Positions 1-64,000 of a stretch of 64,000 nucleotides of DNA are shown piece after piece (position 1 is the first letter of the stretch; each line of letters opens with the position of its first letter). The stretch is from the NCBI GenBank assembly GCA_022483245.1, contig JAKVNR010000001.1, positions 186,001-250,000 of the forward strand, written 5' to 3'. Under the pieces are notes generated by a model. That model ran no database searches and had not been told where the DNA came from. It was given only the letters and a program-made list of their open reading frames with translations. The position numbers were made by a program, and so were the translations under genes. Source of the stretch: Lactobacillus sp. (GTDB lineage Bacteria > Bacillota > Bacilli > Lactobacillales > Lactobacillaceae).

Positions 1-1
1 G

Positions 2-1399
2 AAAGAAAAGCTTATTCAAGCCCAAGAGCAAATCAACCGCATGCGTGAGCAAGCAGAAACTAAACTCAAACAACGGCAGGATGAGCTGGATTTGCGGCAA
101 AGTCGTCTTCAACGCCAAGCAGATGATTTAGACCATCAAAACAAGAAAATTACGCAACAACAACGTGATTTAGACCAGCAAGCTAAAATAGCTCAGGCAA
201 AAGATCAGGAGTTAACTGATAATTTGACTCAAGCTAAAGAATTGGTCAATAAACGCCAACAAGCCTTATTGGCCGTATCAAATTTAACCGAAAACCAGGC
301 TAAACAAATGGTTTTGGATGAGCTTTCTGGTCAGCTAGTTAAAGAACGAGCAGAATTAATCAGAGATAGCGATGAAAAAGTGAAAGCTAAAGCTGACCAT
401 TATGCTCGCAAAATTATCATTGAAGCTTTACAAAGCAGCGCGGCAGATACTGTTGCTGAAACTACTGTTTCGGTTGTCAATTTGCCAAACGATGATATGA
501 AAGGGAGAATTATTGGCCGCGAAGGGCGCAATATTCGCTCTTTTGAAGCTTTAACTGGAATTGACTTGGTCATTGATGATACACCTGAAGTGGTGGTTTT
601 GAGCGGTTTTGATCCAATCAGACGTGAAGTGGCTAAACGGGCGCTAACACGTTTGATTAAGGACGGCCGTATTCATCCTGCTCGGATTGAAGAAATGGTT
701 GAAAAAGCACGAAAAGAAGTCAATGATGACATTTATGAGGCCGGTGAAGGCGCGTTGATGGATCTTGGCATTCATAAGATGCACCCAGAACTGGTCAAAG
801 TTTTAGGTCGATTGAAGTATCGAACTTCTTATGGACAAAACGTGCTTCAGCATTCAATCGAAGTTGGTCGTTTATCGGGCGTGATGGCTGCAGAGCTAGG
901 CCTGGACGAAAAAATGGCGGTACGCGCGGGATTATTACACGATATTGGCAAAGCAATTGATCACGAACTAGATGGTTCGCATGTTGAAATTGGCGTCGAA
1001 CTGGCAATGAAGTATCATGAGCCAGATGTGGTTGTGAATACAATTGCTTCGCACCATGGCGATGTCGCACCACTATCCTTTATTGCTGAATTGGTGGTAG
1101 CCGCAGATGCATTATCATCTGCCCGCCCAGGTGCCAGATCAGAATCGTTAGAAAATTATGTTAAACGTTTGCAGCAGCTGGAAAGCATTGCTAACAGCTA
1201 CCGCGGCGTTAAGCAAGCTTATGCCATTCAGGCTGGTCGTGAGATCCGGGTAATGGTTGAGCCAAGTAAGATTTCTGACGATGAAACAGTGATTCTGGCA
1301 CGCGATATCAAAAATCAGGTTGAAGCGGAAATGGATTACCCAGGCAACATTAAGGTAACCGTTATTCGTGAAAAAAGGGCAGTTGCCATTGCCAAGTAA
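2..1399 (+). CDS. rny: Ribonuclease Y, 5' end cut by window
   Basis: Membrane-anchored endoribonuclease that starts mRNA decay in Firmicutes. The reading frame is open from base 2, so the N-terminal membrane anchor lies outside the window. The visible part has a long Lys/Glu/Gln-rich coiled coil (to about base 470), a KH domain with [12 protein letters not shown] (about 507-545), and an HD domain with the metal-binding pair LLHDIGK (about 930-955) and ASHHGD (about 1045-1065). The C-terminal end [15 protein letters not shown] is typical of the family. It ends just before its own terminator. Identification is secure. Confidence 0.97.
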
Positions 1400-1427
1400 A
1401 AAAGCTAGCCTAGTGGCTGGCTTTTTT
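1399..1427 (+). terminator. Intrinsic terminator of rny
   Basis: The hairpin AAGCTAGCC/GGCTGGCTT with a short loop is followed by a run of T. It directly follows the rny stop codon. Confidence 0.85.
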
Positions 1428-1438
1428 CATGCCTTGAT

Positions 1439-1467
1439 TTGTCAGAATAGCTGGGTCTTTGTATAAT
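1439..1467 (+). promoter_or_regulatory. SigA-type promoter of tagO
   Basis: TTGTCA at 1439-1444, a 17-bp spacer and TATAAT at 1462-1467. It sits between the rny terminator and the tagO start. Confidence 0.8.
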
Positions 1468-1496
1468 AAATTGACTGAAGATAAAGGAAACCAGCT

Positions 1497-2651
1497 ATGT
1501 TCAAAATTATTGTTTGTTTATTCTTGCTTGTGATTATCCAAGCAGCTATTACGCCATTCATTCGGCGCTTAGCTTTTGTGCTTGGGGCGGTTGATGATCC
1601 CAATGCGCGCCGTGTTAATAAAAAACCAATGCCGACGATTGGCGGCTTGGGTATTTTTGTGACCTATAATATTGGGTGTTTCATCCTTTTGCGGCCACAA
1701 TTTCCAACTCATGAATTATTTAGTTTATTACTGGCTCAAAGCGTCATTGTACTAACTGGGATGATTGATGATATTCTGGAATTAAAACCCAAGCAGAAGA
1801 TGTTAGGGATCTTTATTGCTGCTTTAGTAGTGTACTTCCTGGCTGGCATTCGCATGAATGAACTAAGCTTGCCACTGGGAGGCAAAATTTATCTTGGCTG
1901 GTGGTCATGCCCAATCACGATTTTTTGGATTTTAGCGCTAACTAATGCTATTAACTTGATTGATGGCTTAGATGGGCTGGCTGATGGAGTTTCGATGATT
2001 TCATTAGTCACAATGGGGACAGTTGGCTACTTTTTCTTGCATACTACTCAGCTCTATGTTCCAATTGCCTGCTTTATCTTGGCTGCTTGCTTGCTAGGCT
2101 TTTTACCGTTCAATTTCCACCCGGCTAAGATCTTTTTGGGTGATACCGGCGCATTATTTATCGGTTTTATGGTGGCAGTACTTTCGCTTAAGGGATTGAA
2201 AAATGTCACTTTTATTTCGCTGCTGGTTCCAATTATTATTTTAGGTGTTCCGATTACTGATACCGTTTATGCGATGATTCGTCGGAAATTGAACCATCAT
2301 CCAATTTCTGAGGCTGATAAACACCACCTGCATCACCAATTAATGCAAATGGGCTTATCTCATCGGCAAACAGTTGTTGCTATGTATGGCATGTCGTTAA
2401 TTTTTTCATTTGTAGCCATGCTATTCTTGCTGTCTCCGAGTTGGGGCATCTGGCCGTTGATTATCAGCCTGCTTTTTGCCTTAGAATTATTTGTGGAATC
2501 GATTGGGCTGTTAGGTGAGCGCTTCAAGCCGCTCTTTCATTTCTTCCAAAAGGTCATCAACGTGATGCGGCGCCAAGAACCAGAAGTACATGTCTGGCAC
2601 TTAGGACAAGAAAAGCCTAATGAATTAAAAGATAAAAAAGATAAGCAATAA
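1497..2651 (+). CDS. tagO: Undecaprenyl-phosphate N-acetylglucosaminyl 1-phosphate transferase
   Basis: Integral membrane enzyme of the WecA/TagO/MraY superfamily. It loads GlcNAc-1-phosphate onto undecaprenyl phosphate, the first step of wall teichoic acid and other surface polymers. The 384 residues carry about ten hydrophobic segments. Family motifs are seen in order: MPTIGGLGI near residue 43, the Asp-rich GMIDDILELKPKQK loop, NLIDGLDGLADG, FLGDTGALFIGF and the His-rich KHHLHHQLMQMG loop near the C-terminus. The C-terminal tail is charged. It is monocistronic, with its own promoter, and ends at a bidirectional terminator. Its UDP-GlcNAc substrate pathway (glmM, glmS) lies in the same window. 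Confidence 0.93.
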   Translation: MFKIIVCLFLLVIIQAAITPFIRRLAFVLGAVDDPNARRVNKKPMPTIGGLGIFVTYNIGCFILLRPQFPTHELFSLLLAQSVIVLTGMIDDILELKPKQKMLGIFIAALVVYFLAGIRMNELSLPLGGKIYLGWWSCPITIFWILALTNAINLIDGLDGLADGVSMISLVTMGTVGYFFLHTTQLYVPIACFILAACLLGFLPFNFHPAKIFLGDTGALFIGFMVAVLSLKGLKNVTFISLLVPIIILGVPITDTVYAMIRRKLNHHPISEADKHHLHHQLMQMGLSHRQTVVAMYGMSLIFSFVAMLFLLSPSWGIWPLIISLLFALELFVESIGLLGERFKPLFHFFQKVINVMRRQEPEVHVWHLGQEKPNELKDKKDKQ

Positions 2652-2654
2652 AAT

Positions 2655-2685
2655 AAAAAACGAGCAAGGTTACTTGCTCGTTTTT
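2655..2685. terminator. Bidirectional terminator between tagO and yigZ
   Basis: A-run, CGAGCAAG, four-base loop GTTA, CTTGCTCG, T-run; it works in either direction. The stop codon of the minus-strand yigZ gene is the loop itself (bases 2670-2672), so the terminator stem encodes the last codons of that protein. Confidence 0.9.
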
Positions 2686-3323
2686 GTTTGTTCACGATAT
2701 GTTACTGTTCCTTGCTTAAACTTAATTTGGCCAGCTAATAAATTAGTCAGCTCAGTTTTTGTTTGCTCAATCAGCTCAGCTTCATTATCAACTAAGATAG
2801 TCAGTTCAACTTGCGCACCAAATGTACGGTTAGCAATAGTGACCGGCGCATTTTCTAAATAATGATTAATCGTTCCGTATTCAGGATAAGGCACTGAGAA
2901 AGTTAAGCTTTGCTGCGGGATGCATTCTACAATGCCAATAGCTTCTGCTGCCGCTGAAACTGAATTTGAATAAGCACGAATTAATCCACCAGCCCCAAGC
3001 TTAATCCCGCCAAAATAACGGGTAACAACGACAACAACATTATGCAAATCCATTAGCTGCAAAGCTTTTAATTCAGGCACGCCGGCCGTGCCAGCTGGTT
3101 CACCGTTATCGCTAGCTTTGGCCTTGCTGCCGTCCAAACCGAGCGTATAAGCGAAGGTGTTGTGAGTGGCATCACGGTACGTATTTTTGATTAATTCGAT
3201 AAAATTTTCGGCTTCAGTTACCGTTTGACACCGGCTCATAGAAGCAATAAAACGGCTTTCTTTGATAATAAGCTCATGCTTGCCAGTTTCTTTGATCGTG
3301 CAATATTTTTGAAATTTTGACAC
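2670..3323 (-). CDS. YigZ/IMPACT family protein
   Basis: Protein of the UPF0029/IMPACT N-terminal family, 217 residues, the usual length for bacterial YigZ. The core is plain: a Thr-Ile-Lys start region, KESRFIA, the segment DATHNTFAYTLG, SDNGEPAGTAG, and RYFGGIKLGAGGLIRAYSN. The biochemical role is not settled in bacteria; structural work links the fold to nucleic-acid or translation-associated proteins. The start is GTG at 3323, preceded on the minus strand by GAAAGAGG eight bases upstream. It is divergent from comFA; its ribosome binding site overlaps the comFA promoter element on the other strand. Confidence 0.85.
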   Translation of the reverse strand: MSKFQKYCTIKETGKHELIIKESRFIASMSRCQTVTEAENFIELIKNTYRDATHNTFAYTLGLDGSKAKASDNGEPAGTAGVPELKALQLMDLHNVVVVVTRYFGGIKLGAGGLIRAYSNSVSAAAEAIGIVECIPQQSLTFSVPYPEYGTINHYLENAPVTIANRTFGAQVELTILVDNEAELIEQTKTELTNLLAGQIKFKQGTVTYREQTKTSK

Positions 3324-3335
3324 TGCTTTAGCCTC

Positions 3336-3355
3336 TTTCTGCGTAATTAAAGTTG
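3336..3355 (+). promoter_or_regulatory. Putative competence (ComX/SigH-type) promoter element of comFA
   Basis: A 20-bp element centred on TGCGTA, 12 bases before the comFA start. It matches the element in front of comGA (58238-58257) at 17 of 20 positions. Its core resembles the streptococcal cin-box TACGAATA. No good SigA -10 is present in the 43-bp gap. Confidence 0.6.
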
Positions 3356-3366
3356 GAGGAAGATTT

Positions 3367-4638
3367 ATGTCAACTGATTTTAATCAACCTGGCCGGCAAT
3401 GGATTGTGAGTCCGGCCGAAACTATTCCAATTATACCAGGGCTGGTTAAAAAGCCAGCCATCGTGCAAAAACTTTGCCAGCGCTGCGGTAGTCAGGCTGC
3501 AGGTTTATTGCCTAATCGTAAAAGTTACTGCCGAGTTTGCCTTGGCTTAGGACGCGTGGTTGAAGGAGACTGGCTGGTGCAGAATTTGGAAGTGAAAAAG
3601 TGGCCACAAATCGAGCATGCTTGCACTTGGCAAGGTCAATTAACCCCTCAGCAAAAGCAAGTAGCGCAGTCTTTGGTAGAAAGTTTGCAAGCTGGTCAAT
3701 CACACTTAGTTGAGGCTGTCACTGGCGCAGGCAAGACCGAGATGCTTTTTCCAGCTATCACATGGGCGCTAGCACATGGGTTAAGAATTGCAGTAGCAAC
3801 TCCTCGAGTTGACGTGGCGATTGAACTTTATCCGCGGCTGCAAGCAGCATTTACTTGTATACTAGGTCTTAGGCATGGCCGAACTGCTCCGCCGAGTAGA
3901 GAACCGCAGCTGCTAGTTTGCACGACGCATCAGCTTTTAAAATATATTCGTGCTTTTGATTTGCTTATTATTGACGAAGTAGATGCCTTTCCATTTCAAA
4001 ATAATCAACCACTGCAATTTGGAGCTAAACAAGCCGTTAGACAGCAAGGCTGCATCTTTTATTTAACTGCAACTCCGCCAGCAAAATTGTTAAAGCGTGC
4101 TAAGCAGCATGAATTGGGATATTCGAGCTTACATCGGAGGTTTCATGGGTACAACTTACCAGTTCCGCGGGTTTATTATTGCAGCCGTCAGCAACTAAAG
4201 CAGTTGTGCCCGAGCATTATTAAACAAACTTTGACTAAAGCGCAGCAAGCTGGAAAACAAGTATTGGTGTTCCTGCCTAGAATCGAACAGCTGCCGGCTT
4301 ACTTGACAGCCTATCAGAAAGCTTTTCCAGACTTACGCTTAGCAAGTGTTTCAGCTGAAGATCCTGAGCGATTAGCTAAAATTGAAGCTTTTCGTGTTAA
4401 GCAAATTGATGTTTTGCTAACTACGACCATTTTGGAGCGTGGAGTGACGTTTAAAAGTGTTTGGGTCATTGTTTGGCAAGCTGAAGATGCAATCTATCAA
4501 ACTGCATCTTTGGTGCAGATTGCTGGTCGTGTAGGCCGTTCAGCAGATGATCCCACTGGCCTGGTGTTATTTTGTTATCACTGCTATACGCGTTATTTAC
4601 GGCAAACAATACGGCAAATTAGGAGGCTGAACCGATGA
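3367..4638 (+). CDS. comFA: Competence protein ComFA, DNA-dependent ATPase/helicase
   Basis: Superfamily 2 ATPase thought to drive uptake of transforming single-stranded DNA on the cytoplasmic side of the ComEC channel. At 423 residues it is of normal size. A zinc site is formed by two CxxC pairs (Cys37/Cys40 and Cys55/Cys58). Walker A is TGAGKTE near residue 120, the Walker B/DEAD-like box is IIDEVDAFPF near 203, and motif III is LTATPP. The C-terminal helicase half ends with the arginine finger region QIAGRVGRS. The start is ATG after GGAGGA. The last four bases overlap comFC, giving the classic comF operon. Confidence 0.93.
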   Translation: MSTDFNQPGRQWIVSPAETIPIIPGLVKKPAIVQKLCQRCGSQAAGLLPNRKSYCRVCLGLGRVVEGDWLVQNLEVKKWPQIEHACTWQGQLTPQQKQVAQSLVESLQAGQSHLVEAVTGAGKTEMLFPAITWALAHGLRIAVATPRVDVAIELYPRLQAAFTCILGLRHGRTAPPSREPQLLVCTTHQLLKYIRAFDLLIIDEVDAFPFQNNQPLQFGAKQAVRQQGCIFYLTATPPAKLLKRAKQHELGYSSLHRRFHGYNLPVPRVYYCSRQQLKQLCPSIIKQTLTKAQQAGKQVLVFLPRIEQLPAYLTAYQKAFPDLRLASVSAEDPERLAKIEAFRVKQIDVLLTTTILERGVTFKSVWVIVWQAEDAIYQTASLVQIAGRVGRSADDPTGLVLFCYHCYTRYLRQTIRQIRRLNR

Positions 4639-5306
4639 TTTGCATGTGGTGCCAGCAAAAATTTATTCCAAGCATTCAGCCTTGGCAGCTGTTTGTCAAA
4701 CGGTCGCAATTAGACCAGTTGTGCCGTCATTGTCAGCGAAAATTTTTAAAACTTGGTAAGCAGCGCTGCCCGCAATGCGGACGAGCCCAAACTGATTCCA
4801 AGAAATGTTTAGACTGTCAATCTTGGGAGCGTTTATATCAAGGCAAGACTCTGGTTAATCATGCCCAGTGGCATTATAATGCGGGCTTTCATGATTTAAT
4901 GGTGGCCTATAAACGTTATGGCGATTATGAATTGCGGCCAGTGTTGCGGTCACTAGCTAAGTCAGTGCAAGACCTAGCAGCTGACTATTATGTCCCAGTG
5001 CCGACCTCACCAGAACACCTGGCTAAGCGCCAGTTTGATACGGTAGAAGCAATTTTTGCAACTTTAGTGCCATTAACCCATGTCCTAGCTAAAGCGTCCG
5101 GGACGAGCCCGCAGGGCGAGAAAAATCGGCAGGAGCGTCTGCAGGCTAAGCAGAGTTTTTTCGTCAAATCTAAAATGGCTTTAAGTGGCAAAATTTTAAT
5201 CCTTGATGATATTTATACCACTGGCCGGACTTTATACCACGCTAGGGATGCCTTGCTGGCTGCCTACCCTGACTGTCAAATTAGCTCGTTCACAATTGCA
5301 AGATAA
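4635..5306 (+). CDS. comFC: Competence protein ComFC, phosphoribosyltransferase-like
   Basis: Partner of ComFA in transformation (ComF/GntX family), 223 residues. The N-terminus holds zinc-ribbon cysteine pairs (MICMWC, LCRHC, CPQC, CLDC). The C-terminal half has the type I phosphoribosyltransferase PRPP loop ILILDDIYTTGRTL near residue 190, preceded by the PVPTSPEHLAKRQFD segment typical of ComFC. It is translationally coupled to comFA by an ATGA overlap. No terminator follows; the hpf promoter comes next. Confidence 0.92.
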   Translation: MICMWCQQKFIPSIQPWQLFVKRSQLDQLCRHCQRKFLKLGKQRCPQCGRAQTDSKKCLDCQSWERLYQGKTLVNHAQWHYNAGFHDLMVAYKRYGDYELRPVLRSLAKSVQDLAADYYVPVPTSPEHLAKRQFDTVEAIFATLVPLTHVLAKASGTSPQGEKNRQERLQAKQSFFVKSKMALSGKILILDDIYTTGRTLYHARDALLAAYPDCQISSFTIAR

Positions 5307-5311
5307 AATGA

Positions 5312-5338
5312 GCAAAGCGCTTACATTTTTGGTATACT
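5312..5338 (+). promoter_or_regulatory. hpf promoter with candidate CcpA (cre) site
   Basis: TGG-TATACT (5330-5338) is an extended -10. Directly upstream, 5312-5325 ends in AAAGCGCTTACA and matches the cre consensus TGAAARCGYTTWCA at 12 of 14 positions. It would overlap the -35 region, so CcpA binding would repress. A weaker cre-like site, 11 of 14, lies at 5347-5360. Confidence 0.5.
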
Positions 5339-5373
5339 GGTATTAAAGAAAACGTTTGAAAGGAGAATCCTTT

Positions 5374-5919
5374 ATGTTAAAGTTCAACGTTCGTGGAGAA
5401 AATATCGAAGTTACCCCTGCTTTAAGAAGCTATGTTGAAAAGCGGCTCAAGAAGATTGAAAAATACTTTGACTTGGACCAAGATGTAGTCGCTCACGTAA
5501 ATTTAAAAGTTTACCCTGACCACACCGGTAAGGTAGAAGTAACAATTCCATTGCCATTCCTGTTATTACGGGCAGAGGATACAACTGGCGATATGTACCA
5601 AAGCATCGACTTTGTCAGTGACAAACTGGAACGTCAAATTAGAAAGTACAAGACTAAGATTAACCGCCGCAGCCGTGAAAAAGGCTTGAAGGACATGTTC
5701 TATGAGTCCAGCAGCGAAGAGCAAGAGAAACCAAAGGCTTTTGATATTGTCAAAAACAAGCAATTTGATCTGAAGCCAATGGATCCAGAAGAAGCTATTT
5801 TGCAAATGGACATGCTGGAACACGACTTCTTTATTTTCCAAGATGCAGATACTAATGGTACCAGCATTGTCTATCGCCGGAATGACGGCCGGTATGGTTT
5901 AATTGAAACCAACGAATAA
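5374..5919 (+). CDS. hpf: Ribosome hibernation promoting factor, long form
   Basis: Long HPF (181 residues) dimerises 70S ribosomes into inactive 100S particles in stationary phase or starvation. The N-terminal S30AE domain (about 1-100) includes the start MLKFNVRGENIEVTPALR and the basic stretch KTKINRRSREKG. The C-terminal dimerisation domain (about 125-181) has VKNKQFDLKPMDPEEAILQM, FFIFQDADT and VYRRNDGRYGLIE. The chosen ATG at 5374 has AAAGGAG at the right distance; an upstream in-frame ATG at 5356 lies before the ribosome binding site and is rejected. A cre-like site in the promoter suggests link to sugar supply. Confidence 0.95.
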   Translation: MLKFNVRGENIEVTPALRSYVEKRLKKIEKYFDLDQDVVAHVNLKVYPDHTGKVEVTIPLPFLLLRAEDTTGDMYQSIDFVSDKLERQIRKYKTKINRRSREKGLKDMFYESSSEEQEKPKAFDIVKNKQFDLKPMDPEEAILQMDMLEHDFFIFQDADTNGTSIVYRRNDGRYGLIETNE

Positions 5920-5935
5920 TTAACTATTTCTTTTT

Positions 5936-5969
5936 AGCCTTCTGGCTTTTACAGCCGGAAGGCTTTTTT
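5936..5969 (+). terminator. Intrinsic terminator of hpf
   Basis: AGCCTTCTGGC paired with GCCGGAAGGCT (two G-U pairs), followed by six T. Confidence 0.85.
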
Positions 5970-6062
5970 GATGTGAACGTTTTTGTTTTATGGCTATTTC
6001 ATGGTAAAATTATTGAGTGAATTTTGATCAAAATTTGAAAAACTCTAATTAGGGACGATTGC

Positions 6063-8462
6063 ATGACAAATATCTTAAAGCGCCTCTACGACGCTGATAA
6101 ACGTGAATTAAAAAAATTTGAACGCATTGCTGACAAAGTTGAAAGCTATGCTGATGAATACTCAAAATTAAGCGATGAACAACTACAAGGTAAGACTAAA
6201 GAATTTCGCGACCGCCTAGCAAAAGGAGCAACACTTGATGATTTGCTGCCCGAAGCTTTCGCTACCGCGCGTGAAGGTGCTAAACGTGTCTTAGGTTTGT
6301 ATCCATTCCATGTTCAAATCATTGGTGGGATTGCCTTGCACTTTGGTAACATTGCCGAAATGATGACTGGTGAAGGCAAGACCTTGACTGCGACCATGCC
6401 AGTTTATTTAAATGCTTTATCTGGCAAGGGCGTGCATGTTGTTACGGTTAACGAATACTTATCAAGCCGTGACGAAAATGAAATGGGTCAATTGTACAGA
6501 TGGCTTGGTTTAACTGTCGGCTTGAACTTGAACTCAATGTCGCCAGATGAAAAGCGGGCTGCTTATGCTGCCGATGTCACTTATTCGACTAATGCAGAAC
6601 TGGGATTTGACTACTTGCGGGACAACATGGTTGTCTACAAGGAACAAATGGTCCAGCGGCCACTTAACTATGCCATCATCGATGAGGTCGACTCAATTTT
6701 GATCGATGAAGCCAGAACGCCATTAATCATTTCTGGGCAAGCTGAACAAGCTAATAGCGAATATGTCCGGGCTGACCGCTTCGTCAAAACTTTAACTGAA
6801 GATAAAAGTGATGATGAAGAAGACGATGATATCGATCATGGCGATTACAAGATCGACTGGCCAACTAAGACCATTTCTTTGACTAACCAAGGAATTAAAA
6901 AGGCCTGCAAGCACTTTGGCTTAAAGAACTTGTACGATATTGAAAACCAAGTGTTGGTGCACCATATCGATCAAGCTTTGCGGGCTAATTACATCATGTT
7001 GAAAGACATTGATTACGTAGTGCAAGATGGCGAAGTTTTAATCGTCGACTCCTTTACTGGCCGTGTCATGAAAGGCCGGCGCTATTCAGATGGTTTGCAC
7101 CAGGCAATCGAAGCCAAGGAAGGCGTCAAGATTCAAGAAGAATCTAAAACACAAGCCACTATCACTTACCAGAACTTCTTCCGGATGTACAAAAAACTGT
7201 CAGGGATGACTGGGACGGCTAAAACTGAAGAAGAAGAATTCCGGGAAATTTACAACATGCAAGTTATTACTATTCCGACTAACCGGCCAGTTATTCGGAA
7301 AGACTTGCCAGATATTTTGTATCCAACATTGGATTCAAAATTTGCGGCTGTTGTTCGTGATATTAAAGCGCGTCATAAGAAAGGTCAGCCAGTTCTAGTT
7401 GGTACGGTTGCGATTGAATCATCTGAACGGTTGAGCCACCTGCTGGACCGGGAAGGGATTTCACACGCAGTTTTGAATGCCAAAAACCACGCTAAGGAAG
7501 CTGAAATCATCATGAATGCGGGTCAGCGCGGTGCTGTTACGATTGCGACCAACATGGCTGGTCGTGGGACCGACATTAAGTTGGGACCTGGTGTGAAAGA
7601 ATTAGGCGGGTTGGCCGTTGTTGGTACTGAACGGCATGAATCTCGGCGGATTGACAACCAGCTACGTGGTCGTTCTGGTCGTCAGGGTGACCCTGGCGTG
7701 ACACGTTTTTACTTGTCACTAGAAGATGACTTGATGAAACGGTTTGGCTCTGACCGGGTCAAGGCTTTCTTAGACCGTGTTTCAGACAATGATGACGATA
7801 AGGTCATTGAAAGTCGCATGATTACCAAACAAGTTGAATCAGCGCAAAAGCGGGTTGAAGGTAACAACTACGATACCCGTAAACAAACCTTGCAGTACGA
7901 TGACGTTATGCGGACGCAGCGTGAAATTATCTATGGCGAACGGATGCAGGTCATCGAAGAAGATCAATCACTGAAATGGGTCTTAATGCCAATGATCAAG
8001 CGGACTATTTCACACCAGATTGATATGTACACGCAAGGGGATAAAAAGGATTGGCGTAATCGTTCAATCCACGATTTCATTGTTTCAAGCTTAACTGATG
8101 AAGAGACAGCTAACGAAATTCGCTGGCATGATTGGACTGCTGACCAATTAAAAGACAAACTTTATGAAGTAGCTGAAGATAATTACGCGGCTAAGGCCAG
8201 AATCTTAAACGATCCTAGTCAAATGCTCGAATTTGAAAAAGTAGTTATCTTGCGGGTTGTTGATGATCGCTGGACTGATCATATTGATGCGATGGATCAG
8301 TTGCGGCAATCAATTGGCCTGCGTGGCTATGGTCAGATGAACCCACTGGTTGAATATCAAGAAAGTGGCTACCGCATGTTTGAAGAAATGGTGTCAAACA
8401 TTGAATATGATGCGACCCGTTTGTTCATGAAGGCTCAAATTAGACAAAATATTCAACGCTAA
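6063..8462 (+). CDS. secA: Preprotein translocase ATPase SecA
   Basis: Motor ATPase that pushes unfolded preproteins through SecYEG. Length 799 residues. Walker A is GEGKTLT near residue 103, [12 protein letters not shown] near 207, and the second nucleotide domain has [10 protein letters not shown] and [11 protein letters not shown]. The preprotein cross-linking domain carries an acidic insert (DEEDDDID, about 253-260). The C-terminus ends at [10 protein letters not shown]; the zinc-binding SEC-C tail found in many SecA proteins is absent, as in other lactobacilli. An extended -10 (TGGTAAAAT, 6002-6010) lies upstream. SecG, another translocase part, is encoded at 32.5 kb. Confidence 0.98.
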
Positions 8463-8463
8463 T

Positions 8464-8490
8464 AAAAAAGAGGCGGTTAGCCTCTTTTTT
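8464..8490 (+). terminator. Hairpin terminator between secA and prfB
   Basis: AAAAAGAGGC, loop, GCCTCTTTTTT. The prfB ribosome binding site begins only four bases later and no promoter fits between, so prfB probably depends on read-through from secA. Confidence 0.8.
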
Positions 8491-8509
8491 GCTAGAAAGG
8501 AAAAGATAA

Positions 8510-9626
8510 ATGGATCAAACAGAAATGAGAAGTCAGCTAGATCAGCTGGAAGCTAAACTAGCCCACTTCAGGAGGTCTCTTTGACTTTGATGCCCTGAAT
8601 GAAAACATTGCAATTAATGAAGCTAAGATGGCCGAACCCGGATTTTGGGATGACCAAGCTCAAGCAGAAAAGCTAATTGCGGAGACCAATCAGCTCAAAG
8701 AAAAACGTGATCATTTTAAAGATTTGCAAACTGCTTACTTAAATGAGCAGACTGCTCTAGATTTGTTAGCGGTAGAGCCCGATGCTGCCTTGCAGGCTGA
8801 AGCAGAACAAGATCTGACCAAATTAATTGAAAGCTTTAAGCAGTATGAGCAGAATTTGCTCTTGATGGGCAAGTACGACCAGCACAGCGCACTCTTAGAA
8901 ATTCACCCCGGTGCTGGCGGGACGGAAGCAATGGATTGGGCAAATATGCTCTTTCGGATGTATCAGCGTTGGAGCCAAGCCCATCACTATAAATTTGAAG
9001 TTAATGACTACGAACCCGGCGAAGAGGCAGGTTTAAAAACAGTCAGCGTGCGAGTTTCAGGTCCGCATGCTTATGGACTGCTTAAGTCTGAAAATGGTGT
9101 CCACCGATTGGTGAGAATTTCTCCTTTTGATGCGGCCAAACGGCGGCATACTTCGTTTGCTTCTGTTGAAGTTGTCCCAGAAATTGATGACTCAATTGAA
9201 GTAGACATTAATCCTAAAGATTTGCGGATCGATGTATATCGCTCGAGTGGTGCTGGCGGGCAGCATATCAACAAAACTTCCAGTGCTGTCCGAATTACCC
9301 ACTTACCGACAGGTATTGTGACGACTTCGCAAGCGCAGCGTTCGCAACTGCAAAACCGTGAAACTGCTATGAATGCTCTGCGAGCAAAACTATTCCAATT
9401 AGAATTGCGCAAGAAAGAAGCCCAAAAGGCTAAATTAAAAGGCGAGCAAAAAGAAATTGGGTGGGGTTCGCAAATTAGATCATATGTTTTCCACCCCTAT
9501 AGTATGGTTAAAGATCATCGCACCGACTATACTACAGCTGATGTTAATGGCGTGATGGATGGAAAAATTGATCCATTTATTAACGCTTACTTGCAGTGGC
9601 TTTTAAGTCAAGAAAATCCGGATTAG
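8510..9626 (+). CDS. prfB: Peptide chain release factor 2 with programmed +1 frameshift
   Basis: RF2 recognises UGA/UAA stop codons. The first 24 codons (ATG at 8510, RBS AGAAAGGA) end at an in-frame TGA at 8582-8584. The site reads AGGAGG-TCT-CTT-TGA-C, so ribosomes slip +1 on CTT and continue in the frame starting GAC at 8583. This is the well-known RF2 autoregulatory frameshift: low RF2 lets the shift happen. The joined product is 371 residues, the usual size. Seen in the main part are the SPF tripeptide (RISPFDA), the catalytic GGQ in SGAGGQHINKTSSAVR near residue 250, and QSQLQNRETAM-type C-terminal motifs. A call starting only at 8628 would miss the N-terminus. Confidence 0.96.
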
Positions 9627-9635
9627 GTGATAATT

Positions 9636-9926
9636 ATGACAGTTCTTTCAATGTTGATTTTGATTTTGGTGGCAGTTATCGTCTTAAGTTTACTGCTGCT
9701 CGTGTTTAAAGTTTTTATTGGCTTAGTACCACTAATTATTGTTGCCGTGGTTGTTTTATGGGTCATGGGTAAGCTGAAAAAAGAAGGGCGCGAGGACGAA
9801 AAGATTGAAGAAACGCCATTTTGGCAGCAAACTCACCAAGGACAAGGCGAGGAACGAAAAAAGGCTGAAAACTTTAAGGTTACTTTTGATGACGATGACG
9901 ACAATCAGCATGATAAAAAGGAGTAG
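9636..9926 (+). CDS. Small membrane protein with acidic tail, unknown function
   Basis: A 96-residue protein that I do not recognise. Two close hydrophobic segments (about 1-25 and 28-45) are followed by a charged cytoplasmic-type tail that ends in TFDDDDDNQHDKKE. The ATG at 9636 is chosen because AGGTGA ends five bases before it; an upstream GTG at 9627 has no such site. It sits 9 bases after prfB and 5 bases before hprK, so it is in the same operon. Position resembles the small PspC-like or YvlA-D genes near hprK in bacilli, but sequence similarity is not evident to me. Confidence 0.75.
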   Translation: MTVLSMLILILVAVIVLSLLLLVFKVFIGLVPLIIVAVVVLWVMGKLKKEGREDEKIEETPFWQQTHQGQGEERKKAENFKVTFDDDDDNQHDKKE

Positions 9927-9931
9927 TAACG

Positions 9932-10885
9932 ATGGGACAGTCTGTGACAGTTGAAAAATTAATGACAGATAATGACTTGTTACATGTGGTGCAGGGAGAA
10001 GAATATCTAAGCAAAAAAACTGTCGGTGTAGCTGACATTTCTCGACCTGGTTTGGTTCTGACTGGTTACTTTGATTTTTATCCGCATCAGCGGATTCAAC
10101 TATTTGGTCAAACTGAAATTTCCTATTTGTCACGTGTTAGCCATGATAAGAAGGCTGCTTTATTTGACCGAATGTGCGCCGATGACACTCCTTGCTTTGT
10201 GGTTGCGCGTAATTTGCCAATTCCGTTAGAAATGCTGGCTGCCGCTAAAAAGAACCACTTACCAGTTTTACAGAGCTCATCAGCTACGACTTATATTTTG
10301 AGTGTACTAACTCGTTATTTGAGTGACCAATTAGCACCGCGGAAAAGCATTCATGGCGTTTTAATCGAACTTTATGGTTTGGGCGTTTTGCTGACGGGGC
10401 ATTCTGGTGTTGGTAAATCTGAAACGGCCTTATCCTTAATTAAAAAAGGCCACCGGCTAATCGCTGATGACCGGGTGGATGTTTACCCAGAAAATGAAAA
10501 AACATTAATGGGGACAGCGCCGAAGATTTTAAAGCATCTAGTAGAAATTCGCGGAATGGGTATTATTAATGTCTTTGACCTGTTTGGTGTCGGCGCAGTC
10601 AAAGATTCTTGCCAAATTCAGCTTATTATTAACATGCAAAAATGGGATCCAGATGCCAATTATGATCGGCTAGGACTTGATCAAAATACTAAGAAAATTT
10701 GCGGGATTGAAGTACCACAAATTACGATTCCAGTGAAGGTCGGCCGCAGCATGGACAATATCATTGAAGTTGCCGTGATGAACTTCCGTGCTAAGATGAT
10801 GGGCTTTGATGCCAGCAAGACTTTCCGCAATAATTTGCTAGCCTTAATCCGCGAAAACTCACAGCATAATCAGCAGGAGAATTAG
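9932..10885 (+). CDS. hprK: HPr kinase/phosphorylase
   Basis: Bifunctional enzyme that phosphorylates HPr on Ser46 and reverses this with phosphate, setting carbon catabolite repression through CcpA. Length 317 residues. The P-loop is GHSGVGKSE (about 157-165), followed by LIADDRVDV and the family signature LVEIRGMGIINV. The C-terminal helix motif PVKVGRSMDNIIEVAVMNF is intact. It is followed by lgt after three bases, the conserved hprK-lgt pair of Firmicutes. Confidence 0.97.
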   Translation: MGQSVTVEKLMTDNDLLHVVQGEEYLSKKTVGVADISRPGLVLTGYFDFYPHQRIQLFGQTEISYLSRVSHDKKAALFDRMCADDTPCFVVARNLPIPLEMLAAAKKNHLPVLQSSSATTYILSVLTRYLSDQLAPRKSIHGVLIELYGLGVLLTGHSGVGKSETALSLIKKGHRLIADDRVDVYPENEKTLMGTAPKILKHLVEIRGMGIINVFDLFGVGAVKDSCQIQLIINMQKWDPDANYDRLGLDQNTKKICGIEVPQITIPVKVGRSMDNIIEVAVMNFRAKMMGFDASKTFRNNLLALIRENSQHNQQEN

Positions 10886-10888
10886 TCG

Positions 10889-11722
10889 ATGTTAGCAGCT
10901 TTAAATCCGGTTGCTTTTCATTTAGGCAATCTTAATGTTAAATGGTATGGGATTTTAATGGCGACCGCGGTAGTGGTCGCGGCTTGGATGGCAATTGCTG
11001 AGGGCAAACGGCGGCAAATCATGAGTGATGATTTCGTTGATTTTTTGCTCTGGGCTGTTCCAATAGGCTTTATTGGCGCTCGGTTATACTATGTGATTTT
11101 TGAATGGAATTTTTATTCACAGCATCCTGATCAAATTATTGCGATTTGGAATGGAGGAATTGCGATCTATGGCGGTTTAATTGCTGGCTTGATCGTACTG
11201 CTGTTTTTCTGTTATTACCGGGTATTGCCACCATTTTTGATGCTCGATATTATTGTGCCCGGCGTTTTACTTGGACAAGTTATCGCGCGCTGGGGCAATT
11301 TTATGAACCAGGAAGCTTATGGTGCTAAAACCAGTTTGGCTTTTCTGCAAAATCTGCACCTGCCAAATTTTGTGATTCAACAAATGTACATTAATGGAGC
11401 TTATCGTCAGCCGACTTTTTTATATGAATCATTTTTTAATTTGATTGGTTTAATATTAATTTTGGCATTGCGCCATCGCCAGCATTTATTTAAACAAGGC
11501 GAGATTTTCTGTTTCTATTTGATCTGGTATGGCACAGTCCGCTTTTTCGTGGAAGGGATGCGGACTGATAGCTTATACATAGCAGGCGTGATTCGCGTTT
11601 CACAAGCACTAAGTCTTGTTCTGGTAATTTTAGCAATTGGTTTAATCATTTATCGGCGCAAAGTTGTGCATCCGCGCTGGTATTTGGACGGTAGCGGACT
11701 GAAATATCCGTATGAACGCTAA
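10889..11722 (+). CDS. lgt: Prolipoprotein diacylglyceryl transferase
   Basis: Membrane enzyme that attaches diacylglycerol to the lipobox cysteine of prolipoproteins. At 277 residues it has about seven hydrophobic segments. The Lgt signature is seen: NGGIAIYGGLIAG, and RWGNFMNQEAYG, which holds the essential Arg and Asn. Near the C-terminus is FYLIWYGTVRFFVEGMRTDSLY. It is co-transcribed with hprK and ends at a strong terminator. Confidence 0.96.
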   Translation: MLAALNPVAFHLGNLNVKWYGILMATAVVVAAWMAIAEGKRRQIMSDDFVDFLLWAVPIGFIGARLYYVIFEWNFYSQHPDQIIAIWNGGIAIYGGLIAGLIVLLFFCYYRVLPPFLMLDIIVPGVLLGQVIARWGNFMNQEAYGAKTSLAFLQNLHLPNFVIQQMYINGAYRQPTFLYESFFNLIGLILILALRHRQHLFKQGEIFCFYLIWYGTVRFFVEGMRTDSLYIAGVIRVSQALSLVLVILAIGLIIYRRKVVHPRWYLDGSGLKYPYER

Positions 11723-11732
11723 TCATGAATTT

Positions 11733-11759
11733 GCTTCTCCGCATGGAGAAGCTTTTTTT
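11733..11759 (+). terminator. Intrinsic terminator of the prfB-hprK-lgt unit
   Basis: GCTTCTCC, loop GCAT, GGAGAAGC, then seven T. Confidence 0.9.
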
Positions 11760-11813
11760 CTGCCTTGTTTGCGGTAAAATAAGAATGATTTTACAGCGAG
11801 GAGAATAGATTTC

Positions 11814-13535
11814 ATGAGTCCACAAGAAACAGCACAACAGTGGTTAGCATCAAACCAGCTGCCCGTTTATTTGCGTAAACAATTATTGGCAAAGCAAGAC
11901 GATCAAGATTGGGTAAAAGATGCCTTTACTGGCTATCCTGCTTTTGGTACTGCTGGGATGAGAGGCTTGCTTGAACCTGGGACTAACCGCATTAATGTGT
12001 TTACGATTGGGAGAGTCACTGCTGGCTTGGCAGCATTGCTGCATAGTCAAGGAACGCAAGCTGAACAGGCAGGCGTGGTTATTTCGTTTGATTCTCGTTT
12101 TCACTCGCAAGAATTCGCGACCCATGCGGCTGAAATTCTTGGGCATGCTGGCATTAAAGTCTATTTGTTTGATAGCTTGCGGCCTACACCTGAGCTGTCA
12201 TTTGCCATTCGATATCTTAAAACTGCTGCAGGGATCATGATTACCTCATCTCATAATGCCAAAATTTATAATGGTTATAAGATTTATGGCCCGGATGGTG
12301 GTCAGATGCCGCCTGAGCATGCTGCAACTTTAGTCAAGTTTGCTGATGAAATTGACCCTTTGCAAGTGGAAACAACCAACTTAGAAGATCTGCGAGAAAA
12401 TAAGCTGGTTCAAATGGTCGGCGAAGATGTTGACCAAGCTTATTTGCAAGAATTATCGACGGTTAACGTTGATCGGCCGCTAATTAAAAAAATGGCTGAC
12501 CAATTAAAGATCGTTTACACTCCTTTGCATGGGACAGGGAAAATGCTCTATCGACGGGCCTTTGCTCAGGGTGGCTTCACACAAGTCGAACCAGTGGCCA
12601 GCCAAGCAATTTTGGATCCGGCTTTTGGAACAGTAGTCAAGCCTAATCCAGAATTCAAAGAAGTCTTCACTGATGGCATCGCGCTAGCCAAAAAAACTGG
12701 GGCTAATTTAATCGTTGCGACTGACCCTGACGCTGATCGCGTTGGGGCTTGTGTGCCAGATCATAACGGCGACTTTCAAGTGTTAACTGGTAACCAAATG
12801 GCAGCATTAATGCTGAATTATTTACTAGTGCAGCAAGCTGAACGAGGTTTGGTTCGCCCTGAAGAAGAAGTGGTTGCCTCGATTGTTTCGAGTGCTTTGC
12901 CATTTAAGATCGCGCGGCGTTATGGCATTCAAACTAAATATGTCTTAACTGGTTTTAAATACATCGGTGAGGAAATCAAACGTTTGCAGCGTGAGCAGGC
13001 TGGCAGTTTCTTGATGGGCTTTGAAGAAAGCTATGGCTTTTTGTTCAAAACTTTTAACCGTGATAAGGATGCCATGCAAGGTGCATTAATGTTGATGGAA
13101 GTAGCTGCCTTTTATGCCGAACAAGGGATGACCTTGCTCGACGGTTTGCACCAAATTTGGGAGCAATACGGAGCCGCAGCTGAAATTACGCAGGCGATTC
13201 CAATTGCTGGCTACCAAGTACAAGCCAAAATGCAGCAGATTTTAGCTAACTTACGGCAAAACCAATTAAGAGAAATTAACGGTGTGCAGGTGGTTAAAAC
13301 TGAGGACTTCTTGCAGCAAACTGTAACTGATCAGCAGGGAACAAGACCATTAACTGGGCTGCCTAAGTCCAACGTGCTCAAATACTTCTTAGCTGATGAA
13401 ACTTGGATTGCTTTACGGCCATCAGGCACCGAACCGGTGATGAAGGCATATGTTGGTACTTCTCAGCCAACGTTTGCAGAAGCAGAAGCTTTAGCACAGC
13501 GTTATGCCGCCTTTTTAAAGCAATTAATTAAATAA
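11814..13535 (+). CDS. pgcA: Phosphoglucomutase (phosphohexomutase family)
   Basis: Interconverts glucose-1-phosphate and glucose-6-phosphate and feeds UDP-glucose and surface polysaccharide synthesis. The length, 573 residues, matches the PgcA/YhxB type. Motifs: GTAGMRG near residue 45, the phosphoserine loop TSSHNAKIYNG near 143-153, metal-binding DPDADRVG near 304, sugar-binding GFEESYG near 403, and the phosphate-binding RPSGTEPVMKAY near the C-terminus. The start is ATG after GAGGAGA. It stands alone between two terminators, with a TAAAAT -10 candidate at 11775-11780. Confidence 0.94.
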   Translation: MSPQETAQQWLASNQLPVYLRKQLLAKQDDQDWVKDAFTGYPAFGTAGMRGLLEPGTNRINVFTIGRVTAGLAALLHSQGTQAEQAGVVISFDSRFHSQEFATHAAEILGHAGIKVYLFDSLRPTPELSFAIRYLKTAAGIMITSSHNAKIYNGYKIYGPDGGQMPPEHAATLVKFADEIDPLQVETTNLEDLRENKLVQMVGEDVDQAYLQELSTVNVDRPLIKKMADQLKIVYTPLHGTGKMLYRRAFAQGGFTQVEPVASQAILDPAFGTVVKPNPEFKEVFTDGIALAKKTGANLIVATDPDADRVGACVPDHNGDFQVLTGNQMAALMLNYLLVQQAERGLVRPEEEVVASIVSSALPFKIARRYGIQTKYVLTGFKYIGEEIKRLQREQAGSFLMGFEESYGFLFKTFNRDKDAMQGALMLMEVAAFYAEQGMTLLDGLHQIWEQYGAAAEITQAIPIAGYQVQAKMQQILANLRQNQLREINGVQVVKTEDFLQQTVTDQQGTRPLTGLPKSNVLKYFLADETWIALRPSGTEPVMKAYVGTSQPTFAEAEALAQRYAAFLKQLIK

Positions 13536-13547
13536 GCATCTTATTAG

Positions 13548-13573
13548 CGAATTAGTGTTCGGTATTGTAGAAT
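13548..13573 (+). promoter_or_regulatory. LexA/SOS box and promoter region of uvrB
   Basis: CGAATTAGTGTTCG at 13548-13561 matches the Gram-positive LexA box CGAACNNNNGTTCG with one mismatch. A -10 candidate TAGAAT lies at 13568-13573. The -35 is weak. LexA bound here would cover the promoter. Confidence 0.7.
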
Positions 13574-13590
13574 ATAGCGTAGTTTTGAAG

Positions 13591-13614
13591 AGTTGGACTT
13601 TGTCCAACTTTTTT
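13591..13614 (+). terminator. Hairpin terminator in front of uvrB
   Basis: AGTTGGAC, loop TTT, GTCCAACT, then T-run. It lies downstream of the SOS box and -10 candidate but upstream of the uvrB ribosome binding site, so it may act as a leader hairpin as well as the pgcA terminator. Confidence 0.8.
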
Positions 13615-13631
13615 ATACGGAGGAATTTTGC

Positions 13632-15677
13632 ATGCTAAAACGGCAAGATGATCGTAAATTTGAATTAGTATCGAAATTCAAGCCGGCTGGTGACCAGCAG
13701 CAGGCGATTGATCAACTAACCGCTGGGTTTAAGGCTGGTGAAAAAGAGCAGATTCTGCAAGGTGCAACGGGGACTGGTAAGACTTTTACCATGGCAAATG
13801 TGATCGCCAAACTAAATAAACCAACTTTGGTGATCACTCACAATAAAACCTTAGTTGGTCAGTTATATGGAGAGTTTAAGCAATTTTTCCCGAAAAATGC
13901 GGTTGAGTATTTCGTGTCTTACTATGATTACTACCAGCCAGAGGCATATGTACCAAGTTCAGATACTTATATCGAAAAAGACTCAGCGATCAATGATGAA
14001 ATTGATCAGTTGCGTCACGCCGCTACGACGGCCCTGATGGAACGCAACGATGTGATCGTGGTGGCATCTGTTTCTTGTATTTACGGCTTGGGTGATCCGC
14101 GTGAATACGCGGCTAGTGCTTTGTCATTAAGTGAGGGGCAGTCATATGACCGTAACGTTTTGCTGCGTGATTTAGTTAATATTCAATACGACCGCAACGA
14201 TATTGATTTTGAACGCGGACGTTTTCGCGTGCGCGGTGACGTCGTTGAAATTTATCCAGCTGGTAATTCTGATTATGCTTACCGGGTTGAATTTTTTGGG
14301 GACGAAATTGATCGAATTACGGAAGTTAATGCCTTAACTGGGGAAATTATTGGTGAACGCGAGCAAGTTGTCCTGTTCCCGGCTACGCACTTTATCACCC
14401 CGCAAGCTCAAATGCAGCGGGCTTTGCAAAGCATCAAACAAGAGATGGACGTGCAAGTCAAAAAATTTGAAGGCCAAGGCAAACTGCTCGAAGCACAACG
14501 CATTAAGCAGCGGACCACTTTTGATATGGAAATGATGTCAGAAGTTGGCTACACCAACGGCATTGAAAACTATTCCCGTCACATGGAAAATCGCCAGGCT
14601 GGTGAGCCCCCTTATACTTTACTGGATTTCTTTCCAGATGATTTTTTGATTTTAATTGATGAATCACACGCGACTATTCCAGAATTGAGTGCGATGTATA
14701 ACGGTGACCGTAACCGTAAACAAACTCTGATTGATTATGGCTTCCGCTTGCCATCGGCACTGGATAACCGGCCACTCAAATTGGCTGAGTTTGAACAGCA
14801 TGTACACCAAATAATGTATGTTTCTGCTACGCCAGGTGACTATGAATTAGGTCGGACGAAACATGTGGTTGAACAATTAATTCGGCCAACTGGTTTACTA
14901 GATCCTAAGATCGAAGTACGCCCAATTAAGGGACAAATTGATGACTTGGTCGGGGAAATTAATAAGCGTATTGAGCGGCATGAGCGGGTCTTTGTCACGA
15001 CTTTAACTAAGAAAATGGCAGAAGACTTAACCGATTATTTGAAAGATTTATCAATTAAAGTCCGCTATTTGCACTCAGACATCAAAACGCTTGAGCGAAT
15101 GCAAATTTTGCGTGATTTGCGGCTTGGTAAATTCGATGTGCTGGTGGGGATCAACCTGCTACGGGAAGGAATTGACGTGCCCGAGGTTTCCTTAGTTGCT
15201 ATCTTAGATGCTGATAAAGAAGGTTTCCTGCGTTCACGGCGTCCTTTGATCCAAACGATGGGGCGAGCTGCTCGTAACGCGAATGGGACCGTAATTATGT
15301 ATGCTGATAAAATTACCGATTCTATGCGGGCCGCTATTGACGAAACCAAGCGGAGACGCAGCATTCAGGAACAATTTAACCAGCAGCATGGTATTACGCC
15401 CAAAACGATTATTAAACCTGTTCGGGAAGCAATCTCGGCCGTTAAGCCAGGTAAAGATGAAGAGTCCAATGATAATGATTTTAGCGATTTGAACTTTGAT
15501 GAGCTGACGGCTAAGCAAAAACAAGCAATGATTAAGACGCTGACTGGGCAAATGCAAGCTGCTGCTAAAAAACTAGACTTCGAAGAAGCAGCTAATTTGC
15601 GGGATGCGATTATGGAACTGCAGAGTTCAGCCCATAAATTAAGAAAAGTGAAGGGCAAGAATTTTAATGGCAAATGA
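13632..15677 (+). CDS. uvrB: Excinuclease ABC subunit B
   Basis: Damage-verifying helicase of nucleotide excision repair. Length 681 residues. Walker A GATGTGKT near residue 42, the beta-hairpin region [21 protein letters not shown] near 95, DESHATIPE, the helicase motif [16 protein letters not shown] and QTMGRAARN. The C-terminal UVR coiled coil ([21 protein letters not shown]) binds UvrC. The ATG at 13632 follows GGAGG; the in-frame start at 13593 would lie within the terminator hairpin and is rejected. The last 11 bases overlap uvrA. Confidence 0.98.
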
Positions 15678-18522
15678 TCAAATCATTATTCGCGGCGCAC
15701 GCGAACATAATTTAAAAGACATTGATTTAACGATTCCGAAGAATAAGTTAGTCGTTATCACGGGTTTATCTGGCTCAGGCAAATCTTCACTAGCCTTTGA
15801 CACTTTATATGCAGAAGGACGGCGACGTTATGTTCAGTCATTGTCCTCATATGCGCGGCAGTTTTTAGGCCAAATGCAAAAACCAGATGTCGATTCTATT
15901 GATGGTTTAACGCCAGCTATTTCTATCGATCAAAAAACAGCTTCTCATAATCCACGCTCGACCGTCGGTACGGTGACTGAAATTAATGATTATTTGCGGC
16001 TCTTGTGGGCTCGAGTTGGCGTGCCAATTTGTCCAAATGACGGGACGGTGATTCAAAGTCAGTCGGTTGATCAAATGGTTGATCGGATTTTGCAACTGCC
16101 AGAGCGGACCAAGATTCAGCTGTTTGCCCCAATTGTCCGCGACAAACGCGGTCAGCATAAAGAATTCTTTAAAAAAGCGCAGCGAGCAGGCTATGTTCGG
16201 GTCATGGTCGATGGCGAGATGCATGAAATCGGTGAGCGGATCGATTTGGAAAAAAATAAGCGTCACAGTTTATCGATTGTCGTTGACCGTTTAATTGTTA
16301 AACCAAGCATTCGCAGCCGCTTGTTTGACTCCGTAGAAGCGACTTTGCGTCTGTCAGGTGGGTATATGACGGTAGACGTAATTGGCGATGAATCGCTGGT
16401 TTTTTCTGAATTTTATGCTTGTCCTCTGTGCGGGTTTACAGTTGGAGAAATGGAGCCGCGGCTTTTTTCATTTAACGCACCGTTTGGTGCCTGTCCTGAT
16501 TGTGACGGCTTAGGCGTGAAATTAGCAGTTGACCAAGATTTGGTGGTGCCTGACCCAAGTAAAACTTTAAACGAAGGAGCCTTAGCTCCTTGGAAAACTA
16601 GCTCGGATTATTACTTCGGAATGTTGCAGCAAGCCTGTGCTGCCCTAAAAATTCCAATGGACCAACCTTTTAACAAGTTGACGTCCAAGCAACAGGATAT
16701 GCTCCTGCATGGGTCAGATAAACCGATTAAATTTCATCTGTCAGGTGATTTTGGGGTCCAGAATACCACACAAGCATTTGAAGGGGTCATGAATAATGTT
16801 TGGCGCCGCTATCAACATCCAATGTCAATGTTCATGCGGGATTTAATGCGCAAATATTTGACTGAGTTAGTTTGCCCAACTTGCCATGGACAGCGCCTGA
16901 ATGAAAAGGCCTTAGCCGTGCAGGTTGGTCACAAGAATATCGCGGAAGTTTCTGATTTACCGATTGAAAAATCGCTGGCCTTTTTTGAAAGCTTAGAGTT
17001 AACTAAGCATCAGTTAATAATTGCTAAACCTATTTTAAAAGAGGTCCGTGATCGGTTAACATTTTTGGTCAATGTAGGCCTGGACTATTTGACGCTGTCT
17101 CGTTCAGCTAATACCTTATCTGGTGGTGAAGCACAGCGTATTCGGCTGGCGACACAAATCGGATCAAATTTGTCAGGCGTGATGTATATTTTAGATGAAC
17201 CGTCGATTGGATTGCACCAGCGCGATAATCAGCGCTTGATCAATTCCTTAAAGAAAATGCGTGACCTTGGCAATTCATTGATCGTGGTTGAGCACGATGA
17301 AGAAACAATGCTGCAAGCTGACTATTTAATTGATATGGGGCCTGGAGCTGGTGAATTTGGCGGCAAAGTGATGGCTGCTGGCACGCCGCAAGAATTAATG
17401 GCTAATCCGAATTCTTTGACTGGAGCCTACTTATCGGGCCGTAAATTTATTCCGGTTCCAAGTAAGCGCCGCCCGGGTAACGGCAAGAAAATTACCGTTT
17501 ATGGGGCGCAAGCTAATAACTTGCAAAAATTAAAGGTTGATTTTCCACTGGGGAAGTTCATTGTCGTGACTGGCGTGTCAGGTTCAGGCAAATCGACCCT
17601 GGTGAACTTGATTTTGAAGCGGGCGCTAGCTCAAAAGATTAATAAAAATGGGACAAAACCCGGTAAATTTACAAAATTAACCGGCTGGGAACAAATCGAT
17701 AAAATTATTGATATTGATCAAAGTCCGATTGGCCGCACTCCGCGCAGCAATCCCGCCACATATACCAGTACGTTCGACGATATTCGTGCGCTTTTTGCGG
17801 CTACCAACGAAGCAAAAGTTCGTGGATATACCAAGGGGAGATTTTCATTCAATACTAAAGGTGGCCGCTGTGAGGCTTGCAAAGGCAATGGGATCATCAA
17901 GATTGAAATGAACTTCTTGCCCGATGTTTTTGTCCCTTGCGAAGTTTGTCACGGTACCCGGTATAACTCTGAGACGCTTGAGGTAACTTATCGCGGTAAA
18001 AATATTGCTCAAGTCCTTGATCTGACGATTAGTGAAGCGTGTGAATTCTTTAAACGCATTCCAAAAATTAAACGTAAGCTGCAGACGATTGTTGATGTTG
18101 GCTTAGGCTACGTTAAACTGGGCCAGCCAGCGACGACTTTGTCTGGTGGTGAAGCACAGCGGATGAAACTGGCCTCAGAGCTGCAAAAATTATCAGCTGG
18201 TAATAATTTCTATATTTTGGACGAGCCGACAACTGGCTTGCATACCGATGATATTAAGCGGCTGCTAGCAGTGCTTCAGCGTTTAGTTGATCAAGGCAAT
18301 ACGGTTTTAATTATTGAACATAACTTGGATATTATTAAATCAGCTGATTGGCTGATTGATCTTGGTCCAGAAGGTGGCGATCGCGGCGGGCAAATTGTCT
18401 GCACGGGTACGCCAGAAAAAGTAGCTGCATGTCAGGCTAGTTACACTGGTCAATATCTGGCCCCTGTTCTTAAACGTGACCGTGATCGCGCCGCGCAAGC
18501 TGACGTGACTAACAAAGAGTAG
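15667..18522 (+). CDS. uvrA: Excinuclease ABC subunit A
   Basis: DNA damage sensor, a doubled ABC ATPase, 951 residues. The first half has Walker [10 protein letters not shown] (about 33-41), a CPLC...CPDC zinc module and the signature [12 protein letters not shown]. The second half has GVSGSGKST, the zinc finger CEACKGNG...CEVC, and [12 protein letters not shown] followed by [10 protein letters not shown]. All nucleotide- and zinc-binding residues appear intact. It overlaps uvrB by 11 bases, so the two are co-translated and share SOS control. Confidence 0.98.
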
Positions 18523-18554
18523 TAGAATGGAATAAAAACAGAGGAGGAGTAGAC

Positions 18555-19097
18555 ATGTTTAGTTTTTCTAGACCTGATCGTCAACATGGCTTTGACTGGG
18601 GCGTTTTTATTGCTGGTGTCATCTCATGCTTATTATCATTTGTCATGCTGCGCAATCCTGGGCAAAGCTTACGTGGTTTAGTCGTTGCATTTTCAATTGT
18701 CTCGATTATGCAAGGGATTATGTGGCTTTCGTCTTACAGCTGGTTCCGCGACTTGTTCGGTATCAGTTGGGTAGGAATTGTGGCAGCCGTGGTTGACATT
18801 ATCATTGGGATTATTTTCTTGTTTTATCAAGAAATTGGTGCCGTTTCATTAGGCTTGATTTTAGGTATCTGGTTCTTAATCGATTCAATTTCTGGAATTG
18901 CCTTTTCTGGCCACCTGCGCTTCTTATCAACTGGTTATTTCATCTTTGATTTGATCATGAACATCTTAACGTTAATCTTGAGTATCATGCTGCTCCTGCA
19001 CCCAATCGCTTCAGCATTTAGCTTAGTCTACTTAGTTGCGTTTTACCTGCTCTTGTTTGGGATTAATGAAATTGTCCTTGCTTGGATGCACAGATAA
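18555..19097 (+). CDS. DUF308/HdeD-like membrane protein
   Basis: A 180-residue hydrophobic protein with six predicted membrane spans arranged as repeated helical pairs, with no large soluble part. The pattern (GVFIAGVISCLLSFVMLRNP, then repeated Gly-rich helices with short polar turns) fits the DUF308/HdeD family, known in enterobacteria for acid resistance but with unknown role in lactobacilli. RBS GAGGAGG is strong. It follows uvrA by 32 bases and ends at a terminator, so it may be carried on the uvrBA transcript. Confidence 0.75.
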   Translation: MFSFSRPDRQHGFDWGVFIAGVISCLLSFVMLRNPGQSLRGLVVAFSIVSIMQGIMWLSSYSWFRDLFGISWVGIVAAVVDIIIGIIFLFYQEIGAVSLGLILGIWFLIDSISGIAFSGHLRFLSTGYFIFDLIMNILTLILSIMLLLHPIASAFSLVYLVAFYLLLFGINEIVLAWMHR

Positions 19098-19112
19098 TAA
19101 TTAAAAATGAAC

Positions 19113-19138
19113 AAAGACAGTCGATTGACTGTCTTTTT
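19113..19138 (+). terminator. Terminator after the DUF308 gene
   Basis: AAAGACAGTC, loop GATT, GACTGTCTTT plus T-run. Confidence 0.9.
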
Positions 19139-19168
19139 ATTTTGCAAGCAAAAGAAACACCCGGCATG

Positions 19169-19177
19169 TGGTATAAT
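19169..19177 (+). promoter_or_regulatory. Extended -10 promoter of rapZ-yvcK-whiA
   Basis: TGGTATAAT is a perfect TATAAT with the TGn extension, 24 bases before the rapZ start. No clear -35, as is common for extended -10 promoters. Confidence 0.75.
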
Positions 19178-19200
19178 ATAAGCACTTAGGGAGGCTAATT

Positions 19201-20082
19201 ATGGCACAAAAAAAGCAGCTCCTCATCGTTACAGGGATGAGTGGGGCCGGTAAAACGGTCGCAATTCAGTCATTAGAAGATATGGGATATTTCGTGGTCG
19301 ACAATTTACCGCCGACTTTATTATCTAGCTTTTGGGAATTAATTATCACGAGTGATGATTTTAGCAAAGTGGCAGTTGTTATCGACTTGCGTGTGCGCAG
19401 CTTCTATAAAGATTTAATCGAAGAAATAAATTCACTCGAAGACAATCAGCAGGTGACTGCTACTATTGTCTTCTTGGATGCTGACGACCAAGTTTTGGTG
19501 GCTCGTTATAAAGAAACTCGGCGGTTGCCACCGCTGGCTAAAAATGAACGTTTACTTGATGCAATTAAGCAGGAACGTTTGATTTTGGAACCTGTCCGTA
19601 ACATGTCGAACATTATCATCGACACATCTAAATTGACTCCAAAAGAATTGAAGAAGAAGCTAATCGGCGAGTTCAATGATTCATCAAATAAACTGTTCCG
19701 CATTGAAGTATTGTCGTTTGGCTTTAAATATGGGATGCCCATTGATGCTGATATCGTCATGGACGTGCGTTTTTTGCCTAACCCGTTTTATATTCCAAGC
19801 TTGAAGCCATTTACTGGTCTGGATCGTAAAGTTTTTGATTATGTGATGACTAAGCCGGAGACGAAGGTATTTTATGCTAAGTTTTTGGATATGTTAAAGA
19901 CAGCGATTCCTGGCTATATTAAAGAAGGTAAAGAAAAGCTGACGATCGCGATTGGCTGTACTGGTGGCCAGCACCGGTCGGTTTCAATTGCCCAGCAGTT
20001 AGCTCGCGACTTAGCTAAAACTTATCCGGTCGATATTTCACATCGAGAAATTAGTCGCTACATTGGCAAGAAGGTGGATTAA
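19201..20082 (+). CDS. rapZ: RNase adapter/nucleotide-binding protein RapZ (YvcJ)
   Basis: P-loop protein of the RapZ/YvcJ family, 293 residues. In E. coli RapZ controls decay of the GlmZ small RNA and so glucosamine-6-phosphate synthase; in Bacillus, YvcJ binds nucleotides and affects competence. Walker A GMSGAGKT is at about residues 12-19, followed by FLDADDQVLVARYKETRR, the FGFKYGMPIDADIVMDVRFL block and the C-terminal GCTGGQHRSV motif. It is first in the conserved rapZ-yvcK-whiA cluster, with 3 bases to yvcK. Confidence 0.95.
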   Translation: MAQKKQLLIVTGMSGAGKTVAIQSLEDMGYFVVDNLPPTLLSSFWELIITSDDFSKVAVVIDLRVRSFYKDLIEEINSLEDNQQVTATIVFLDADDQVLVARYKETRRLPPLAKNERLLDAIKQERLILEPVRNMSNIIIDTSKLTPKELKKKLIGEFNDSSNKLFRIEVLSFGFKYGMPIDADIVMDVRFLPNPFYIPSLKPFTGLDRKVFDYVMTKPETKVFYAKFLDMLKTAIPGYIKEGKEKLTIAIGCTGGQHRSVSIAQQLARDLAKTYPVDISHREISRYIGKKVD

Positions 20083-20085
20083 AGC

Positions 20086-21126
20086 ATGCAGCGTGAAGGC
20101 AACCGGATCGTGCGGGTCATCCGCGGCCGCCGGCCACGAGTAGTGGTCATTGGTGGCGGGACCGGCTTACCGGTTATTTTGAAAGCATTGCGGAAGCGTA
20201 ACGCTGATATTACGGCAATTGTCACGGTTGCTGATGATGGCGGCTCTTCTGGCGCTTTGCGCAATTATATCAATGTTGTTCCACCAGGTGATATCCGTAA
20301 CGTCTTAGTCTCACTGGCCGATTTGACACCAGAGGAAAAGGGCATCTTTCAGTATCGTTTTCAGTCGTCAGATAAATTTTTTGCTGGGCATGCGATTGGC
20401 AACCTAATTATTGCTGCTTTAAATGAAATGAAAGGCAATATTTTTGACGCGGTGCAATCTCTGTCAAAAATGATGCGAGTTGATGGCCACGTTTTTCCCG
20501 CTTCCAATGAACCATTAACTTTAAATGCTGAATTTATGGATGGAACTCAGCAAGCCGGTGAAACTGAAATAGCTAAGGCTGATAAGCAAATCAAACGGGT
20601 CTGGGTAACGGATAGCGATTCCCACCAAGAGCCGCAAAGTTTGCTCCCTGTTTTGGCCAGCGTGATGCAAGCCGATGTGGTTGTGTTGGGGCCAGGTAGT
20701 TTATTTACTTCGATTTTGCCTAACTTGATGATTAAAAATTTGGGTCAAGCAGTACGGGAAACTCAGGCAGAAGTTATCTATATTTGCAATATCATGACTC
20801 AAAAGGGCGAAACGGATCATTTTACTGATGCAGACCATGTGCGCGTGATTAATCAGCACTTGGGTGGTGACTATATCAATACCGCGCTAGTTAACGGACA
20901 GGCTGTTGATATGAGCCGCTTTGACCAGACAAAATCTGATAAGTATATCGAACCTGTGCGTCACGACTTTAATGGTCTGCGTGATCAGCATTGCCGTGTG
21001 ATTATGAATGACTTTTTAGACCAACGTGACGGGCTAGTTTTCCATAACGGTGAGCGCGTCGCTAAAGAAATATTGAATCTTGCGTTTGAATCTTATTGCC
21101 GGAGAAAATTAACATATTATGACTAG
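20086..21126 (+). CDS. yvcK: YvcK-type gluconeogenesis/cell-shape factor
   Basis: UDP-sugar-binding protein of the CofD-like family, 346 residues. In Bacillus it is needed for growth on gluconeogenic carbon and, through peptidoglycan precursor supply, for cell shape. Seen: [18 protein letters not shown] (nucleotide-binding loop), [41 protein letters not shown] and [14 protein letters not shown]. It is embedded between rapZ and whiA, overlapping whiA by 8 bases. Confidence 0.95.
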
Positions 21127-22057
21127 CTATGCAGCTAAAGTAAAAAAAGAATTAACTTCGCTGACAGTTCATCCAGCCCATGCAAAGGCTGAATTGTCGG
21201 CTTTTTTGCGGATGAATGGTGTCTTGCACTTACACGATGGACAAATCAGCTTAGACATTACGACTGAAAATCCAGCCATTGCTCGGCGCATTTTTTCGTT
21301 AATTAAATTAGCTTATCAAGTAGAGCCGCTCCTGATTGTGTCGCGTAAAATGAAGCTGAAGAAGAATATTCAGTTTTTGGTACGACTGCAAGAACGGCTA
21401 CCGGAAATTTTAAATGACCTATCGATTTGGACCGAGGATGAAGGCGTCATCACTGGTGTACCTAAACAAATTAAAGAATCACAAACTCTGGCCATGTCGT
21501 ACTTACGGGGAGCTTTTTTAGCTGGCGGGAGTGTCAATAATCCTGAAACGTCACGTTATCATCTGGAAATTTATTCACTTTATGAAGACCATAACGCTGA
21601 TCTAGCTTATTTGATGGATCACCATTTTGGCTTGAATGCTAAAACTACTAAACGCCGCAGTGGTTATATCGTTTACCTAAAAGAGGCCGAAAAAATAGGC
21701 GATTTTTTGCATATTATAGGCGCTGTGAATGCCATGCTGGCCTTTGAAGATTTGCGAATTATGCGAGACATGCGTAATTCAGTTAATCGACTAGTTAATT
21801 GCGACACAGCTAACTTGAAAAAAACCGCGACAGCTGCCGCGCGGCAAGTACAAGATATCCAATTGATTGCTGAGCAGACTGGTTTAGACAAATTGCCACC
21901 TAAGTTAGAAGTATTAGCTCGCTTCCGGCTTGATCATCCGGAATTGTCTTTGAAAGAATTGGCGGCCCAGGTACCTGATGGTCCGATTTCTAAGTCGGGT
22001 GTCAATCACCGTTTTAAAAAATTGCATGATCTAGCACAAGAATTGCGCAAACAATAA
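21119..22057 (+). CDS. whiA: WhiA DNA-binding protein
   Basis: Regulator combining a LAGLIDADG-like N-terminal domain with a C-terminal helix-turn-helix. In Streptomyces it controls sporulation division genes; in Bacillus it affects cell division and chromosome segregation. Length 312 residues. The start [15 protein letters not shown], the segment [16 protein letters not shown], and the C-terminal [20 protein letters not shown] followed by HRFKKL are typical. It is last in the rapZ operon; no terminator is clear before the ABC-F promoter, which overlaps the end of whiA. Confidence 0.95.
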
Positions 22058-22071
22058 TTTCATGCTATATT
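22043..22071 (+). promoter_or_regulatory. Promoter of the ABC-F leader
   Basis: TTGCGC at 22043-22048, 17-bp spacer, TGC extension and TATATT at 22066-22071. The -35 lies in the last codons of whiA. Transcription would begin near 22078, giving a leader of about 200 bases before the ABC-F start. Confidence 0.65.
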
Positions 22072-22105
22072 GATAACGATTTAAATTGAGAAAGAAGGAA
22101 GTCCA

Positions 22106-22117
22106 TTGCGTTTTTAA
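22106..22117 (+). CDS. Leader mini-ORF 1 (fMet-Arg-Phe-stop)
   Basis: TTG CGT TTT TAA, with the Shine-Dalgarno sequence AAGGAAG six bases upstream. It is a three-codon reading frame in the ABC-F leader. Its stop region (22114-22122) is complementary to 22174-22182, just after mini-ORF 2. Assigned as a regulatory peptide by inference. Confidence 0.5.
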   Translation: MRF

Positions 22118-22162
22118 CTTGCCAAAATATTGCAGAGTCGAACTTAGAAATAGGGGAGGACT

Positions 22163-22174
22163 ATGCACTTTTAG
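22163..22174 (+). CDS. Leader mini-ORF 2 (Met-His-Phe-stop)
   Basis: ATG CAC TTT TAG after the strong purine site AGGGGAGGA. Ten bases of this frame (22164-22173) are perfectly complementary to the right arm of the downstream terminator. Translation of the frame would therefore prevent that pairing. Confidence 0.55.
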   Translation: MHF

Positions 22175-22260
22175 CAAGTTGATGATGCAGCGCTCTTTCT
22201 AACAGACCTAGTGGGCTAAGAAAAAACGTCTGTACTTGTTAAAAGTGCAGACGTTTTTTT
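22164..22260 (+). promoter_or_regulatory. Terminator/antiterminator attenuator of the ABC-F gene
   Basis: The terminator stem is 22227-22237 with 22243-22253 (11 pairs, one G-U) plus a run of seven T ending at 22260. Competing pairings are 22164-22173 (TGCACTTTTA) with 22240-22249 (TAAAAGTGCA), and 22202-22207 (ACAGAC) with 22228-22233 (GTCTGT). Both arms of the terminator thus have an upstream rival strand. The ABC-F ribosome binding site TTAGGAGTG follows at 22263. Confidence 0.75.
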
Positions 22261-22279
22261 ATTTAGGAGTGAAGTCACA

Positions 22280-23779
22280 GTGGGTCAAATTAAACTAACA
22301 AATTTATCTTTTCGTTACGCTAATCAAAGTCAAAATTTATTTAATCACCTGAATGCAAATTTAGATACTAGTTGGAAATTAGGCTTAGTCGGCCGCAATG
22401 GACGAGGGAAAACTACTTTATTGAATTTGCTGCGAGGTAAACTGCAGGGGACAGGCCAAATTATCAGTGCCAATAATTTGGCCTATTTTCCAGCAAAAAT
22501 CGCCGATCCAACTAATCTGACTTATAGTGAGTTGCTTGAAGTGGCTGAAACAGAGCTATGGAAAATTCAGCGGGAATTAAATTTGATGCAAGTTGACGAT
22601 CAACTGCTTTGGCGCCCATTTGCTAGTTTGAGCGGCGGGGAGCAGACTAAGGTTTTGCTAGCGTTAGCTTTTGCTGATGAAACTAGTTTTCCGCTGCTAG
22701 ATGAGCCCACCAATCATTTGGATCAACCTAGCCGGCAGCAAATTGCTAATTATTTGCGGAAAAAACGGACAGGTTATGTTGTGGTCAGCCATGATCGTGA
22801 ATTCTTAAATCGGACTACCGATCACATCTTAGCGATTGAACAAACTGAAATTCATGTTTACCAAGGAAATTTTGCCAGTTACGAATTGACTAAACAGCGG
22901 CGTGATCAAGAGAATCAGAGTAAAAATAGCAAACTGCAACGTGAAATTAGCGAGTTGAATGAAAGCCGGCAGCGTATTAAGGGCTACTCTGATAAGGCTG
23001 AAAAAGAAAAATATGCCGGTGCTCATCAGAATGAACAAGTTTTGCATATTAATCGCGGCTTTTACAGTCACAAGGCTGCTAAGATCATGAAACGATCTAA
23101 AAATGCTGAGCGACGCATGAATGAACAAATCGAAGCAAAAGAAGGGCTGCTGACTAATATTGAACATGCGCCAGCTTTGACAATTAATTTCACGCCGGAT
23201 TATCATCAGGAATTGCTGCGGTTAGATCACTTTGGCTTAACGATTGCAGATGAGCAAGATTTATTTAAACAAGTGAATTTAACTGTTAAAAATCATGGGG
23301 TCGTCGCCTTAACTGGCCCCAATGGGACCGGTAAGACAACCCTGCTGCGGTACTTATTGGGTCAGCGCGATGAGTTGAAAGCTAGTGGGCAATTGACCCA
23401 AGTTGATAAATTGCAACTATCATATTTGCCACAACAGTTTGATGATTATACTGGTACACTGCAAGAATTCGCGGCGACATATCATTTATCATATTCAGAA
23501 TTGCTTAATAATTTGAAAAAAATGGGATTTCCGCGTGCTAGTTTTACTACCCCGATTGAAGAAATGAGCCTAGGCCAGCAAAAGCGGGTCGCACTTGCTA
23601 AATCACTAGTGGAGCCAGCTAATCTTTATTTCTGGGATGAACCAGCTAATTATTTAGATGTATTTAACCAGGATCAATTAATAAATTTGCTTAAAGAGGC
23701 CCAACCGGCCATGATTTTAGTAGAACACGATCCACACTTTGTCGAAGAGGTTGCCAGTACGGTGGCGCAATTAGGATAA
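22280..23779 (+). CDS. ABC-F family ATPase, probable ribosome protection (Lsa-like) type
   Basis: Cytosolic protein with two ABC ATPase domains and no membrane domain, 499 residues. Domain 1: Walker A GRNGRGKT (about 39-46), LSGGE near 117, Walker B LLDEPTNHLD near 140. A charged linker (about 190-310) is rich in Lys, Glu and Gln. Domain 2: GPNGTGKT near 346, a degenerate signature MSLGQQKR near 430, and FWDEPANYLDVFNQ near 452. Linker length, the LGQQ signature and the leader resemble antibiotic-resistance ABC-F proteins of the Lsa/Vga group, which displace lincosamides, streptogramin A and pleuromutilins. A housekeeping ABC-F role cannot be excluded. The start is GTG with AGGAGTG upstream. 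Confidence 0.85.
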   Translation: MGQIKLTNLSFRYANQSQNLFNHLNANLDTSWKLGLVGRNGRGKTTLLNLLRGKLQGTGQIISANNLAYFPAKIADPTNLTYSELLEVAETELWKIQRELNLMQVDDQLLWRPFASLSGGEQTKVLLALAFADETSFPLLDEPTNHLDQPSRQQIANYLRKKRTGYVVVSHDREFLNRTTDHILAIEQTEIHVYQGNFASYELTKQRRDQENQSKNSKLQREISELNESRQRIKGYSDKAEKEKYAGAHQNEQVLHINRGFYSHKAAKIMKRSKNAERRMNEQIEAKEGLLTNIEHAPALTINFTPDYHQELLRLDHFGLTIADEQDLFKQVNLTVKNHGVVALTGPNGTGKTTLLRYLLGQRDELKASGQLTQVDKLQLSYLPQQFDDYTGTLQEFAATYHLSYSELLNNLKKMGFPRASFTTPIEEMSLGQQKRVALAKSLVEPANLYFWDEPANYLDVFNQDQLINLLKEAQPAMILVEHDPHFVEEVASTVAQLG

Positions 23780-23790
23780 AATTTTGTGAC

Positions 23791-23826
23791 AAAAAAAGCC
23801 TGCTTATTGATAAGCAGGCTTTTAAT
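23791..23826. terminator. Bidirectional terminator between ABC-F and clpP
   Basis: AAAAGCCTGCTTA, loop TTGA, TAAGCAGGCTTTT, with A-run before and T-run after. It serves both convergent genes. Confidence 0.92.
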
Positions 23827-23848
23827 TATATACATAATAAAGTCAGGA

Positions 23849-24433
23849 CTATTTATTCTTATTAACCATGATCTTGTCAATCAAGCCATAGTCTTTAGCT
23901 TCTTCAGCGGTCAGGTAATTATCGCGTTCAGTATCTTGCTGAATCTTGTCTAATGGCTGACCAGTAGTTTCATGAATGATATTGTTAATCATTTTTCTGG
24001 TTTTGCTAATTTCACGAGCAGCAATTTCGATTTCAGTTGCTTGTCCTTGAGCACCACCTAATGGTTGGTGGATCAGGACAGTTGAGTGTGGCAAAGCATA
24101 GCGCTTGCCTTTAGTTCCTGAAGTCAAAATGATCGATGCCATTGAGGCAGCCATACCGGTGGCAATAGTTGAAACGTCAGACTTGATAAAGTTCATTGTA
24201 TCAACAATTGCCATGCCTGAAGTGATTACACCACCAGGCGAGTTGATATATAAAGAAATATCTTTGGTATTGTCTTGGGCATCTAAGAATAAAAGTTGAG
24301 CAATAATGGAGTTAGCCATTTGGTCATTAACTTCACCGCTCAGCATGATAATCCTGTCTTTTAATAGGCGGGAGTAAATGTCATAAGCACGTTCGCCGCG
24401 GGCGGACTGCTCAATAACTGTAGGTACGAGCAT
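23849..24433 (-). CDS. clpP: ATP-dependent Clp protease proteolytic subunit
   Basis: Serine protease that forms the tetradecameric barrel used by ClpC, ClpE and ClpX. Length 194 residues, normal. The catalytic Ser97 is in [10 protein letters not shown], His122 in LIHQPLGG, and the Asp lies in the C-terminal third. The oligomerisation and adaptor region [11 protein letters not shown] and INSPGG are intact. The ATG has GGAGG upstream. The promoter carries a CIRCE element, so HrcA control is likely. Confidence 0.97.
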
Positions 24434-24453
24434 ATTTTAACCTCCACATCTTT

Positions 24454-24508
24454 TTAGCACTCTTTTAAGTACAGTGCTAATTAAACCATAATTATTAATC
24501 AGGGTCAA
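24454..24508 (-). promoter_or_regulatory. clpP promoter with CIRCE element
   Basis: On the minus strand, TTGACC (24508-24503), 17-bp spacer, TTTAAT (24485-24480). Immediately downstream, 24454-24480 is an inverted repeat TTAGCACTN-N9-GAGTGCTAA, matching CIRCE at 17 of 18 arm positions. No tandem GGTCAAA CtsR site is present. Confidence 0.88.
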
Positions 24509-24511
24509 TTA

Positions 24512-25399
24512 TCAAGACTCCGTGTTAGCTTGCTTAACTAAATTCAGGAATAATTTGCTAAGTGGCGAAAGGTAAGCATCCTTTTTCCAAATTAACGCGT
24601 TGCTGTCTAGTAAAGCTGGAGCAAGGGGCCGGAAAGCTAAATTGCCGATGGTTTCGAGATTGGCATTACCTTCATAAGTTAAAACGAGGCAAGCTCCAGT
24701 ATGTGCCAGCAAGGCGGCGTTGAAAGTTAAATTATAGGTACCAACTATTTGGTAATGTTCTAGATTTGAACCGGCCCAAACTCGCAACGAATTCATTTGG
24801 TTAATGCGCAAAGGCATGAGAAGCGGCTGGTCTAATAAATCACTGGCCTGAATTTTTTCTTTTTTGGTCAGTGGATGATCAGCTGGCATTAAGACACCCC
24901 ATCTATTTTTGGACTTGAGTGGGAAATAGTTGTAGTCATTAATTTTGGCTGACTGTTCACCCATGATAATGCCAAAATCAAGCAAGCCTTGATCTAATTT
25001 ATGCTCGATACCAAAACTATCGGCTGACCGTAAATTAATATGGACGTCAGGATAAGCGTGCAAAATTTGGCTAATGACGTCCATGATCGGTTGCAAGCCG
25101 ATACTTTCACCAGCACCAAGGTCCAACGTGCCAGAAATAATTTCCGGTTGGGCTAGTTTGTATTTGGTTTTATCAACTAAATCTAAAATTTCAGTTGCTC
25201 GCTGATAGAGGTAATAGCCAGCAGAAGTAAGATGAATTTGCCGATGGCCGCGTTCAAATAAAGTTTGACCAACTTCATCTTCTAATTGTTTGATTTGCCG
25301 TGACAGGGCGGGCTGAGAAACATGCAAGCTTTCAGCGGCCTTAGAGATATTTTTTGCTTGGACGATGGCTACGAAATAATGCAATACTCTTAGTTCCAT
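24512..25399 (-). CDS. LysR family transcriptional regulator
   Basis: Length 295 residues. The N-terminal winged helix-turn-helix is canonical: LHYFVAIVQAKNISKAAESL, then HVSQPALSRQIKQLEDEVG and LFERGHRQIHLTSAG. The remaining two thirds form the effector-binding domain. The effector is unknown. It is divergent from the zinc alcohol dehydrogenase gene, with 115 bases between the starts, the typical layout for a LysR regulator and its target. A GCTA-N2-TAGC palindrome at 25462-25471 lies just before the TAAAAT (25472-25477) -10 candidate of the dehydrogenase. Confidence 0.92.
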   Translation of the reverse strand: MELRVLHYFVAIVQAKNISKAAESLHVSQPALSRQIKQLEDEVGQTLFERGHRQIHLTSAGYYLYQRATEILDLVDKTKYKLAQPEIISGTLDLGAGESIGLQPIMDVISQILHAYPDVHINLRSADSFGIEHKLDQGLLDFGIIMGEQSAKINDYNYFPLKSKNRWGVLMPADHPLTKKEKIQASDLLDQPLLMPLRINQMNSLRVWAGSNLEHYQIVGTYNLTFNAALLAHTGACLVLTYEGNANLETIGNLAFRPLAPALLDSNALIWKKDAYLSPLSKLFLNLVKQANTES

Positions 25400-25514
25400 G
25401 ATTCGCCTCCATACTTTTTACTTATATTTTACTAGACATTAGAAATATTTTAAAAAGTTACGCTAACTAGCTAAAATACAGGTAAAGCAAGATCGTTAGA
25501 AAGGAAAAACTAAG

Positions 25515-26552
25515 ATGAAAACAGCTCAATTTGTAAAAGCCGGTCAAATGCAAGTTGTCGAGGCGGACAAGCCAACAATTCAAGCCCCAGATGACGTTAT
25601 TATCAAAGTGATCCGTGCTTGTGTGTGCGGTTCAGATTTATGGGCTTATCGAGGCTTTGATTCAAAAGCTGCTAATTCTGGCAACTCTGGTCATGAAGCA
25701 ATTGGTTTGGTCGAAGCAGTTGGTTCTGAAATTACGACCGTCAAACCAGGCGATTTTGTCATTGCTCCCTTTACCCATGGATGTGGTCATTGTGCCGCCT
25801 GTTTAGCTGGTTTCGATGGCGTTTGCCAAGACCATGACGATAACTTTAGTTCAGGTACGCAAGCGGAGTATATTCGTTTCCAACATGGTCAATGGGCTCT
25901 AGTCAAAGTGCCAGGTCAGCCAAGTGATTATAGTGAGGGAATGCTGAAGTCTCTTTTGACTTTAGCTGATGTCATGGCCACTGGCTATCATGCCGCCCGC
26001 GTTGCCGAGGTTAAGCCGGGCGATACGGTGATCGTTTTAGGCGATGGGGCTGTTGGCCAATGCGCGATTATTGCCGCTAAGATGCGCGGCGCGAAGCGGA
26101 TTATTTCAACTAGTCGCCACCCAGATAGAGCAGCTTTAGCTAAGAAATTTGGCGCGACTGAAAATATTGCCGAACGCGGCGAGGAAGGTATTCAAAAATT
26201 GTTGGCTGCAACTAATGGCGGTGCCGATGCAGTGCTTGAGTGCGTGGGTAACCGCAGCTCAGTGGAAGAAGCGATGCATGTTGGCCGTCCAGGTTCGATT
26301 GTTGGCCGTGTTGGTCTTCCGCATGATTATCGCCCAGATCCGGCTGAGAGTTTTTACCGGAATGTGATTACTGCTGGTGGTCCAGCTTCAGTTACTACCT
26401 ATGATAAGGATTTGCTGTTGAAAGCCGTACTTGATGGCAAAATCAATCCAGGCTTGGTCTTTACTAAAACCTTTAAGCTAGCAGAGATTGATGCTGCTTA
26501 TCAGGCAATGGCTGAACGGAAGGCTATTAAATCTTATGTAGTAGTTGAATAA
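25515..26552 (+). CDS. Zinc-dependent alcohol dehydrogenase family protein
   Basis: Medium-chain dehydrogenase/reductase, 345 residues. Catalytic zinc ligands: Cys38 (CVCGSD) and His60-Glu61 (GHE). Structural zinc ligands: Cys90, Cys93, Cys96 and Cys104. The Rossmann loop VLGDGAVGQ is near residue 172. The protein looks complete. Substrate cannot be told from sequence; similar proteins act on alcohols, threonine or formaldehyde adducts. RBS AGAAAGGA precedes the ATG. It is probably controlled by the divergent LysR protein. Confidence 0.9.
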   Translation: MKTAQFVKAGQMQVVEADKPTIQAPDDVIIKVIRACVCGSDLWAYRGFDSKAANSGNSGHEAIGLVEAVGSEITTVKPGDFVIAPFTHGCGHCAACLAGFDGVCQDHDDNFSSGTQAEYIRFQHGQWALVKVPGQPSDYSEGMLKSLLTLADVMATGYHAARVAEVKPGDTVIVLGDGAVGQCAIIAAKMRGAKRIISTSRHPDRAALAKKFGATENIAERGEEGIQKLLAATNGGADAVLECVGNRSSVEEAMHVGRPGSIVGRVGLPHDYRPDPAESFYRNVITAGGPASVTTYDKDLLLKAVLDGKINPGLVFTKTFKLAEIDAAYQAMAERKAIKSYVVVE

Positions 26553-26568
26553 AACAAAATTGCAAAAT

Positions 26569-26598
26569 AAAAGGCAGAAGCAATTGCTTCTGCCTTTT
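26569..26598. terminator. Bidirectional terminator between the dehydrogenase and tRNA-Arg
   Basis: AAAAGGCAGAAGC, loop AATT, GCTTCTGCCTTTT. It ends 10 bases before the 3' end of the minus-strand tRNA, so it serves both genes. Confidence 0.92.
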
Positions 26599-26607
26599 CC
26601 TATATTA

Positions 26608-26679
26608 TGCGCCCCCTGGGAGTCGAACCCAGATTTCAAGAACCGGAATCTTACGTGCGATCCATTACACTAAGGGCAC
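26608..26679 (-). tRNA. tRNA-Arg(CCG)
   Basis: 72 bases that fold as a cloverleaf: acceptor GTGCCCT with GGGGCGC (two G-U pairs), T-arm CTGGG-TTCGACT-CCCAG, anticodon loop TTCCGGT with anticodon CCG for the arginine codon CGG. The discriminator is A; CCA is not encoded. A TATAAT -10 candidate lies upstream on the minus strand (26696-26691). Confidence 0.93.
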
Positions 26680-26765
26680 GAACAAAGTTTATTATACATA
26701 AAAGCAACAAAAAAATAAAGCCCTGTTTTATCTAAACAAATGATCAATTTAGTTAGTGAAATTGT

Positions 26766-26794
26766 TTGCAAATAATTTTTGCAGTTGCTATACT
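26766..26794 (+). promoter_or_regulatory. Promoter of cggR and the glycolytic operon
   Basis: TTGCAA at 26766-26771, 17-bp spacer, TGC extension and TATACT at 26789-26794. Transcript start would be near 26801. The leader up to 26909 contains a weak hairpin (GAGGAAT, 26809-26815, with ATTCCTC, 26829-26835) and the CggR operator below. Apart from these and the tRNA, nothing more is seen in 26553-26909. Confidence 0.8.
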
Positions 26795-26854
26795 TTAAAT
26801 GTCGAATGGAGGAATGAAGTAAATCTTGATTCCTCTCTTGTTTTTAAACATTTT

Positions 26855-26869
26855 GGGACGCTCAGCGTC
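26855..26869 (+). promoter_or_regulatory. Candidate CggR operator
   Basis: GGGAC-N6-CGTC, one base from the Bacillus operator half GGGAC-N6-TGTC. It lies about 55 bases downstream of the predicted transcript start, as in Bacillus where CggR acts by blocking elongation. It contains the palindrome GACGCT-C-AGCGTC. Confidence 0.55.
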
Positions 26870-26909
26870 AATATGCTGGTCGATATCTGCCCCATAAGGA
26901 GGAGATTAG

Positions 26910-27941
26910 ATGAACACAGATTTTACTTGGTTGCAAAGTCTGGTTCCTGATGTTTTAAAAACTGCTCGACAGCGCTATTTGATTTTGGAACAGATTGCTA
27001 TGCAGGCACCAGTTGGACGCCGGGTAGTGGCAAAAAAGCTGGGCTTGTCTGAACGTAATGCTAGAACTGAAACTGATTATTTGAAACAGTTAGGGTTAAT
27101 CAGCATTGATCGTTCGGGGATGAAGCCAACGCCAAAGGGTGTACGTACTTTGCAAGCAGCAGCGCCAATTATTGAACGCCTTTATCAGATGAATGAAAAG
27201 GAACGGCAATTGGCCCGGCAATTTCATATTGATCGTGTGATTATTGTTCCAGGTGATAGCGATTTACAATCAAGAAGCTTTGACTTGTTCGGCGAAGAAC
27301 TAAATTCAGCTCTGGATTTATTACTTCCACTAGGTCAAAGTGTTATAACTGTTTTGGGCGGTCATACAATGGCTAAAGTTGCACCGCACTTATCACCAAA
27401 GCTGAGTACATATCGTGATTTATTATTTGTACCTGGTCGTGGTGCTATCGGTGAGGGAGCAGATTTGCAGCCAAATACCATCGCCCAGCGCATGGCGGAC
27501 AGCACGCAAAGTACATATCGGACTTTGTATTTGCCAGAAAAGGTTTCGGCGACAGCTTATCGATCATTGCTGCGTGACCAAGAAATAGCGCAGGTTATGT
27601 CCGATATAGCTAAAAGCGATGCCGTGATTTTCGGAATTGGCAATGCTCAGATGATGATGGATCGGCGAAGCTTTTCCCACCAACAAAAATCTGAATTGCG
27701 TCAAAAAGGTGCTGTGGTGGAATGCTTTGGCTGCTTCTTTAATGAAGCAGGTGAATTAGTTGGTCGTATTCCGGGAATTGGATTACAGCTACCAGATTTA
27801 GACAAAATTCCACATGTCTTTGCTATTGCTGGTGGACACCGCAAAGCTACAGCAATCAAGTCATTTATGCTTCATGCCCCTCGGCAGACTTGGTTGATCA
27901 CGGATGAGGGTGCCTCAAATCTGATTTTAAAGGAGAAGTAA
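26910..27941 (+). CDS. cggR: Central glycolytic genes regulator CggR
   Basis: SorC-family repressor of the gap operon, 343 residues. The N-terminal helix-turn-helix (GRRVVAKKLGLSERNARTET, about 34-53) is followed by a sugar-phosphate-binding domain with ITVLGGHTMAKVAP and LLFVPGRGAIGEGADLQPNT. In the family, fructose-1,6-bisphosphate relieves repression. RBS AAGGAGG. It is first gene of cggR-gap-pgk-tpi-eno and should repress its own transcription. Confidence 0.94.
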   Translation: MNTDFTWLQSLVPDVLKTARQRYLILEQIAMQAPVGRRVVAKKLGLSERNARTETDYLKQLGLISIDRSGMKPTPKGVRTLQAAAPIIERLYQMNEKERQLARQFHIDRVIIVPGDSDLQSRSFDLFGEELNSALDLLLPLGQSVITVLGGHTMAKVAPHLSPKLSTYRDLLFVPGRGAIGEGADLQPNTIAQRMADSTQSTYRTLYLPEKVSATAYRSLLRDQEIAQVMSDIAKSDAVIFGIGNAQMMMDRRSFSHQQKSELRQKGAVVECFGCFFNEAGELVGRIPGIGLQLPDLDKIPHVFAIAGGHRKATAIKSFMLHAPRQTWLITDEGASNLILKEK

Positions 27942-27998
27942 TTCTCGTTTAAAATAAATTGTTTTATATTGTGTGTTTCCTAAGGAGGAATAACAGAT

Positions 27999-29015
27999 AT
28001 GACTGTTAAAATTGGTATTAACGGTTTTGGCCGTATTGGTCGTTTAGCCTTTCGTCGGATTATGGACTTAGGTGAAAAGTCATCTGACATCCAAGTTGTT
28101 GCTATCAACGACTTAACTACTCCAGCAATGTTAGCTTACTTACTGAAGTATGACACTACTCACGGCACTTTCAACCACGAAGTATCTTCAACTGAAGACT
28201 CAATCGTTGTTGACGGCAAGAAATACCGTGTATACGCAGAACCACAAGCACAAAACATTCCTTGGGTTAAGAACGACGGCGTTGACTTCGTTCTGGAATG
28301 TACTGGTTTCTACACTAGCAAAGCTAAGTCACAAGCTCACTTGGATGCTGGCGCAAAGAGAGTTTTAATCTCAGCACCTGCTGGCAATGACTTGAAGACT
28401 ATTGTTTACTCAGTAAACGATGACACTTTAACTGCTGACGACAAGATCGTTTCAGCTGCATCATGCACCACTAACTCATTAGCACCAATGGCTAACGCTC
28501 TGGACAAGGAATTTGGTATTGAAGTTGCCACTATGACTACTATCCACGCTTACACTGGTACTCAAATGACTTTGGATGGTCCTTCACGCAGCGGCAAGGA
28601 ACAAGACGCTCGTGCAGCTGCTGAAAACATTATTCCTCATACTACTGGTTCAGCTAAGGCTATTGGTTTGGTATTGCCTAACTTGAACGGTAAGATGAAC
28701 GGTCACGCACAACGTGTTCCAGTTCCAGATGGTTCAGAAACTGAATTGGTATCAATCTTGAAGAAGAAGGTTACTGCCGACGAAGTTAACGAAGCTATGA
28801 AGAAGTACGAAAGTGCATCATTTGCTTACAACCCAGACCACATTGTTTCTAGCGATGTAATCAACATGACTGCTGGTTCAATCTTTGACCCAACTCAAAC
28901 CATGGTTACTACTGCAGGTGACAAGCAATTAGTTAAGACTGTTGCTTGGTACGACAATGAATACTCATTCACTTGCCAAATGGTTCGTACTTTATTGAAA
29001 TTTGCTACTCTTTAA
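27999..29015 (+). CDS. gapA: Glyceraldehyde-3-phosphate dehydrogenase
   Basis: Oxidises glyceraldehyde-3-phosphate with NAD and phosphate. Length 338. NAD-binding [14 protein letters not shown] at the N-terminus, catalytic cysteine in [12 protein letters not shown], and [13 protein letters not shown] at the C-terminus. Codon use shifts sharply to AAC, GAC, TAC, TTC and GGT compared with neighbours, as expected for very high expression. A possible secondary promoter (TATATT near 27966) lies between cggR and gap. A terminator follows. Confidence 0.98.
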
Positions 29016-29047
29016 TTCACAACTGAATTAGCTTAGTAGTGAAGAAG

Positions 29048-29081
29048 AAGGCGGAGGGAGATTCTTCCTTCCGCCTTTTTT
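29048..29081 (+). terminator. Terminator between gapA and pgk
   Basis: AAGGCGGAGGGA with TCCTTCCGCCTT, 12 pairs including one G-U, then a T-run. It lies inside the operon and may make gap mRNA more abundant than pgk-tpi-eno mRNA; the pgk RBS begins about 16 bases later. Confidence 0.85.
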
Positions 29082-29115
29082 CGAAGAAGTCAAATTAGAG
29101 GAGGCTATTTGATCG

Positions 29116-30327
29116 ATGGCAAAATTAACCATTTCAGATCTTGATGTAAAAGGCAAAAAAGTATTGGTCCGTGTTGACTTTAACGTGCCAATTCAAAACG
29201 GTGTGATTAACGATGACAACCGGATTGTTGCTGCTTTGCCAACTATTAAGTACATTATTGAACACGGCGGTAAAGCAATTTTGCTGAGCCACTTGGGCCG
29301 GATTAAGAGTGAAGAAGATAAGAAGGAATTATCTTTACGCCCAGTTGCTGAGCGCTTAAGTGAATTACTGAAGCAAGATGTTGCTTTTGTGCCTGTTAAT
29401 GAAGGTCAAGAACTGGAAGACGCAATTGCCAAGATGCAAGCTGGCGACGTCCTGGTTATGGAAAACACTCGTTTCCAAGACATCGATAACGACTTTGGCA
29501 AACGTGAATCTGGCAATGATCCAAAATTAGGTGAATACTGGGCAAGCTTGGGCGACATGTTCGTGAACGATGCTTTTGGTACAGCTCACAGAAGCCACGC
29601 TTCTAACGTTGGGATTGCTACCGCGATGGAAGCAGAAGGCAAGCCCGTTGCAGCTGGTTTCTTAATTGAAAAAGAAATCAAATTCTTAGGTAACGCTGTT
29701 GATAACCCTGAGCACCCATTCATCACGATTTTGGGTGGTGCTAAAGTATCTGACAAGATTGGCGTTATTACTAACTTGATTCCAAAATCCGATCACATTT
29801 TAATCGGTGGCGGCATGGCATATACCTTCATGGCTGCGATGGGTCAAAACATTGGTACTTCATTATTTGAAGCTGACAAGGTAGACTTGGCTAAGAAGTT
29901 GCTTGATGAAGCAGGCGATAAGCTAGTACTGCCAGTTGATACGGTGGTTACTAAGAAGTTTGACAAAGACGCTCCAGCCAGAGTTGCCTCAGGTGACATT
30001 CAAGATGATGAAATGGGGATGGACATCGGTCCTAAGACCATTGAATTATTCAAGAATACGCTGAAAGGTGCCAAAACCGTTGTTTGGAACGGGCCAATGG
30101 GCGTGTTTGAAATGCCACGTTTTGCTAAGGGTACTTTAGAGATTGGTCGTTCATTAGCCGCTTTGCCAGACGCAATTACCATCGTTGGTGGTGGTGACTC
30201 AACTTCAGCTGTTAAGCAATTGGGCATTGCTCCAAAATTGAGCCACATTTCAACCGGTGGTGGTGCCTCCCTGCGTTACTTGGAAGGTAAACCTTTACCA
30301 GGTATTGAATGCATCTCTGATAAATAA
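29116..30327 (+). CDS. pgk: Phosphoglycerate kinase
   Basis: ATP-yielding glycolytic kinase, 403 residues. N-terminal substrate loop [14 protein letters not shown], arginine-bearing [22 protein letters not shown], and the nucleotide-binding GGGDSTSAV and [13 protein letters not shown] near the C-terminus. RBS AGAGGAGG. It has the same biased codon use as gap, though a little less extreme. Confidence 0.98.
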
Positions 30328-30355
30328 TTAGTATTTGAAAGAAGGATAATTTATT

Positions 30356-31111
30356 ATGCGTACACCTATTATTGCTGGTAACTGGAAACTACACATGAAT
30401 CCAGAAGAAACTACTAAGTTTGTTGAAGCAGTTAAAGACCAACTGCCAGACCCAAGCAAAGTAGAATCAGTTATTTGTGCACCAGCTGTTGACCTGGATG
30501 CTTTAAGAAAAGCTGCTGCAGGTACTCGTCTGCACATCGGTGGTGAAAACTGCTACTTTGAAGATGAAGGTGCTTTCACTGGTGAAAACTCACCAAAAGT
30601 TCTGAAAGAAATGGGTATGAACTACTGCATCATTGGTCACTCAGAACGTCGGGGCTACTTCCACGAAACTGACGAAGATATTAACAAGAAAGCTAAGAAG
30701 CTCTTTGCTGATGGTTTAACACCAATTCTTTGCTGTGGTGAATCATTGGAAACCCGTGAAGCTGGTAAGCAAGAAGAATGGGTTGTTCGTCAAATTAAGG
30801 AAGCTTTGAACGGCTTAACCGCAGACCAAGTTGCTTCATTAGTTATTGCTTACGAACCAATTTGGGCTATTGGTACTGGCAAGACTGCTTCTGCTGATCA
30901 AGCTGAAGAAATGTGCAAGACTATCCGTGAAACTGTCAAGGACTTGTACGATGCTGATACTGCTGACAAGGTTCGTATTCAATACGGTGGCTCTGTCAAG
31001 CCAGCTAACGTCAAAGAATTAATGTCTAAGCCAGACATCGATGGCGGTTTGGTTGGTGGTGCTTCATTGAAGCCAGAATCATACCTGCAATTAGTTAACT
31101 ACCAAGATTAA
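30356..31111 (+). CDS. tpiA: Triosephosphate isomerase
   Basis: Interconverts dihydroxyacetone phosphate and glyceraldehyde-3-phosphate. Length 251. Substrate lysine in GNWKLHMN, catalytic His in IIGHSERR, catalytic Glu in [12 protein letters not shown], and the phosphate grip YGGSVKPAN and GGLVGGASL. It lies 28 bases after pgk and 36 bases before eno with no terminator, so it is operonic. Confidence 0.98.
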
Positions 31112-31126
31112 AACAATTTATTTTAA

Positions 31127-32446
<1,320 letters not shown>

Positions 32447-32467
32447 TTAAAGCTTATGTGCTAAAAG

Positions 32468-32501
32468 ACAGACATCGCTGAAAGCGATGCCTGTTTTTTT
32501 T
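32468..32501 (+). terminator. Terminator of the glycolytic operon
   Basis: ACAG-A-CATCGCT, loop GAA, AGCGATG-C-CTGT, then eight T. Confidence 0.92.
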
Positions 32502-32552
32502 GCGGTAATATGATAGAATAGCTGAGTGAACAATTTTACTGGAGGTAGCGCA

Positions 32553-32786
32553 TTGTATAATTTGATTATGACGTTACTGATCATTGTGTCGATTTTGATT
32601 ATTTTTGCCACGATGATGCAGCCACAAAAGCAGCAAGATGCTTTGAATGCTTTATCAGGTGGTGCTGTTTTTAGCGGACAAACAAAAAAACGTGGCTTTG
32701 AAGCTTTAATGGAGAAGATCACTGCTGTTTTACTAGTTCTCTTCTTTGTTTTTGCTTTCATATTGGCATTGATGTCATCTAAGTAG
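32553..32786 (+). CDS. secG: Preprotein translocase subunit SecG
   Basis: Small accessory subunit of SecYEG, 77 residues with two membrane spans separated by the conserved loop QPQKQQDALNALSGG and FSGQTKKRGFEALMEKIT. The start is TTG at 32553, preceded by GGAGG; earlier in-frame GTG at 32526 would place the RBS inside the gene and give a soluble extension not found in SecG. An extended -10 TGATAGAAT lies at 32511-32519. Confidence 0.92.
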   Translation: MYNLIMTLLIIVSILIIFATMMQPQKQQDALNALSGGAVFSGQTKKRGFEALMEKITAVLLVLFFVFAFILALMSSK

Positions 32787-32788
32787 TC

Positions 32789-32820
32789 AAAATCCTCCTG
32801 CTTTCCACGGAGGATTTTTT
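32789..32820 (+). terminator. Terminator between secG and rnr
   Basis: AAAATCCTCC, ten-base loop, GGAGGATTTT plus T-run. Only about ten bases separate it from the rnr ribosome binding site. Confidence 0.85.
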
Positions 32821-32840
32821 ATTTATATTGAGGTGAATTT

Positions 32841-35150
32841 ATGGCGCAAGATGAAAAAATCTTGGCTAATGTATTAGAAATCTTCCGGCTGAATCCCCAG
32901 CATAAATATCGGGTTGATGAACTTGAACATTTAACTCGGCGTGATCATATTGCTAACTTCACGCAATTGATCAAGACCTTAACGACGCTTGAGCAGAAAA
33001 AAGAAATCATGACTGATGGGCAAGGACAATACAAATTGGCCCCGGTTAACCGTGAAGTTGACGGCAACTTTCGGGCTAATGACAAGGGCTTTGGCTTTGT
33101 CCGGTTAGATGATGAAGACGCAGATGACGTCTTTATTGGGGCAGATCATACTAAGTTTGCACTGGATGGTGACCGGGTCCACGTGAAGATTATTCCAAAT
33201 GGTAATCCGTGGAATGGTAAAGGCCCAGAAGGTGAAGTCGTTGAGATTCTTGAGCGGGGAGCTGAGAATATTGTCGGCCAATTCGTGCCACTGACAGATA
33301 AAGAAGTTAAGCGCACTGGTTACTGGGGTTATGTTGAACCAACTAATGCCAAGCTGCAGAAATATAAGGTTTATATTGATCAAAAAGGATTGCAGCCGCA
33401 ACTGAAGGACATGGTAAAGGTTTCAGTCAGCCGCTTTCCGAATGCTGATTTTCCAACGAGTTTAGTTGGAACTGTTGTCCTAATCATTGGTAATAAAAAT
33501 GACCCTGGCGTCGACATTATGTCGATTGTGGTTGATCATGATATTAGAACTGACTGGCCAGATGAGGCGATGGAACAGGCAAATGCCATTCCTGATCATG
33601 TAACTGAAGCTGAGCAAGCTGGGCGTGAAGATATTACCGATCAACCAGCCGTGACGATTGATGGGGACGATTCTAAAGACTTTGACGACGCGGTTGTTTG
33701 CTGGAAATTACCGAATGGTAACTATCATTTAGGCGTGCATATTGCTGATGTGGCGCACTATGTGAAAGAAAATTCGCCGCTTGATCAAGAGGCCTTTGCT
33801 CGCGGCAATAGTACCTACTTAGTTGACCGAGTCATCCCGATGTTGCCATTTAGGCTGTCAAATGGAATTTGCTCCTTAAATGAAGGTGTCAACCGGTTGG
33901 TTTTATCTTGTGATATGGAAATCACCCCCAGCGGCGAACGGGTTAATTACCGGATTCACCCATCTTTGATGCGGTCACATGGGCGTTTGACTTATAACAA
34001 GGTTAACGCGGCGCTTGATCCTGATAACGACACGCCTTTAGAGGAAAAATACGTGAAATTGCGGCCGATGCTGCAAACTATGGCTGAACTGCATGAAATT
34101 TTATATAAGCAGCGTCATGCACGTGGGGCAATTGATTTTGAAGAGCCTGAGGCAAAAATTATTGTTGATGATCAAGGCAAGCCAACTGATATCGTCTTAC
34201 GCCGGCGGGGCACGGCAGAAAAGATGATTGAGTCATTCATGCTGATTGCTAATGAAACCGTCGCGGAAGACTTTTATAAACAGCATGTACCGTTCTTATA
34301 CCGGGTGCACGAAACTCCGGAAGGGGAAAAGATGCATGCCTTCTTTGACTTTATTTCTGCCTTAGGAGTGACCGCTAAGGCTGATCCAAATAATGTTAAA
34401 CCATTAGACTTGCAGCGGATTGTAACGAAGACGCAGGGGACGCCTGAAGAAGCTGTGATTCAGATGGTGATGCTGCGCAGTTTGAAGCAAGCCCATTATT
34501 CTGAACAACCGTTAGGGCACTTTGGCTTGGCTGCTAAGTTCTACACGCACTTTACGTCACCAATTCGGCGATATTCTGACTTAATGGTTCACCGGATGAT
34601 CCATGCTTATGCTGACGAAGGCAAGGGTGAAAAAGTACAAGCTCATTTCAAGTCCGAATTGCCGAATGTTGCTGAACAAACTTCAACCCAAGAACGCCGC
34701 TCAGTGGATACTGAACGTGAAGTCAATGACTTGAAGATGACAGAATACATGGCTGATAAGGTTGGTCAACATTTTGACGCAGTTGTGTCATCAGTGACTA
34801 GCTTTGGGATGTTCGTTCAACTGCCGAATATGGTAGAAGGCTTAATTCATATTTCGAATTTGAATGATGATTTCTATAGTTTCAACGAACGCTCATTGAC
34901 TTTAACGGGCCGCGGGACTCATAAAGTTTATAAAGTTGGGATGCCAATTCGTGTAAAGCTGATTCGGGCTAATGTGGAACAGCATCAATTAGACTTTGAG
35001 ATTTATGATCCTAAGGCTAAAAAGCGGCAACAATTAAAACGTCATTTTGATCGTTATAATAATAATTTCAACCATAACCGTAATGGCCGCCAAAATCGTC
35101 AACATCATGGCAATTACCGCGGCGGCAATTATCGGCGCCGGAAGAAGTAG
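32841..35150 (+). CDS. rnr: Ribonuclease R
   Basis: Processive 3'-5' exoribonuclease that degrades structured RNA, 769 residues. Order: N-terminal helix-turn-helix-like region, cold-shock domains (GFGFVRLDDEDADDVFIG), RNB catalytic domain with metal-binding DGDDSKDFDDAV and YCSLNEGVNR-type segments, then an S1 domain (FDAVVSSVTSFGMFVQLPNMVEGLIHIS) and a basic Asn/Arg-rich tail rich in HNRNGRQNRQHHGN. With SmpB immediately downstream it forms the conserved secG-rnr-smpB unit; RNase R and SmpB both act in trans-translation. Confidence 0.97.
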   Translation: MAQDEKILANVLEIFRLNPQHKYRVDELEHLTRRDHIANFTQLIKTLTTLEQKKEIMTDGQGQYKLAPVNREVDGNFRANDKGFGFVRLDDEDADDVFIGADHTKFALDGDRVHVKIIPNGNPWNGKGPEGEVVEILERGAENIVGQFVPLTDKEVKRTGYWGYVEPTNAKLQKYKVYIDQKGLQPQLKDMVKVSVSRFPNADFPTSLVGTVVLIIGNKNDPGVDIMSIVVDHDIRTDWPDEAMEQANAIPDHVTEAEQAGREDITDQPAVTIDGDDSKDFDDAVVCWKLPNGNYHLGVHIADVAHYVKENSPLDQEAFARGNSTYLVDRVIPMLPFRLSNGICSLNEGVNRLVLSCDMEITPSGERVNYRIHPSLMRSHGRLTYNKVNAALDPDNDTPLEEKYVKLRPMLQTMAELHEILYKQRHARGAIDFEEPEAKIIVDDQGKPTDIVLRRRGTAEKMIESFMLIANETVAEDFYKQHVPFLYRVHETPEGEKMHAFFDFISALGVTAKADPNNVKPLDLQRIVTKTQGTPEEAVIQMVMLRSLKQAHYSEQPLGHFGLAAKFYTHFTSPIRRYSDLMVHRMIHAYADEGKGEKVQAHFKSELPNVAEQTSTQERRSVDTEREVNDLKMTEYMADKVGQHFDAVVSSVTSFGMFVQLPNMVEGLIHISNLNDDFYSFNERSLTLTGRGTHKVYKVGMPIRVKLIRANVEQHQLDFEIYDPKAKKRQQLKRHFDRYNNNFNHNRNGRQNRQHHGNYRGGNYRRRKK

Positions 35151-35156
35151 GTCGAT

Positions 35157-35615
35157 ATGAAAGCAAAAGAACAAACGCCTGCTTTGGCTCAAAATAAAAA
35201 AGCGGGTCATGATTATTTCATTCAGGAAACGATTGAGGCTGGAATTGCTTTAACTGGGACGGAAATCAAGTCCGTTCGGGCGCGCCGGATCAGTTTACGT
35301 GATGGCTATGTGCAGATCGTCAATGGCAATGCGCTGTTAGAAAATGTTCATATTAATGAATACAAGCAGGGCAATCGCTATAATCATGATCCGTTGCGGT
35401 CGCGGCAGCTGCTGCTGCATAAAAAACAAATTGCGCGGCTAGCTGGTTTGCAGGCTAAGCGAGGTATCGCGATTATCCCACTGAAAGTGTACTTAAAGCA
35501 CGGCTTTGCGAAAGTTTTGCTTGGCGTGGGTCAAGGTAAAAAAGCTTATGATAAGCGTGAACAAATTAAAAAACGCGATGTTGACCGCGAATTGCGGCGC
35601 AAATATCGTGTTTAA
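35157..35615 (+). CDS. smpB: SsrA-binding protein SmpB
   Basis: Binds tmRNA and brings it to stalled ribosomes. Length 152. Typical blocks: [59 protein letters not shown] and the basic C-terminal tail [20 protein letters not shown]. It is six bases downstream of rnr. The tmRNA gene itself is not in the window. Confidence 0.97.
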
Positions 35616-35620
35616 ATGTA

Positions 35621-35646
35621 AGTCTTGCATTAAGCAAGGCTTTTTT
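35621..35646 (+). terminator. Terminator of secG-rnr-smpB
   Basis: AGTCTTGC, loop ATTAA, GCAAGGCT plus T-run. Confidence 0.88.
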
Positions 35647-35684
35647 GATGCAAAAAAATAGCCCGCGATTAGCGAGCCAATAGC

Positions 35685-36314
35685 TTAGAAGTAATGCTTA
35701 GAGATGTCGTAAGGTGAAAAAATAATGCTTTGGTAAATTAATTCTTTAACATCTTTGGTAGTAAAACTGTCTTTATTGTCAATCCAAACAATGAAGGCGT
35801 ATAAGATGTCGCGTGAGTATTGCAGTGAAAGCAGTTTAAACTCGAATTTTTTCTTGAATAAAGTATGCTCTTGCTTGTAGATGTGATAATAATACATCAT
35901 GATTTTTGAAATTGCGGACGACATCATGCTGATCATTTTATGAAACACGGCTGGGTCGCCATTTGAAGACAGCAGGACAGCTAGGATATCAGAGTTCTCA
36001 TTGAAATAATCCAAAAAATCTTGCGCCTTGCGGTCGATCATTCCGTGGATGCGGCTTTTGTTAGGAGAGAATTTTAGAATAGTCCAATTTTTGGTAAATT
36101 TTTGCAAACATTGATCAAAGTCATCATATAAACGATTTTCAATATTATTTAAGACATCAATTTTGTCGTTGTAATATTTATAAAAAGTACCAGATGAAAC
36201 TTCAGCCGCAGCGATGACTTCTTTGTCGCGCAGCTGAATTAGCGGAGTTTCTTTCATTGCTTTGATTAAGCCTTTTTCAATTCGATTTTTAGTATTGATA
36301 ATTCTAATATCCAT
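35685..36314 (-). CDS. TetR/AcrR family regulator
   Basis: Length 209 residues. The N-terminal domain follows the TetR pattern: KNRIEKGLIKAMKETPLIQL, helix-turn-helix with KEVIAAAEVSSGTFYKYYND, then KIDVLNNIENRLYDDF. The C-terminal domain is helical and unremarkable. The ATG at 36314 has AGGGTGA on the minus strand six bases away; a TTG just upstream is less likely. No neighbouring transporter or enzyme gene is linked to it. An inverted repeat at 36390-36414 in its upstream region may be its operator. Confidence 0.85.
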   Translation of the reverse strand: MDIRIINTKNRIEKGLIKAMKETPLIQLRDKEVIAAAEVSSGTFYKYYNDKIDVLNNIENRLYDDFDQCLQKFTKNWTILKFSPNKSRIHGMIDRKAQDFLDYFNENSDILAVLLSSNGDPAVFHKMISMMSSAISKIMMYYYHIYKQEHTLFKKKFEFKLLSLQYSRDILYAFIVWIDNKDSFTTKDVKELIYQSIIFSPYDISKHYF

Positions 36315-36389
36315 CAAAAATCACCCTAATTGTTTCATCGAGTTACGTTATTAATTAGTTTATTATAAATATTTTTTGTTAAATGGTGT

Positions 36390-36414
36390 GATAGTAACTA
36401 AGTTGTTATCTATC
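36390..36414. repeat. Inverted repeat, candidate TetR operator
   Basis: GATAG-TAAC and GTTA-t-CTATC arms around a six-base centre, about 75 bases before the minus-strand tetR gene. AT-rich surroundings. Confidence 0.45.
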
Positions 36415-36604
36415 GTTTGCACTATTTAAACAGATTGTTTATTAACTAGTCAAACATTATAGGAAGTGAACAAAAATACATAAAAACTGCGATACTGTTT
36501 AAATTCTTCAGCAAGTGCATATAATTGACCAAAATTGTTATCAATTAACCAGCTTTTCTTTACAATAAGACTAACATTTAATGGGAGAAAGCTGGTCGGC
36601 ATAT

Positions 36605-37156
36605 ATGCAAGGAATTATAGATCGTGATTTTTTATTGGATATTTCCAGCAATTTATTATTTGCAGACGGAGTTAACAGTTTAACGATTCGCTCATTAGCT
36701 AGAGAAGCTAAATGCTCGCCGCAACCAATTTATTCAAACTTTGAAAATATTGATGAAGTTAAAAACAACACCTTGGCTTTGATTTTTAAGAAACTAGGTT
36801 CCCAGTTAGGTGAGGCTGTTCGTAACGCCAATGACGATAAGCTCTGGGCCTTTCACATGGCGATGTTTAAAGCAATGCAGCAGGCGCCAGGGTTAGCTTT
36901 AACGATTGTTGATAATTACGATCAGATTGCTTACCAGATCCGCAAGCTTAACAACCAAGTTATAAAAATGTTTGATTTGGAGCGTCATGAATATGGACGG
37001 AGAATCATTTTAAATGACTTGTTGACTAAAGGCTGGTTGTTAACTAGCCAGCAAATTCTTAATTTTAAGCAATTAAAATTAGTTCAGCAGTTGAACAAGC
37101 CGGCAATTGAGCGCTGCGTGCAACAAATTATGACGACTGAATTTGCTTTTATCTAA
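36605..37156 (+). CDS. TetR-like regulator (second of three)
   Basis: About 183 residues from the ATG at 36605 (an ATG at 36581 is also in frame; neither has an ideal ribosome binding site, though GGGAGAAAG lies before 36605). The N-terminal domain fits TetR: IIDRDFLLDISSNLLFADGV, NSLTIRSLAREAKCSPQPIY and SNFENIDEVKNNTL. The C-terminal half is helical, without a recognisable ligand motif. Divergent from the first tetR gene; their shared 290-bp gap is very AT-rich. Confidence 0.75.
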   Translation: MQGIIDRDFLLDISSNLLFADGVNSLTIRSLAREAKCSPQPIYSNFENIDEVKNNTLALIFKKLGSQLGEAVRNANDDKLWAFHMAMFKAMQQAPGLALTIVDNYDQIAYQIRKLNNQVIKMFDLERHEYGRRIILNDLLTKGWLLTSQQILNFKQLKLVQQLNKPAIERCVQQIMTTEFAFI

Positions 37157-37180
37157 AAGCTATAGGGATGTGAGTGGTTC

Positions 37181-37360
37181 GTGGAGAGAAGAATCACTGA
37201 TAATATGATGGTCAACCCGGCTAGCAAGGAACTATTGGAGGAGTTGCGGGCTAGCCGAAAACAGGGCCGAAACGAGGATGAAATCAAGGAAGTGCTGCTG
37301 AAGAAATATCAGCAGGATTTTTCGGCGAGAGAAATTGCATTGTTTATGAAAGTTTATTAA
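37181..37360 (+). CDS. Small 59-residue hypothetical protein
   Basis: A short reading frame starting GTG at 37181 (or ATG at 37205 or 37208). The protein is charged and probably helical: NPASKELLEELRASRKQGRN, then a second helix ending SAREIALFMKV, which faintly resembles part of a helix-turn-helix. It lies in a 385-base gap between two tetR genes. Base composition is richer in G+C than the flanks, and a perfect inverted repeat (CGGCTAGC 37218-37225, GCTAGCCG 37250-37257) lies inside it. Coding status is uncertain; it could instead be part of a structured RNA. Confidence 0.4.
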   Translation: MERRITDNMMVNPASKELLEELRASRKQGRNEDEIKEVLLKKYQQDFSAREIALFMKVY

Positions 37361-37361
37361 G

Positions 37362-37398
37362 GCGCGCTAGAATGGCAGGGATGCTGGTAATAGCGTGC
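37362..37398 (+). repeat. Hairpin downstream of the small reading frame
   Basis: GCGCGCTA (37362-37369) pairs with TAGCGTGC (37391-37398), eight pairs with one G-U, and no T-run. Confidence 0.5.
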
Positions 37399-37404
37399 TG
37401 CATG

Positions 37405-37446
37405 AAAAAAGCCGTGGCAGGTTTGTGGCCTGCGGCGGCTTTTTTA
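37405..37446 (+). terminator. Terminator before the third tetR gene
   Basis: A-run, GCCG-TG-GCAGG, loop, CCTGC-GG-CGGC, T-run. It closes the 37181-37446 unit. Confidence 0.8.
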
Positions 37447-37541
37447 GTATGTTGTGCGCGCTTTATTGACGGGTTAGGGATTTTGTTAAGCTCAAATAAG
37501 CAACTGATAAATTACTAATTTTGTTAAAGGAGAGATAAACA

Positions 37542-38066
37542 ATGAAGATTAATCAATTGCAAAGTGTATTAGAAGCTGACTTTTCACAAGAAGAGTTAAA
37601 ACATTATACAATTTCGTCTTTGTGTGAACATGCTCAAGTTAGTCGCGGGGCTTTCTATTATTATTTCCATTCATTGAATCGTTTTTTATCAATTTGTTTA
37701 TTGAGACGACATGAGTTGCTTCTAGGCCAAAGTAGACACAGAAATCTAAATACGCAACTATATTTTTTGCTGAAACATATCGATCAAAATAAAATTTACT
37801 ATCTCAATGTTTTTCATTTTCTAAAACATGATACTGATGAACTACAAATTTTGTCAGCCCAGTTAACTGATTACTTGAAAAATTATTGTGAAAAACGCGG
37901 TCCGTATTCTGTTTATACTGTTGAACGAATCGGCCGGATCATGTTTGCACAAATTATTTGTTGGCTGCAACTTGGCTGTGAGCCATCAGTTAGGGAAGTT
38001 CATCGGCAATTTATGCTGTTGATTCCATTGATTGAAAGACAGGCTGATAAATATCCACTCATTTAA
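37542..38066 (+). CDS. TetR-like regulator (third of three)
   Basis: Length 174. The short N-terminal domain has the TetR helix-turn-helix (KHYTISSLCEHAQVSRGAFY followed by YYFHSLNRFLSICLL). The C-terminus is helical. RBS AAAGGAGAG is strong. The gene runs to within four bases of the convergent downstream gene, and no terminator is visible between them. Its target is unknown. Confidence 0.8.
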   Translation: MKINQLQSVLEADFSQEELKHYTISSLCEHAQVSRGAFYYYFHSLNRFLSICLLRRHELLLGQSRHRNLNTQLYFLLKHIDQNKIYYLNVFHFLKHDTDELQILSAQLTDYLKNYCEKRGPYSVYTVERIGRIMFAQIICWLQLGCEPSVREVHRQFMLLIPLIERQADKYPLI

Positions 38067-38070
38067 AAAA

Positions 38071-38625
38071 TTAATCTACCTGTAAATTTCCACGTTTAAA
38101 CTCTGGCAATTTTAACTCATTATAATTCCATTCGCTGAGCAGCGCCGCCACTAACAGCACGTACGGCACATCTTCTGGGTGCTTAATCGTGAACTCAGCT
38201 ACCATCCCTTCTGGCAGCATATGCTGATCAACTTGCGCCTGAACGGCCAGCATTTTCTTAAAGGTATAGCAGCCGCAGCCGTTGTCCCACACCCAATAAT
38301 GCAGCTTGCTGAGATAAAAAGCATGTCCTAAATTAAGCTTGGCCTTTTTTAAGGTCGTTGGCTGGTCGCCCATGACTTTAATTACAAAATGATCAATTAA
38401 TTTGCCTTGCTTTTTAGCCGACAAAAACAATCTACCAACTTCTTGCCGGTTGCTGTCATATAAAAATATGGTATGACTTGGCTGGTGAATACTTCCAGCC
38501 AAGATAAAAACCAGCTGATGAGATTGATCATAAATTGCCATTTGTCCCAGCAAATGTCGCTGGTGCAGCAGCATTAAATATTTCATCACAGGCCCGCCTT
38601 CATCAAACCATTCAGATAGTTGCAT
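38071..38625 (-). CDS. LURP-one/YxjI-like hypothetical protein
   Basis: Up to 184 residues; an internal ATG at 38586 (MKYLMLLHQRH) may be the true start, since the site before 38625 is only one base from its ATG. The beta-rich repeating pattern IYDQSHQLVFILAG, IFLYDSNRQEVGRLFLS, FVIKVMG, then a C-terminal helix VPYVLLVAALLSEW, resembles LURP-one-related/YxjI proteins (tubby-like fold). I make this link by pattern only. A Cys pair in NGCGCYTF is notable. Function unknown. Confidence 0.6.
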   Translation of the reverse strand: MQLSEWFDEGGPVMKYLMLLHQRHLLGQMAIYDQSHQLVFILAGSIHQPSHTIFLYDSNRQEVGRLFLSAKKQGKLIDHFVIKVMGDQPTTLKKAKLNLGHAFYLSKLHYWVWDNGCGCYTFKKMLAVQAQVDQHMLPEGMVAEFTIKHPEDVPYVLLVAALLSEWNYNELKLPEFKRGNLQVD

Positions 38626-38685
38626 TCCTCTTTAAACTTAATTTCATGATACCATATGAACAGGAGAAAAAAGGAAGGGCAAAGC

Positions 38686-39381
38686 ATGAAGAATTTGATT
38701 GGGAATGATTGGGATCAGGTCTTGGCACCGGCCTTTGAAAGTGAACAGTATCAACAACTGCATGGATTTTTGCGACAAGAATACGCAACTAAACGTATTT
38801 TCCCAGATATGTATCATATTTTTACGGCTTTTAAGCTCACCTCTTTTGCTGATACGAAAGTGGTGATTTTGGGGCAAGATCCATACCACAATCCCGGGCA
38901 GGCTAATGGGATGAGCTTTTCAGTCATGCCGGGAACCAAGTTGCCACCATCGTTGGTGAATATTTATCAAGAATTAGCTGATGACGTAGGGGCAGTGCCA
39001 GTTAAGCATGGCTACTTAAAAGCATGGGCTGATCAAGGCGTTTTACTGCTGAACGCGGTTTTGACAGTGCCTTATGGCCACGCCAATGGTCACCAGGGAA
39101 AAGGCTGGGAAATCGTGACAGATCAGGCGATTAAAGCCCTTAGTCAGCGCGGCGGCGTGGTCTTTATTTTATGGGGCGCGTTCGCTCAAAAGAAGATTCC
39201 GCTAATTGATCTGCAAAAAAATGCGATCATTAAGTCCGCTCACCCTAGTCCGTTGTCAGCTAATCGCGGCTTTTTCGGATCGCGTCCTTTCTCACGGTGC
39301 AATCAAGCATTAGTTAAAATGGGGAAAACTCCGATTGATTGGCAGCTGCCGCTGCAAGTTAAACCGGAAGATATTGCTTAG
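38686..39381 (+). CDS. ung: Uracil-DNA glycosylase
   Basis: Removes uracil from DNA. Length 231. Water-activating loop [13 protein letters not shown], substrate-specific loop and the C-terminal [17 protein letters not shown] are intact. ATG 38686 follows AAGGAAGGG; an upstream in-frame ATG at 38656 precedes that site and is rejected. It is followed by pta after ten bases, the ung-pta-tsaE order known from lactobacilli. Confidence 0.97.
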
Positions 39382-39391
39382 GAGGGAATTT

Positions 39392-40372
39392 ATGGATTTA
39401 TTTACAAAATTAACTAGAATGGCCCAGTCTTCACGCAAAACGATTGTATTTCCAGAAGGTGAAGATGAACGTGTGCTTAAAGCGGCCTTGCGTTTGCAAG
39501 CAGACGATATCTTAACGCCTATTCTATTAGGTGATCCTGCAAAAATTGCTGATGCAGCTCAACGTTCAGGCTTAGATCTGGGCACAGTCAAAATCCAGCC
39601 AATTGCTGCTGATGAACAATATGAGCAATTCTGTCAAGATTTTGTTGAACGCCGTCATGGTAAAAACACGCTGGATCAGGCTAAGCAAATGCTGCTTGAA
39701 CCAAGCTATTATGGCACGATGATGGTTTATGAACACTTAGCTGATGGAATGGTTTCCGGTGCCGCTCATTCAACCGCAAATACCGTGCGGCCTGCTTTGC
39801 AAATTATTAAAACCGTGCCAGGTCAAAAACGCGTTTCAGGCGCGATGTTACTTGAGCGCGGCGATGAGCGTTATGTCTTTGCTGACTGCGCGATGAACAT
39901 CGATCCAGATAGCGCTACGTTAGCTGAGATTGCCGTGCAATCAGCTGATACGGCTAAATTGATAGGTTTAGACCCAGTAGTGGCGATGTTAAGCTTTTCA
40001 ACTAAAGGTTCAGCCAAAGGTGAGATGGTGTCTAAAGTTCAAGACGCGGTATCACTGGCACACGAATTAGCACCGACTTTGAAAATCGATGGTGAATTGC
40101 AATTTGATGCAGCTTTTGTGCCAGAGGTGGGAGAGCGCAAAGCACCTGGTTCACAGGTGGCAGGGCATGCGAATGTTTTCGTTTTCCCTGAGCTGCAATC
40201 GGCGAACATTGGCTATAAGATCGCGCAACGGTTAGGAAACTTCTCCGCTACAGGGCCCGTTTTGCAAGGTTTGGCAGCGCCAGTTAATGATTTATCACGT
40301 GGGGCAAGTAGTGACGATGTTTACCGCGCTGGTATTCTAACGGCTGCACAGGCTAATATGAAGGCGGAATAA
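39392..40372 (+). CDS. pta: Phosphate acetyltransferase
   Basis: Converts acetyl-CoA and phosphate to acetyl phosphate; acetate kinase (start at 62.9 kb) then yields ATP. Length 326, the short single-domain form without the N-terminal regulatory domain. Motifs include KTIVFPEGEDERVLKAA, MVSGAAHSTANTVRPALQII, FADCAMNIDPD and VFPELQSANIGYKIAQRLG. Start ATG at 39392 after TAGGAGGG. Confidence 0.96.
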   Translation: MDLFTKLTRMAQSSRKTIVFPEGEDERVLKAALRLQADDILTPILLGDPAKIADAAQRSGLDLGTVKIQPIAADEQYEQFCQDFVERRHGKNTLDQAKQMLLEPSYYGTMMVYEHLADGMVSGAAHSTANTVRPALQIIKTVPGQKRVSGAMLLERGDERYVFADCAMNIDPDSATLAEIAVQSADTAKLIGLDPVVAMLSFSTKGSAKGEMVSKVQDAVSLAHELAPTLKIDGELQFDAAFVPEVGERKAPGSQVAGHANVFVFPELQSANIGYKIAQRLGNFSATGPVLQGLAAPVNDLSRGASSDDVYRAGILTAAQANMKAE

Positions 40373-40373
40373 T

Positions 40374-40853
40374 ATGCAAGTAACAATCGAATCAGCCGCT
40401 CAAATGGAAAAATTAGGGGCGGCATTAGGCAAGACTGCCACGCCAGGTAGTTTACTGCTGCTGACAGGCGATTTGGGAGCCGGCAAGACTACTTTAACCA
40501 AGGGAATTGCCCGTGCGCTGGGAATTCGGCGGCCGGTGAAAAGCCCAACTTTTACAATCGTGCGAGAATATCGTGAAGGTTCACTGCCCCTGTTCCATAT
40601 GGATATGTACCGGCTTGAGGATGGTGATTTGTCTAGTATTGATTTACCGGCATATTTTGCTGAACAAGGATTAATTGTGATCGAATGGCCGCAGTTTATC
40701 GTTGATCAGCTGCCAGCAGATTATCTGCAGCTGAGTTTAAAACGCGTTGATGATCATTGGGATTCGACTACCAGAACGGTGGAGTTTTCAAGTGAGGGAG
40801 AAAAAAATAAAGCCTGGTTAGATCAGGCTTTACAGCTTTTTAATAAGGCTTAA
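40374..40853 (+). CDS. tsaE: tRNA threonylcarbamoyladenosine biosynthesis ATPase TsaE
   Basis: Partner of TsaB and TsaD in making t6A37 of ANN-decoding tRNAs. Length 159. Walker A LTGDLGAGKTTLTKG, then SPTFTIVREY, HMDMYRL and IVIEWPQ. It starts one base after the pta stop. Its last 14 bases overlap the end of the convergent exonuclease gene. Confidence 0.94.
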   Translation: MQVTIESAAQMEKLGAALGKTATPGSLLLLTGDLGAGKTTLTKGIARALGIRRPVKSPTFTIVREYREGSLPLFHMDMYRLEDGDLSSIDLPAYFAEQGLIVIEWPQFIVDQLPADYLQLSLKRVDDHWDSTTRTVEFSSEGEKNKAWLDQALQLFNKA

Positions 40854-41373
40854 TAAATTTTTTAATGGGCTCAGCGCCCATTTTTTTGTGTTCATTAATT
40901 AAAATCTCCGCACAGGCTTCACTGTCGCTAAGCGCGTTATGATGGTGCCACAAGTCGATTCCAAGGGCGTCTGAAACGGTATTTAGTTTGTAATTCGGCA
41001 ATCCATGTTCAAACGCCCGTGCTGTTTGCAAGGTATCAATTAATAAGTAGTGCGGGGCGCTAATATCGTAACGAGCCAGGGACTTTTGCATGACATTAGC
41101 ATCAAAGCGGGCGTTATGAGCGGCCACAAGCATGCCGGGACGATAGAGGCCCGCGATTCGCGGCCAAAGTTCGGCCATCGTGGGCGCGTCTTTAACATCG
41201 GCGGCAGTGATTTGATGAATTTTAATATTGCGTTGATCAAACGGCATTTGCGGATTAATCACGCTGTAAAAGCGGTCAACAATTTGATCATTTCTTACCA
41301 TGACGATCGCAAGTGAACAGGCACTTTCTGGGTGCCGGTTAGCCGTTTCAAAATCCATCGCGATGAAATTCAT
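40840..41373 (-). CDS. DnaQ-like 3'-5' exonuclease
   Basis: DEDDh exonuclease related to the epsilon subunit of DNA polymerase III, 177 residues with no extra domain. ExoI AMDFETANRHPESAC, ExoII AHNARFDANVM, and ExoIII with the catalytic HNALSDSEA pair. It may proofread or trim nucleic acid; a replicative role is not shown. It is convergent with tsaE and divergent from murB. Its final codons lie inside the tsaE terminator. Confidence 0.88.
   Translation of the reverse strand: MNFIAMDFETANRHPESACSLAIVMVRNDQIVDRFYSVINPQMPFDQRNIKIHQITAADVKDAPTMAELWPRIAGLYRPGMLVAAHNARFDANVMQKSLARYDISAPHYLLIDTLQTARAFEHGLPNYKLNTVSDALGIDLWHHHNALSDSEACAEILINEHKKMGAEPIKKFIKPY
40864..40887 (+). terminator. tsaE terminator inside the exonuclease gene
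   Basis: AATGGGC, loop TCAGC, GCCCATT, then a T-run on the plus strand. It overlaps about eight codons of the minus-strand exonuclease. On the minus strand the hairpin is followed by A, so it would not stop that transcript. Confidence 0.85.
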
Positions 41374-41472
41374 AATTACTCTCCTAAAACTTCATTTAGC
41401 TACATTATAGCAGTGACAAAATTTACTGGTGCGTTAAAATATTGTGTATTGAGATTTTGAAAGGTGATCAGT

Positions 41473-42363
41473 GTGTTAAAACTAGCAGATCCAGAAATTA
41501 AGTTGCAAACTAATGTTCCTTTGAGTACGATCACGTTTACTAAAACTGGCGGTCCAGCGGAAATGTTGGCTTTTCCAGAAAATATCGAGCAGGTAAAGAC
41601 CCTAGTTAATGCTTGCCGAGAGCAAAATGTCCCTTTGACCGTGATTGGGAATGCTTCGAACTTGATCATTCGTGACGGCGGCATTAAAGGGCTCGTCATG
41701 GTGTTAACCAAGCTGACTAAAATTCAAGTTAGCGGGACCGAAGTGACCGCAATGGCGGGCGCGCGCATTATTGATACTTCTTTTGCAGCTGGTCAAGCTG
41801 GTTTATCTGGGCTCGAATTTGCAGCTGGCATTCCTGGCAGTGTTGGTGGCGCTGTTTTCATGAATGCTGGCGCTTATGGCGGCGAAACGCGTGAATGCTT
41901 TAAATCTTGCCAAGTTTTAACTAGGGCTGGTGAATTGAAGACTTATACCTGCCAAGATATGAAATTCGCTTACCGGCATTCATTAGTGCAGGAAACTGGC
42001 GATATCGTGCTAAGTGCTACGTTTAGTTTGGTGTCTGGCAATCGCCGGGTGATCTTAGACCAAATGCATTATTTAAACGCGTTGCGTCGTTATAAGCAAC
42101 CACTTGATTATCCGTCTTGTGGATCGGTCTTCAAACGCCCGGCTGGTCATTTTGTGGGTCCAATGATTATACAAGCTGGCCTGCAAGGGAAACAAATCGG
42201 CGGTGCGCAGGATTCAATGAAACATGCCGGTTTCATTATTAATGTAGGCGGCGCAACTGCGACCGATTACCTTAATTTAATTCATTACATTCAAAAAGTA
42301 GTCGACGCGCAATTCGACGTTGATTTGCAGACGGAAGTTCGCATTATTGGGCAAGAGCCTTAG
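41473..42363 (+). CDS. murB: UDP-N-acetylenolpyruvoylglucosamine reductase
   Basis: FAD enzyme completing UDP-MurNAc synthesis. Length 296 from GTG at 41473, which has AAAGGTGAT at good distance. FAD-binding [36 protein letters not shown], the catalytic serine loop [10 protein letters not shown], and the C-terminal glutamate in TEVRIIG. It is a type II MurB. It precedes potABCD, a pairing conserved in lactobacilli. Confidence 0.95.
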
Positions 42364-42369
42364 TGATTA

Positions 42370-42398
42370 GCTGCAAGCAGCAAGCTTGCAGCCTTTTT
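42370..42398 (+). terminator. Hairpin terminator between murB and potA
   Basis: GCTGCAAG, seven-base loop, CTTGCAGC, then CTTTTT. It ends only 7-19 bases before the possible potA starts, leaving no space for a promoter. Confidence 0.8.
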
Positions 42399-42416
42399 AT
42401 ATATATGGAAAAAGCA

Positions 42417-43505
42417 ATGAATATAATTGAATTAAGACACGTTACGCGGCGTTATCCTGATGGTTTTACCGCGCTGCATGATATTAATCTTAGCTTGGAG
42501 CCAGGAAAGTTTTATTCTCTTTTGGGTCCCTCAGGATCAGGTAAGACCACTATTTTACGTTTAATTGCTGGGTTTGATCAACCAACTGCCGGTGAGATTT
42601 TATTTAAGGGACGCGACATTACTAATTTGCCAGCTAGCCGGCGACCACTAAATACCGTCTTTCAAAATTACGCTTTATTCCCGCATTTGAATGTGTTTGA
42701 TAATATTGCCTTTGGACTGAAAGTTAAAAAAGTTGCACCTGATGAGATTAAGAAAAAAGTTGAGCGCATGCTATCATTAGTGCGTTTGGAAGGCTTTGGC
42801 AAGCGGTCAGTCCAAGAACTTAGCGGTGGTCAGCAGCAGCGGGTAGCGATTGCTCGGGCCCTGGTCAATCACCCAAAAGTATTGTTACTTGATGAATCTT
42901 TGTCTGCCCTTGATAAAAAATTGCGCAAGACGATGCAATTTGAGCTGCGGTCAATTCAAAAACAGCTGGGCATTACCTTTATTTTTGTCACTCATGATCA
43001 AGAAGAAGCCTTAGCAATGAGTGATGAAATCTTTGTCTTGAATGATGGACGTTTGCAGCAATCTGGCAGCCCGTCAGCGATTTATGATGAGCCGGTGAAT
43101 GAATTTGTTGCCCGATTTATTGGTGATTCGAATTTGATGAGTGGCCATATGATTCGGGATTTTGAAGTTGAATTTGGCAATCATCGGTTCGAATGTGCGG
43201 ACGCAGGCATTAAGCCAGGAGAGCAGGTACAGGTGCTGCTGCGGCCAGAGGACTTGTCATTAGTTGAACCCGCGCAAGGCAAAATCGTTGTCGATATATT
43301 ATCGCAGCTGTTTTTAGGTGATCACTACGAGATATGGGCTAAAGATGATGGAGGCTTTAACTGGTTGATTCATACGGTAGAAAAAGCTCCAGCCGAGCGC
43401 TGCGGCCTTCATTTTGCTCCAGACGCGATTCATGTCATGCGGTTAGGCGAATCTGAGTCGGAGTTTGATCAACGCTTGAGTCAATATGAGGAACATGAAA
43501 AGTGA
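42417..43505 (+). CDS. potA: Spermidine/putrescine ABC transporter ATPase PotA
   Basis: Energises polyamine uptake. About 362 residues from ATG 42417; ATG 42405 is an alternative, and neither has a strong ribosome binding site. Walker [11 protein letters not shown]-loop [14 protein letters not shown], signature [15 protein letters not shown], Walker [12 protein letters not shown], switch His in [10 protein letters not shown], then a C-terminal TOBE domain. The DESLSALD box has Ser where most have Pro, as in other PotA proteins of lactobacilli. It overlaps potB by four bases. Confidence 0.94.
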
Positions 43506-44302
43506 AAAACAAGAGTTCATTCTTTTTAATTCCATATTTAATGTGGCTCCTTTTATTTGTAGCTATGCCGATTATTTTATTAACGGTTAATGCTTTCACT
43601 GACACACAAGGACAAATTAGTTTAACCAACTTACGAGCATTTTTGGCTAATGGTGCTTGCTTAAAAATGATGGTTAACTCTTTTTGGTATGCCTTGCTAA
43701 TAACTGGTTTGACTTTGCTTGTTTCATATCCTCTGGCACTGGTGATCGCTAATTGCCGTCATCAGCGTTTATGGTTGCTTTTAGTGATTCTACCAACATG
43801 GATTAATCTTTTACTAAAAACCTATGCTTTCATCGGTTTATTAGGTCAGCATGGTTTGGTTAACCAAGCACTGCAATTTTTCGGTGTTGCTCCGCGGCAA
43901 TTACTGTTTACTAAAGCTGCCTTTGTGGTCGTGGCTGCTTATATTGAAATCCCGTTTATGGTCTTGCCAATTTATGATTCCTTGCATGCCCTAGATAAAC
44001 AAATTGTAGCTGCGGCTCGTGACTTGGGCGCCAATGCTTGGCAGACCTTCTGGCGGGTGATCTGGCCGCTGACTTTACCTGGCGTGCGGGCAGGCGTTCA
44101 AGCGGTTTTTATTCCATCTTTATCATTATTTATAATTACCCGTCTGATTGGCGGCAACAAAGTGATCACGCTGGGCACTGCGATTGAAGAATACTTCTTA
44201 ACAACCATGAATTGGCATATGGGGTCAATGATTGGCGTGATTTTGATTGTGATTATGGTCTTAGTTTTATTAGCCACCTCTGGTAAGGAGCAAAACAGAT
44301 GA
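43502..44302 (+). CDS. potB: Spermidine/putrescine ABC transporter permease PotB
   Basis: Inner-membrane permease, 266 residues, six hydrophobic segments. The EAA-type loop is [25 protein letters not shown]. The start is GTG overlapping the potA stop. It forms a heterodimer with PotC. Confidence 0.93.
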
Positions 44303-45087
44303 GAAAACTTGGAAAAGCTCTTTATTTGGTGTTCGCCTTTATTTTGCTATATCTTCCGATCGTGTATTTAGCTTATTTTTCATTTTCAAGTGGTCAAGAT
44401 ATGGTGCATTTTCAGCATTTTTCATGGGTACATTATCAAGCATTATGGGCGGATAAAAATTTAATTGCGATTTTTTTACAGACTATTCTTTTGGCTATTT
44501 TGTCAAGCTTAATCGCCACCGCAATTGGAACCTGTGGTGCTTGGGGTATTTTTCGCTTGCGCGGTGTGCAGCGTAAAACTTTGCTAGTGTTTAATAATGT
44601 TTTGATGGTTGCTCCCGATGTCATTATTGGGGCAAGCTTCTTGATTTGTTTTACCGCGCTGGGAATTGGTCTGAGTTTTTGGTCGGTCTTGCTCAGCCAT
44701 ATTGCTTTTTCTATCCCGATTGTCGTGTTAATGGTGTTACCAAGACTGCACGATTTGGATTTGACCCTGATTGACGCGGCCCAGGATTTAGGCGCTGGTA
44801 AAGGCTTAATTTTTAATCAAATTATTTTGCCTGAAATTATGCCCGGTATTTTATCAGGCTTATTTATGGCGCTGACTTATTCCCTTGATGATTTCGCGGT
44901 GACCTTCTTTGTTACTGGTAACGGCTTTACTACTTTATCTGTCGAAATTTATTCTCGTGCTAGACAAGGGATTAATTTGGAAATTAATGCTCTCAGTACT
45001 GTAATGCTGTTAGTAGTTTTGCTGCTCGCGGGTGGCTATTTGTTTTTAACGCGTCAACATGACATATCATTGGGAGCAAGATCATGA
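44299..45087 (+). CDS. potC: Spermidine/putrescine ABC transporter permease PotC
   Basis: Second permease, 262 residues, six hydrophobic segments; the EAA loop is AAQDLGAGKGLIFNQIILPEIMPG. ATGA overlap with potB and with potD shows tight translational coupling of all four subunits. Confidence 0.93.
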   Translation: MRKLGKALYLVFAFILLYLPIVYLAYFSFSSGQDMVHFQHFSWVHYQALWADKNLIAIFLQTILLAILSSLIATAIGTCGAWGIFRLRGVQRKTLLVFNNVLMVAPDVIIGASFLICFTALGIGLSFWSVLLSHIAFSIPIVVLMVLPRLHDLDLTLIDAAQDLGAGKGLIFNQIILPEIMPGILSGLFMALTYSLDDFAVTFFVTGNGFTTLSVEIYSRARQGINLEINALSTVMLLVVLLLAGGYLFLTRQHDISLGARS

Positions 45088-46151
45088 AAAAACTAGTAGG
45101 CTTAATTGGCAGCCTGTTGCTGTTATGCGGATTACTATTTGCAGGTGTGAAATCATTAACTCCGCGGCATGCAGCTGGTGGTAGCAAGACGCTCGTTTTG
45201 TACAATTGGGGTGCCTACTTAGACCCAGCGCTGATTAAAAAATTTGAACGTGAAACTGGGTATCAAGTGGTTTATGAAACCTTTGATTCAAACGAAGCGA
45301 TGCTGACGAAGATCAGGCAAGGAGGAACGGCTTACGATTTAGCAGTGCCATCGGATTATACGATTGCTAAAATGCGTAAAGAGCATTTACTCCAGCCACT
45401 TGATAAAAGTAAATTATCTAATTGGAAATATTTGGATCCGGCCTGTTTAAATCATCGATTTGATCCAGGTAATCGCTATTCAGTCCCATATTTTTGGGGC
45501 ACATTAGGGATTGTCTATAATGATCAAAAAATTAAACCCGGTCAGCTGCAGACCTGGAATGATTTATGGCAGCCGCGTTATCACCGGCAAATTTTATTAG
45601 TGGATTCAGCTCGTGACATTATGGGCATGGCGCTAGCTTCAGAAGGCAAGTCCATGAATAGTACTTCTTCAGTCCAGTTAAAATTAGCTGAGGCAAAACT
45701 AGTCGCGCTGTCCCCAAATGTTAAAGCGATCGTGGGCGATGAGATGAGGATGTATCTTGAGCAGGGCGAAGCTGCAATTGGAGTGACTTGGTCTGGTGAA
45801 GCCGCGCAGATGATGCAAAACAATCGCCACTTACGCTATTTTGTCCCTGCCGAGGGGTCTAATTTATGGTTTGATAACTTAGTTATTCCGAAAAACGCCC
45901 GTCATCGGCAAGCGGCCTACGCATTTATTAATTTTATGCTGAAGCCTGAAAACGCCGCTCGTAACGCCGCTTATATCGGCTATGCCACGCCCAATTGGCG
46001 GGCTAAACAGTTGCTACGTCAGCGTCATCAATTAGAATCACAACTGTATCAGGTAGATTGGCGACATTTGACCGTGTACCGTAACTTGCGCCAGCGGAAA
46101 CTGCAAGAATACAATGACCTATTCTTGAACTTTAAGATGAGCAGTCATTAA
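45084..46151 (+). CDS. potD: Spermidine/putrescine-binding protein PotD
   Basis: Extracellular substrate-binding protein, 355 residues. N-terminal hydrophobic segment (about 3-22) then the mature domain: LVLYNWGAYLDPALIKKFE, YETFDSNEAMLTKI, YDLAVPSDYTIAKM, YFWGTLGIVYN and GVTWSGEAAQMM. The aromatic and acidic residues that cage polyamines appear kept. The segment SLLLLCGLLF contains a cysteine but lacks the small residue before it that a canonical lipobox has, so lipidation is doubtful. Confidence 0.94.
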   Translation: MKKLVGLIGSLLLLCGLLFAGVKSLTPRHAAGGSKTLVLYNWGAYLDPALIKKFERETGYQVVYETFDSNEAMLTKIRQGGTAYDLAVPSDYTIAKMRKEHLLQPLDKSKLSNWKYLDPACLNHRFDPGNRYSVPYFWGTLGIVYNDQKIKPGQLQTWNDLWQPRYHRQILLVDSARDIMGMALASEGKSMNSTSSVQLKLAEAKLVALSPNVKAIVGDEMRMYLEQGEAAIGVTWSGEAAQMMQNNRHLRYFVPAEGSNLWFDNLVIPKNARHRQAAYAFINFMLKPENAARNAAYIGYATPNWRAKQLLRQRHQLESQLYQVDWRHLTVYRNLRQRKLQEYNDLFLNFKMSSH

Positions 46152-46184
46152 TAATTTTGTATAATAAAAAACGAGGAGGGTGCC

Positions 46185-47024
46185 ATGAATCTAAACCATT
46201 TATTTACCTATCAAAACTTCATGAATCTGCTTGATATTTTGATTGTATGGTATGTCATTTATGAACTGATTCTGCTGATTAAAGGCACCAAGGCAGTCCA
46301 ATTAGCAAAAGGCATTGGTTTTATTATTGTGGTGCGGCTGATTGCTGGCTTCTTAGGGATGAAAACTCTGACCTATTTAGTGGACCAAGTTCTTTCTTGG
46401 GCAGTGGTTGGCGTAATTATCATCTTTCAGCCTGAAATCAGACGCGGACTTGAGCGATTGGGACGCTCACCGTTTTTGTCGGGGTCCAGTGCTGATAACG
46501 CGGTCGAGAGCTCAGAAAATTTTGTTAAAGAGCTTGATAAAGCAATTCAATACATGTCTAAACGGCGGATTGGTGCTTTAATTACAATTCAGCGTCATAC
46601 GGGTCTTGAGGATTATATTGAAACTGGTATCAAATTAGACGCGGATGTCACCGGTGAATTGCTAATTAATATTTTTATTCCAAATACGCCGCTGCATGAT
46701 GGGGCAGTGATTATCCGTGATGGCCGGATCGCTGTTGCTGCCGCTTATCTGCCCTTGTCCGATAGTAACACTATCCCTAAAAAACTCGGGACGCGTCACC
46801 GTGCAGCGGTTGGTATTTCAGAAGTTACTGACGCGATTACGATTGTGGTGTCAGAAGAAACCGGCGGCGTGACAATTACTAGCAATAGCCGCTTAATGCT
46901 TGAACTAAGCCGCGATGAATATTTGAAATTCTTGCGGGCACAGTTTGTCGAACCAAAGAAAAAGCAGCGTCGTAGTTGGCAGGCAAAATTGCGTAGTTTC
47001 TGGAAATGGGGTGCTGAAAAATGA
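46185..47024 (+). CDS. cdaA: Diadenylate cyclase CdaA (DacA)
   Basis: Membrane-bound enzyme making cyclic di-AMP from two ATP, 279 residues. Three N-terminal membrane helices (about 10-75), then the DAC domain with LHDGAVIIRDGRI (DGA motif) and LGTRHRAAVG (RHR motif). A TATAAT (46160-46165) lies upstream. It is first in cdaA-cdaR-glmM, the conserved module linking c-di-AMP with cell wall precursor supply. Confidence 0.97.
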   Translation: MNLNHLFTYQNFMNLLDILIVWYVIYELILLIKGTKAVQLAKGIGFIIVVRLIAGFLGMKTLTYLVDQVLSWAVVGVIIIFQPEIRRGLERLGRSPFLSGSSADNAVESSENFVKELDKAIQYMSKRRIGALITIQRHTGLEDYIETGIKLDADVTGELLINIFIPNTPLHDGAVIIRDGRIAVAAAYLPLSDSNTIPKKLGTRHRAAVGISEVTDAITIVVSEETGGVTITSNSRLMLELSRDEYLKFLRAQFVEPKKKQRRSWQAKLRSFWKWGAEK

Positions 47025-47989
47025 AAAAATTTTTCAACAGCAACTTGTTTTACAGCATTCTAGCGTTATTATGTGCGATTCTGCTATCGGTTTATACGCG
47101 TTCAACTAGGGTTGGTTTTGTCACGCAAAGCCAGCGGTCACAAACTACGCAAACTGCAACAAAAGAGCAGAGCATTAAAGTGCCTCTGCAAGTTTCAGTT
47201 GATACGGATAAGTATTACGTGGTGGGGTATCCAGAAAAGGTGCAGATTCGTTTATCCGGACCAAGCGCGCTAGTTACTTCGACTGTAAATACTCAGAGTT
47301 TCCGGGTGTTTATTGATTTAACTAAATTAAAAGTAGGCAAGCATCGTGTAGCTTTAAAAGTGAGTGGTTTGAGTAAGCAAATTTCATATTCACTTAAACC
47401 ATCATCTGTGACGGTTAATATCCAGAAGAAAAAATCCCGCTCTCTGCCGGTGCAAATAGAGTATAATAAAAATACTGTGGCAACTGGCTATCATTTTGGT
47501 ACCGCGTCTAGTGATCCAAGGATAGTCAACGTTACTGGCTCGGGTAGTGAGATCAACCAGCTCAAGCGCGTAGTCGCACGAGTGTCTTTGACAAAGGGTG
47601 TTGATAAGAGCGTTGAACAACAGGTGATTTTAGTGGCCGAAGATAAAAAAGGCCACCAATTAAATGTTGTCATTGATCCAGCTACTTCATTGATCCGTAT
47701 TCCGGTGAAGCTTTACCACAAAAAGGTAAAAATTAAATTAAATACCCGCAATGAAGCCAGTGGCAAGATTTATTCAGTGACAGCCAGCCGTAATTATGTG
47801 ACAGTTTATGGGTCAAAGAAGGTTTTGGCACACTTGTCACAAATTCCAGTTGACGTTAACTTGGCTGACGTGAAGAATAATACAACTCGTCAAGCTAAGG
47901 TGCAGTTGCCGAAAGGCGTTGTACGAACTAAACCGGCTACTGTTAAAGTTAAGATTAAAGTCGGGGCTTCACCGGCTAAAGATGAATAA
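47021..47989 (+). CDS. cdaR: CdaA regulator, YbbR-domain protein
   Basis: Extracytoplasmic regulator of diadenylate cyclase. Length 322: one N-terminal membrane helix (about 8-25), then a Thr/Gln/Lys-rich linker and tandem YbbR repeats of about 80 residues (for example VPLQVSVDTDKYYVVGYPEK, and the repeat units beginning SLPVQIEYNKN and IRIPVKLYHKK). It overlaps cdaA by four bases. Confidence 0.92.
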   Translation: MKKFFNSNLFYSILALLCAILLSVYTRSTRVGFVTQSQRSQTTQTATKEQSIKVPLQVSVDTDKYYVVGYPEKVQIRLSGPSALVTSTVNTQSFRVFIDLTKLKVGKHRVALKVSGLSKQISYSLKPSSVTVNIQKKKSRSLPVQIEYNKNTVATGYHFGTASSDPRIVNVTGSGSEINQLKRVVARVSLTKGVDKSVEQQVILVAEDKKGHQLNVVIDPATSLIRIPVKLYHKKVKIKLNTRNEASGKIYSVTASRNYVTVYGSKKVLAHLSQIPVDVNLADVKNNTTRQAKVQLPKGVVRTKPATVKVKIKVGASPAKDE

Positions 47990-48023
47990 TAACTAAAATT
48001 TCCGAGGAGAGGTTGTTTTAATA

Positions 48024-49382
48024 ATGTTGAAGTATTTTGGTACTGATGGTGTTCGCGGCATTGCTAATAAATGCTTAACTCCAGAAATGGCCTTTAAGTT
48101 GGGGCGTTGTGGCGGTTATGTTTTAACCCAGCACAAAGAAGATAAGACTCAACCAGCTAAAGTGTTAGTCGGCCGAGACCCTCGTATTTCAGGACAAATG
48201 CTGCAATATGCTTTGATCTCAGGCTTGTTGTCTGTTGGGATTGAAGTTTTAAACTTAGGCGTTATTACTACTCCAGGTGTTTCATACCTGATTAGAGCGC
48301 AAGGTGTTGATGCGGGTATTCAAGTATCAGCTTCCCATAACCCAGTTGAAGACAACGGTATTAAATTCTTTGGTAGCGATGGCTACAAGTTGTCCGACAA
48401 AACTGAAGAAGAAATTGAAAAGTTGATTGATGCGCCAGAAGACAAACTGCCACGTCCATCTGCTAAGGGCTTGGGGATTGTTGAAGAATTTCCTGAAGCA
48501 GCTTCAAAGTACTTGCAGTTTATTGAACAAACCATTCCTGAAGAATTAGACGGAATTAAAGTAGTTGTTGATGGCGGATATGGTGCTTCAGCTAAATTGA
48601 TTTCACGCCTGTTTGCTGATATGAACGCTGATTTCACTACTATCAATACTGACGCAAATGGTTTAAACATTAACGATCATGCTGGGTCAACTCATCCTGA
48701 AAAATTACAAAAAGAAGTTGTTGCCCAAGGCGCTCAATTAGGACTTGCTTTTGACGGTGACGCTGACCGCTGTATTGCTGTTGACGAAAAAGGCAATATT
48801 GTCGACGGCGACCAAATTATGTACGTTTTAGGCACATTCATGGCTGAGAATGGTCGATTGAAGAAGGATACGATCGTTACCACTGTCATGAGCAACTTTG
48901 GCTTAAAGAAGGCCTTAGAAGCTAAAGGCTTAAAGAACGTTCGGACCAAGGTCGGCGACCGTTACGTTTCTGAAGAAATGATTAAGAGTGGTTACAACTT
49001 AGGCGGTGAACAATCCGGACACGTAATTATGTTTGACTACCATATTACTGGTGACGGAATGTTGACTGGGCTGCACTTGCTCTATGTCATGAAGAAGACT
49101 GGTAAGTCATTGTCAGAGTTATTGAAGGACTTCAAAGAATATCCGCAAAGATTAATCAATGTGCCAGTTGTTCATAAGGAAACTTGGCAACAAAATGAGC
49201 GGATTATGAAGGCCATTGATACAGTTGAAAAAGAATTGGGTGACAATGGTCGGGTATTGGTTCGGCCATCTGGTACACAATCACTGTTACGGGTTATGGC
49301 AGAAGGACCTGATAAAGAAACAGTTGATCGCTACACTGAACAGATTGCGGATGTGGTTCGGGCTGAAATGGGCGCGGAATAA
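48024..49382 (+). CDS. glmM: Phosphoglucosamine mutase
   Basis: Interconverts glucosamine-6- and glucosamine-1-phosphate. Length 452. N-terminal [12 protein letters not shown], phosphoserine loop [17 protein letters not shown] near residue 100, metal-binding FDGDADRC near 243, GGEQSGHV, and [12 protein letters not shown] (usually RPSGTE-P). GlmM also binds and inhibits CdaA in relatives. Third gene of the cda operon. Confidence 0.97.
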
Positions 49383-49406
49383 ACCGGGTATTTCAGAACA
49401 GACATG

Positions 49407-49435
49407 AAAAAAGCTCGCAGATGGCGAGCTTTTTT
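49407..49435 (+). terminator. Terminator of cdaA-cdaR-glmM
   Basis: AAAAAAGCTCGC, loop AGATG, GCGAGCTTTTTT. Confidence 0.9.
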
Positions 49436-49446
49436 GCTAGACCAAT
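49431..49446 (+). promoter_or_regulatory. dre-like operator 1 upstream of glmS
   Basis: It matches the NagR/DasR-type palindrome ATTGGTCTAGACCAAT at 12 of 16 positions; the right half CTAGACCAAT is perfect. It overlaps the T-run of the glmM terminator. Confidence 0.5.
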
Positions 49447-49473
49447 TGTGTAAATTTGCCCGATGAATATTGC

Positions 49474-49502
49474 TTGACCGTATTAAAGAAAATAGCTATT
49501 AT
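49474..49502 (+). promoter_or_regulatory. glmS promoter
   Basis: TTGACC at 49474-49479, 17-bp spacer, TATTAT at 49497-49502. Transcription would begin near 49509. Confidence 0.8.
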
Positions 49503-49543
49503 AAGGCTTGTCAATTGGCTATATAGCTTAATTTTTTAACTTA

Positions 49544-49559
49544 ATTGAACTAGACCAAT
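49544..49559 (+). promoter_or_regulatory. dre-like operator 2 in the glmS leader
   Basis: ATTGAACTAGACCAAT matches the dre palindrome ATTGGTCTAGACCAAT at 14 of 16 positions. It lies about 35 bases downstream of the predicted transcript start. The 11-base direct repeat CTAGACCAATT joins it to operator 1. Confidence 0.65.
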
Positions 49560-49591
49560 TCACTTAACTTAGAATTAAAGGAGACTAACAT

Positions 49592-51400
49592 ATGTGTGGG
49601 ATTGTTGGCGTTGTAGGCAAACCAGCGCGTGATGTATTGCTTAATGGGCTGAAAAATTTGGAATACCGTGGTTATGATTCAGCTGGTATTTATTTGAACG
49701 ACCTGCAAGGGCATCAATACTTAACGAAGGCTGTTGGCCGGATTAAAAACTTGGAAGCAAAGCTGACCCCTGATGAACAAGGTGTGGTTGGTATTGCTCA
49801 CACTCGTTGGGCTACGCACGGTAAGCCAACAGTAGCTAATGCTCACCCTCAATATTCAAGTGATAATCGTTTTTACTTGGTTCACAATGGTGTGATTGAA
49901 AACTATGCCACTTTAAAGAACAAGTACTTATCAGACGTGGAATTTCACTCAGATACTGATACCGAGGTTATCGTGCAACTGGTTGACAAGTTTGCTCGTG
50001 AGGATAACTTGCCTGCCTTTGCTGCGTTTAAGAAGGTCCTGAACTTAGTTGAAGGTTCTTATGCTTTCTTGCTGGTTGATAATACTGAGCCAGATCATAT
50101 TTTCATTGCTAAAAATAAGAGCCCAATGATGCTGGGCGTGGGTGATGGTTTTAACATTATTGCCTCTGACGCTATTTCAGTTTTAGACCAAACCAGAACT
50201 TTTATTGACTTGCATGATGGCGATGTTGCCGATGTTACTAAAGACAAAATTGTCATTGAAGATTTGCAAGGTAATGCTGTTGATCGTCCAGCCAAAGAAT
50301 TAGATATCGATCCAAATGCGTCATCAAAGGGCACTTATGAATTTTTCATGCTCAAAGAAATTGATGAGCAACCAGCTGTTATGCGGCGTTTGGCACAAGA
50401 TTATTTCGATGGCAATAACGTTAAAGTTGATCCTGCAATCGTGCAGGCTGCAGCTGATAGCGATCGGATCTACATTTTAGCCGCTGGAACTAGTTACCAT
50501 GCTGGCTTAGTTGGTAAAAACCTGCTTGAAAAATATACTGGCATTCCAGTAGAAGTTGGTTTGGCCTCAGAGTTTGGCTACCACTTCCCACGCCTGTCTA
50601 AGAAACCGTTCTTTATTTTCTTAACTCAATCAGGTGAAACTGCTGACTCTCGGGTAGTGCTGACTCAGGTTAATGACCGTCAATTGCCAAGCCTGACCAT
50701 TACTAACGTTGAAGGCTCTACATTATCCCGTGAAGCTACTTACACTATGTTGCTGAAGGCGGGTCCAGAAATCGCTGTGGCTTCAACGAAAGCCTATACT
50801 GCACAAGTAGCTGTGCAAGCCATTTTGGCCAAAGCTGTTGGTGAAAAGCTTGGTTTGCAAGTTGCCCGCGACTTTGATTTAAAACATCAATTAGGGTTAG
50901 CTGCTGAAGGCATGCAGCAATTGGTTGATGGTAAAGAAAAGATTGATGAATTAGCTAAAAAATATCTGGCGACGACTCGGAATGCCTTCTATATTGGCCG
51001 TGGCGTTGACTATGCTGTTGCTTTAGAAGGTGCCTTGAAGCTGAAAGAAGTTTCATATATTCAAACCGAAGGCTTCGCGGCAGCTGAATTAAAGCACGGT
51101 ACTATTGCTTTGATTGAGAAGGGGACACCAGTAGTTGCTTTAATTAATGATCCCGCAACTGCTGATTTAACTAGGGGCAATATTCGTGAAGTTCAATCAC
51201 GTGGCGCTAATGTCATTGTTTTTGCTGCTAAAGAATTTGCCCAACCTGGCGACGACGTAGTCTTACCACAAATCGAATACTACTTGTCACCATTAGTGAC
51301 TGTTGTGCCTGCACAATTGCTAGCTTACTATGCTTCAAAGAACAAGGGCTTAGATGTGGACAAGCCGCGTAACTTGGCCAAAAGTGTTACTGTTGAATAA
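49592..51400 (+). CDS. glmS: Glutamine-fructose-6-phosphate aminotransferase (isomerizing)
   Basis: First committed enzyme of amino sugar synthesis, makes glucosamine-6-phosphate. Length 602. Cys1 nucleophile in MCGIVGVVG, GTDS-like glutaminase motifs (HTRWATHGKP, HNGVIENY), then two SIS domains with GTSYHAG, TQSGETADSR and STKAYTAQ, and the C-terminal LAKSVTVE. No glmS ribozyme is recognised in the leader; repression by a NagR-type regulator is suggested by the operators. Confidence 0.98.
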   Translation: MCGIVGVVGKPARDVLLNGLKNLEYRGYDSAGIYLNDLQGHQYLTKAVGRIKNLEAKLTPDEQGVVGIAHTRWATHGKPTVANAHPQYSSDNRFYLVHNGVIENYATLKNKYLSDVEFHSDTDTEVIVQLVDKFAREDNLPAFAAFKKVLNLVEGSYAFLLVDNTEPDHIFIAKNKSPMMLGVGDGFNIIASDAISVLDQTRTFIDLHDGDVADVTKDKIVIEDLQGNAVDRPAKELDIDPNASSKGTYEFFMLKEIDEQPAVMRRLAQDYFDGNNVKVDPAIVQAAADSDRIYILAAGTSYHAGLVGKNLLEKYTGIPVEVGLASEFGYHFPRLSKKPFFIFLTQSGETADSRVVLTQVNDRQLPSLTITNVEGSTLSREATYTMLLKAGPEIAVASTKAYTAQVAVQAILAKAVGEKLGLQVARDFDLKHQLGLAAEGMQQLVDGKEKIDELAKKYLATTRNAFYIGRGVDYAVALEGALKLKEVSYIQTEGFAAAELKHGTIALIEKGTPVVALINDPATADLTRGNIREVQSRGANVIVFAAKEFAQPGDDVVLPQIEYYLSPLVTVVPAQLLAYYASKNKGLDVDKPRNLAKSVTVE

Positions 51401-51419
51401 GCAGGATTGAGGACCAGCC

Positions 51420-52232
51420 ATGACTTTTAAAATGATCGCGACTGACTTGGATGGCACTTTGCTTGATTCAAAAAAGCAGATTATGCCAGCATCGGTTGCT
51501 GCCTTGCAAACCGCCAAAGACTTAGGTATAAAAATAGTGCTAACTTCTAGCCGGCCTTTGTCAGGAATTCAGCCTTTCTTAAAACAACTGTATTTGAATG
51601 GCAACCAGCAATACGCCATTTTATATAATGGCGGCTTAATTCAAAGTTTAGATGGAGAAATTCTGGCAACTGAAGGCTTGGATTACGAGGATTTTAAACG
51701 TTTTGCCCAAGTTTGGTCAGATAATGATATTCATTGCCACTTTGAGACACTAACTAACTTTTTGACGATGGATCACGAATTATCATTGCAAATGGCTCGC
51801 AATTCCGAGCTAACGCGGATGCCAATCTTGATCAAGGATCGTGCTGATTTTACCCCTGATTTTCGGTTTCTGAAATCAGAGTTCACAGGGACAGCTGAGC
51901 AAATTATTGCCTTTAAGCGTAATTTGCCTGCTTGGTTTACGCAAGATTATTCAGTAGTGCAATCTAATGCCTATACTCTAGCCGTTACCTCTAAGAAAGC
52001 CTCTAAAGGTGCTGCTGTAAAAAAATTGGCTGAAAAATTAGGCTTTGACCAATCAGAGGTTATTATTTTTGGCGACCAAGGTAACGATTTGTCAATGTTC
52101 CAAAATCCGCATTTCTTTAAAGTTGCGATGAAGAATGGGATCGAGCCGGTTCGCAGCCGGGCTAATTTTGTGACGCTGGATAATAATCACGATGGTGTCG
52201 CGCTAGCCCTCAATAAATTTGTATTGAAATAA
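51420..52232 (+). CDS. Cof-type HAD superfamily phosphatase (1)
   Basis: HAD-IIB hydrolase, 270 residues. Motif I ATDLDGTLLDS with the nucleophile Asp, motif II LTSSRP, motif III Lys, and motif IV IIFGDQGNDLSMF. Substrate unknown; relatives dephosphorylate sugar phosphates or flavin precursors. Its paralogue follows directly. It lies 19 bases after glmS, without a promoter, so it may be co-transcribed with it. Confidence 0.9.
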   Translation: MTFKMIATDLDGTLLDSKKQIMPASVAALQTAKDLGIKIVLTSSRPLSGIQPFLKQLYLNGNQQYAILYNGGLIQSLDGEILATEGLDYEDFKRFAQVWSDNDIHCHFETLTNFLTMDHELSLQMARNSELTRMPILIKDRADFTPDFRFLKSEFTGTAEQIIAFKRNLPAWFTQDYSVVQSNAYTLAVTSKKASKGAAVKKLAEKLGFDQSEVIIFGDQGNDLSMFQNPHFFKVAMKNGIEPVRSRANFVTLDNNHDGVALALNKFVLK

Positions 52233-52233
52233 C

Positions 52234-52263
52234 AAAAAGCGGTTGTAATGAACCGCTTTTTTT
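52234..52263 (+). terminator. Hairpin terminator between the two HAD genes
   Basis: AAAAAGCGGTT, loop GTAATG, AACCGCTTTTTTT. The RBS TAGGAG of the next gene starts within the end of the T-run. Confidence 0.88.
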
Positions 52264-52274
52264 AGGAGCTGACC

Positions 52275-53084
52275 ATGAAAATAAAAATGTTGGGCATTGA
52301 CCTTGATGGTACATTGCTGACTGATGATAAAAAAATTTCCCCTGCCACTAAGGCTGCTTTAGCTAAAGCACATGAACAAGGAATAATCATTGTTCCTTGT
52401 TCTGGTAGGTCACTGACTGGTGTAAAACCATATTTGGAGCAATTGGGATTTAAGGACCCACAGCTGCCAGTGGTAGTGTTAAACGGCGGACTGGTGCAAC
52501 GAATCAATGGAGAAGTGTTAGATAGTTTCGAACAAGGCCAGGCTGATATGGATGCTTATCTTGCTTGGCAGAGACAATCAGCTTGTCATTTGCTGTTTGT
52601 TGCAGCTGATCATTATTTTACTTTTGACCAGGAACTTGATTGGGGAATGCGGCATTTGAGTGAATTAAATCGGATGCCAATCAAACAATTACCAGTGAGC
52701 GCAGCTAAACGTGGACTGAAATTTTATAAGGCGAACTTTACGGGCGAGCCAGCTGCTATTCAGACTTTGCTGCATAGCTTTTCTGAGGAGTTTAAGCAAA
52801 CACATAATTTGATGCAGACAGCTCCCTTTTTAATTGAATGCAATCATGGCTCTGCCTCTAAGGGTGAAGGTTTAGCTAAGTTGGCTGAACAATGCGAAGT
52901 ATCAGCTAAGCAAGTGATGATTTTCGGCAATGAAGGCAATGACTTGTCAATGTTCCAGCAGCCAGATTTCTATAAAGTGGCTATGGGTAATGCAATTCCG
53001 AAATTAAAACAACTAGCTGATTTCGTTACTCGTACTAACGAAAACGACGGCATCGCCTATGCTTTGCAAGAATTAGTTTTCTAG
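52275..53084 (+). CDS. Cof-type HAD superfamily phosphatase (2)
   Basis: Length 269, clearly a paralogue of the preceding gene in tandem. Motif I GIDLDGTLLTDD, motif II VPCSGRSLTG, motif IV IFGNEGNDLSMF (Asn instead of the usual first Asp of GD; the second Asp is kept). Substrate unknown. The stop codon lies inside the stem of its own terminator. Confidence 0.9.
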   Translation: MKIKMLGIDLDGTLLTDDKKISPATKAALAKAHEQGIIIVPCSGRSLTGVKPYLEQLGFKDPQLPVVVLNGGLVQRINGEVLDSFEQGQADMDAYLAWQRQSACHLLFVAADHYFTFDQELDWGMRHLSELNRMPIKQLPVSAAKRGLKFYKANFTGEPAAIQTLLHSFSEEFKQTHNLMQTAPFLIECNHGSASKGEGLAKLAEQCEVSAKQVMIFGNEGNDLSMFQQPDFYKVAMGNAIPKLKQLADFVTRTNENDGIAYALQELVF

Positions 53085-53106
53085 GTAATCCTAGAAAACT
53101 TTTTTT
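53075..53106 (+). terminator. Terminator overlapping the end of HAD gene 2
   Basis: AGTTTTCTAGG, loop TAAT, CCTAGAAAACT, T-run. The left arm encodes the last codons and the stop. Confidence 0.9.
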
Positions 53107-53118
53107 ATTGCATCATTG

Positions 53119-53157
53119 TTGACAAATGTAAACAAAAGCTTTAAATTTACAATTGTA
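53119..53157 (+). promoter_or_regulatory. Copper-operon promoter with two cop boxes
   Basis: TTGACA at 53119-53124, 17-bp spacer, TAAATT at 53142-53147. Cop boxes (TACANNTGTA): GACAAATGTA at 53121-53130 (one mismatch, over the -35) and a perfect TACAATTGTA at 53148-53157 (just after the -10). CopY on both would shut the promoter. Confidence 0.85.
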
Positions 53158-53180
53158 AATATAAAAAGAAGGGCTTTAAT

Positions 53181-53609
53181 ATGAAAAATGAAGTTTCAGC
53201 AGCAGAATGGATACCATTAAGAATTATTTGGACTCTGCAGCGTGCTTACACCAATACGATTATTTCGTATACGCAGGCGCGAACTAATTGGTCCGAGTCG
53301 ACCATTAAGACGCTTTTGCGCAGGTTAGAACAAAAAGGCTTTGTTATCTCTCACCATGATGGCCGCAAATTGGTTTATGTGCCAGCTAAAGATGAGCAGG
53401 CGACGATGACAGCTGTAGCCCAACAACAGTTATCTAACATGTGTCAAAAAAACCGCGGTCAAGTTATCTTACAGCTGATTAAGGACAATAAGCTTTCTCA
53501 GACAGATTTACTAGCCATCCAGGCGGAAGTTAAGCAAAAGCTGCCTGCGGCGCCCGAGCAAGTACCTTGTGATTGTTTAAAAGAAAGAGGCATAGATCAT
53601 GAATGTTGA
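53181..53609 (+). CDS. copY: CopY/TcrY family copper-responsive repressor
   Basis: BlaI/CopY-type winged helix repressor, 142 residues. DNA-binding domain: AAEWIPLRIIWTLQ, WSESTIKTLLRRLEQKGF and DGRKLVYVP. The C-terminus ends CDC...HEC, three cysteines rather than the CxCx4-5CxC of Enterococcus CopY, with a nearby His possibly replacing one ligand. Copper binding would displace zinc and release DNA. It overlaps the next gene by 11 bases. Confidence 0.9.
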   Translation: MKNEVSAAEWIPLRIIWTLQRAYTNTIISYTQARTNWSESTIKTLLRRLEQKGFVISHHDGRKLVYVPAKDEQATMTAVAQQQLSNMCQKNRGQVILQLIKDNKLSQTDLLAIQAEVKQKLPAAPEQVPCDCLKERGIDHEC

Positions 53610-53976
53610 ACGAGTAATTGTAGCAGTAATTGTCATCGCCTTGATTATTTTCATTAGCTGGTGGTTCTTTGGCAAACACCAAGAACAGGTGCAGACAGCT
53701 AAGCAAACTAAGCAAGCACAATCAGCAGTCATAAAAGTGCATGGTGGGTATTCACCAGCTACGGTGGTTCTAAAGCAAGGCGTACCTGGGCAGGTAAAGT
53801 TTGAAATGCATGACCAGACGGCTTGCTTATCGCACGTAGTCTTTGAGCAATTGGGAGTGGATAAGGACTTGACCAAACAGGAAGTTACAACGATTGACAT
53901 TCCAACTGATCAGCCACAAACTTTTAATTTTGCTTGTGGAATGGGCATGTTTCATGGAAAGGTAATTGTGAAATGA
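53599..53976 (+). CDS. Membrane-anchored cupredoxin-like protein
   Basis: Length 125. One N-terminal membrane helix (about 5-24) ending WWFFGK, then a cupredoxin-like domain outside the cell. Likely copper ligands are Cys76 and His79 (ACLSH) and Cys113, Met115/Met117 and His119 (FACGMGMFHG). The protein may bind copper at the membrane and hand it to or accept it from the ATPase. It is squeezed between copY and copA by overlaps on both sides, so stoichiometric co-translation is likely. No enzyme activity is inferred. Confidence 0.85.
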   Translation: MNVERVIVAVIVIALIIFISWWFFGKHQEQVQTAKQTKQAQSAVIKVHGGYSPATVVLKQGVPGQVKFEMHDQTACLSHVVFEQLGVDKDLTKQEVTTIDIPTDQPQTFNFACGMGMFHGKVIVK

Positions 53977-55892
53977 AAAAAATCACTTTAAGTCAGCGCT
54001 TTTGGCTGACTTTGCTGTTTTCAATGCCATTAATCATTCAAATGCTAACTATGCCTTTAGGCTGGCATTATCCAGGTGAAAAATGGGTGGCATTTATTGC
54101 AACAACGGTCATCATGTTGCTATCTGCACGGCCGTATTGGTCTAGTGCTTGGGCGGCATTTAAACATCACCGTGCAAATATGAATACATTAGTTGCTGTT
54201 AGCACGACGGTGACTTATTTTTATAGTTTATTTGCTCTTTTAACAAACCGGCCAGAGTATTTTGAAAGTGCGGCCTTGGTAACCTTGTTTGTGCTCTTAG
54301 GTGATTATTTGTCTGAGCGTATGAGCAATCATGCCAATGACGCGGTTAAAAAGCTAATGAGTTTGCAGGCTGCGACTGCAGAGGTTTTACGTGATGGGCG
54401 TTTTCAAATATTGCCGTTAGAAGAGGTTGTCGTTGGTGACCGGGTCCGAGTTGAAGCAGGTGCTAAAGTACCAGTTGATGGAAAAATTTTAACCGGCACA
54501 ACAGAAATCGACGAGTCGTTAGTAACGGGTGAAAGCATGCCAGTACCCAAAAAACCAGGTGATACCGTTATCGGCGCGACGATGAACACAACGGGTTTGA
54601 TTGAAGTACAAGTGACACAAACTGGTAAAGATACTGCCTTAGCGCAAATAGGTGAAATGATGAGAAAGGCTCAAACTAGTCACGCGCCAATTGAAAGTTT
54701 GGTTGATCGCGTAGCGAACATTTTTGTGCCAGCTGTCTTGATACTTGCGCTACTAACCTTTGCAGTTTGGTATGTAATTATTGGCGTAAATATCACGCAG
54801 GCGATGCTATTTGGAGTGTCGGTGATCGTAATTGCCTGCCCATGTGCGCTAGGCCTTGCCACGCCAACTGCTTTGATGGTTGGTATGGGGCGTAGTGCCC
54901 GCAGCGGTGTCTTAATTAAGAATGGCGAAATTTTAGAAAAAGCTACTAAATTGCAGCAAATTGCCTTTGATAAAACTGGTACTTTAACTAAAGGCAAACC
55001 AGTGGTAACAGATGTTGCAGGAGATCGTAAACAAGTTTTGACGGTGGCAGCAGCGGTTGAACAAAATATTAGTCATCCGCTAGCTGCGGCTGTTAGACAG
55101 GCAGCGGAAAAAGAGCAGATTGATGTTCCATCTGCTATAAATAGTAAGGTAATTGCTGGCAAAGGCACGGCCGCTGAAGTTGCTGGACACACCTATCAGG
55201 TTGGAAATCAGCGCCTGATTTCCAATCAGCAAAATGCAGAAAAGTGGATTAAACAAGCCACAGCTTGGCAACAGGCGGGTAAAACAGTTAGTTATGTCTT
55301 AAAAGATCGGGAAATAATCGGAGTGTTAGCTTTCAAGGACTTGCCTAAAAACCATGCTAGTCGGGCTTTAAACGATTTGCAAAAGCAGGGCCTTACAACT
55401 GCCATGATTAGCGGCGACAGCGAAGCCGCGGCTGAAACAATTGCTAAACAACTAGGTATTACTCAAGTAATCGCTAATGTGCTGCCGGCTAAAAAAGTAG
55501 CTGCCGTTAAAGACCTGCAAGCAAAAGGCTCGACTGCCTTTGTAGGTGATGGCATTAATGACGCGCCGGCTTTAGCCCAAGCAGATGTTGGCATCGCAAT
55601 GGGCAACGGGACTGATATTGCTATTTCAAGCAGCGATATTGTTTTAACCAGTGGCGATTTGCTTGGCGTCCCGCGTGCAATTGCTTTAGCTCGTAAAATA
55701 TTTAAGAGAATAAAATTAAATTTATTCTGGGCCTTTATCTATAACTTATTAGGGATTCCAATTGCTGCTGGTGTATTTGCTGGTCTTGGACTAGTTCTGA
55801 GTCCCGAGCTAGCAGCGCTAGCAATGGCATTTAGCTCGGTGTCTGTTGTCACAAGCGCGCTACTATTGAATTACAGCAAATTAAAGGTTTAA
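53973..55892 (+). CDS. copA: Copper-exporting P1B-type ATPase
   Basis: Length 639 from ATG 53973 (ATGA overlap with the cupredoxin gene). No N-terminal HMA metal-binding domain. Membrane CPC motif (VIACPCALGLATP, near residue 290), phosphorylation site DKTGTLTKG near 332, SHPLA nucleotide-site motif, hinge GDGINDAPALAQADVGIAMG, and last helices YNLLGIPIAAG and MAFSSVSVVTSALLL. These are marks of Cu+ (P1B-1) exporters. The missing metal-binding domain may be offset by the cupredoxin next door. Confidence 0.95.
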   Translation: MKKITLSQRFWLTLLFSMPLIIQMLTMPLGWHYPGEKWVAFIATTVIMLLSARPYWSSAWAAFKHHRANMNTLVAVSTTVTYFYSLFALLTNRPEYFESAALVTLFVLLGDYLSERMSNHANDAVKKLMSLQAATAEVLRDGRFQILPLEEVVVGDRVRVEAGAKVPVDGKILTGTTEIDESLVTGESMPVPKKPGDTVIGATMNTTGLIEVQVTQTGKDTALAQIGEMMRKAQTSHAPIESLVDRVANIFVPAVLILALLTFAVWYVIIGVNITQAMLFGVSVIVIACPCALGLATPTALMVGMGRSARSGVLIKNGEILEKATKLQQIAFDKTGTLTKGKPVVTDVAGDRKQVLTVAAAVEQNISHPLAAAVRQAAEKEQIDVPSAINSKVIAGKGTAAEVAGHTYQVGNQRLISNQQNAEKWIKQATAWQQAGKTVSYVLKDREIIGVLAFKDLPKNHASRALNDLQKQGLTTAMISGDSEAAAETIAKQLGITQVIANVLPAKKVAAVKDLQAKGSTAFVGDGINDAPALAQADVGIAMGNGTDIAISSSDIVLTSGDLLGVPRAIALARKIFKRIKLNLFWAFIYNLLGIPIAAGVFAGLGLVLSPELAALAMAFSSVSVVTSALLLNYSKLKV

Positions 55893-55961
55893 TTTAGGCT
55901 TTTGTTTCTTTGTCAGAAAGGCTATTCTTATTAATAGCTCAAAACAAAGGAAGCAAGAATA

Positions 55962-56681
55962 ATGAAGCAAAAGCCGGGATGGCTAACAAGAATTTTAACG
56001 ATGATTTGCGGAATTGCGGCTATGGGACTGCTCCTGACCGCACCTGTCACTTTAAAAATTAATAATTTACATGGAATGATTAAAAGTGTCGTGACTAAAG
56101 AGATCAAAGCTAGCGACGATGCTAATGCTAAAGCTGCTTGGTCGTTAATTAAAACGACAGGTGCTGATGACTTATTGCTAAAGCAAGTTCCGCGCAAGTT
56201 TTCATACCAGGCGTCATACTGGTCAGCCTATGAGTTGAGTAACCAGAGCGAGCAAATTGAAGATCAGGCGAATCAATATTTGATTTCATCCTTAACGAAA
56301 ACTGGAATGAGCCGGCGTGATGCAAAAAAATTGCTAGCACTTTTGCCTAAGTCGCAAATAACTGAATTCGAAGACCAAATCAATAGTTATCTGCATAAAT
56401 ACCAAGCCTACTTTTTAATTGCGGCTGCTGCCATGATTATTAGTTTGCTGCTCTTGCTATTAGGACATGGTTTAGGTATTTGGCTGCTTGGCATTCTTGA
56501 CGCTGTTTTAGTTGCTATCTTGGTAATCTTAACTAGTAATTTGGAACCAGTTTTGCAAACAGATTTGTACCGCGGCATTCAACTGACAGTAAGCTCGACG
56601 GCTTATATTAGCCTATTAGTTAGTTTGCTGGGAATCTTGATTTGGCATTTTGGCAAGAAGAGAGTGCGTAAGCATGATTAA
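55962..56681 (+). CDS. Unknown membrane protein coupled to a tyrosine phosphatase
   Basis: Length 239; I do not recognise the family. One membrane helix near the N-terminus (about 11-28), an extracytoplasmic stretch of about 110 charged and helical residues (including NQYLISSLTKTGMSRRDAKK), then three closely spaced membrane helices (about 148-168, 172-192, 210-230) and a basic cytoplasmic end KKRVRKHD. It overlaps the phosphatase gene by eight bases, which implies coupling. A small hairpin without T-run lies at 55919-55939 upstream. Confidence 0.7.
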   Translation: MKQKPGWLTRILTMICGIAAMGLLLTAPVTLKINNLHGMIKSVVTKEIKASDDANAKAAWSLIKTTGADDLLLKQVPRKFSYQASYWSAYELSNQSEQIEDQANQYLISSLTKTGMSRRDAKKLLALLPKSQITEFEDQINSYLHKYQAYFLIAAAAMIISLLLLLLGHGLGIWLLGILDAVLVAILVILTSNLEPVLQTDLYRGIQLTVSSTAYISLLVSLLGILIWHFGKKRVRKHD

Positions 56682-57153
56682 AGTATTATTTGTTTGTCAC
56701 GGCAACATCTGCCGTTCACCAATGGCCGAATTTTTATTTAAACAGATGCTGTTTGATGATAAATTAGGAGATCAAGTCGAAGTTGCTTCTGCTGCAACTA
56801 CTCGTGATGAAATTCCATTTGGAAAATTTGGGCATGATTTAGATCCTCGTACGAAGCGCGAATTAACTAAACAGGGCGTACCGTTTGAAACTCACCGGGC
56901 GCGTCAAATGACAGCTGCTGATTATGATCATTATGATTTGCTGATTGGCATGGATGAAGAAAATTTTTATGATATGAACCGCATCAGTAGTGGCGATCCG
57001 CAGCACAAGGAGTTTAAATTGCTTAGTTTTATCGGCTCAACTAAAGATGTTGACGATCCATGGTTTACTGGTGATTTTGATACTGCATTTTCAGAAATTA
57101 AGCAAGGCTGTGAGGGATTACTGCAAGAATTGCATAATAAGTACTTACATTAA
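56674..57153 (+). CDS. Low-molecular-weight protein tyrosine phosphatase
   Basis: Length 159 from ATG 56674; an in-frame ATG at 56650 is less likely. P-loop Cys8-x5-Arg14 (VCHGNICRSPMAEF), catalytic acid in the DVDDPWFTGDFD loop near residue 127. All key residues are kept. Substrates in lactobacilli are mostly unknown; relatives act on tyrosine-phosphorylated proteins or arginine phosphate. No tyrosine kinase gene is nearby. Confidence 0.92.
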   Translation: MIKVLFVCHGNICRSPMAEFLFKQMLFDDKLGDQVEVASAATTRDEIPFGKFGHDLDPRTKRELTKQGVPFETHRARQMTAADYDHYDLLIGMDEENFYDMNRISSGDPQHKEFKLLSFIGSTKDVDDPWFTGDFDTAFSEIKQGCEGLLQELHNKYLH

Positions 57154-57171
57154 GCAAAAGAGTGTTAAAAT
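57144..57171 (+). promoter_or_regulatory. Promoter of candidate small RNA
   Basis: CTTACA at 57144-57149 (within the last codons of the phosphatase), 16-bp spacer, TG extension (57163-57164) and TAAAAT at 57166-57171. Start expected near 57179. Confidence 0.55.
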
Positions 57172-57178
57172 AACAGAC

Positions 57179-57346
57179 AGTCCTAAAGAATCTAGCTGAG
57201 GTTTTGCTAAATTGAGTTCATTCTTTTATCCTCTTATTTTTCAGCTAACATCAGAAATTTTGAGTTTTAATAAGCTGATTTTTGCCTAGTCTCAACGAAT
57301 TCTTTAAGACTAAGAGCTCTGTCGGTAGGCGCCGCAGGGCTTTTTT
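57179..57346 (+). ncRNA. Candidate small RNA with closing stem and own terminator
   Basis: About 168 bases between the phosphatase gene and yebC. The predicted 5' end AGTCCTAAAGAAT (57179-57191) pairs with ATTCTTTAAGACT (57299-57311), 12 pairs with one mismatch. Inside, TCAGCT (57241-57246) pairs with AGCTGA (57273-57278) and CTAG (57192-57195) with CTAG (57286-57289). A terminator follows at once. No reading frame fills the space. The shape (long closing stem, open middle) is somewhat like 6S RNA, but I cannot assign a family. Confidence 0.55.
57315..57346 (+). terminator. Terminator of the candidate small RNA
   Basis: AGCTCTGTCGG with CCGCAGGGCT (one bulged T and a G-U pair), then a run of T. 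Confidence 0.85.
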
Positions 57347-57427
57347 GTCGGGAAGTTTAATTGAATTACCCAGCATGGTGATGTAAAATTATCCTGTTAA
57401 AGATTTGTAAAAGAAAGAGGGATACTG

Positions 57428-58156
57428 ATGTCAGGACATTCAAAATGGCACAACATTCAAGGCCGCAAGAATGCACAAGACGCTAAAAGAGGTAAAATTT
57501 TCCAAAAATTATCACGGGAAATTTATATGGCAGCAAAGCAAGGTGGTCCTGAGCCGTCAGCGAATCCTAATTTGCGGATGATTATGGATAAGGCACGTGC
57601 TAACAACATGCCTAAAACCAATATCGAACGAGCAATTAAAAAAGCTGAAGGCAACTCTGAAGAACACTATGATGAAATTACTTATGAAGGTTATGCACCA
57701 GGCGGTGTAGCAGTTTTTGTTGAAGCATTGACTGACAACAAGAACCGGACCGCTTCTGCTGTGCGGATGGCTTTCACCCGTAATGGCGGTTCTTTAGGTG
57801 CTACGGGTTCAGTTGCATATATGTTTGACCGTAAAGGCTACATTGTAATTGACCGCTCAACAACCGATGCCGATGAAGACCAAGTGTTGTTAGATGTCAT
57901 GGATGCTGGTGGCGATGATTTGGAAACCAGTGATGACGCTTACGAAATCTACACTGATCCTAAGCACTTCACTGATGTACGGGATGCTTTGGAAAAGGCT
58001 GGCTACAAGCTGGCTGATGCAGAATTAACAATGGTTCCTCAAAACACCACTGAAGTTCCTGAAGCTAAAAAAGAGCAATTTAAGCACTTGATTGATGCCT
58101 TAGAAGATAACGACGACGTTTCTAACGTTTACACCGCTGCCGCTGACGAAGACTAA
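57428..58156 (+). CDS. yebC: YebC/PmpR family transcriptional or translational regulator
   Basis: Length 242. Typical opening [20 protein letters not shown] and [19 protein letters not shown], then [23 protein letters not shown] and [19 protein letters not shown]. The family was named as DNA-binding regulators; more recent work ties YebC proteins to translation of proline-rich stretches. RBS AAAGAGG. Promoter region is between 57347 and 57427, with TAAAAT near 57386. Confidence 0.95.
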
Positions 58157-58176
58157 TTCAAGCTGGTAGCTAATTA

Positions 58177-58211
58177 ATAGACTTAGCAATTTTTGCTAGG
58201 TCTATTTTTTT
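58177..58211 (+). terminator. Terminator of yebC
   Basis: ATAGACTTAGCAA, loop TTT, TTGCTAGGTCTAT (one G-U), T-run. Confidence 0.9.
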
Positions 58212-58237
58212 GCACTTTTTTAACTAAATTTTGCTTA

Positions 58238-58257
58238 TTTTTGCGTATATAAAGTTG
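58238..58257 (+). promoter_or_regulatory. Putative competence promoter element of comG
   Basis: A 20-bp element centred on TGCGTATA, 24 bases before the comGA start; identical at 17 of 20 positions to the comFA element. TGCGTATA matches the cin-box TACGAATA at 6 of 8. Confidence 0.65.
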
Positions 58258-58280
58258 AGGGCTTGAAAGGAGGTATGTTT

Positions 58281-59240
58281 TTGGAAGTAAAACAATTGGT
58301 TAATCACATGTTAACAGCAGCGATTGAACAGCGGGCCAGTGATGTCTTTATACTGCCAGATAAAGATAATTTTGTAATCAAGTTTCGAACAGAATTGGGT
58401 CTCACCGGTTGGCAAGTTTTAGATCAAAGCACGGGTAGTGATTTGTTAAATTATTTGAAGTTTTCTGCTCAAATGGATTTAGCCGAGCATCGTCGTCCGC
58501 AAATTGGCGCCTGGTTCTACCAAACTGCTGATGCGGTTTATAATTTACGCTTTTCTTGTGTAGGAGATTTTCAAAATCGTGAGTCCATGGTAATGCGGAT
58601 AATTTATGCTAGCCAGGATAACCGCTATTTTCTGCCTGAACAGCTGCAGCAACTAACGGAGCTAGCTCAGCAGCGCGGCTTGATTATCACTAGTGGTCCA
58701 ACCGGCTCAGGTAAGACAAGTTTAATGTACGATCTAGCCCATCTGCTATCAGAAGCAAAAATGACGATGACGATTGAGGATCCAGTTGAAATTCAAGCTG
58801 ATGATTTTTTACAGGCGCAAGTCAATGACGAAGCAGGGATGACCTATCCTAATTTGCTAAAGGCTGCCTTGCGTCATCGACCTGATATTTTAATTATCGG
58901 TGAGATACGAGACCAAGAGAGCGCCAAAATCGCTGTTAATGCTGCTTTAAGCGGTCATTTGGTGCTAGCCACAGTCCACGCGAAAAGTACTTTGCAAACC
59001 GTTTCGCGGCTAACTGGCTTAGGTGTAGAACTTGAAAAATTACGCAACTGTTTAACTGCCGTCTCATATCAGCGACTGCTGCCTGATAGTGATGGCAAAC
59101 TGGCCTGTTTACTTGATATTGCTACTTATCGTGATTGGGAACGAACAGGCACTTTTATTAATTGGCGAGATCACCTGACTGAACTACAAGTAAAGGAGAA
59201 AATTGATGCGGCTACAAAGGAAGCATTCTGGTATGGCTAA
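58281..59240 (+). CDS. comGA: Competence pilus assembly ATPase ComGA
   Basis: Traffic ATPase (PilB/GspE family) that powers the transformation pseudopilus. Length 319 from TTG 58281; AAAGGAGG lies seven bases upstream, whereas ATG 58275 is directly against that site. Walker A TSGPTGSGKTS near residue 140, Asp box MTIEDPVEIQ, Walker B RHRPDILIIGEIRDQESA, His box GHLVLATVHAKS. The tetracysteine zinc motif of larger PilB proteins is absent, as usual for ComGA. Confidence 0.94.
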   Translation: MEVKQLVNHMLTAAIEQRASDVFILPDKDNFVIKFRTELGLTGWQVLDQSTGSDLLNYLKFSAQMDLAEHRRPQIGAWFYQTADAVYNLRFSCVGDFQNRESMVMRIIYASQDNRYFLPEQLQQLTELAQQRGLIITSGPTGSGKTSLMYDLAHLLSEAKMTMTIEDPVEIQADDFLQAQVNDEAGMTYPNLLKAALRHRPDILIIGEIRDQESAKIAVNAALSGHLVLATVHAKSTLQTVSRLTGLGVELEKLRNCLTAVSYQRLLPDSDGKLACLLDIATYRDWERTGTFINWRDHLTELQVKEKIDAATKEAFWYG

Positions 59241-60207
59241 GTTAGGCAGGGATGACCAGCTGATCTTTTTAGACTACTTGCAGCAAGTGTTGCAGAATGG
59301 CTATTCCTTAAAACAAGGTCTAGAGTTATTACCCGCTATTTGGCCGCGTCAAGCTGCTGTAGCGAAACAGATTGAGCATGATTTAATCACTGGGGTCAGT
59401 TTAGGCACTAGTTTAAAGAAAGTCGGCTTTAGTCAAACAATTGCTGCTCAGCTGAATTTAGCTTTTAGGGAAGGAAAACTGATTGAATGTTTAACGCAGC
59501 TGGCGGAATTGATTCGGTTGAAAAATAAACAACTGAAAAAAATTAAAGCCGAACTAGCATATCCACTTGTATTAGTGATTATGATGATTAGCCTGCTAAT
59601 TTTTATGCAAACATTTGTGCAAAGTCAGTTTGAAACTAGCGATTGGACTGGCAACTTTTTGATTGGAGCAATTGTGGCAATTGGATTGCTTATTTTAGGA
59701 TTGAGCTGCTATGGCGCAATTTTGTTTCGAAGGCAGGATTATCATGCCTTATGCAAGCTAGGCAAATTTCCCATTATTGGTAGTGCTGTGCGCTTATACA
59801 CGCAATATTTGCTGGTTTATGATCTGTCCATGCTGCTTGGTAATGGCTTTTCCTTGCGGCAAATTTGTGAGCTTGCTGCTAGTCAAACGGCCGGCAGTCT
59901 GCAAGCCGTTTTGGGTCAGCGTATTATGCAGCAGCTGGCATCAGGGCATTCGCTGAAACAAATTATTGCAGATGAACCAATTTTGCCGCAGAGTTTGCAA
60001 CTGCTTTTAGCTGGTGGTTCGGATAAAGAAGAATTAGCTCAGCGCTGCCGTACACTCGGTCAGTCAATTTTTTATGAATTAACGCGCAGGTTAAATCGAA
60101 TAATTGTCAGTTTACAGCCAGTTTGTTTTATTTTGATTGGTTTAGCCATTGTTGGCATGTATTTAAAATTATTGCTGCCGATGTACGACATGATGCAGCA
60201 ACTATAA
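59206..60207 (+). CDS. comGB: Competence pilus membrane protein ComGB
   Basis: Polytopic platform protein of the GspF/PilC family, 333 residues from ATG 59206 (AAAGGAG seven bases upstream). Paired T2SSF domains: LDYLQQVLQNGYSLKQGLELL and YDLSMLLGNGFSLRQICELA, with membrane helices near 125-145, 155-175 and the C-terminus. It overlaps comGA by 35 bases. Confidence 0.92.
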   Translation: MRLQRKHSGMAKLGRDDQLIFLDYLQQVLQNGYSLKQGLELLPAIWPRQAAVAKQIEHDLITGVSLGTSLKKVGFSQTIAAQLNLAFREGKLIECLTQLAELIRLKNKQLKKIKAELAYPLVLVIMMISLLIFMQTFVQSQFETSDWTGNFLIGAIVAIGLLILGLSCYGAILFRRQDYHALCKLGKFPIIGSAVRLYTQYLLVYDLSMLLGNGFSLRQICELAASQTAGSLQAVLGQRIMQQLASGHSLKQIIADEPILPQSLQLLLAGGSDKEELAQRCRTLGQSIFYELTRRLNRIIVSLQPVCFILIGLAIVGMYLKLLLPMYDMMQQL

Positions 60208-60220
60208 CAAGGAGGATATA

Positions 60221-60535
60221 ATGAAATTTTTACAAACAGCCTTAGCCAAGAAGCGGCAGGCAAAGGGTTTTACTTTAATTGAAATGGTCATTGTTGTAGC
60301 GATCATTGCTATGCTAATTTTATTAATTGCCCCGAATTTGATTCAGCAAAAGGATAAGGCGCAATCAACGAGCGATCGGGCCTTTCGGACCACTTTGCAA
60401 ACACAAATCGATTTGTCAGATAAGAAAATTAATAGCTGGGAAGAAGCAGAAAAAGAAAAGCTGCTTTCTAGCGAACAGGCTAAAAAAGCTGCTGCTGGCT
60501 ACACGATTTCCAATGGCAAAGTTAGTGAAAAGTAG
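60221..60535 (+). CDS. comGC: Major competence pseudopilin ComGC
   Basis: Length 104. Prepilin signal AKKRQAKG|FTLIEMVIVVAII: positive leader, Gly-Phe cleavage site for ComC peptidase, Glu at +5 and a hydrophobic helix. RBS AAGGAGG, the strongest in the operon, fits the high need for the major pilin. Confidence 0.94.
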   Translation: MKFLQTALAKKRQAKGFTLIEMVIVVAIIAMLILLIAPNLIQQKDKAQSTSDRAFRTTLQTQIDLSDKKINSWEEAEKEKLLSSEQAKKAAAGYTISNGKVSEK

Positions 60536-60941
60536 GGCCTTTACCTTGGTCGAAAGCGTCGTCGTTTTGGCAATTGCAATTATGCTAGTTGCCTGGCCGG
60601 CAGTAGCTTTGCATGAATATCGAGAACGGATGGCCTTTAATCAAACGATTGAAACTGTGACCAGTGAAATTGAATATGCTAAGCGTTATGCAATTTTAAA
60701 GAGACAAACAGTTAAAATTACAAACTTGCCGCTTGAACACAAGCTGCTGATTGTCTATCCTGGGCGTGGTTTTAAGCATATCCGATTTGATAAGTCAGTC
60801 AATGTACGCCTAGGTAGAGAAAATAGTTTTCTGATTCACGGAGCAGGCACGACGGCTCCGCGGACATTGGCTTTTGAACAAAATGGCCGGCGTAAGTTAG
60901 TTACGATGCAGTTAGAATGGGGCAAGATGAGTTTTGGTTAA
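60513..60941 (+). CDS. comGD: Minor competence pseudopilin ComGD
   Basis: Length 142 from ATG 60513 (or GTG 60525). Prepilin-like N-terminus KSRAFTLVESVVVLAIAIML; the cleavage-site Gly is replaced by Ala (RA|FTLVES), as in many ComGD proteins. The rest is beta-rich. It overlaps comGC by 23 bases and comGE by eight. Confidence 0.88.
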   Translation: MAKLVKSRAFTLVESVVVLAIAIMLVAWPAVALHEYRERMAFNQTIETVTSEIEYAKRYAILKRQTVKITNLPLEHKLLIVYPGRGFKHIRFDKSVNVRLGRENSFLIHGAGTTAPRTLAFEQNGRRKLVTMQLEWGKMSFG

Positions 60942-61200
60942 GAAAAAGGGGTTTTTATTGGCTGAGGCTTGCATAGCTTTACTAATTGCAGCAATCAGCG
61001 TTGAAGTCATGTTCCTCTGCATGGGCCAAACCAAAACGGCTCGCCAAAGCGTTGAACATCGACTAGAGCGGGCCTATGCCTGGCATGTTTTACAGAATAG
61101 TGATCGTAATACAATCCGTGTGCGTGATCATATTTATCGGTTGCGCGGGAGTAAACAAATACAAGATACGGAAACGGGCAACAATTATGAAGTGCATTAA
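60934..61200 (+). CDS. comGE: Minor competence pseudopilin ComGE
   Basis: Length 88, starting TTG at 60934. N-terminus KKKGFLLAEACIALLIAAIS is a prepilin signal with Gly-Phe and the usual Glu. The soluble part is short. Position and signal identify it; sequence outside the helix is poorly conserved in this family. Confidence 0.8.
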   Translation: MVKKKGFLLAEACIALLIAAISVEVMFLCMGQTKTARQSVEHRLERAYAWHVLQNSDRNTIRVRDHIYRLRGSKQIQDTETGNNYEVH

Positions 61201-61792
61201 GAAAAGATCTGCTTTTTCTTTAGTTGAAGTTGTAATTAGTTTGGCCGTGACAGTCCTGTGTGTGTTAATGATTTCTGATTTATTTGGCTGCTTTAAACTT
61301 TTGCAGGCTGAACCTGAGAAAAATTTAAGTCAAGATAGTGAAATATTTTATGGCTATGCTCAATTGGACCGTTTTTTACATAAGGGCGAATGGTGCAGAA
61401 TTGAGACCAAACGATCAGATAGCTACCGCATTCTATTTACGATTAAAGATCCTGGGAAAAATGGCAAGAAGAAAACTTATACTCTCAGCCGTTACCAGCA
61501 AATGCTGCGCTTGACCAATCAATTTGGTCAGGGACACATGCCGCTCATCATGAACGTACGCAATGCAAAATTTAGTTGTACTGAAACTACTATGCTAGTT
61601 TCGGTGAAGGAAAAGAATGGTAAATGGACTGACCTGTATTTCGAAGTACCACCAGCTCCAGCTGAGGAGAAGAAAGAAGATGCTAAAAAATCGGAAAAAA
61701 CAGAGAAAAAAGAGAAACAAGTTGAGAAAGACAAGGGCGAGCGCGCTGCTCAGCAGCGTACTGGTCCTGACCACGTGCCTAGCTCTCGCTAA
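61187..61792 (+). CDS. comGF: Competence protein ComGF with long charged tail
   Basis: Length 201 from ATG 61187, overlapping comGE by 14 bases. N-terminal hydrophobic helix SAFSLVEVVISLAVTVLCVL, then a ComGF domain: LDRFLHKGEWCRIE, KTYTLSRYQQMLRLTNQFGQG, and LYFEVP near residue 154. Normal ComGF would stop about here. About 45 further residues are extremely rich in Lys and Glu, and overlap in another frame with comGG. The tail may be real or the result of an old frameshift. Confidence 0.82.
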   Translation: MKCIKKRSAFSLVEVVISLAVTVLCVLMISDLFGCFKLLQAEPEKNLSQDSEIFYGYAQLDRFLHKGEWCRIETKRSDSYRILFTIKDPGKNGKKKTYTLSRYQQMLRLTNQFGQGHMPLIMNVRNAKFSCTETTMLVSVKEKNGKWTDLYFEVPPAPAEEKKEDAKKSEKTEKKEKQVEKDKGERAAQQRTGPDHVPSSR

Positions 61793-61865
61793 TTTTTATA
61801 CGCAATACTTTGCGACTAATATGAAAACCGAATTATTATTGATTGAATATTTTTTAGGCGGCTAA
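61680..61865 (+). CDS. comGG: Probable ComGG, overlapping comGF in another frame
   Basis: Length 61 from ATG 61680. Very basic N-terminus (KNRKKQRKKRNKLRKTR), then a hydrophobic helix SALLSSVLVLTTCLALANFY and a short tail to EYFLGG. The helix and place at the end of the operon fit ComGG. GAGGAG lies about ten bases upstream. It shares 113 bases with the comGF tail, read in another frame. Confidence 0.6.
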   Translation: MLKNRKKQRKKRNKLRKTRASALLSSVLVLTTCLALANFYTQYFATNMKTELLLIEYFLGG

Positions 61866-61922
61866 ATTGCTTGTCAATTCTGGGCTGGATAGATAGAATA
61901 AAGCGAGTGAGGTTGATCCATT

Positions 61923-62927
61923 GTGAAAATAAAAGAATTAACAACTTTATTCGAGCAATTTCAGGATTGCGTTGATACATTGCAGCAGGCATTGAATGTT
62001 TCGCCAGTTTCGGCGCTAACTGAAACGTTTGATAATTTAGAGCATGATGAAATTAAAGTTGAAGCCGGTGCACCTGATCAGCAGACAGTGCAACTTCTGA
62101 GCAAAAAGTATCAGAATTTACATTATGATCAGATAGCCCTCAATGATAAGGCACAGGTCTTCACTTTGTTAGCTTTGCACGCTCTTTCAGGCGAAAAAGT
62201 TGATGGTAATTTAATGCCAACGCCGGAAATTTTGGGCACCATTATTGCCCTAATGTACCAAAAGATGCTACAACCTGGCGGTCAAACGATCATCGACCCG
62301 GCTGTTGGTACAGGTACGCTGCTTAGTACGGTTGTTAGCCAATTAGTACAAAGCAATCATTCGAAGAATGATTTTAAGTTGGTCGGGATGGATAATAATG
62401 AAGATCTGCTAGATTTAGCAGATGTTAATTTTCACTTACATCACCAGCCAATTAATCTTGTTTTTCAAGATTCTTTATTACCATGGATGGAAGAAAAGCC
62501 TGATGTGGTGATTAGCGATTTGCCAGTCGGATATTATCCGAATGATGAAAATGCAAAAGCCTTTGCTACTGCAGCAAAAACTGGACATTCATTTGCGCAT
62601 TTCTTGATGATTGAGCAAATTATCAAAATGCTTAAGCCAGGTGGGTTTGCATTCTTAGTTGTTCCTACGTTATTATTTACTGGTAAAAATGCTGCTGATT
62701 TTGTTCCGTGGTTAGCGGATAAAGTCTATTTGCAAGCGTTAGTGGAATTGCCTAAATCATTGTTCAACAATAATTTAGTCCATAAACAGCTTTTAGTCTT
62801 TCAAAACCATGGTGGAGGCGCTCAGCCAAAACAGGTCCTAGCGGCACAGCTTGGCTCGCTTAAAGATCAAAAATCACTGGTTGAATTTAATCTACAGCTA
62901 GATCGTTGGAAGCAGCAAAATCAATAG
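61923..62927 (+). CDS. YtxK-like class I SAM-dependent methyltransferase
   Basis: Length 334, starting GTG. An N-terminal helical region of about 90 residues, then a Rossmann fold with SAM motif IDPAVGTGTLLS near residue 123, acidic loop GMDNNEDLLDLA, and a motif IV-like VISDLPVGYYP where N6-adenine methylases have NPPY/F. Similar genes follow comG and precede ackA in many Firmicutes. Resembles N-6 DNA methylases but lacks a target recognition domain; substrate unknown. Confidence 0.85.
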   Translation: MKIKELTTLFEQFQDCVDTLQQALNVSPVSALTETFDNLEHDEIKVEAGAPDQQTVQLLSKKYQNLHYDQIALNDKAQVFTLLALHALSGEKVDGNLMPTPEILGTIIALMYQKMLQPGGQTIIDPAVGTGTLLSTVVSQLVQSNHSKNDFKLVGMDNNEDLLDLADVNFHLHHQPINLVFQDSLLPWMEEKPDVVISDLPVGYYPNDENAKAFATAAKTGHSFAHFLMIEQIIKMLKPGGFAFLVVPTLLFTGKNAADFVPWLADKVYLQALVELPKSLFNNNLVHKQLLVFQNHGGGAQPKQVLAAQLGSLKDQKSLVEFNLQLDRWKQQNQ

Positions 62928-62945
62928 AAAAAGCAAGGGGTAGGC

Positions 62946-64000
62946 ATGAAGAAAATTTTAGCAATTAATGCAGGTAGTTCATCATTAAAGTACAAGGTTT
63001 TTTCACTTCCTAATGAACATGTTGTTTGTAAAGGATTAGCGGACCGAATCGGTACTGAAGGTTCGACTTTTTCGATGAAACTGTCTACTGGCGAAGAAAT
63101 GCAAGATCAGGTTGATATTCCTGATGCTGAAGCAGCGATTCGCATTTTGCTAGACTGGATGACCAAATATCAAGTTGTAGTGGACTTGAGTGAAATTGTT
63201 GGTGTCGGTCACCGAATTGTGAATGGTGGACCATACTTCAAGGATAGCGCAATTATTGATCGTGATAACTTGCAAAAGATTATGGATATGGGTGATTTTG
63301 CCCCATTGCATAATGTTCCTGAAGCAAAATGTATCAAAGCATTTAAGAAGCTGCTGCCGGGCGTGCCTGAAGTTGGCGTATTTGACACTTCCTTCCACAC
63401 TTCGATGGATCCAGTGCACTACATGTATGCTTTGCCATATGAATACTACGAAAAATACCAAGTTCGTAAGTATGGTGCGCATGGAACTTCTGTGCGATTT
63501 GTTATTGACCGGGCTTCAAAATTGATGAATAAGCCGGTTAAAGATTTGAAATTGATCGTATGTCACTTGGGATCAGGCGCATCAATTACAGCGGTTAAAG
63601 ATGGTAAGTCATTTGATACTTCCATGGGCTTTACTCCGCTTGCTGGGTTAGAGATGGGAACACGGACCGGTGATCTGGACCCATCTGTAATTGCTTACTT
63701 GATGCACAAACAAGTTGCTGGTGACTTAGATGAATTATTTGATGTTTTAAATCATCAATCTGGCCTCCTGGGCGTTTCAGGCCTGTCTTCTGACATGCGG
63801 GATGTCCGTGATGCGGCCTTTAATGGCAATAAGCGTGCTAAGTTAGCGTTTGACATGTTTACGCGTGATATTGTCCGTTATATTGGTGCTTACTACACTG
63901 AAATGGGCGGCGCGGATGCAATTATTTTCACGGCAGGCATTGGTGAACATGAAATTGCCGTGCGGCAAGCTATCTTAGAGAAACTTGATATTTTAGGCCT
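62946..64000 (+). CDS. ackA: Acetate kinase, 3' end cut by window
   Basis: Makes ATP and acetate from acetyl phosphate. The frame is open from ATG 62946 to the window end (351 codons visible of about 395). N-terminal MKKILAINAGSSSLKYKVF, GHRIVNGG, DTSFHTSM, CHLGSGASITAV, MGFTPLAGLEMGTRTGDLDP and FTAGIGEHE are all diagnostic. RBS AAGGGGTAGG. With pta at 39.4 kb it completes the acetate branch. Confidence 0.97.
   Translation, partial: MKKILAINAGSSSLKYKVFSLPNEHVVCKGLADRIGTEGSTFSMKLSTGEEMQDQVDIPDAEAAIRILLDWMTKYQVVVDLSEIVGVGHRIVNGGPYFKDSAIIDRDNLQKIMDMGDFAPLHNVPEAKCIKAFKKLLPGVPEVGVFDTSFHTSMDPVHYMYALPYEYYEKYQVRKYGAHGTSVRFVIDRASKLMNKPVKDLKLIVCHLGSGASITAVKDGKSFDTSMGFTPLAGLEMGTRTGDLDPSVIAYLMHKQVAGDLDELFDVLNHQSGLLGVSGLSSDMRDVRDAAFNGNKRAKLAFDMFTRDIVRYIGAYYTEMGGADAIIFTAGIGEHEIAVRQAILEKLDILG

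Follow-up and report, generated by a model that had tools for sequence, protein, structure and literature searches.

The 64,000-nt window of a Lactobacillus sp. contig raises the question of how an ABC-F gene (22280..23779; this and all features below are on the forward strand) is controlled from a leader that carries two three-codon reading frames and a terminator-like hairpin. The gene starts with GTG at 22280 behind a Shine-Dalgarno (SD) sequence read as AGGAG (22265-22269) and encodes a product of 499 aa that scored 442.8 bits against the NF000355 profile, above the cutoff of 380, and had LsaA (7nhk) as its best solved relative (E 1.9e-141). The NF000167 (Lsa) profile gave 593 bits, under its curated cutoff of 750, so we name the product an Lsa-like ribosome-protection protein and do not file it as Lsa. 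By the NF000355 match and the PDB relative, the leader stands ahead of an ABC-F ribosome-protection gene, as attenuators of the vmlR kind do. An earlier note on this DNA had proposed that the two mini-ORFs act in tandem as a two-stage drug sensor. Our analyses suggest that the leader is very probably a ribosome-mediated transcription attenuator of the Lsa-like gene, and we consider it likely that drugs induce it through one sensor.

The leader (22078-22282) folded at -68.6 kcal/mol compared to -43.9 kcal/mol (sd 3.75) for shuffled sequences (z = -6.6), and none of 200 shuffles folded as well. Its distal part forms the hairpin T2 (22220..22260), a predicted intrinsic terminator that precedes the GTG start as the earlier note had described; the stretch that contains it (22180-22262) had a fold z of -5.0. 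T2 hairpins better than -10 kcal/mol were present in 31 of 36 leaders of the genus, and each of the 36 retains at least one terminator-like element by the thresholds used for T2 and the U-tract. A consensus promoter/terminator scan listed no terminator, T2 included, probably because most of its T's sit within the long stem. The same scan found no promoter at the leader. The promoter claimed there (22043..22071) stands in part: the extended -10 (TGcTATATT, 22063-22071) is readable, and a similar element was seen by eye at a like place in many relatives, but the putative -35 (TTGCGC, 22043-22048), separated by a 17-nt spacer, matches the consensus at three of six positions, making the predicted promoter weak. 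ACAGAC (22202-22207), which had been taken for a further lock on T2, is indeed complementary to the left arm of the hairpin; we rejected the lock because the longest match of each leader to its own arm averaged 4.26 against 4.30 for mismatched pairs (31 leaders), not above chance.

The first mini-ORF, uORF1 (TTG CGT TTT TAA, M-R-F; 22106..22117), follows a Shine-Dalgarno sequence (GAAAGAAGGA, 22090..22099) with an anti-SD duplex of -6.2 kcal/mol. Of 53 genus leaders, 48 have a uORF at this position (47 M-R and one M-L-L). Across the order, 133 of 168 distinct leaders carried a uORF of two to three codons that passed our test, compared to an average of 6.5 and a maximum of 12 in 20 rounds of shuffling. 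The other 35 had none passing this two-to-three-codon test; some of them carry a longer or weaker uORF, and in four (L013, L041, L058 and L078) we saw no candidate. The uORFs were picked by pairing energy, a search that at times selects the wrong frame (14 M-H-F and one M-Y-F among the 43 genus picks are the second mini-ORF, and 25 of 90 picks outside the genus are two-codon M-R and M-H frames that overlap the uORF from slightly upstream), and its peptide tallies are therefore approximate. By this approximate count, codon 2 specifies Lys 42 times and Arg 25 times among the 90 picks outside the genus, via several codons. A very short conserved uORF with its own Shine-Dalgarno sequence is a hallmark of vmlR-kind attenuators, and the conserved position of uORF1 makes it the probable sensor, with a predicted role in drug sensing.

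How could a ribosome on uORF1 reach T2? Two alternative pairings connect them. In the first, uORF1 lies in the 5' arm of a hairpin, SL1 (22093..22200), which we identified in the folds as the anti-antiterminator; the end of the uORF (22114-22122) pairs with 22174-22182 through eight Watson-Crick pairs and one G-U, as had been noticed before. In the second, the antiterminator strand held in the 3' arm of SL1 (22164..22179) is predicted to pair with 22234-22249 once a ribosome sits on uORF1. At the core of this pairing, TGCACTTTTA (22164-22173) and TAAAAGTGCA (22240-22249), the latter in the right arm of T2, are perfectly complementary, confirming the ten-base match previously pointed out; when uORF1 is masked and the 5' arm of T2 kept open, the folded pairing extends to 16 bp. 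RNAalifold on a MAFFT alignment of 36 leaders returned six pairs only (-0.94 kcal/mol), a weak column-wise consensus that we attribute to register sliding of the lower stems. For this reason, we scored co-variation without columns, pairing each arm with its own partner and with that of every other leader. Three further leaders, those of the Lsa(E) plasmid (L192), of Enterococcus raffinosus (L190) and of L. curvatus (L191), did not enter the conservation and co-variation counts. The SL1 arms paired better with their own partners (-41.2 kcal/mol) than with others (-31.9), a difference reached in 0 of 20000 permutations of the 36 leaders, and antiterminator strands bound their own T2 better than that of other leaders, again with 0 of 20000 permutations (25 distinct strands); because related leaders share kinship and are not independent, these counts are not probabilities. 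The signal is also uneven: the own partner of SL1 ranked first in only 10 of 36 leaders and as low as 25 of 36, and that of the antiterminator as low as 17 of 25. The co-variation between antiterminator and T2 nonetheless counts for the pairing, since it involves the T2 loop, which would otherwise be free to drift. Comparison with relatives thus left standing the attenuator anatomy read in this ABC-F leader: a three-codon uORF, a terminator, and alternative pairings backed by both conservation and co-variation.

The order in which the folds form would decide between them. We let antiterminator and T2 compete in 31 leaders with a ribosome-footprint mask on uORF1 and/or the second mini-ORF and with the right arm of T2 partly emerged. 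Unmasked, T2 was ahead in all 31 leaders with either 9 or 12 nt of the arm out. With uORF1 masked, the antiterminator outweighed T2 in 31/31 leaders when 3, 6 or 9 nt had emerged and in only 13/31 at 12 nt. Of 11 leaders folded to equilibrium under the uORF1 mask, 9 still favoured T2 over the antiterminator; the window leader gave -42.6 kcal/mol for T2 and -30.3 for the antiterminator, about 12 kcal/mol apart. Because T2 is the more stable at equilibrium and the antiterminator keeps its lead in fewer than half of the leaders at 12 nt, switching has to rely on kinetics. In silico, masked folding and co-variation therefore describe an anti-antiterminator, an antiterminator and a terminator that exclude one another kinetically rather than at equilibrium.

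From these folds we infer a course of events in which the stalling, the identity of the drugs, the read-through and the self-limitation are the conditional steps. When no drug is present, ribosomes would run off the three-codon uORF1 immediately, SL1 would close over it and sequester the strand 22164-22179, and T2 would form and halt RNA polymerase ahead of the ABC-F gene. A drug that arrests ribosomes directly after they initiate, likely a lincosamide, pleuromutilin or streptogramin A, would hold a ribosome on uORF1 and cover the 5' arm of SL1. The freed strand could then pair with the T2 loop and the right arm while these leave the polymerase, T2 would be blocked and the protection protein made, and the protein, by clearing the ribosomes, would turn off its own expression. 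A U-tract follows SL1 on the 3' side in no more than 28 of the 36 relatives and is absent in the window; where present, SL1 may itself be a terminator. In such relatives, a single stall on uORF1 would disable both terminators, with the 3' arm of SL1 serving as the antiterminator against T2.

The second mini-ORF (ATG CAC TTT TAG, M-H-F; 22163..22174) lies within the antiterminator strand, behind a purine run resembling a Shine-Dalgarno sequence (SD2, AGGGGAGG, 22152..22159) in the apical part of SL1. Reading the sequence bears out both mini-ORFs, each with its Shine-Dalgarno sequence, as first reported, but the footprint folding proposed with them gave opposite results at the two sites: the uORF1 mask favours the antiterminator while T2 emerges, and a mask on the second mini-ORF favours T2, which was ahead in 29/31 leaders at 9 nt and in 31/31 at 12 nt. 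A ribosome at this site masks the antiterminator strand, which leaves the terminator as the folded outcome, and a stall there would close the ABC-F gene rather than open it. We regard as possible, though improbable, an addition to the one-sensor attenuator that is compatible with it, in which the second site is used with the opposite sign: a ribosome bound or stalled at the ATG (22163) would hide the antiterminator strand, allow T2 to form and so block expression, such that the leader responds only while uORF1 is occupied and the second site is empty. SD2 is conserved as an SD-like run in 30 of 36 genus leaders against 3.9 (sd 1.7) expected, a start codon stands at this place in 32 of 36, and masking both mini-ORFs left T2 ahead in 25/31 leaders at 9 nt and 28/31 at 12 nt. 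Against such a brake, access of ribosomes to the site is doubtful, as the free folds pair the start codon (or its equivalent) fully in 31 of the 36 leaders and partly in the other five; the codon is missing in four genus leaders and in 17 of 67 leaders of other genera that have the SD-like run; and it is hard to see the use of closing a resistance gene at high drug. Somewhat more doubtful still is a general scheme of two landing sites of opposite sign, in which a stall on uORF1 opens one or two terminators and a ribosome at the second site recloses T2. If true, the leader would not be a simple on-switch: it would respond non-monotonically, as a window sensor, to the amount of drug or to the number of stalled relative to initiating ribosomes.

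The same evidence tells against the tandem sensor of the earlier note, in which a stall at either mini-ORF raises expression, and we consider this reading unlikely. Most of the 36 genus leaders do carry a Shine-Dalgarno sequence and start codon at both places, and two of the five leaders that lack T2 (L027 and L061) keep M-H-F, where a stall at either site should open SL1. Yet where T2 is present a ribosome on the second mini-ORF gives T2, and only 15 of the 32 start-bearing genus leaders preserve its three-codon frame, so that among the 36 leaders it is not conserved as a reading frame. Further, in the are5sc leader, which also has two three-codon uORFs, only the first was translated by toeprint (PMC12421871). 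The second mini-ORF appears to be chiefly antiterminator strand. By hand, SD2 is also plausible in some leaders as the strand of the antiterminator that opposes the U-tract; four of the five T2-less leaders retain the SD-like run, which counts against this role.

An attenuator of the trp/his kind that responds to Arg or Phe starvation is very unlikely: of the 48 genus leaders that have uORF1, 47 carry Arg as the second codon, but the frames are mostly three codons without a run of regulatory codons, the second codon is more often Lys outside the genus, and the regulated gene encodes ribosome protection. Least probable is a ligand-binding riboswitch or protein-bound leader, which the large conserved structure could suggest, as did a 2010 scan for a lactobacillus 'ABC-leader' whose identity with the present leader is uncertain (PMC2965389), because no Rfam family reached its gathering score in the leader (the best, Thr_leader, scored 25.8 bits against 55, with E 0.0053, and also matched the opposite strand) and the short reading frame with its Shine-Dalgarno sequence is the most conserved part.

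With the one-sensor attenuator, Lsa-like genes across Lactobacillus, among them one plasmid copy, have a predicted drug sensor that has been tested by comparison, and the same predicted sensor occurs in diverged form in other Lactobacillales. The hosts are food and gut bacteria, and inducible resistance is easily missed in drug-free tests. The recurrence of a minimal M-(R/K)-X-stop uORF despite wide nucleotide divergence bears on how short frames stall, and the comparative set makes testable the role of the conserved ribosome-binding site within the antiterminator strand.

This kind of switch is already known, and the present form adds a second, putative ribosome-landing site inside the switching strand. 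The vmlR leader of Bacillus subtilis (uORF M-I-N) likewise has a three-codon uORF in an anti-antiterminator hairpin, followed by an antiterminator and an intrinsic terminator ahead of an ABC-F gene, and its mechanism is experimentally supported, as loss of the uORF start codon or Shine-Dalgarno sequence abolishes expression (PMC9226507). Here, in contrast, the start is TTG, the peptide M-R-F and a second ribosome-binding site lies within the antiterminator strand; relatives of the window leader have a probable further terminator made by the uORF hairpin itself, and vmlR additionally has a hairpin that sequesters the Shine-Dalgarno sequence (PMC9226507). The cplR leader of Clostridioides difficile (M-R-[I/M]) shares the M-R-X pattern, a 5' hairpin that hides the uORF and a terminator hairpin ahead of the ABC-F gene, but it belongs to another ABC-F subfamily and its terminator hairpin also hides the Shine-Dalgarno sequence of the gene, which here lies outside the T2 stem (PMC10201436). 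The uORF stall is essential in cplR and premature termination is not, and its authors term the control translational attenuation (PMC10201436); the level of control in our leader may thus also differ from transcription attenuation. LsaA, also an Lsa-type ABC-F with a very short uORF, has a published uORF consensus of M-A-G-N (PMC10201436), whereas the Lsa-like leaders here, compared with that consensus, are mostly M-R-X or M-K-X with a TTG start. The two are5sc uORFs of Streptomyces (M-L-V and M-R-S), the first of them TTG-started, also precede an ABC-F gene and stall by the drug classes expected here; they overlap, however, whereas our start codons lie 57 nt apart with the second in the antiterminator strand (PMC12421871). 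Finally, mefA/msrD places two serial attenuators, a 'double lock' in its authors' words, on an ABC-F gene, but these are separate attenuators and sense macrolides through a six-residue peptide stalled at its stop codon (PMC10314930).

We identified in the window, which is part of a 1.56-Mb genome contained in one contig, an ABC-F gene (22280-23779) located downstream of an ORF (21119-22057) that we take to resemble whiA. The closest named relatives of the ABC-F protein are Lactobacillus records, and among solved structures its best match is Lsa(A) (7nhk). The window protein scores above the cutoff of the general ribosomal-protection ABC-F model (NF000355; 442.8 bits vs. 380) and below that of the Lsa model (NF000167; 593 bits vs. 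750). The leader (22043-22279) is far more structured than its shuffles (z -6.6), and the elements that the earlier note described in it were present on re-reading of the sequence. Surveys recovered the ABC-F protein in 42 of 75 genomes of the genus Lactobacillus, at 55 places (E <= 1e-100), and, in two overlapping draws, in 203 of 397 family and 127 of 395 order genomes (both E <= 1e-90). The upstreams examined numbered 173 (55 from the genus, 7 more, 31 family and order loci, and 80 further places taken from more than 200 listed). Two or three Lsa-like paralogs, 55-60% identical to the window protein, occur in each of G006, G016, G031, G089 and G095, and all 11 of these paralog places carry a leader of the window type.

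Comparison of the upstreams identifies uORF1, a TTG-initiated frame at 22106-22117, as the predicted conserved sensor of the leader. It has a counterpart at a like position in 48 of 53 genus upstreams (M-R in 47, M-L-L in one) and was not found in the other five, including one that ends at 59 nt with its contig (L011). The 48 carriers represent 45 distinct sequences; counted from the printed list, 41 have three codons and the others 2, 6, 6 and 7. Two genus upstreams outside the 53, L032 and L035, have M-K-F and an unclear frame, respectively. A strict test requiring a Shine-Dalgarno sequence, 2-3 codons and downstream pairing was passed by 133 of 168 distinct upstreams (the 173 minus two short ones and three duplicates) and failed by 35, compared to a mean of 6.5 and a maximum of 12 in 20 rounds of shuffling, with the caveat that 15 of the 43 picks from the genus had mini-ORF 2 as the top-scoring frame. 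Outside the genus, 67 of the 90 picks encode Lys or Arg at codon 2 (fraction 0.18 in shuffles), and an overlapping two-codon frame accounts for 13 of these 67. Within the genus, codon 2 remains CGT even though full pairing of this codon is seen in just 17 of 36 folds, with partial pairing in 16 and none in 3; this suggests that coding or initiation constrains the codon in addition to pairing. The leaders outside the genus (L030-L034, L090-L108 and L149-L159) often have TTG uORFs (codon 2 is AAA, AAG or AGA in 54 of the 90 picks), and a AAGGGAGCAGTGTGCAGATTTTCAGGATTGG-like motif is common to many of them. A ATCAATTGAAAT-like motif lies near the presumed transcription start, past the presumed -10, in many genus leaders and is absent from the window. 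The upstreams of four Lsa-like copies (L013, L041, L058 and L078) had no uORF candidate; these copies have perhaps been relocated and placed under different control.

The hairpin SL1 (22093-22200) folds over uORF1, and its 3' arm contains a strand (22164-22179) that can also pair with 22234-22249 in T2, the terminator predicted at 22220-22260. Across 36 leaders, the SL1 arms paired better with their own partners than with those of others (-41.2 vs. -31.9 kcal/mol), as did the equivalents of the 22164-22179 strand (25 distinct) with the T2 loop and right arm (-14.8 vs. -10.6); each difference was matched in 0 of 20,000 permutations, counts that kinship among the leaders inflates. The T2 match nevertheless extends to widely diverged leaders, such as L071 and L074, in which the own T2 is ranked first; on the other side, many leaders in either test do not place their own partner first. 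The co-varying T2 match is good evidence for an antiterminator, given that the loop of a terminator has no need of such complementarity. The outcome that the earlier note named as refuting, absence of conservation of the mini-ORFs or pairing arms among close relatives, was not observed.

We modeled the ribosome as a mask from -15 to +15 on the uORF, using energy rules at 37 C. With uORF1 masked, the antiterminator prevailed over T2 in all 31 leaders when 3, 6 or 9 nt of the right arm of T2 were out; at 12 nt this held for 13 of 31. Without the mask, 3 of 31 leaders favored the antiterminator at 6 nt, and none did so at 9 or 12 nt. In full-length folds with uORF1 masked, T2 was more stable than the antiterminator in 9 of the 11 leaders folded. 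These folds predict that the switch would operate as a race in which the antiterminator starts ahead, since the segment that it pairs with begins in the loop of T2.

The earlier note had also proposed that two tandem, near-identical mini-ORFs may act as a two-stage sensor. A putative second initiation site is conserved: the SD-like run (22152-22159) of mini-ORF 2 (22163-22174) is present in 30 of 36 genus leaders (3.9 expected, sd 1.7) and a start codon in 32 (23 ATG, 8 GTG and 1 TTG). The three-codon frame is not, as only 15 of the 32 frames have this length and the rest span 6 to 39 codons or run past the stretch examined. The leaders without the start (L015, L024, L074 and L076) each retain an upper stem in their own fold. 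Among 94 leaders outside the genus with a TTG uORF, the SD-like run occurs in 67 (34.9 expected) and a start behind it in 50 (21.7 expected); thus, the G-rich run is retained in leaders that lack the start codon. Once 9 nt of the right arm of T2 were out, T2 was ahead in 29 of 31 leaders when mini-ORF 2 was masked and in 25 of 31 when both frames were, so a stall at mini-ORF 2 would favor termination at T2. The mini-ORF 2 region is most probably an antiterminator strand that carries a conserved purine element.

Using thresholds of at least 6 T of 8 behind SL1 for a U-tract and better than -10 kcal/mol for the T2 hairpin, we detected the former in at most 28 of 36 leaders (an upper figure because the L028 tract is not directly behind the hairpin) and the latter in 31, and no leader lacked both. 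Eight leaders, the window included, have T2 alone and five the SL1 U-tract alone. The five (L015, L024, L027, L061 and L076, whose T2 falls just short at -9.6) are natural one-terminator versions of the switch. In the relatives that have the U-tract, SL1 probably acts as a terminator in its own right, and one stalled ribosome would open both terminators. Plasmids of L. amylovorus, Ligilactobacillus salivarius and Limosilactobacillus reuteri also carry ABC-F genes that are 61-62% identical. The copy from L. amylovorus (L189; NC_017472.1, 52712-54202) has the full leader with uORF1 (M-R-L), site 2 (mini-ORF 2) and T2, so the attenuator is able to travel on plasmids.

We found no description of the Lactobacillus leader in the literature searched, whose coverage excludes most subscription journals. 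In a 2010 computational scan, a 'multidrug export system operon' of L. gasseri and L. johnsonii was drawn with an attenuator in front of it, which may or may not be the same leader (PMC2965389). ABC-F attenuators with one short uORF are already established for vmlR (M-I-N; PMC9226507) and cplR (PMC10201436), the two attenuators of mefA/msrD form a double lock (PMC10314930), and are5sc has two three-codon uORFs, including a TTG start, of which toeprinting detected translation of the first alone (PMC12421871). The consensus published for close LsaA homologues, M-A-G-N (PMC10201436), is unlike the TTG uORFs with AAA, AAG or AGA outside the genus. Candidate inducing drug classes may be deduced, by analogy, from the ABC-F family and the start-codon stalls reported for relatives. 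By peptide, the closest parallel to uORF1 is cplR (M-R-[I/M]), where control is mainly by translational attenuation and termination is not essential (PMC10201436). This parallel slightly lowered our confidence in ribosome-mediated transcription attenuation with uORF1 as one sensor, which we still consider quite probable.
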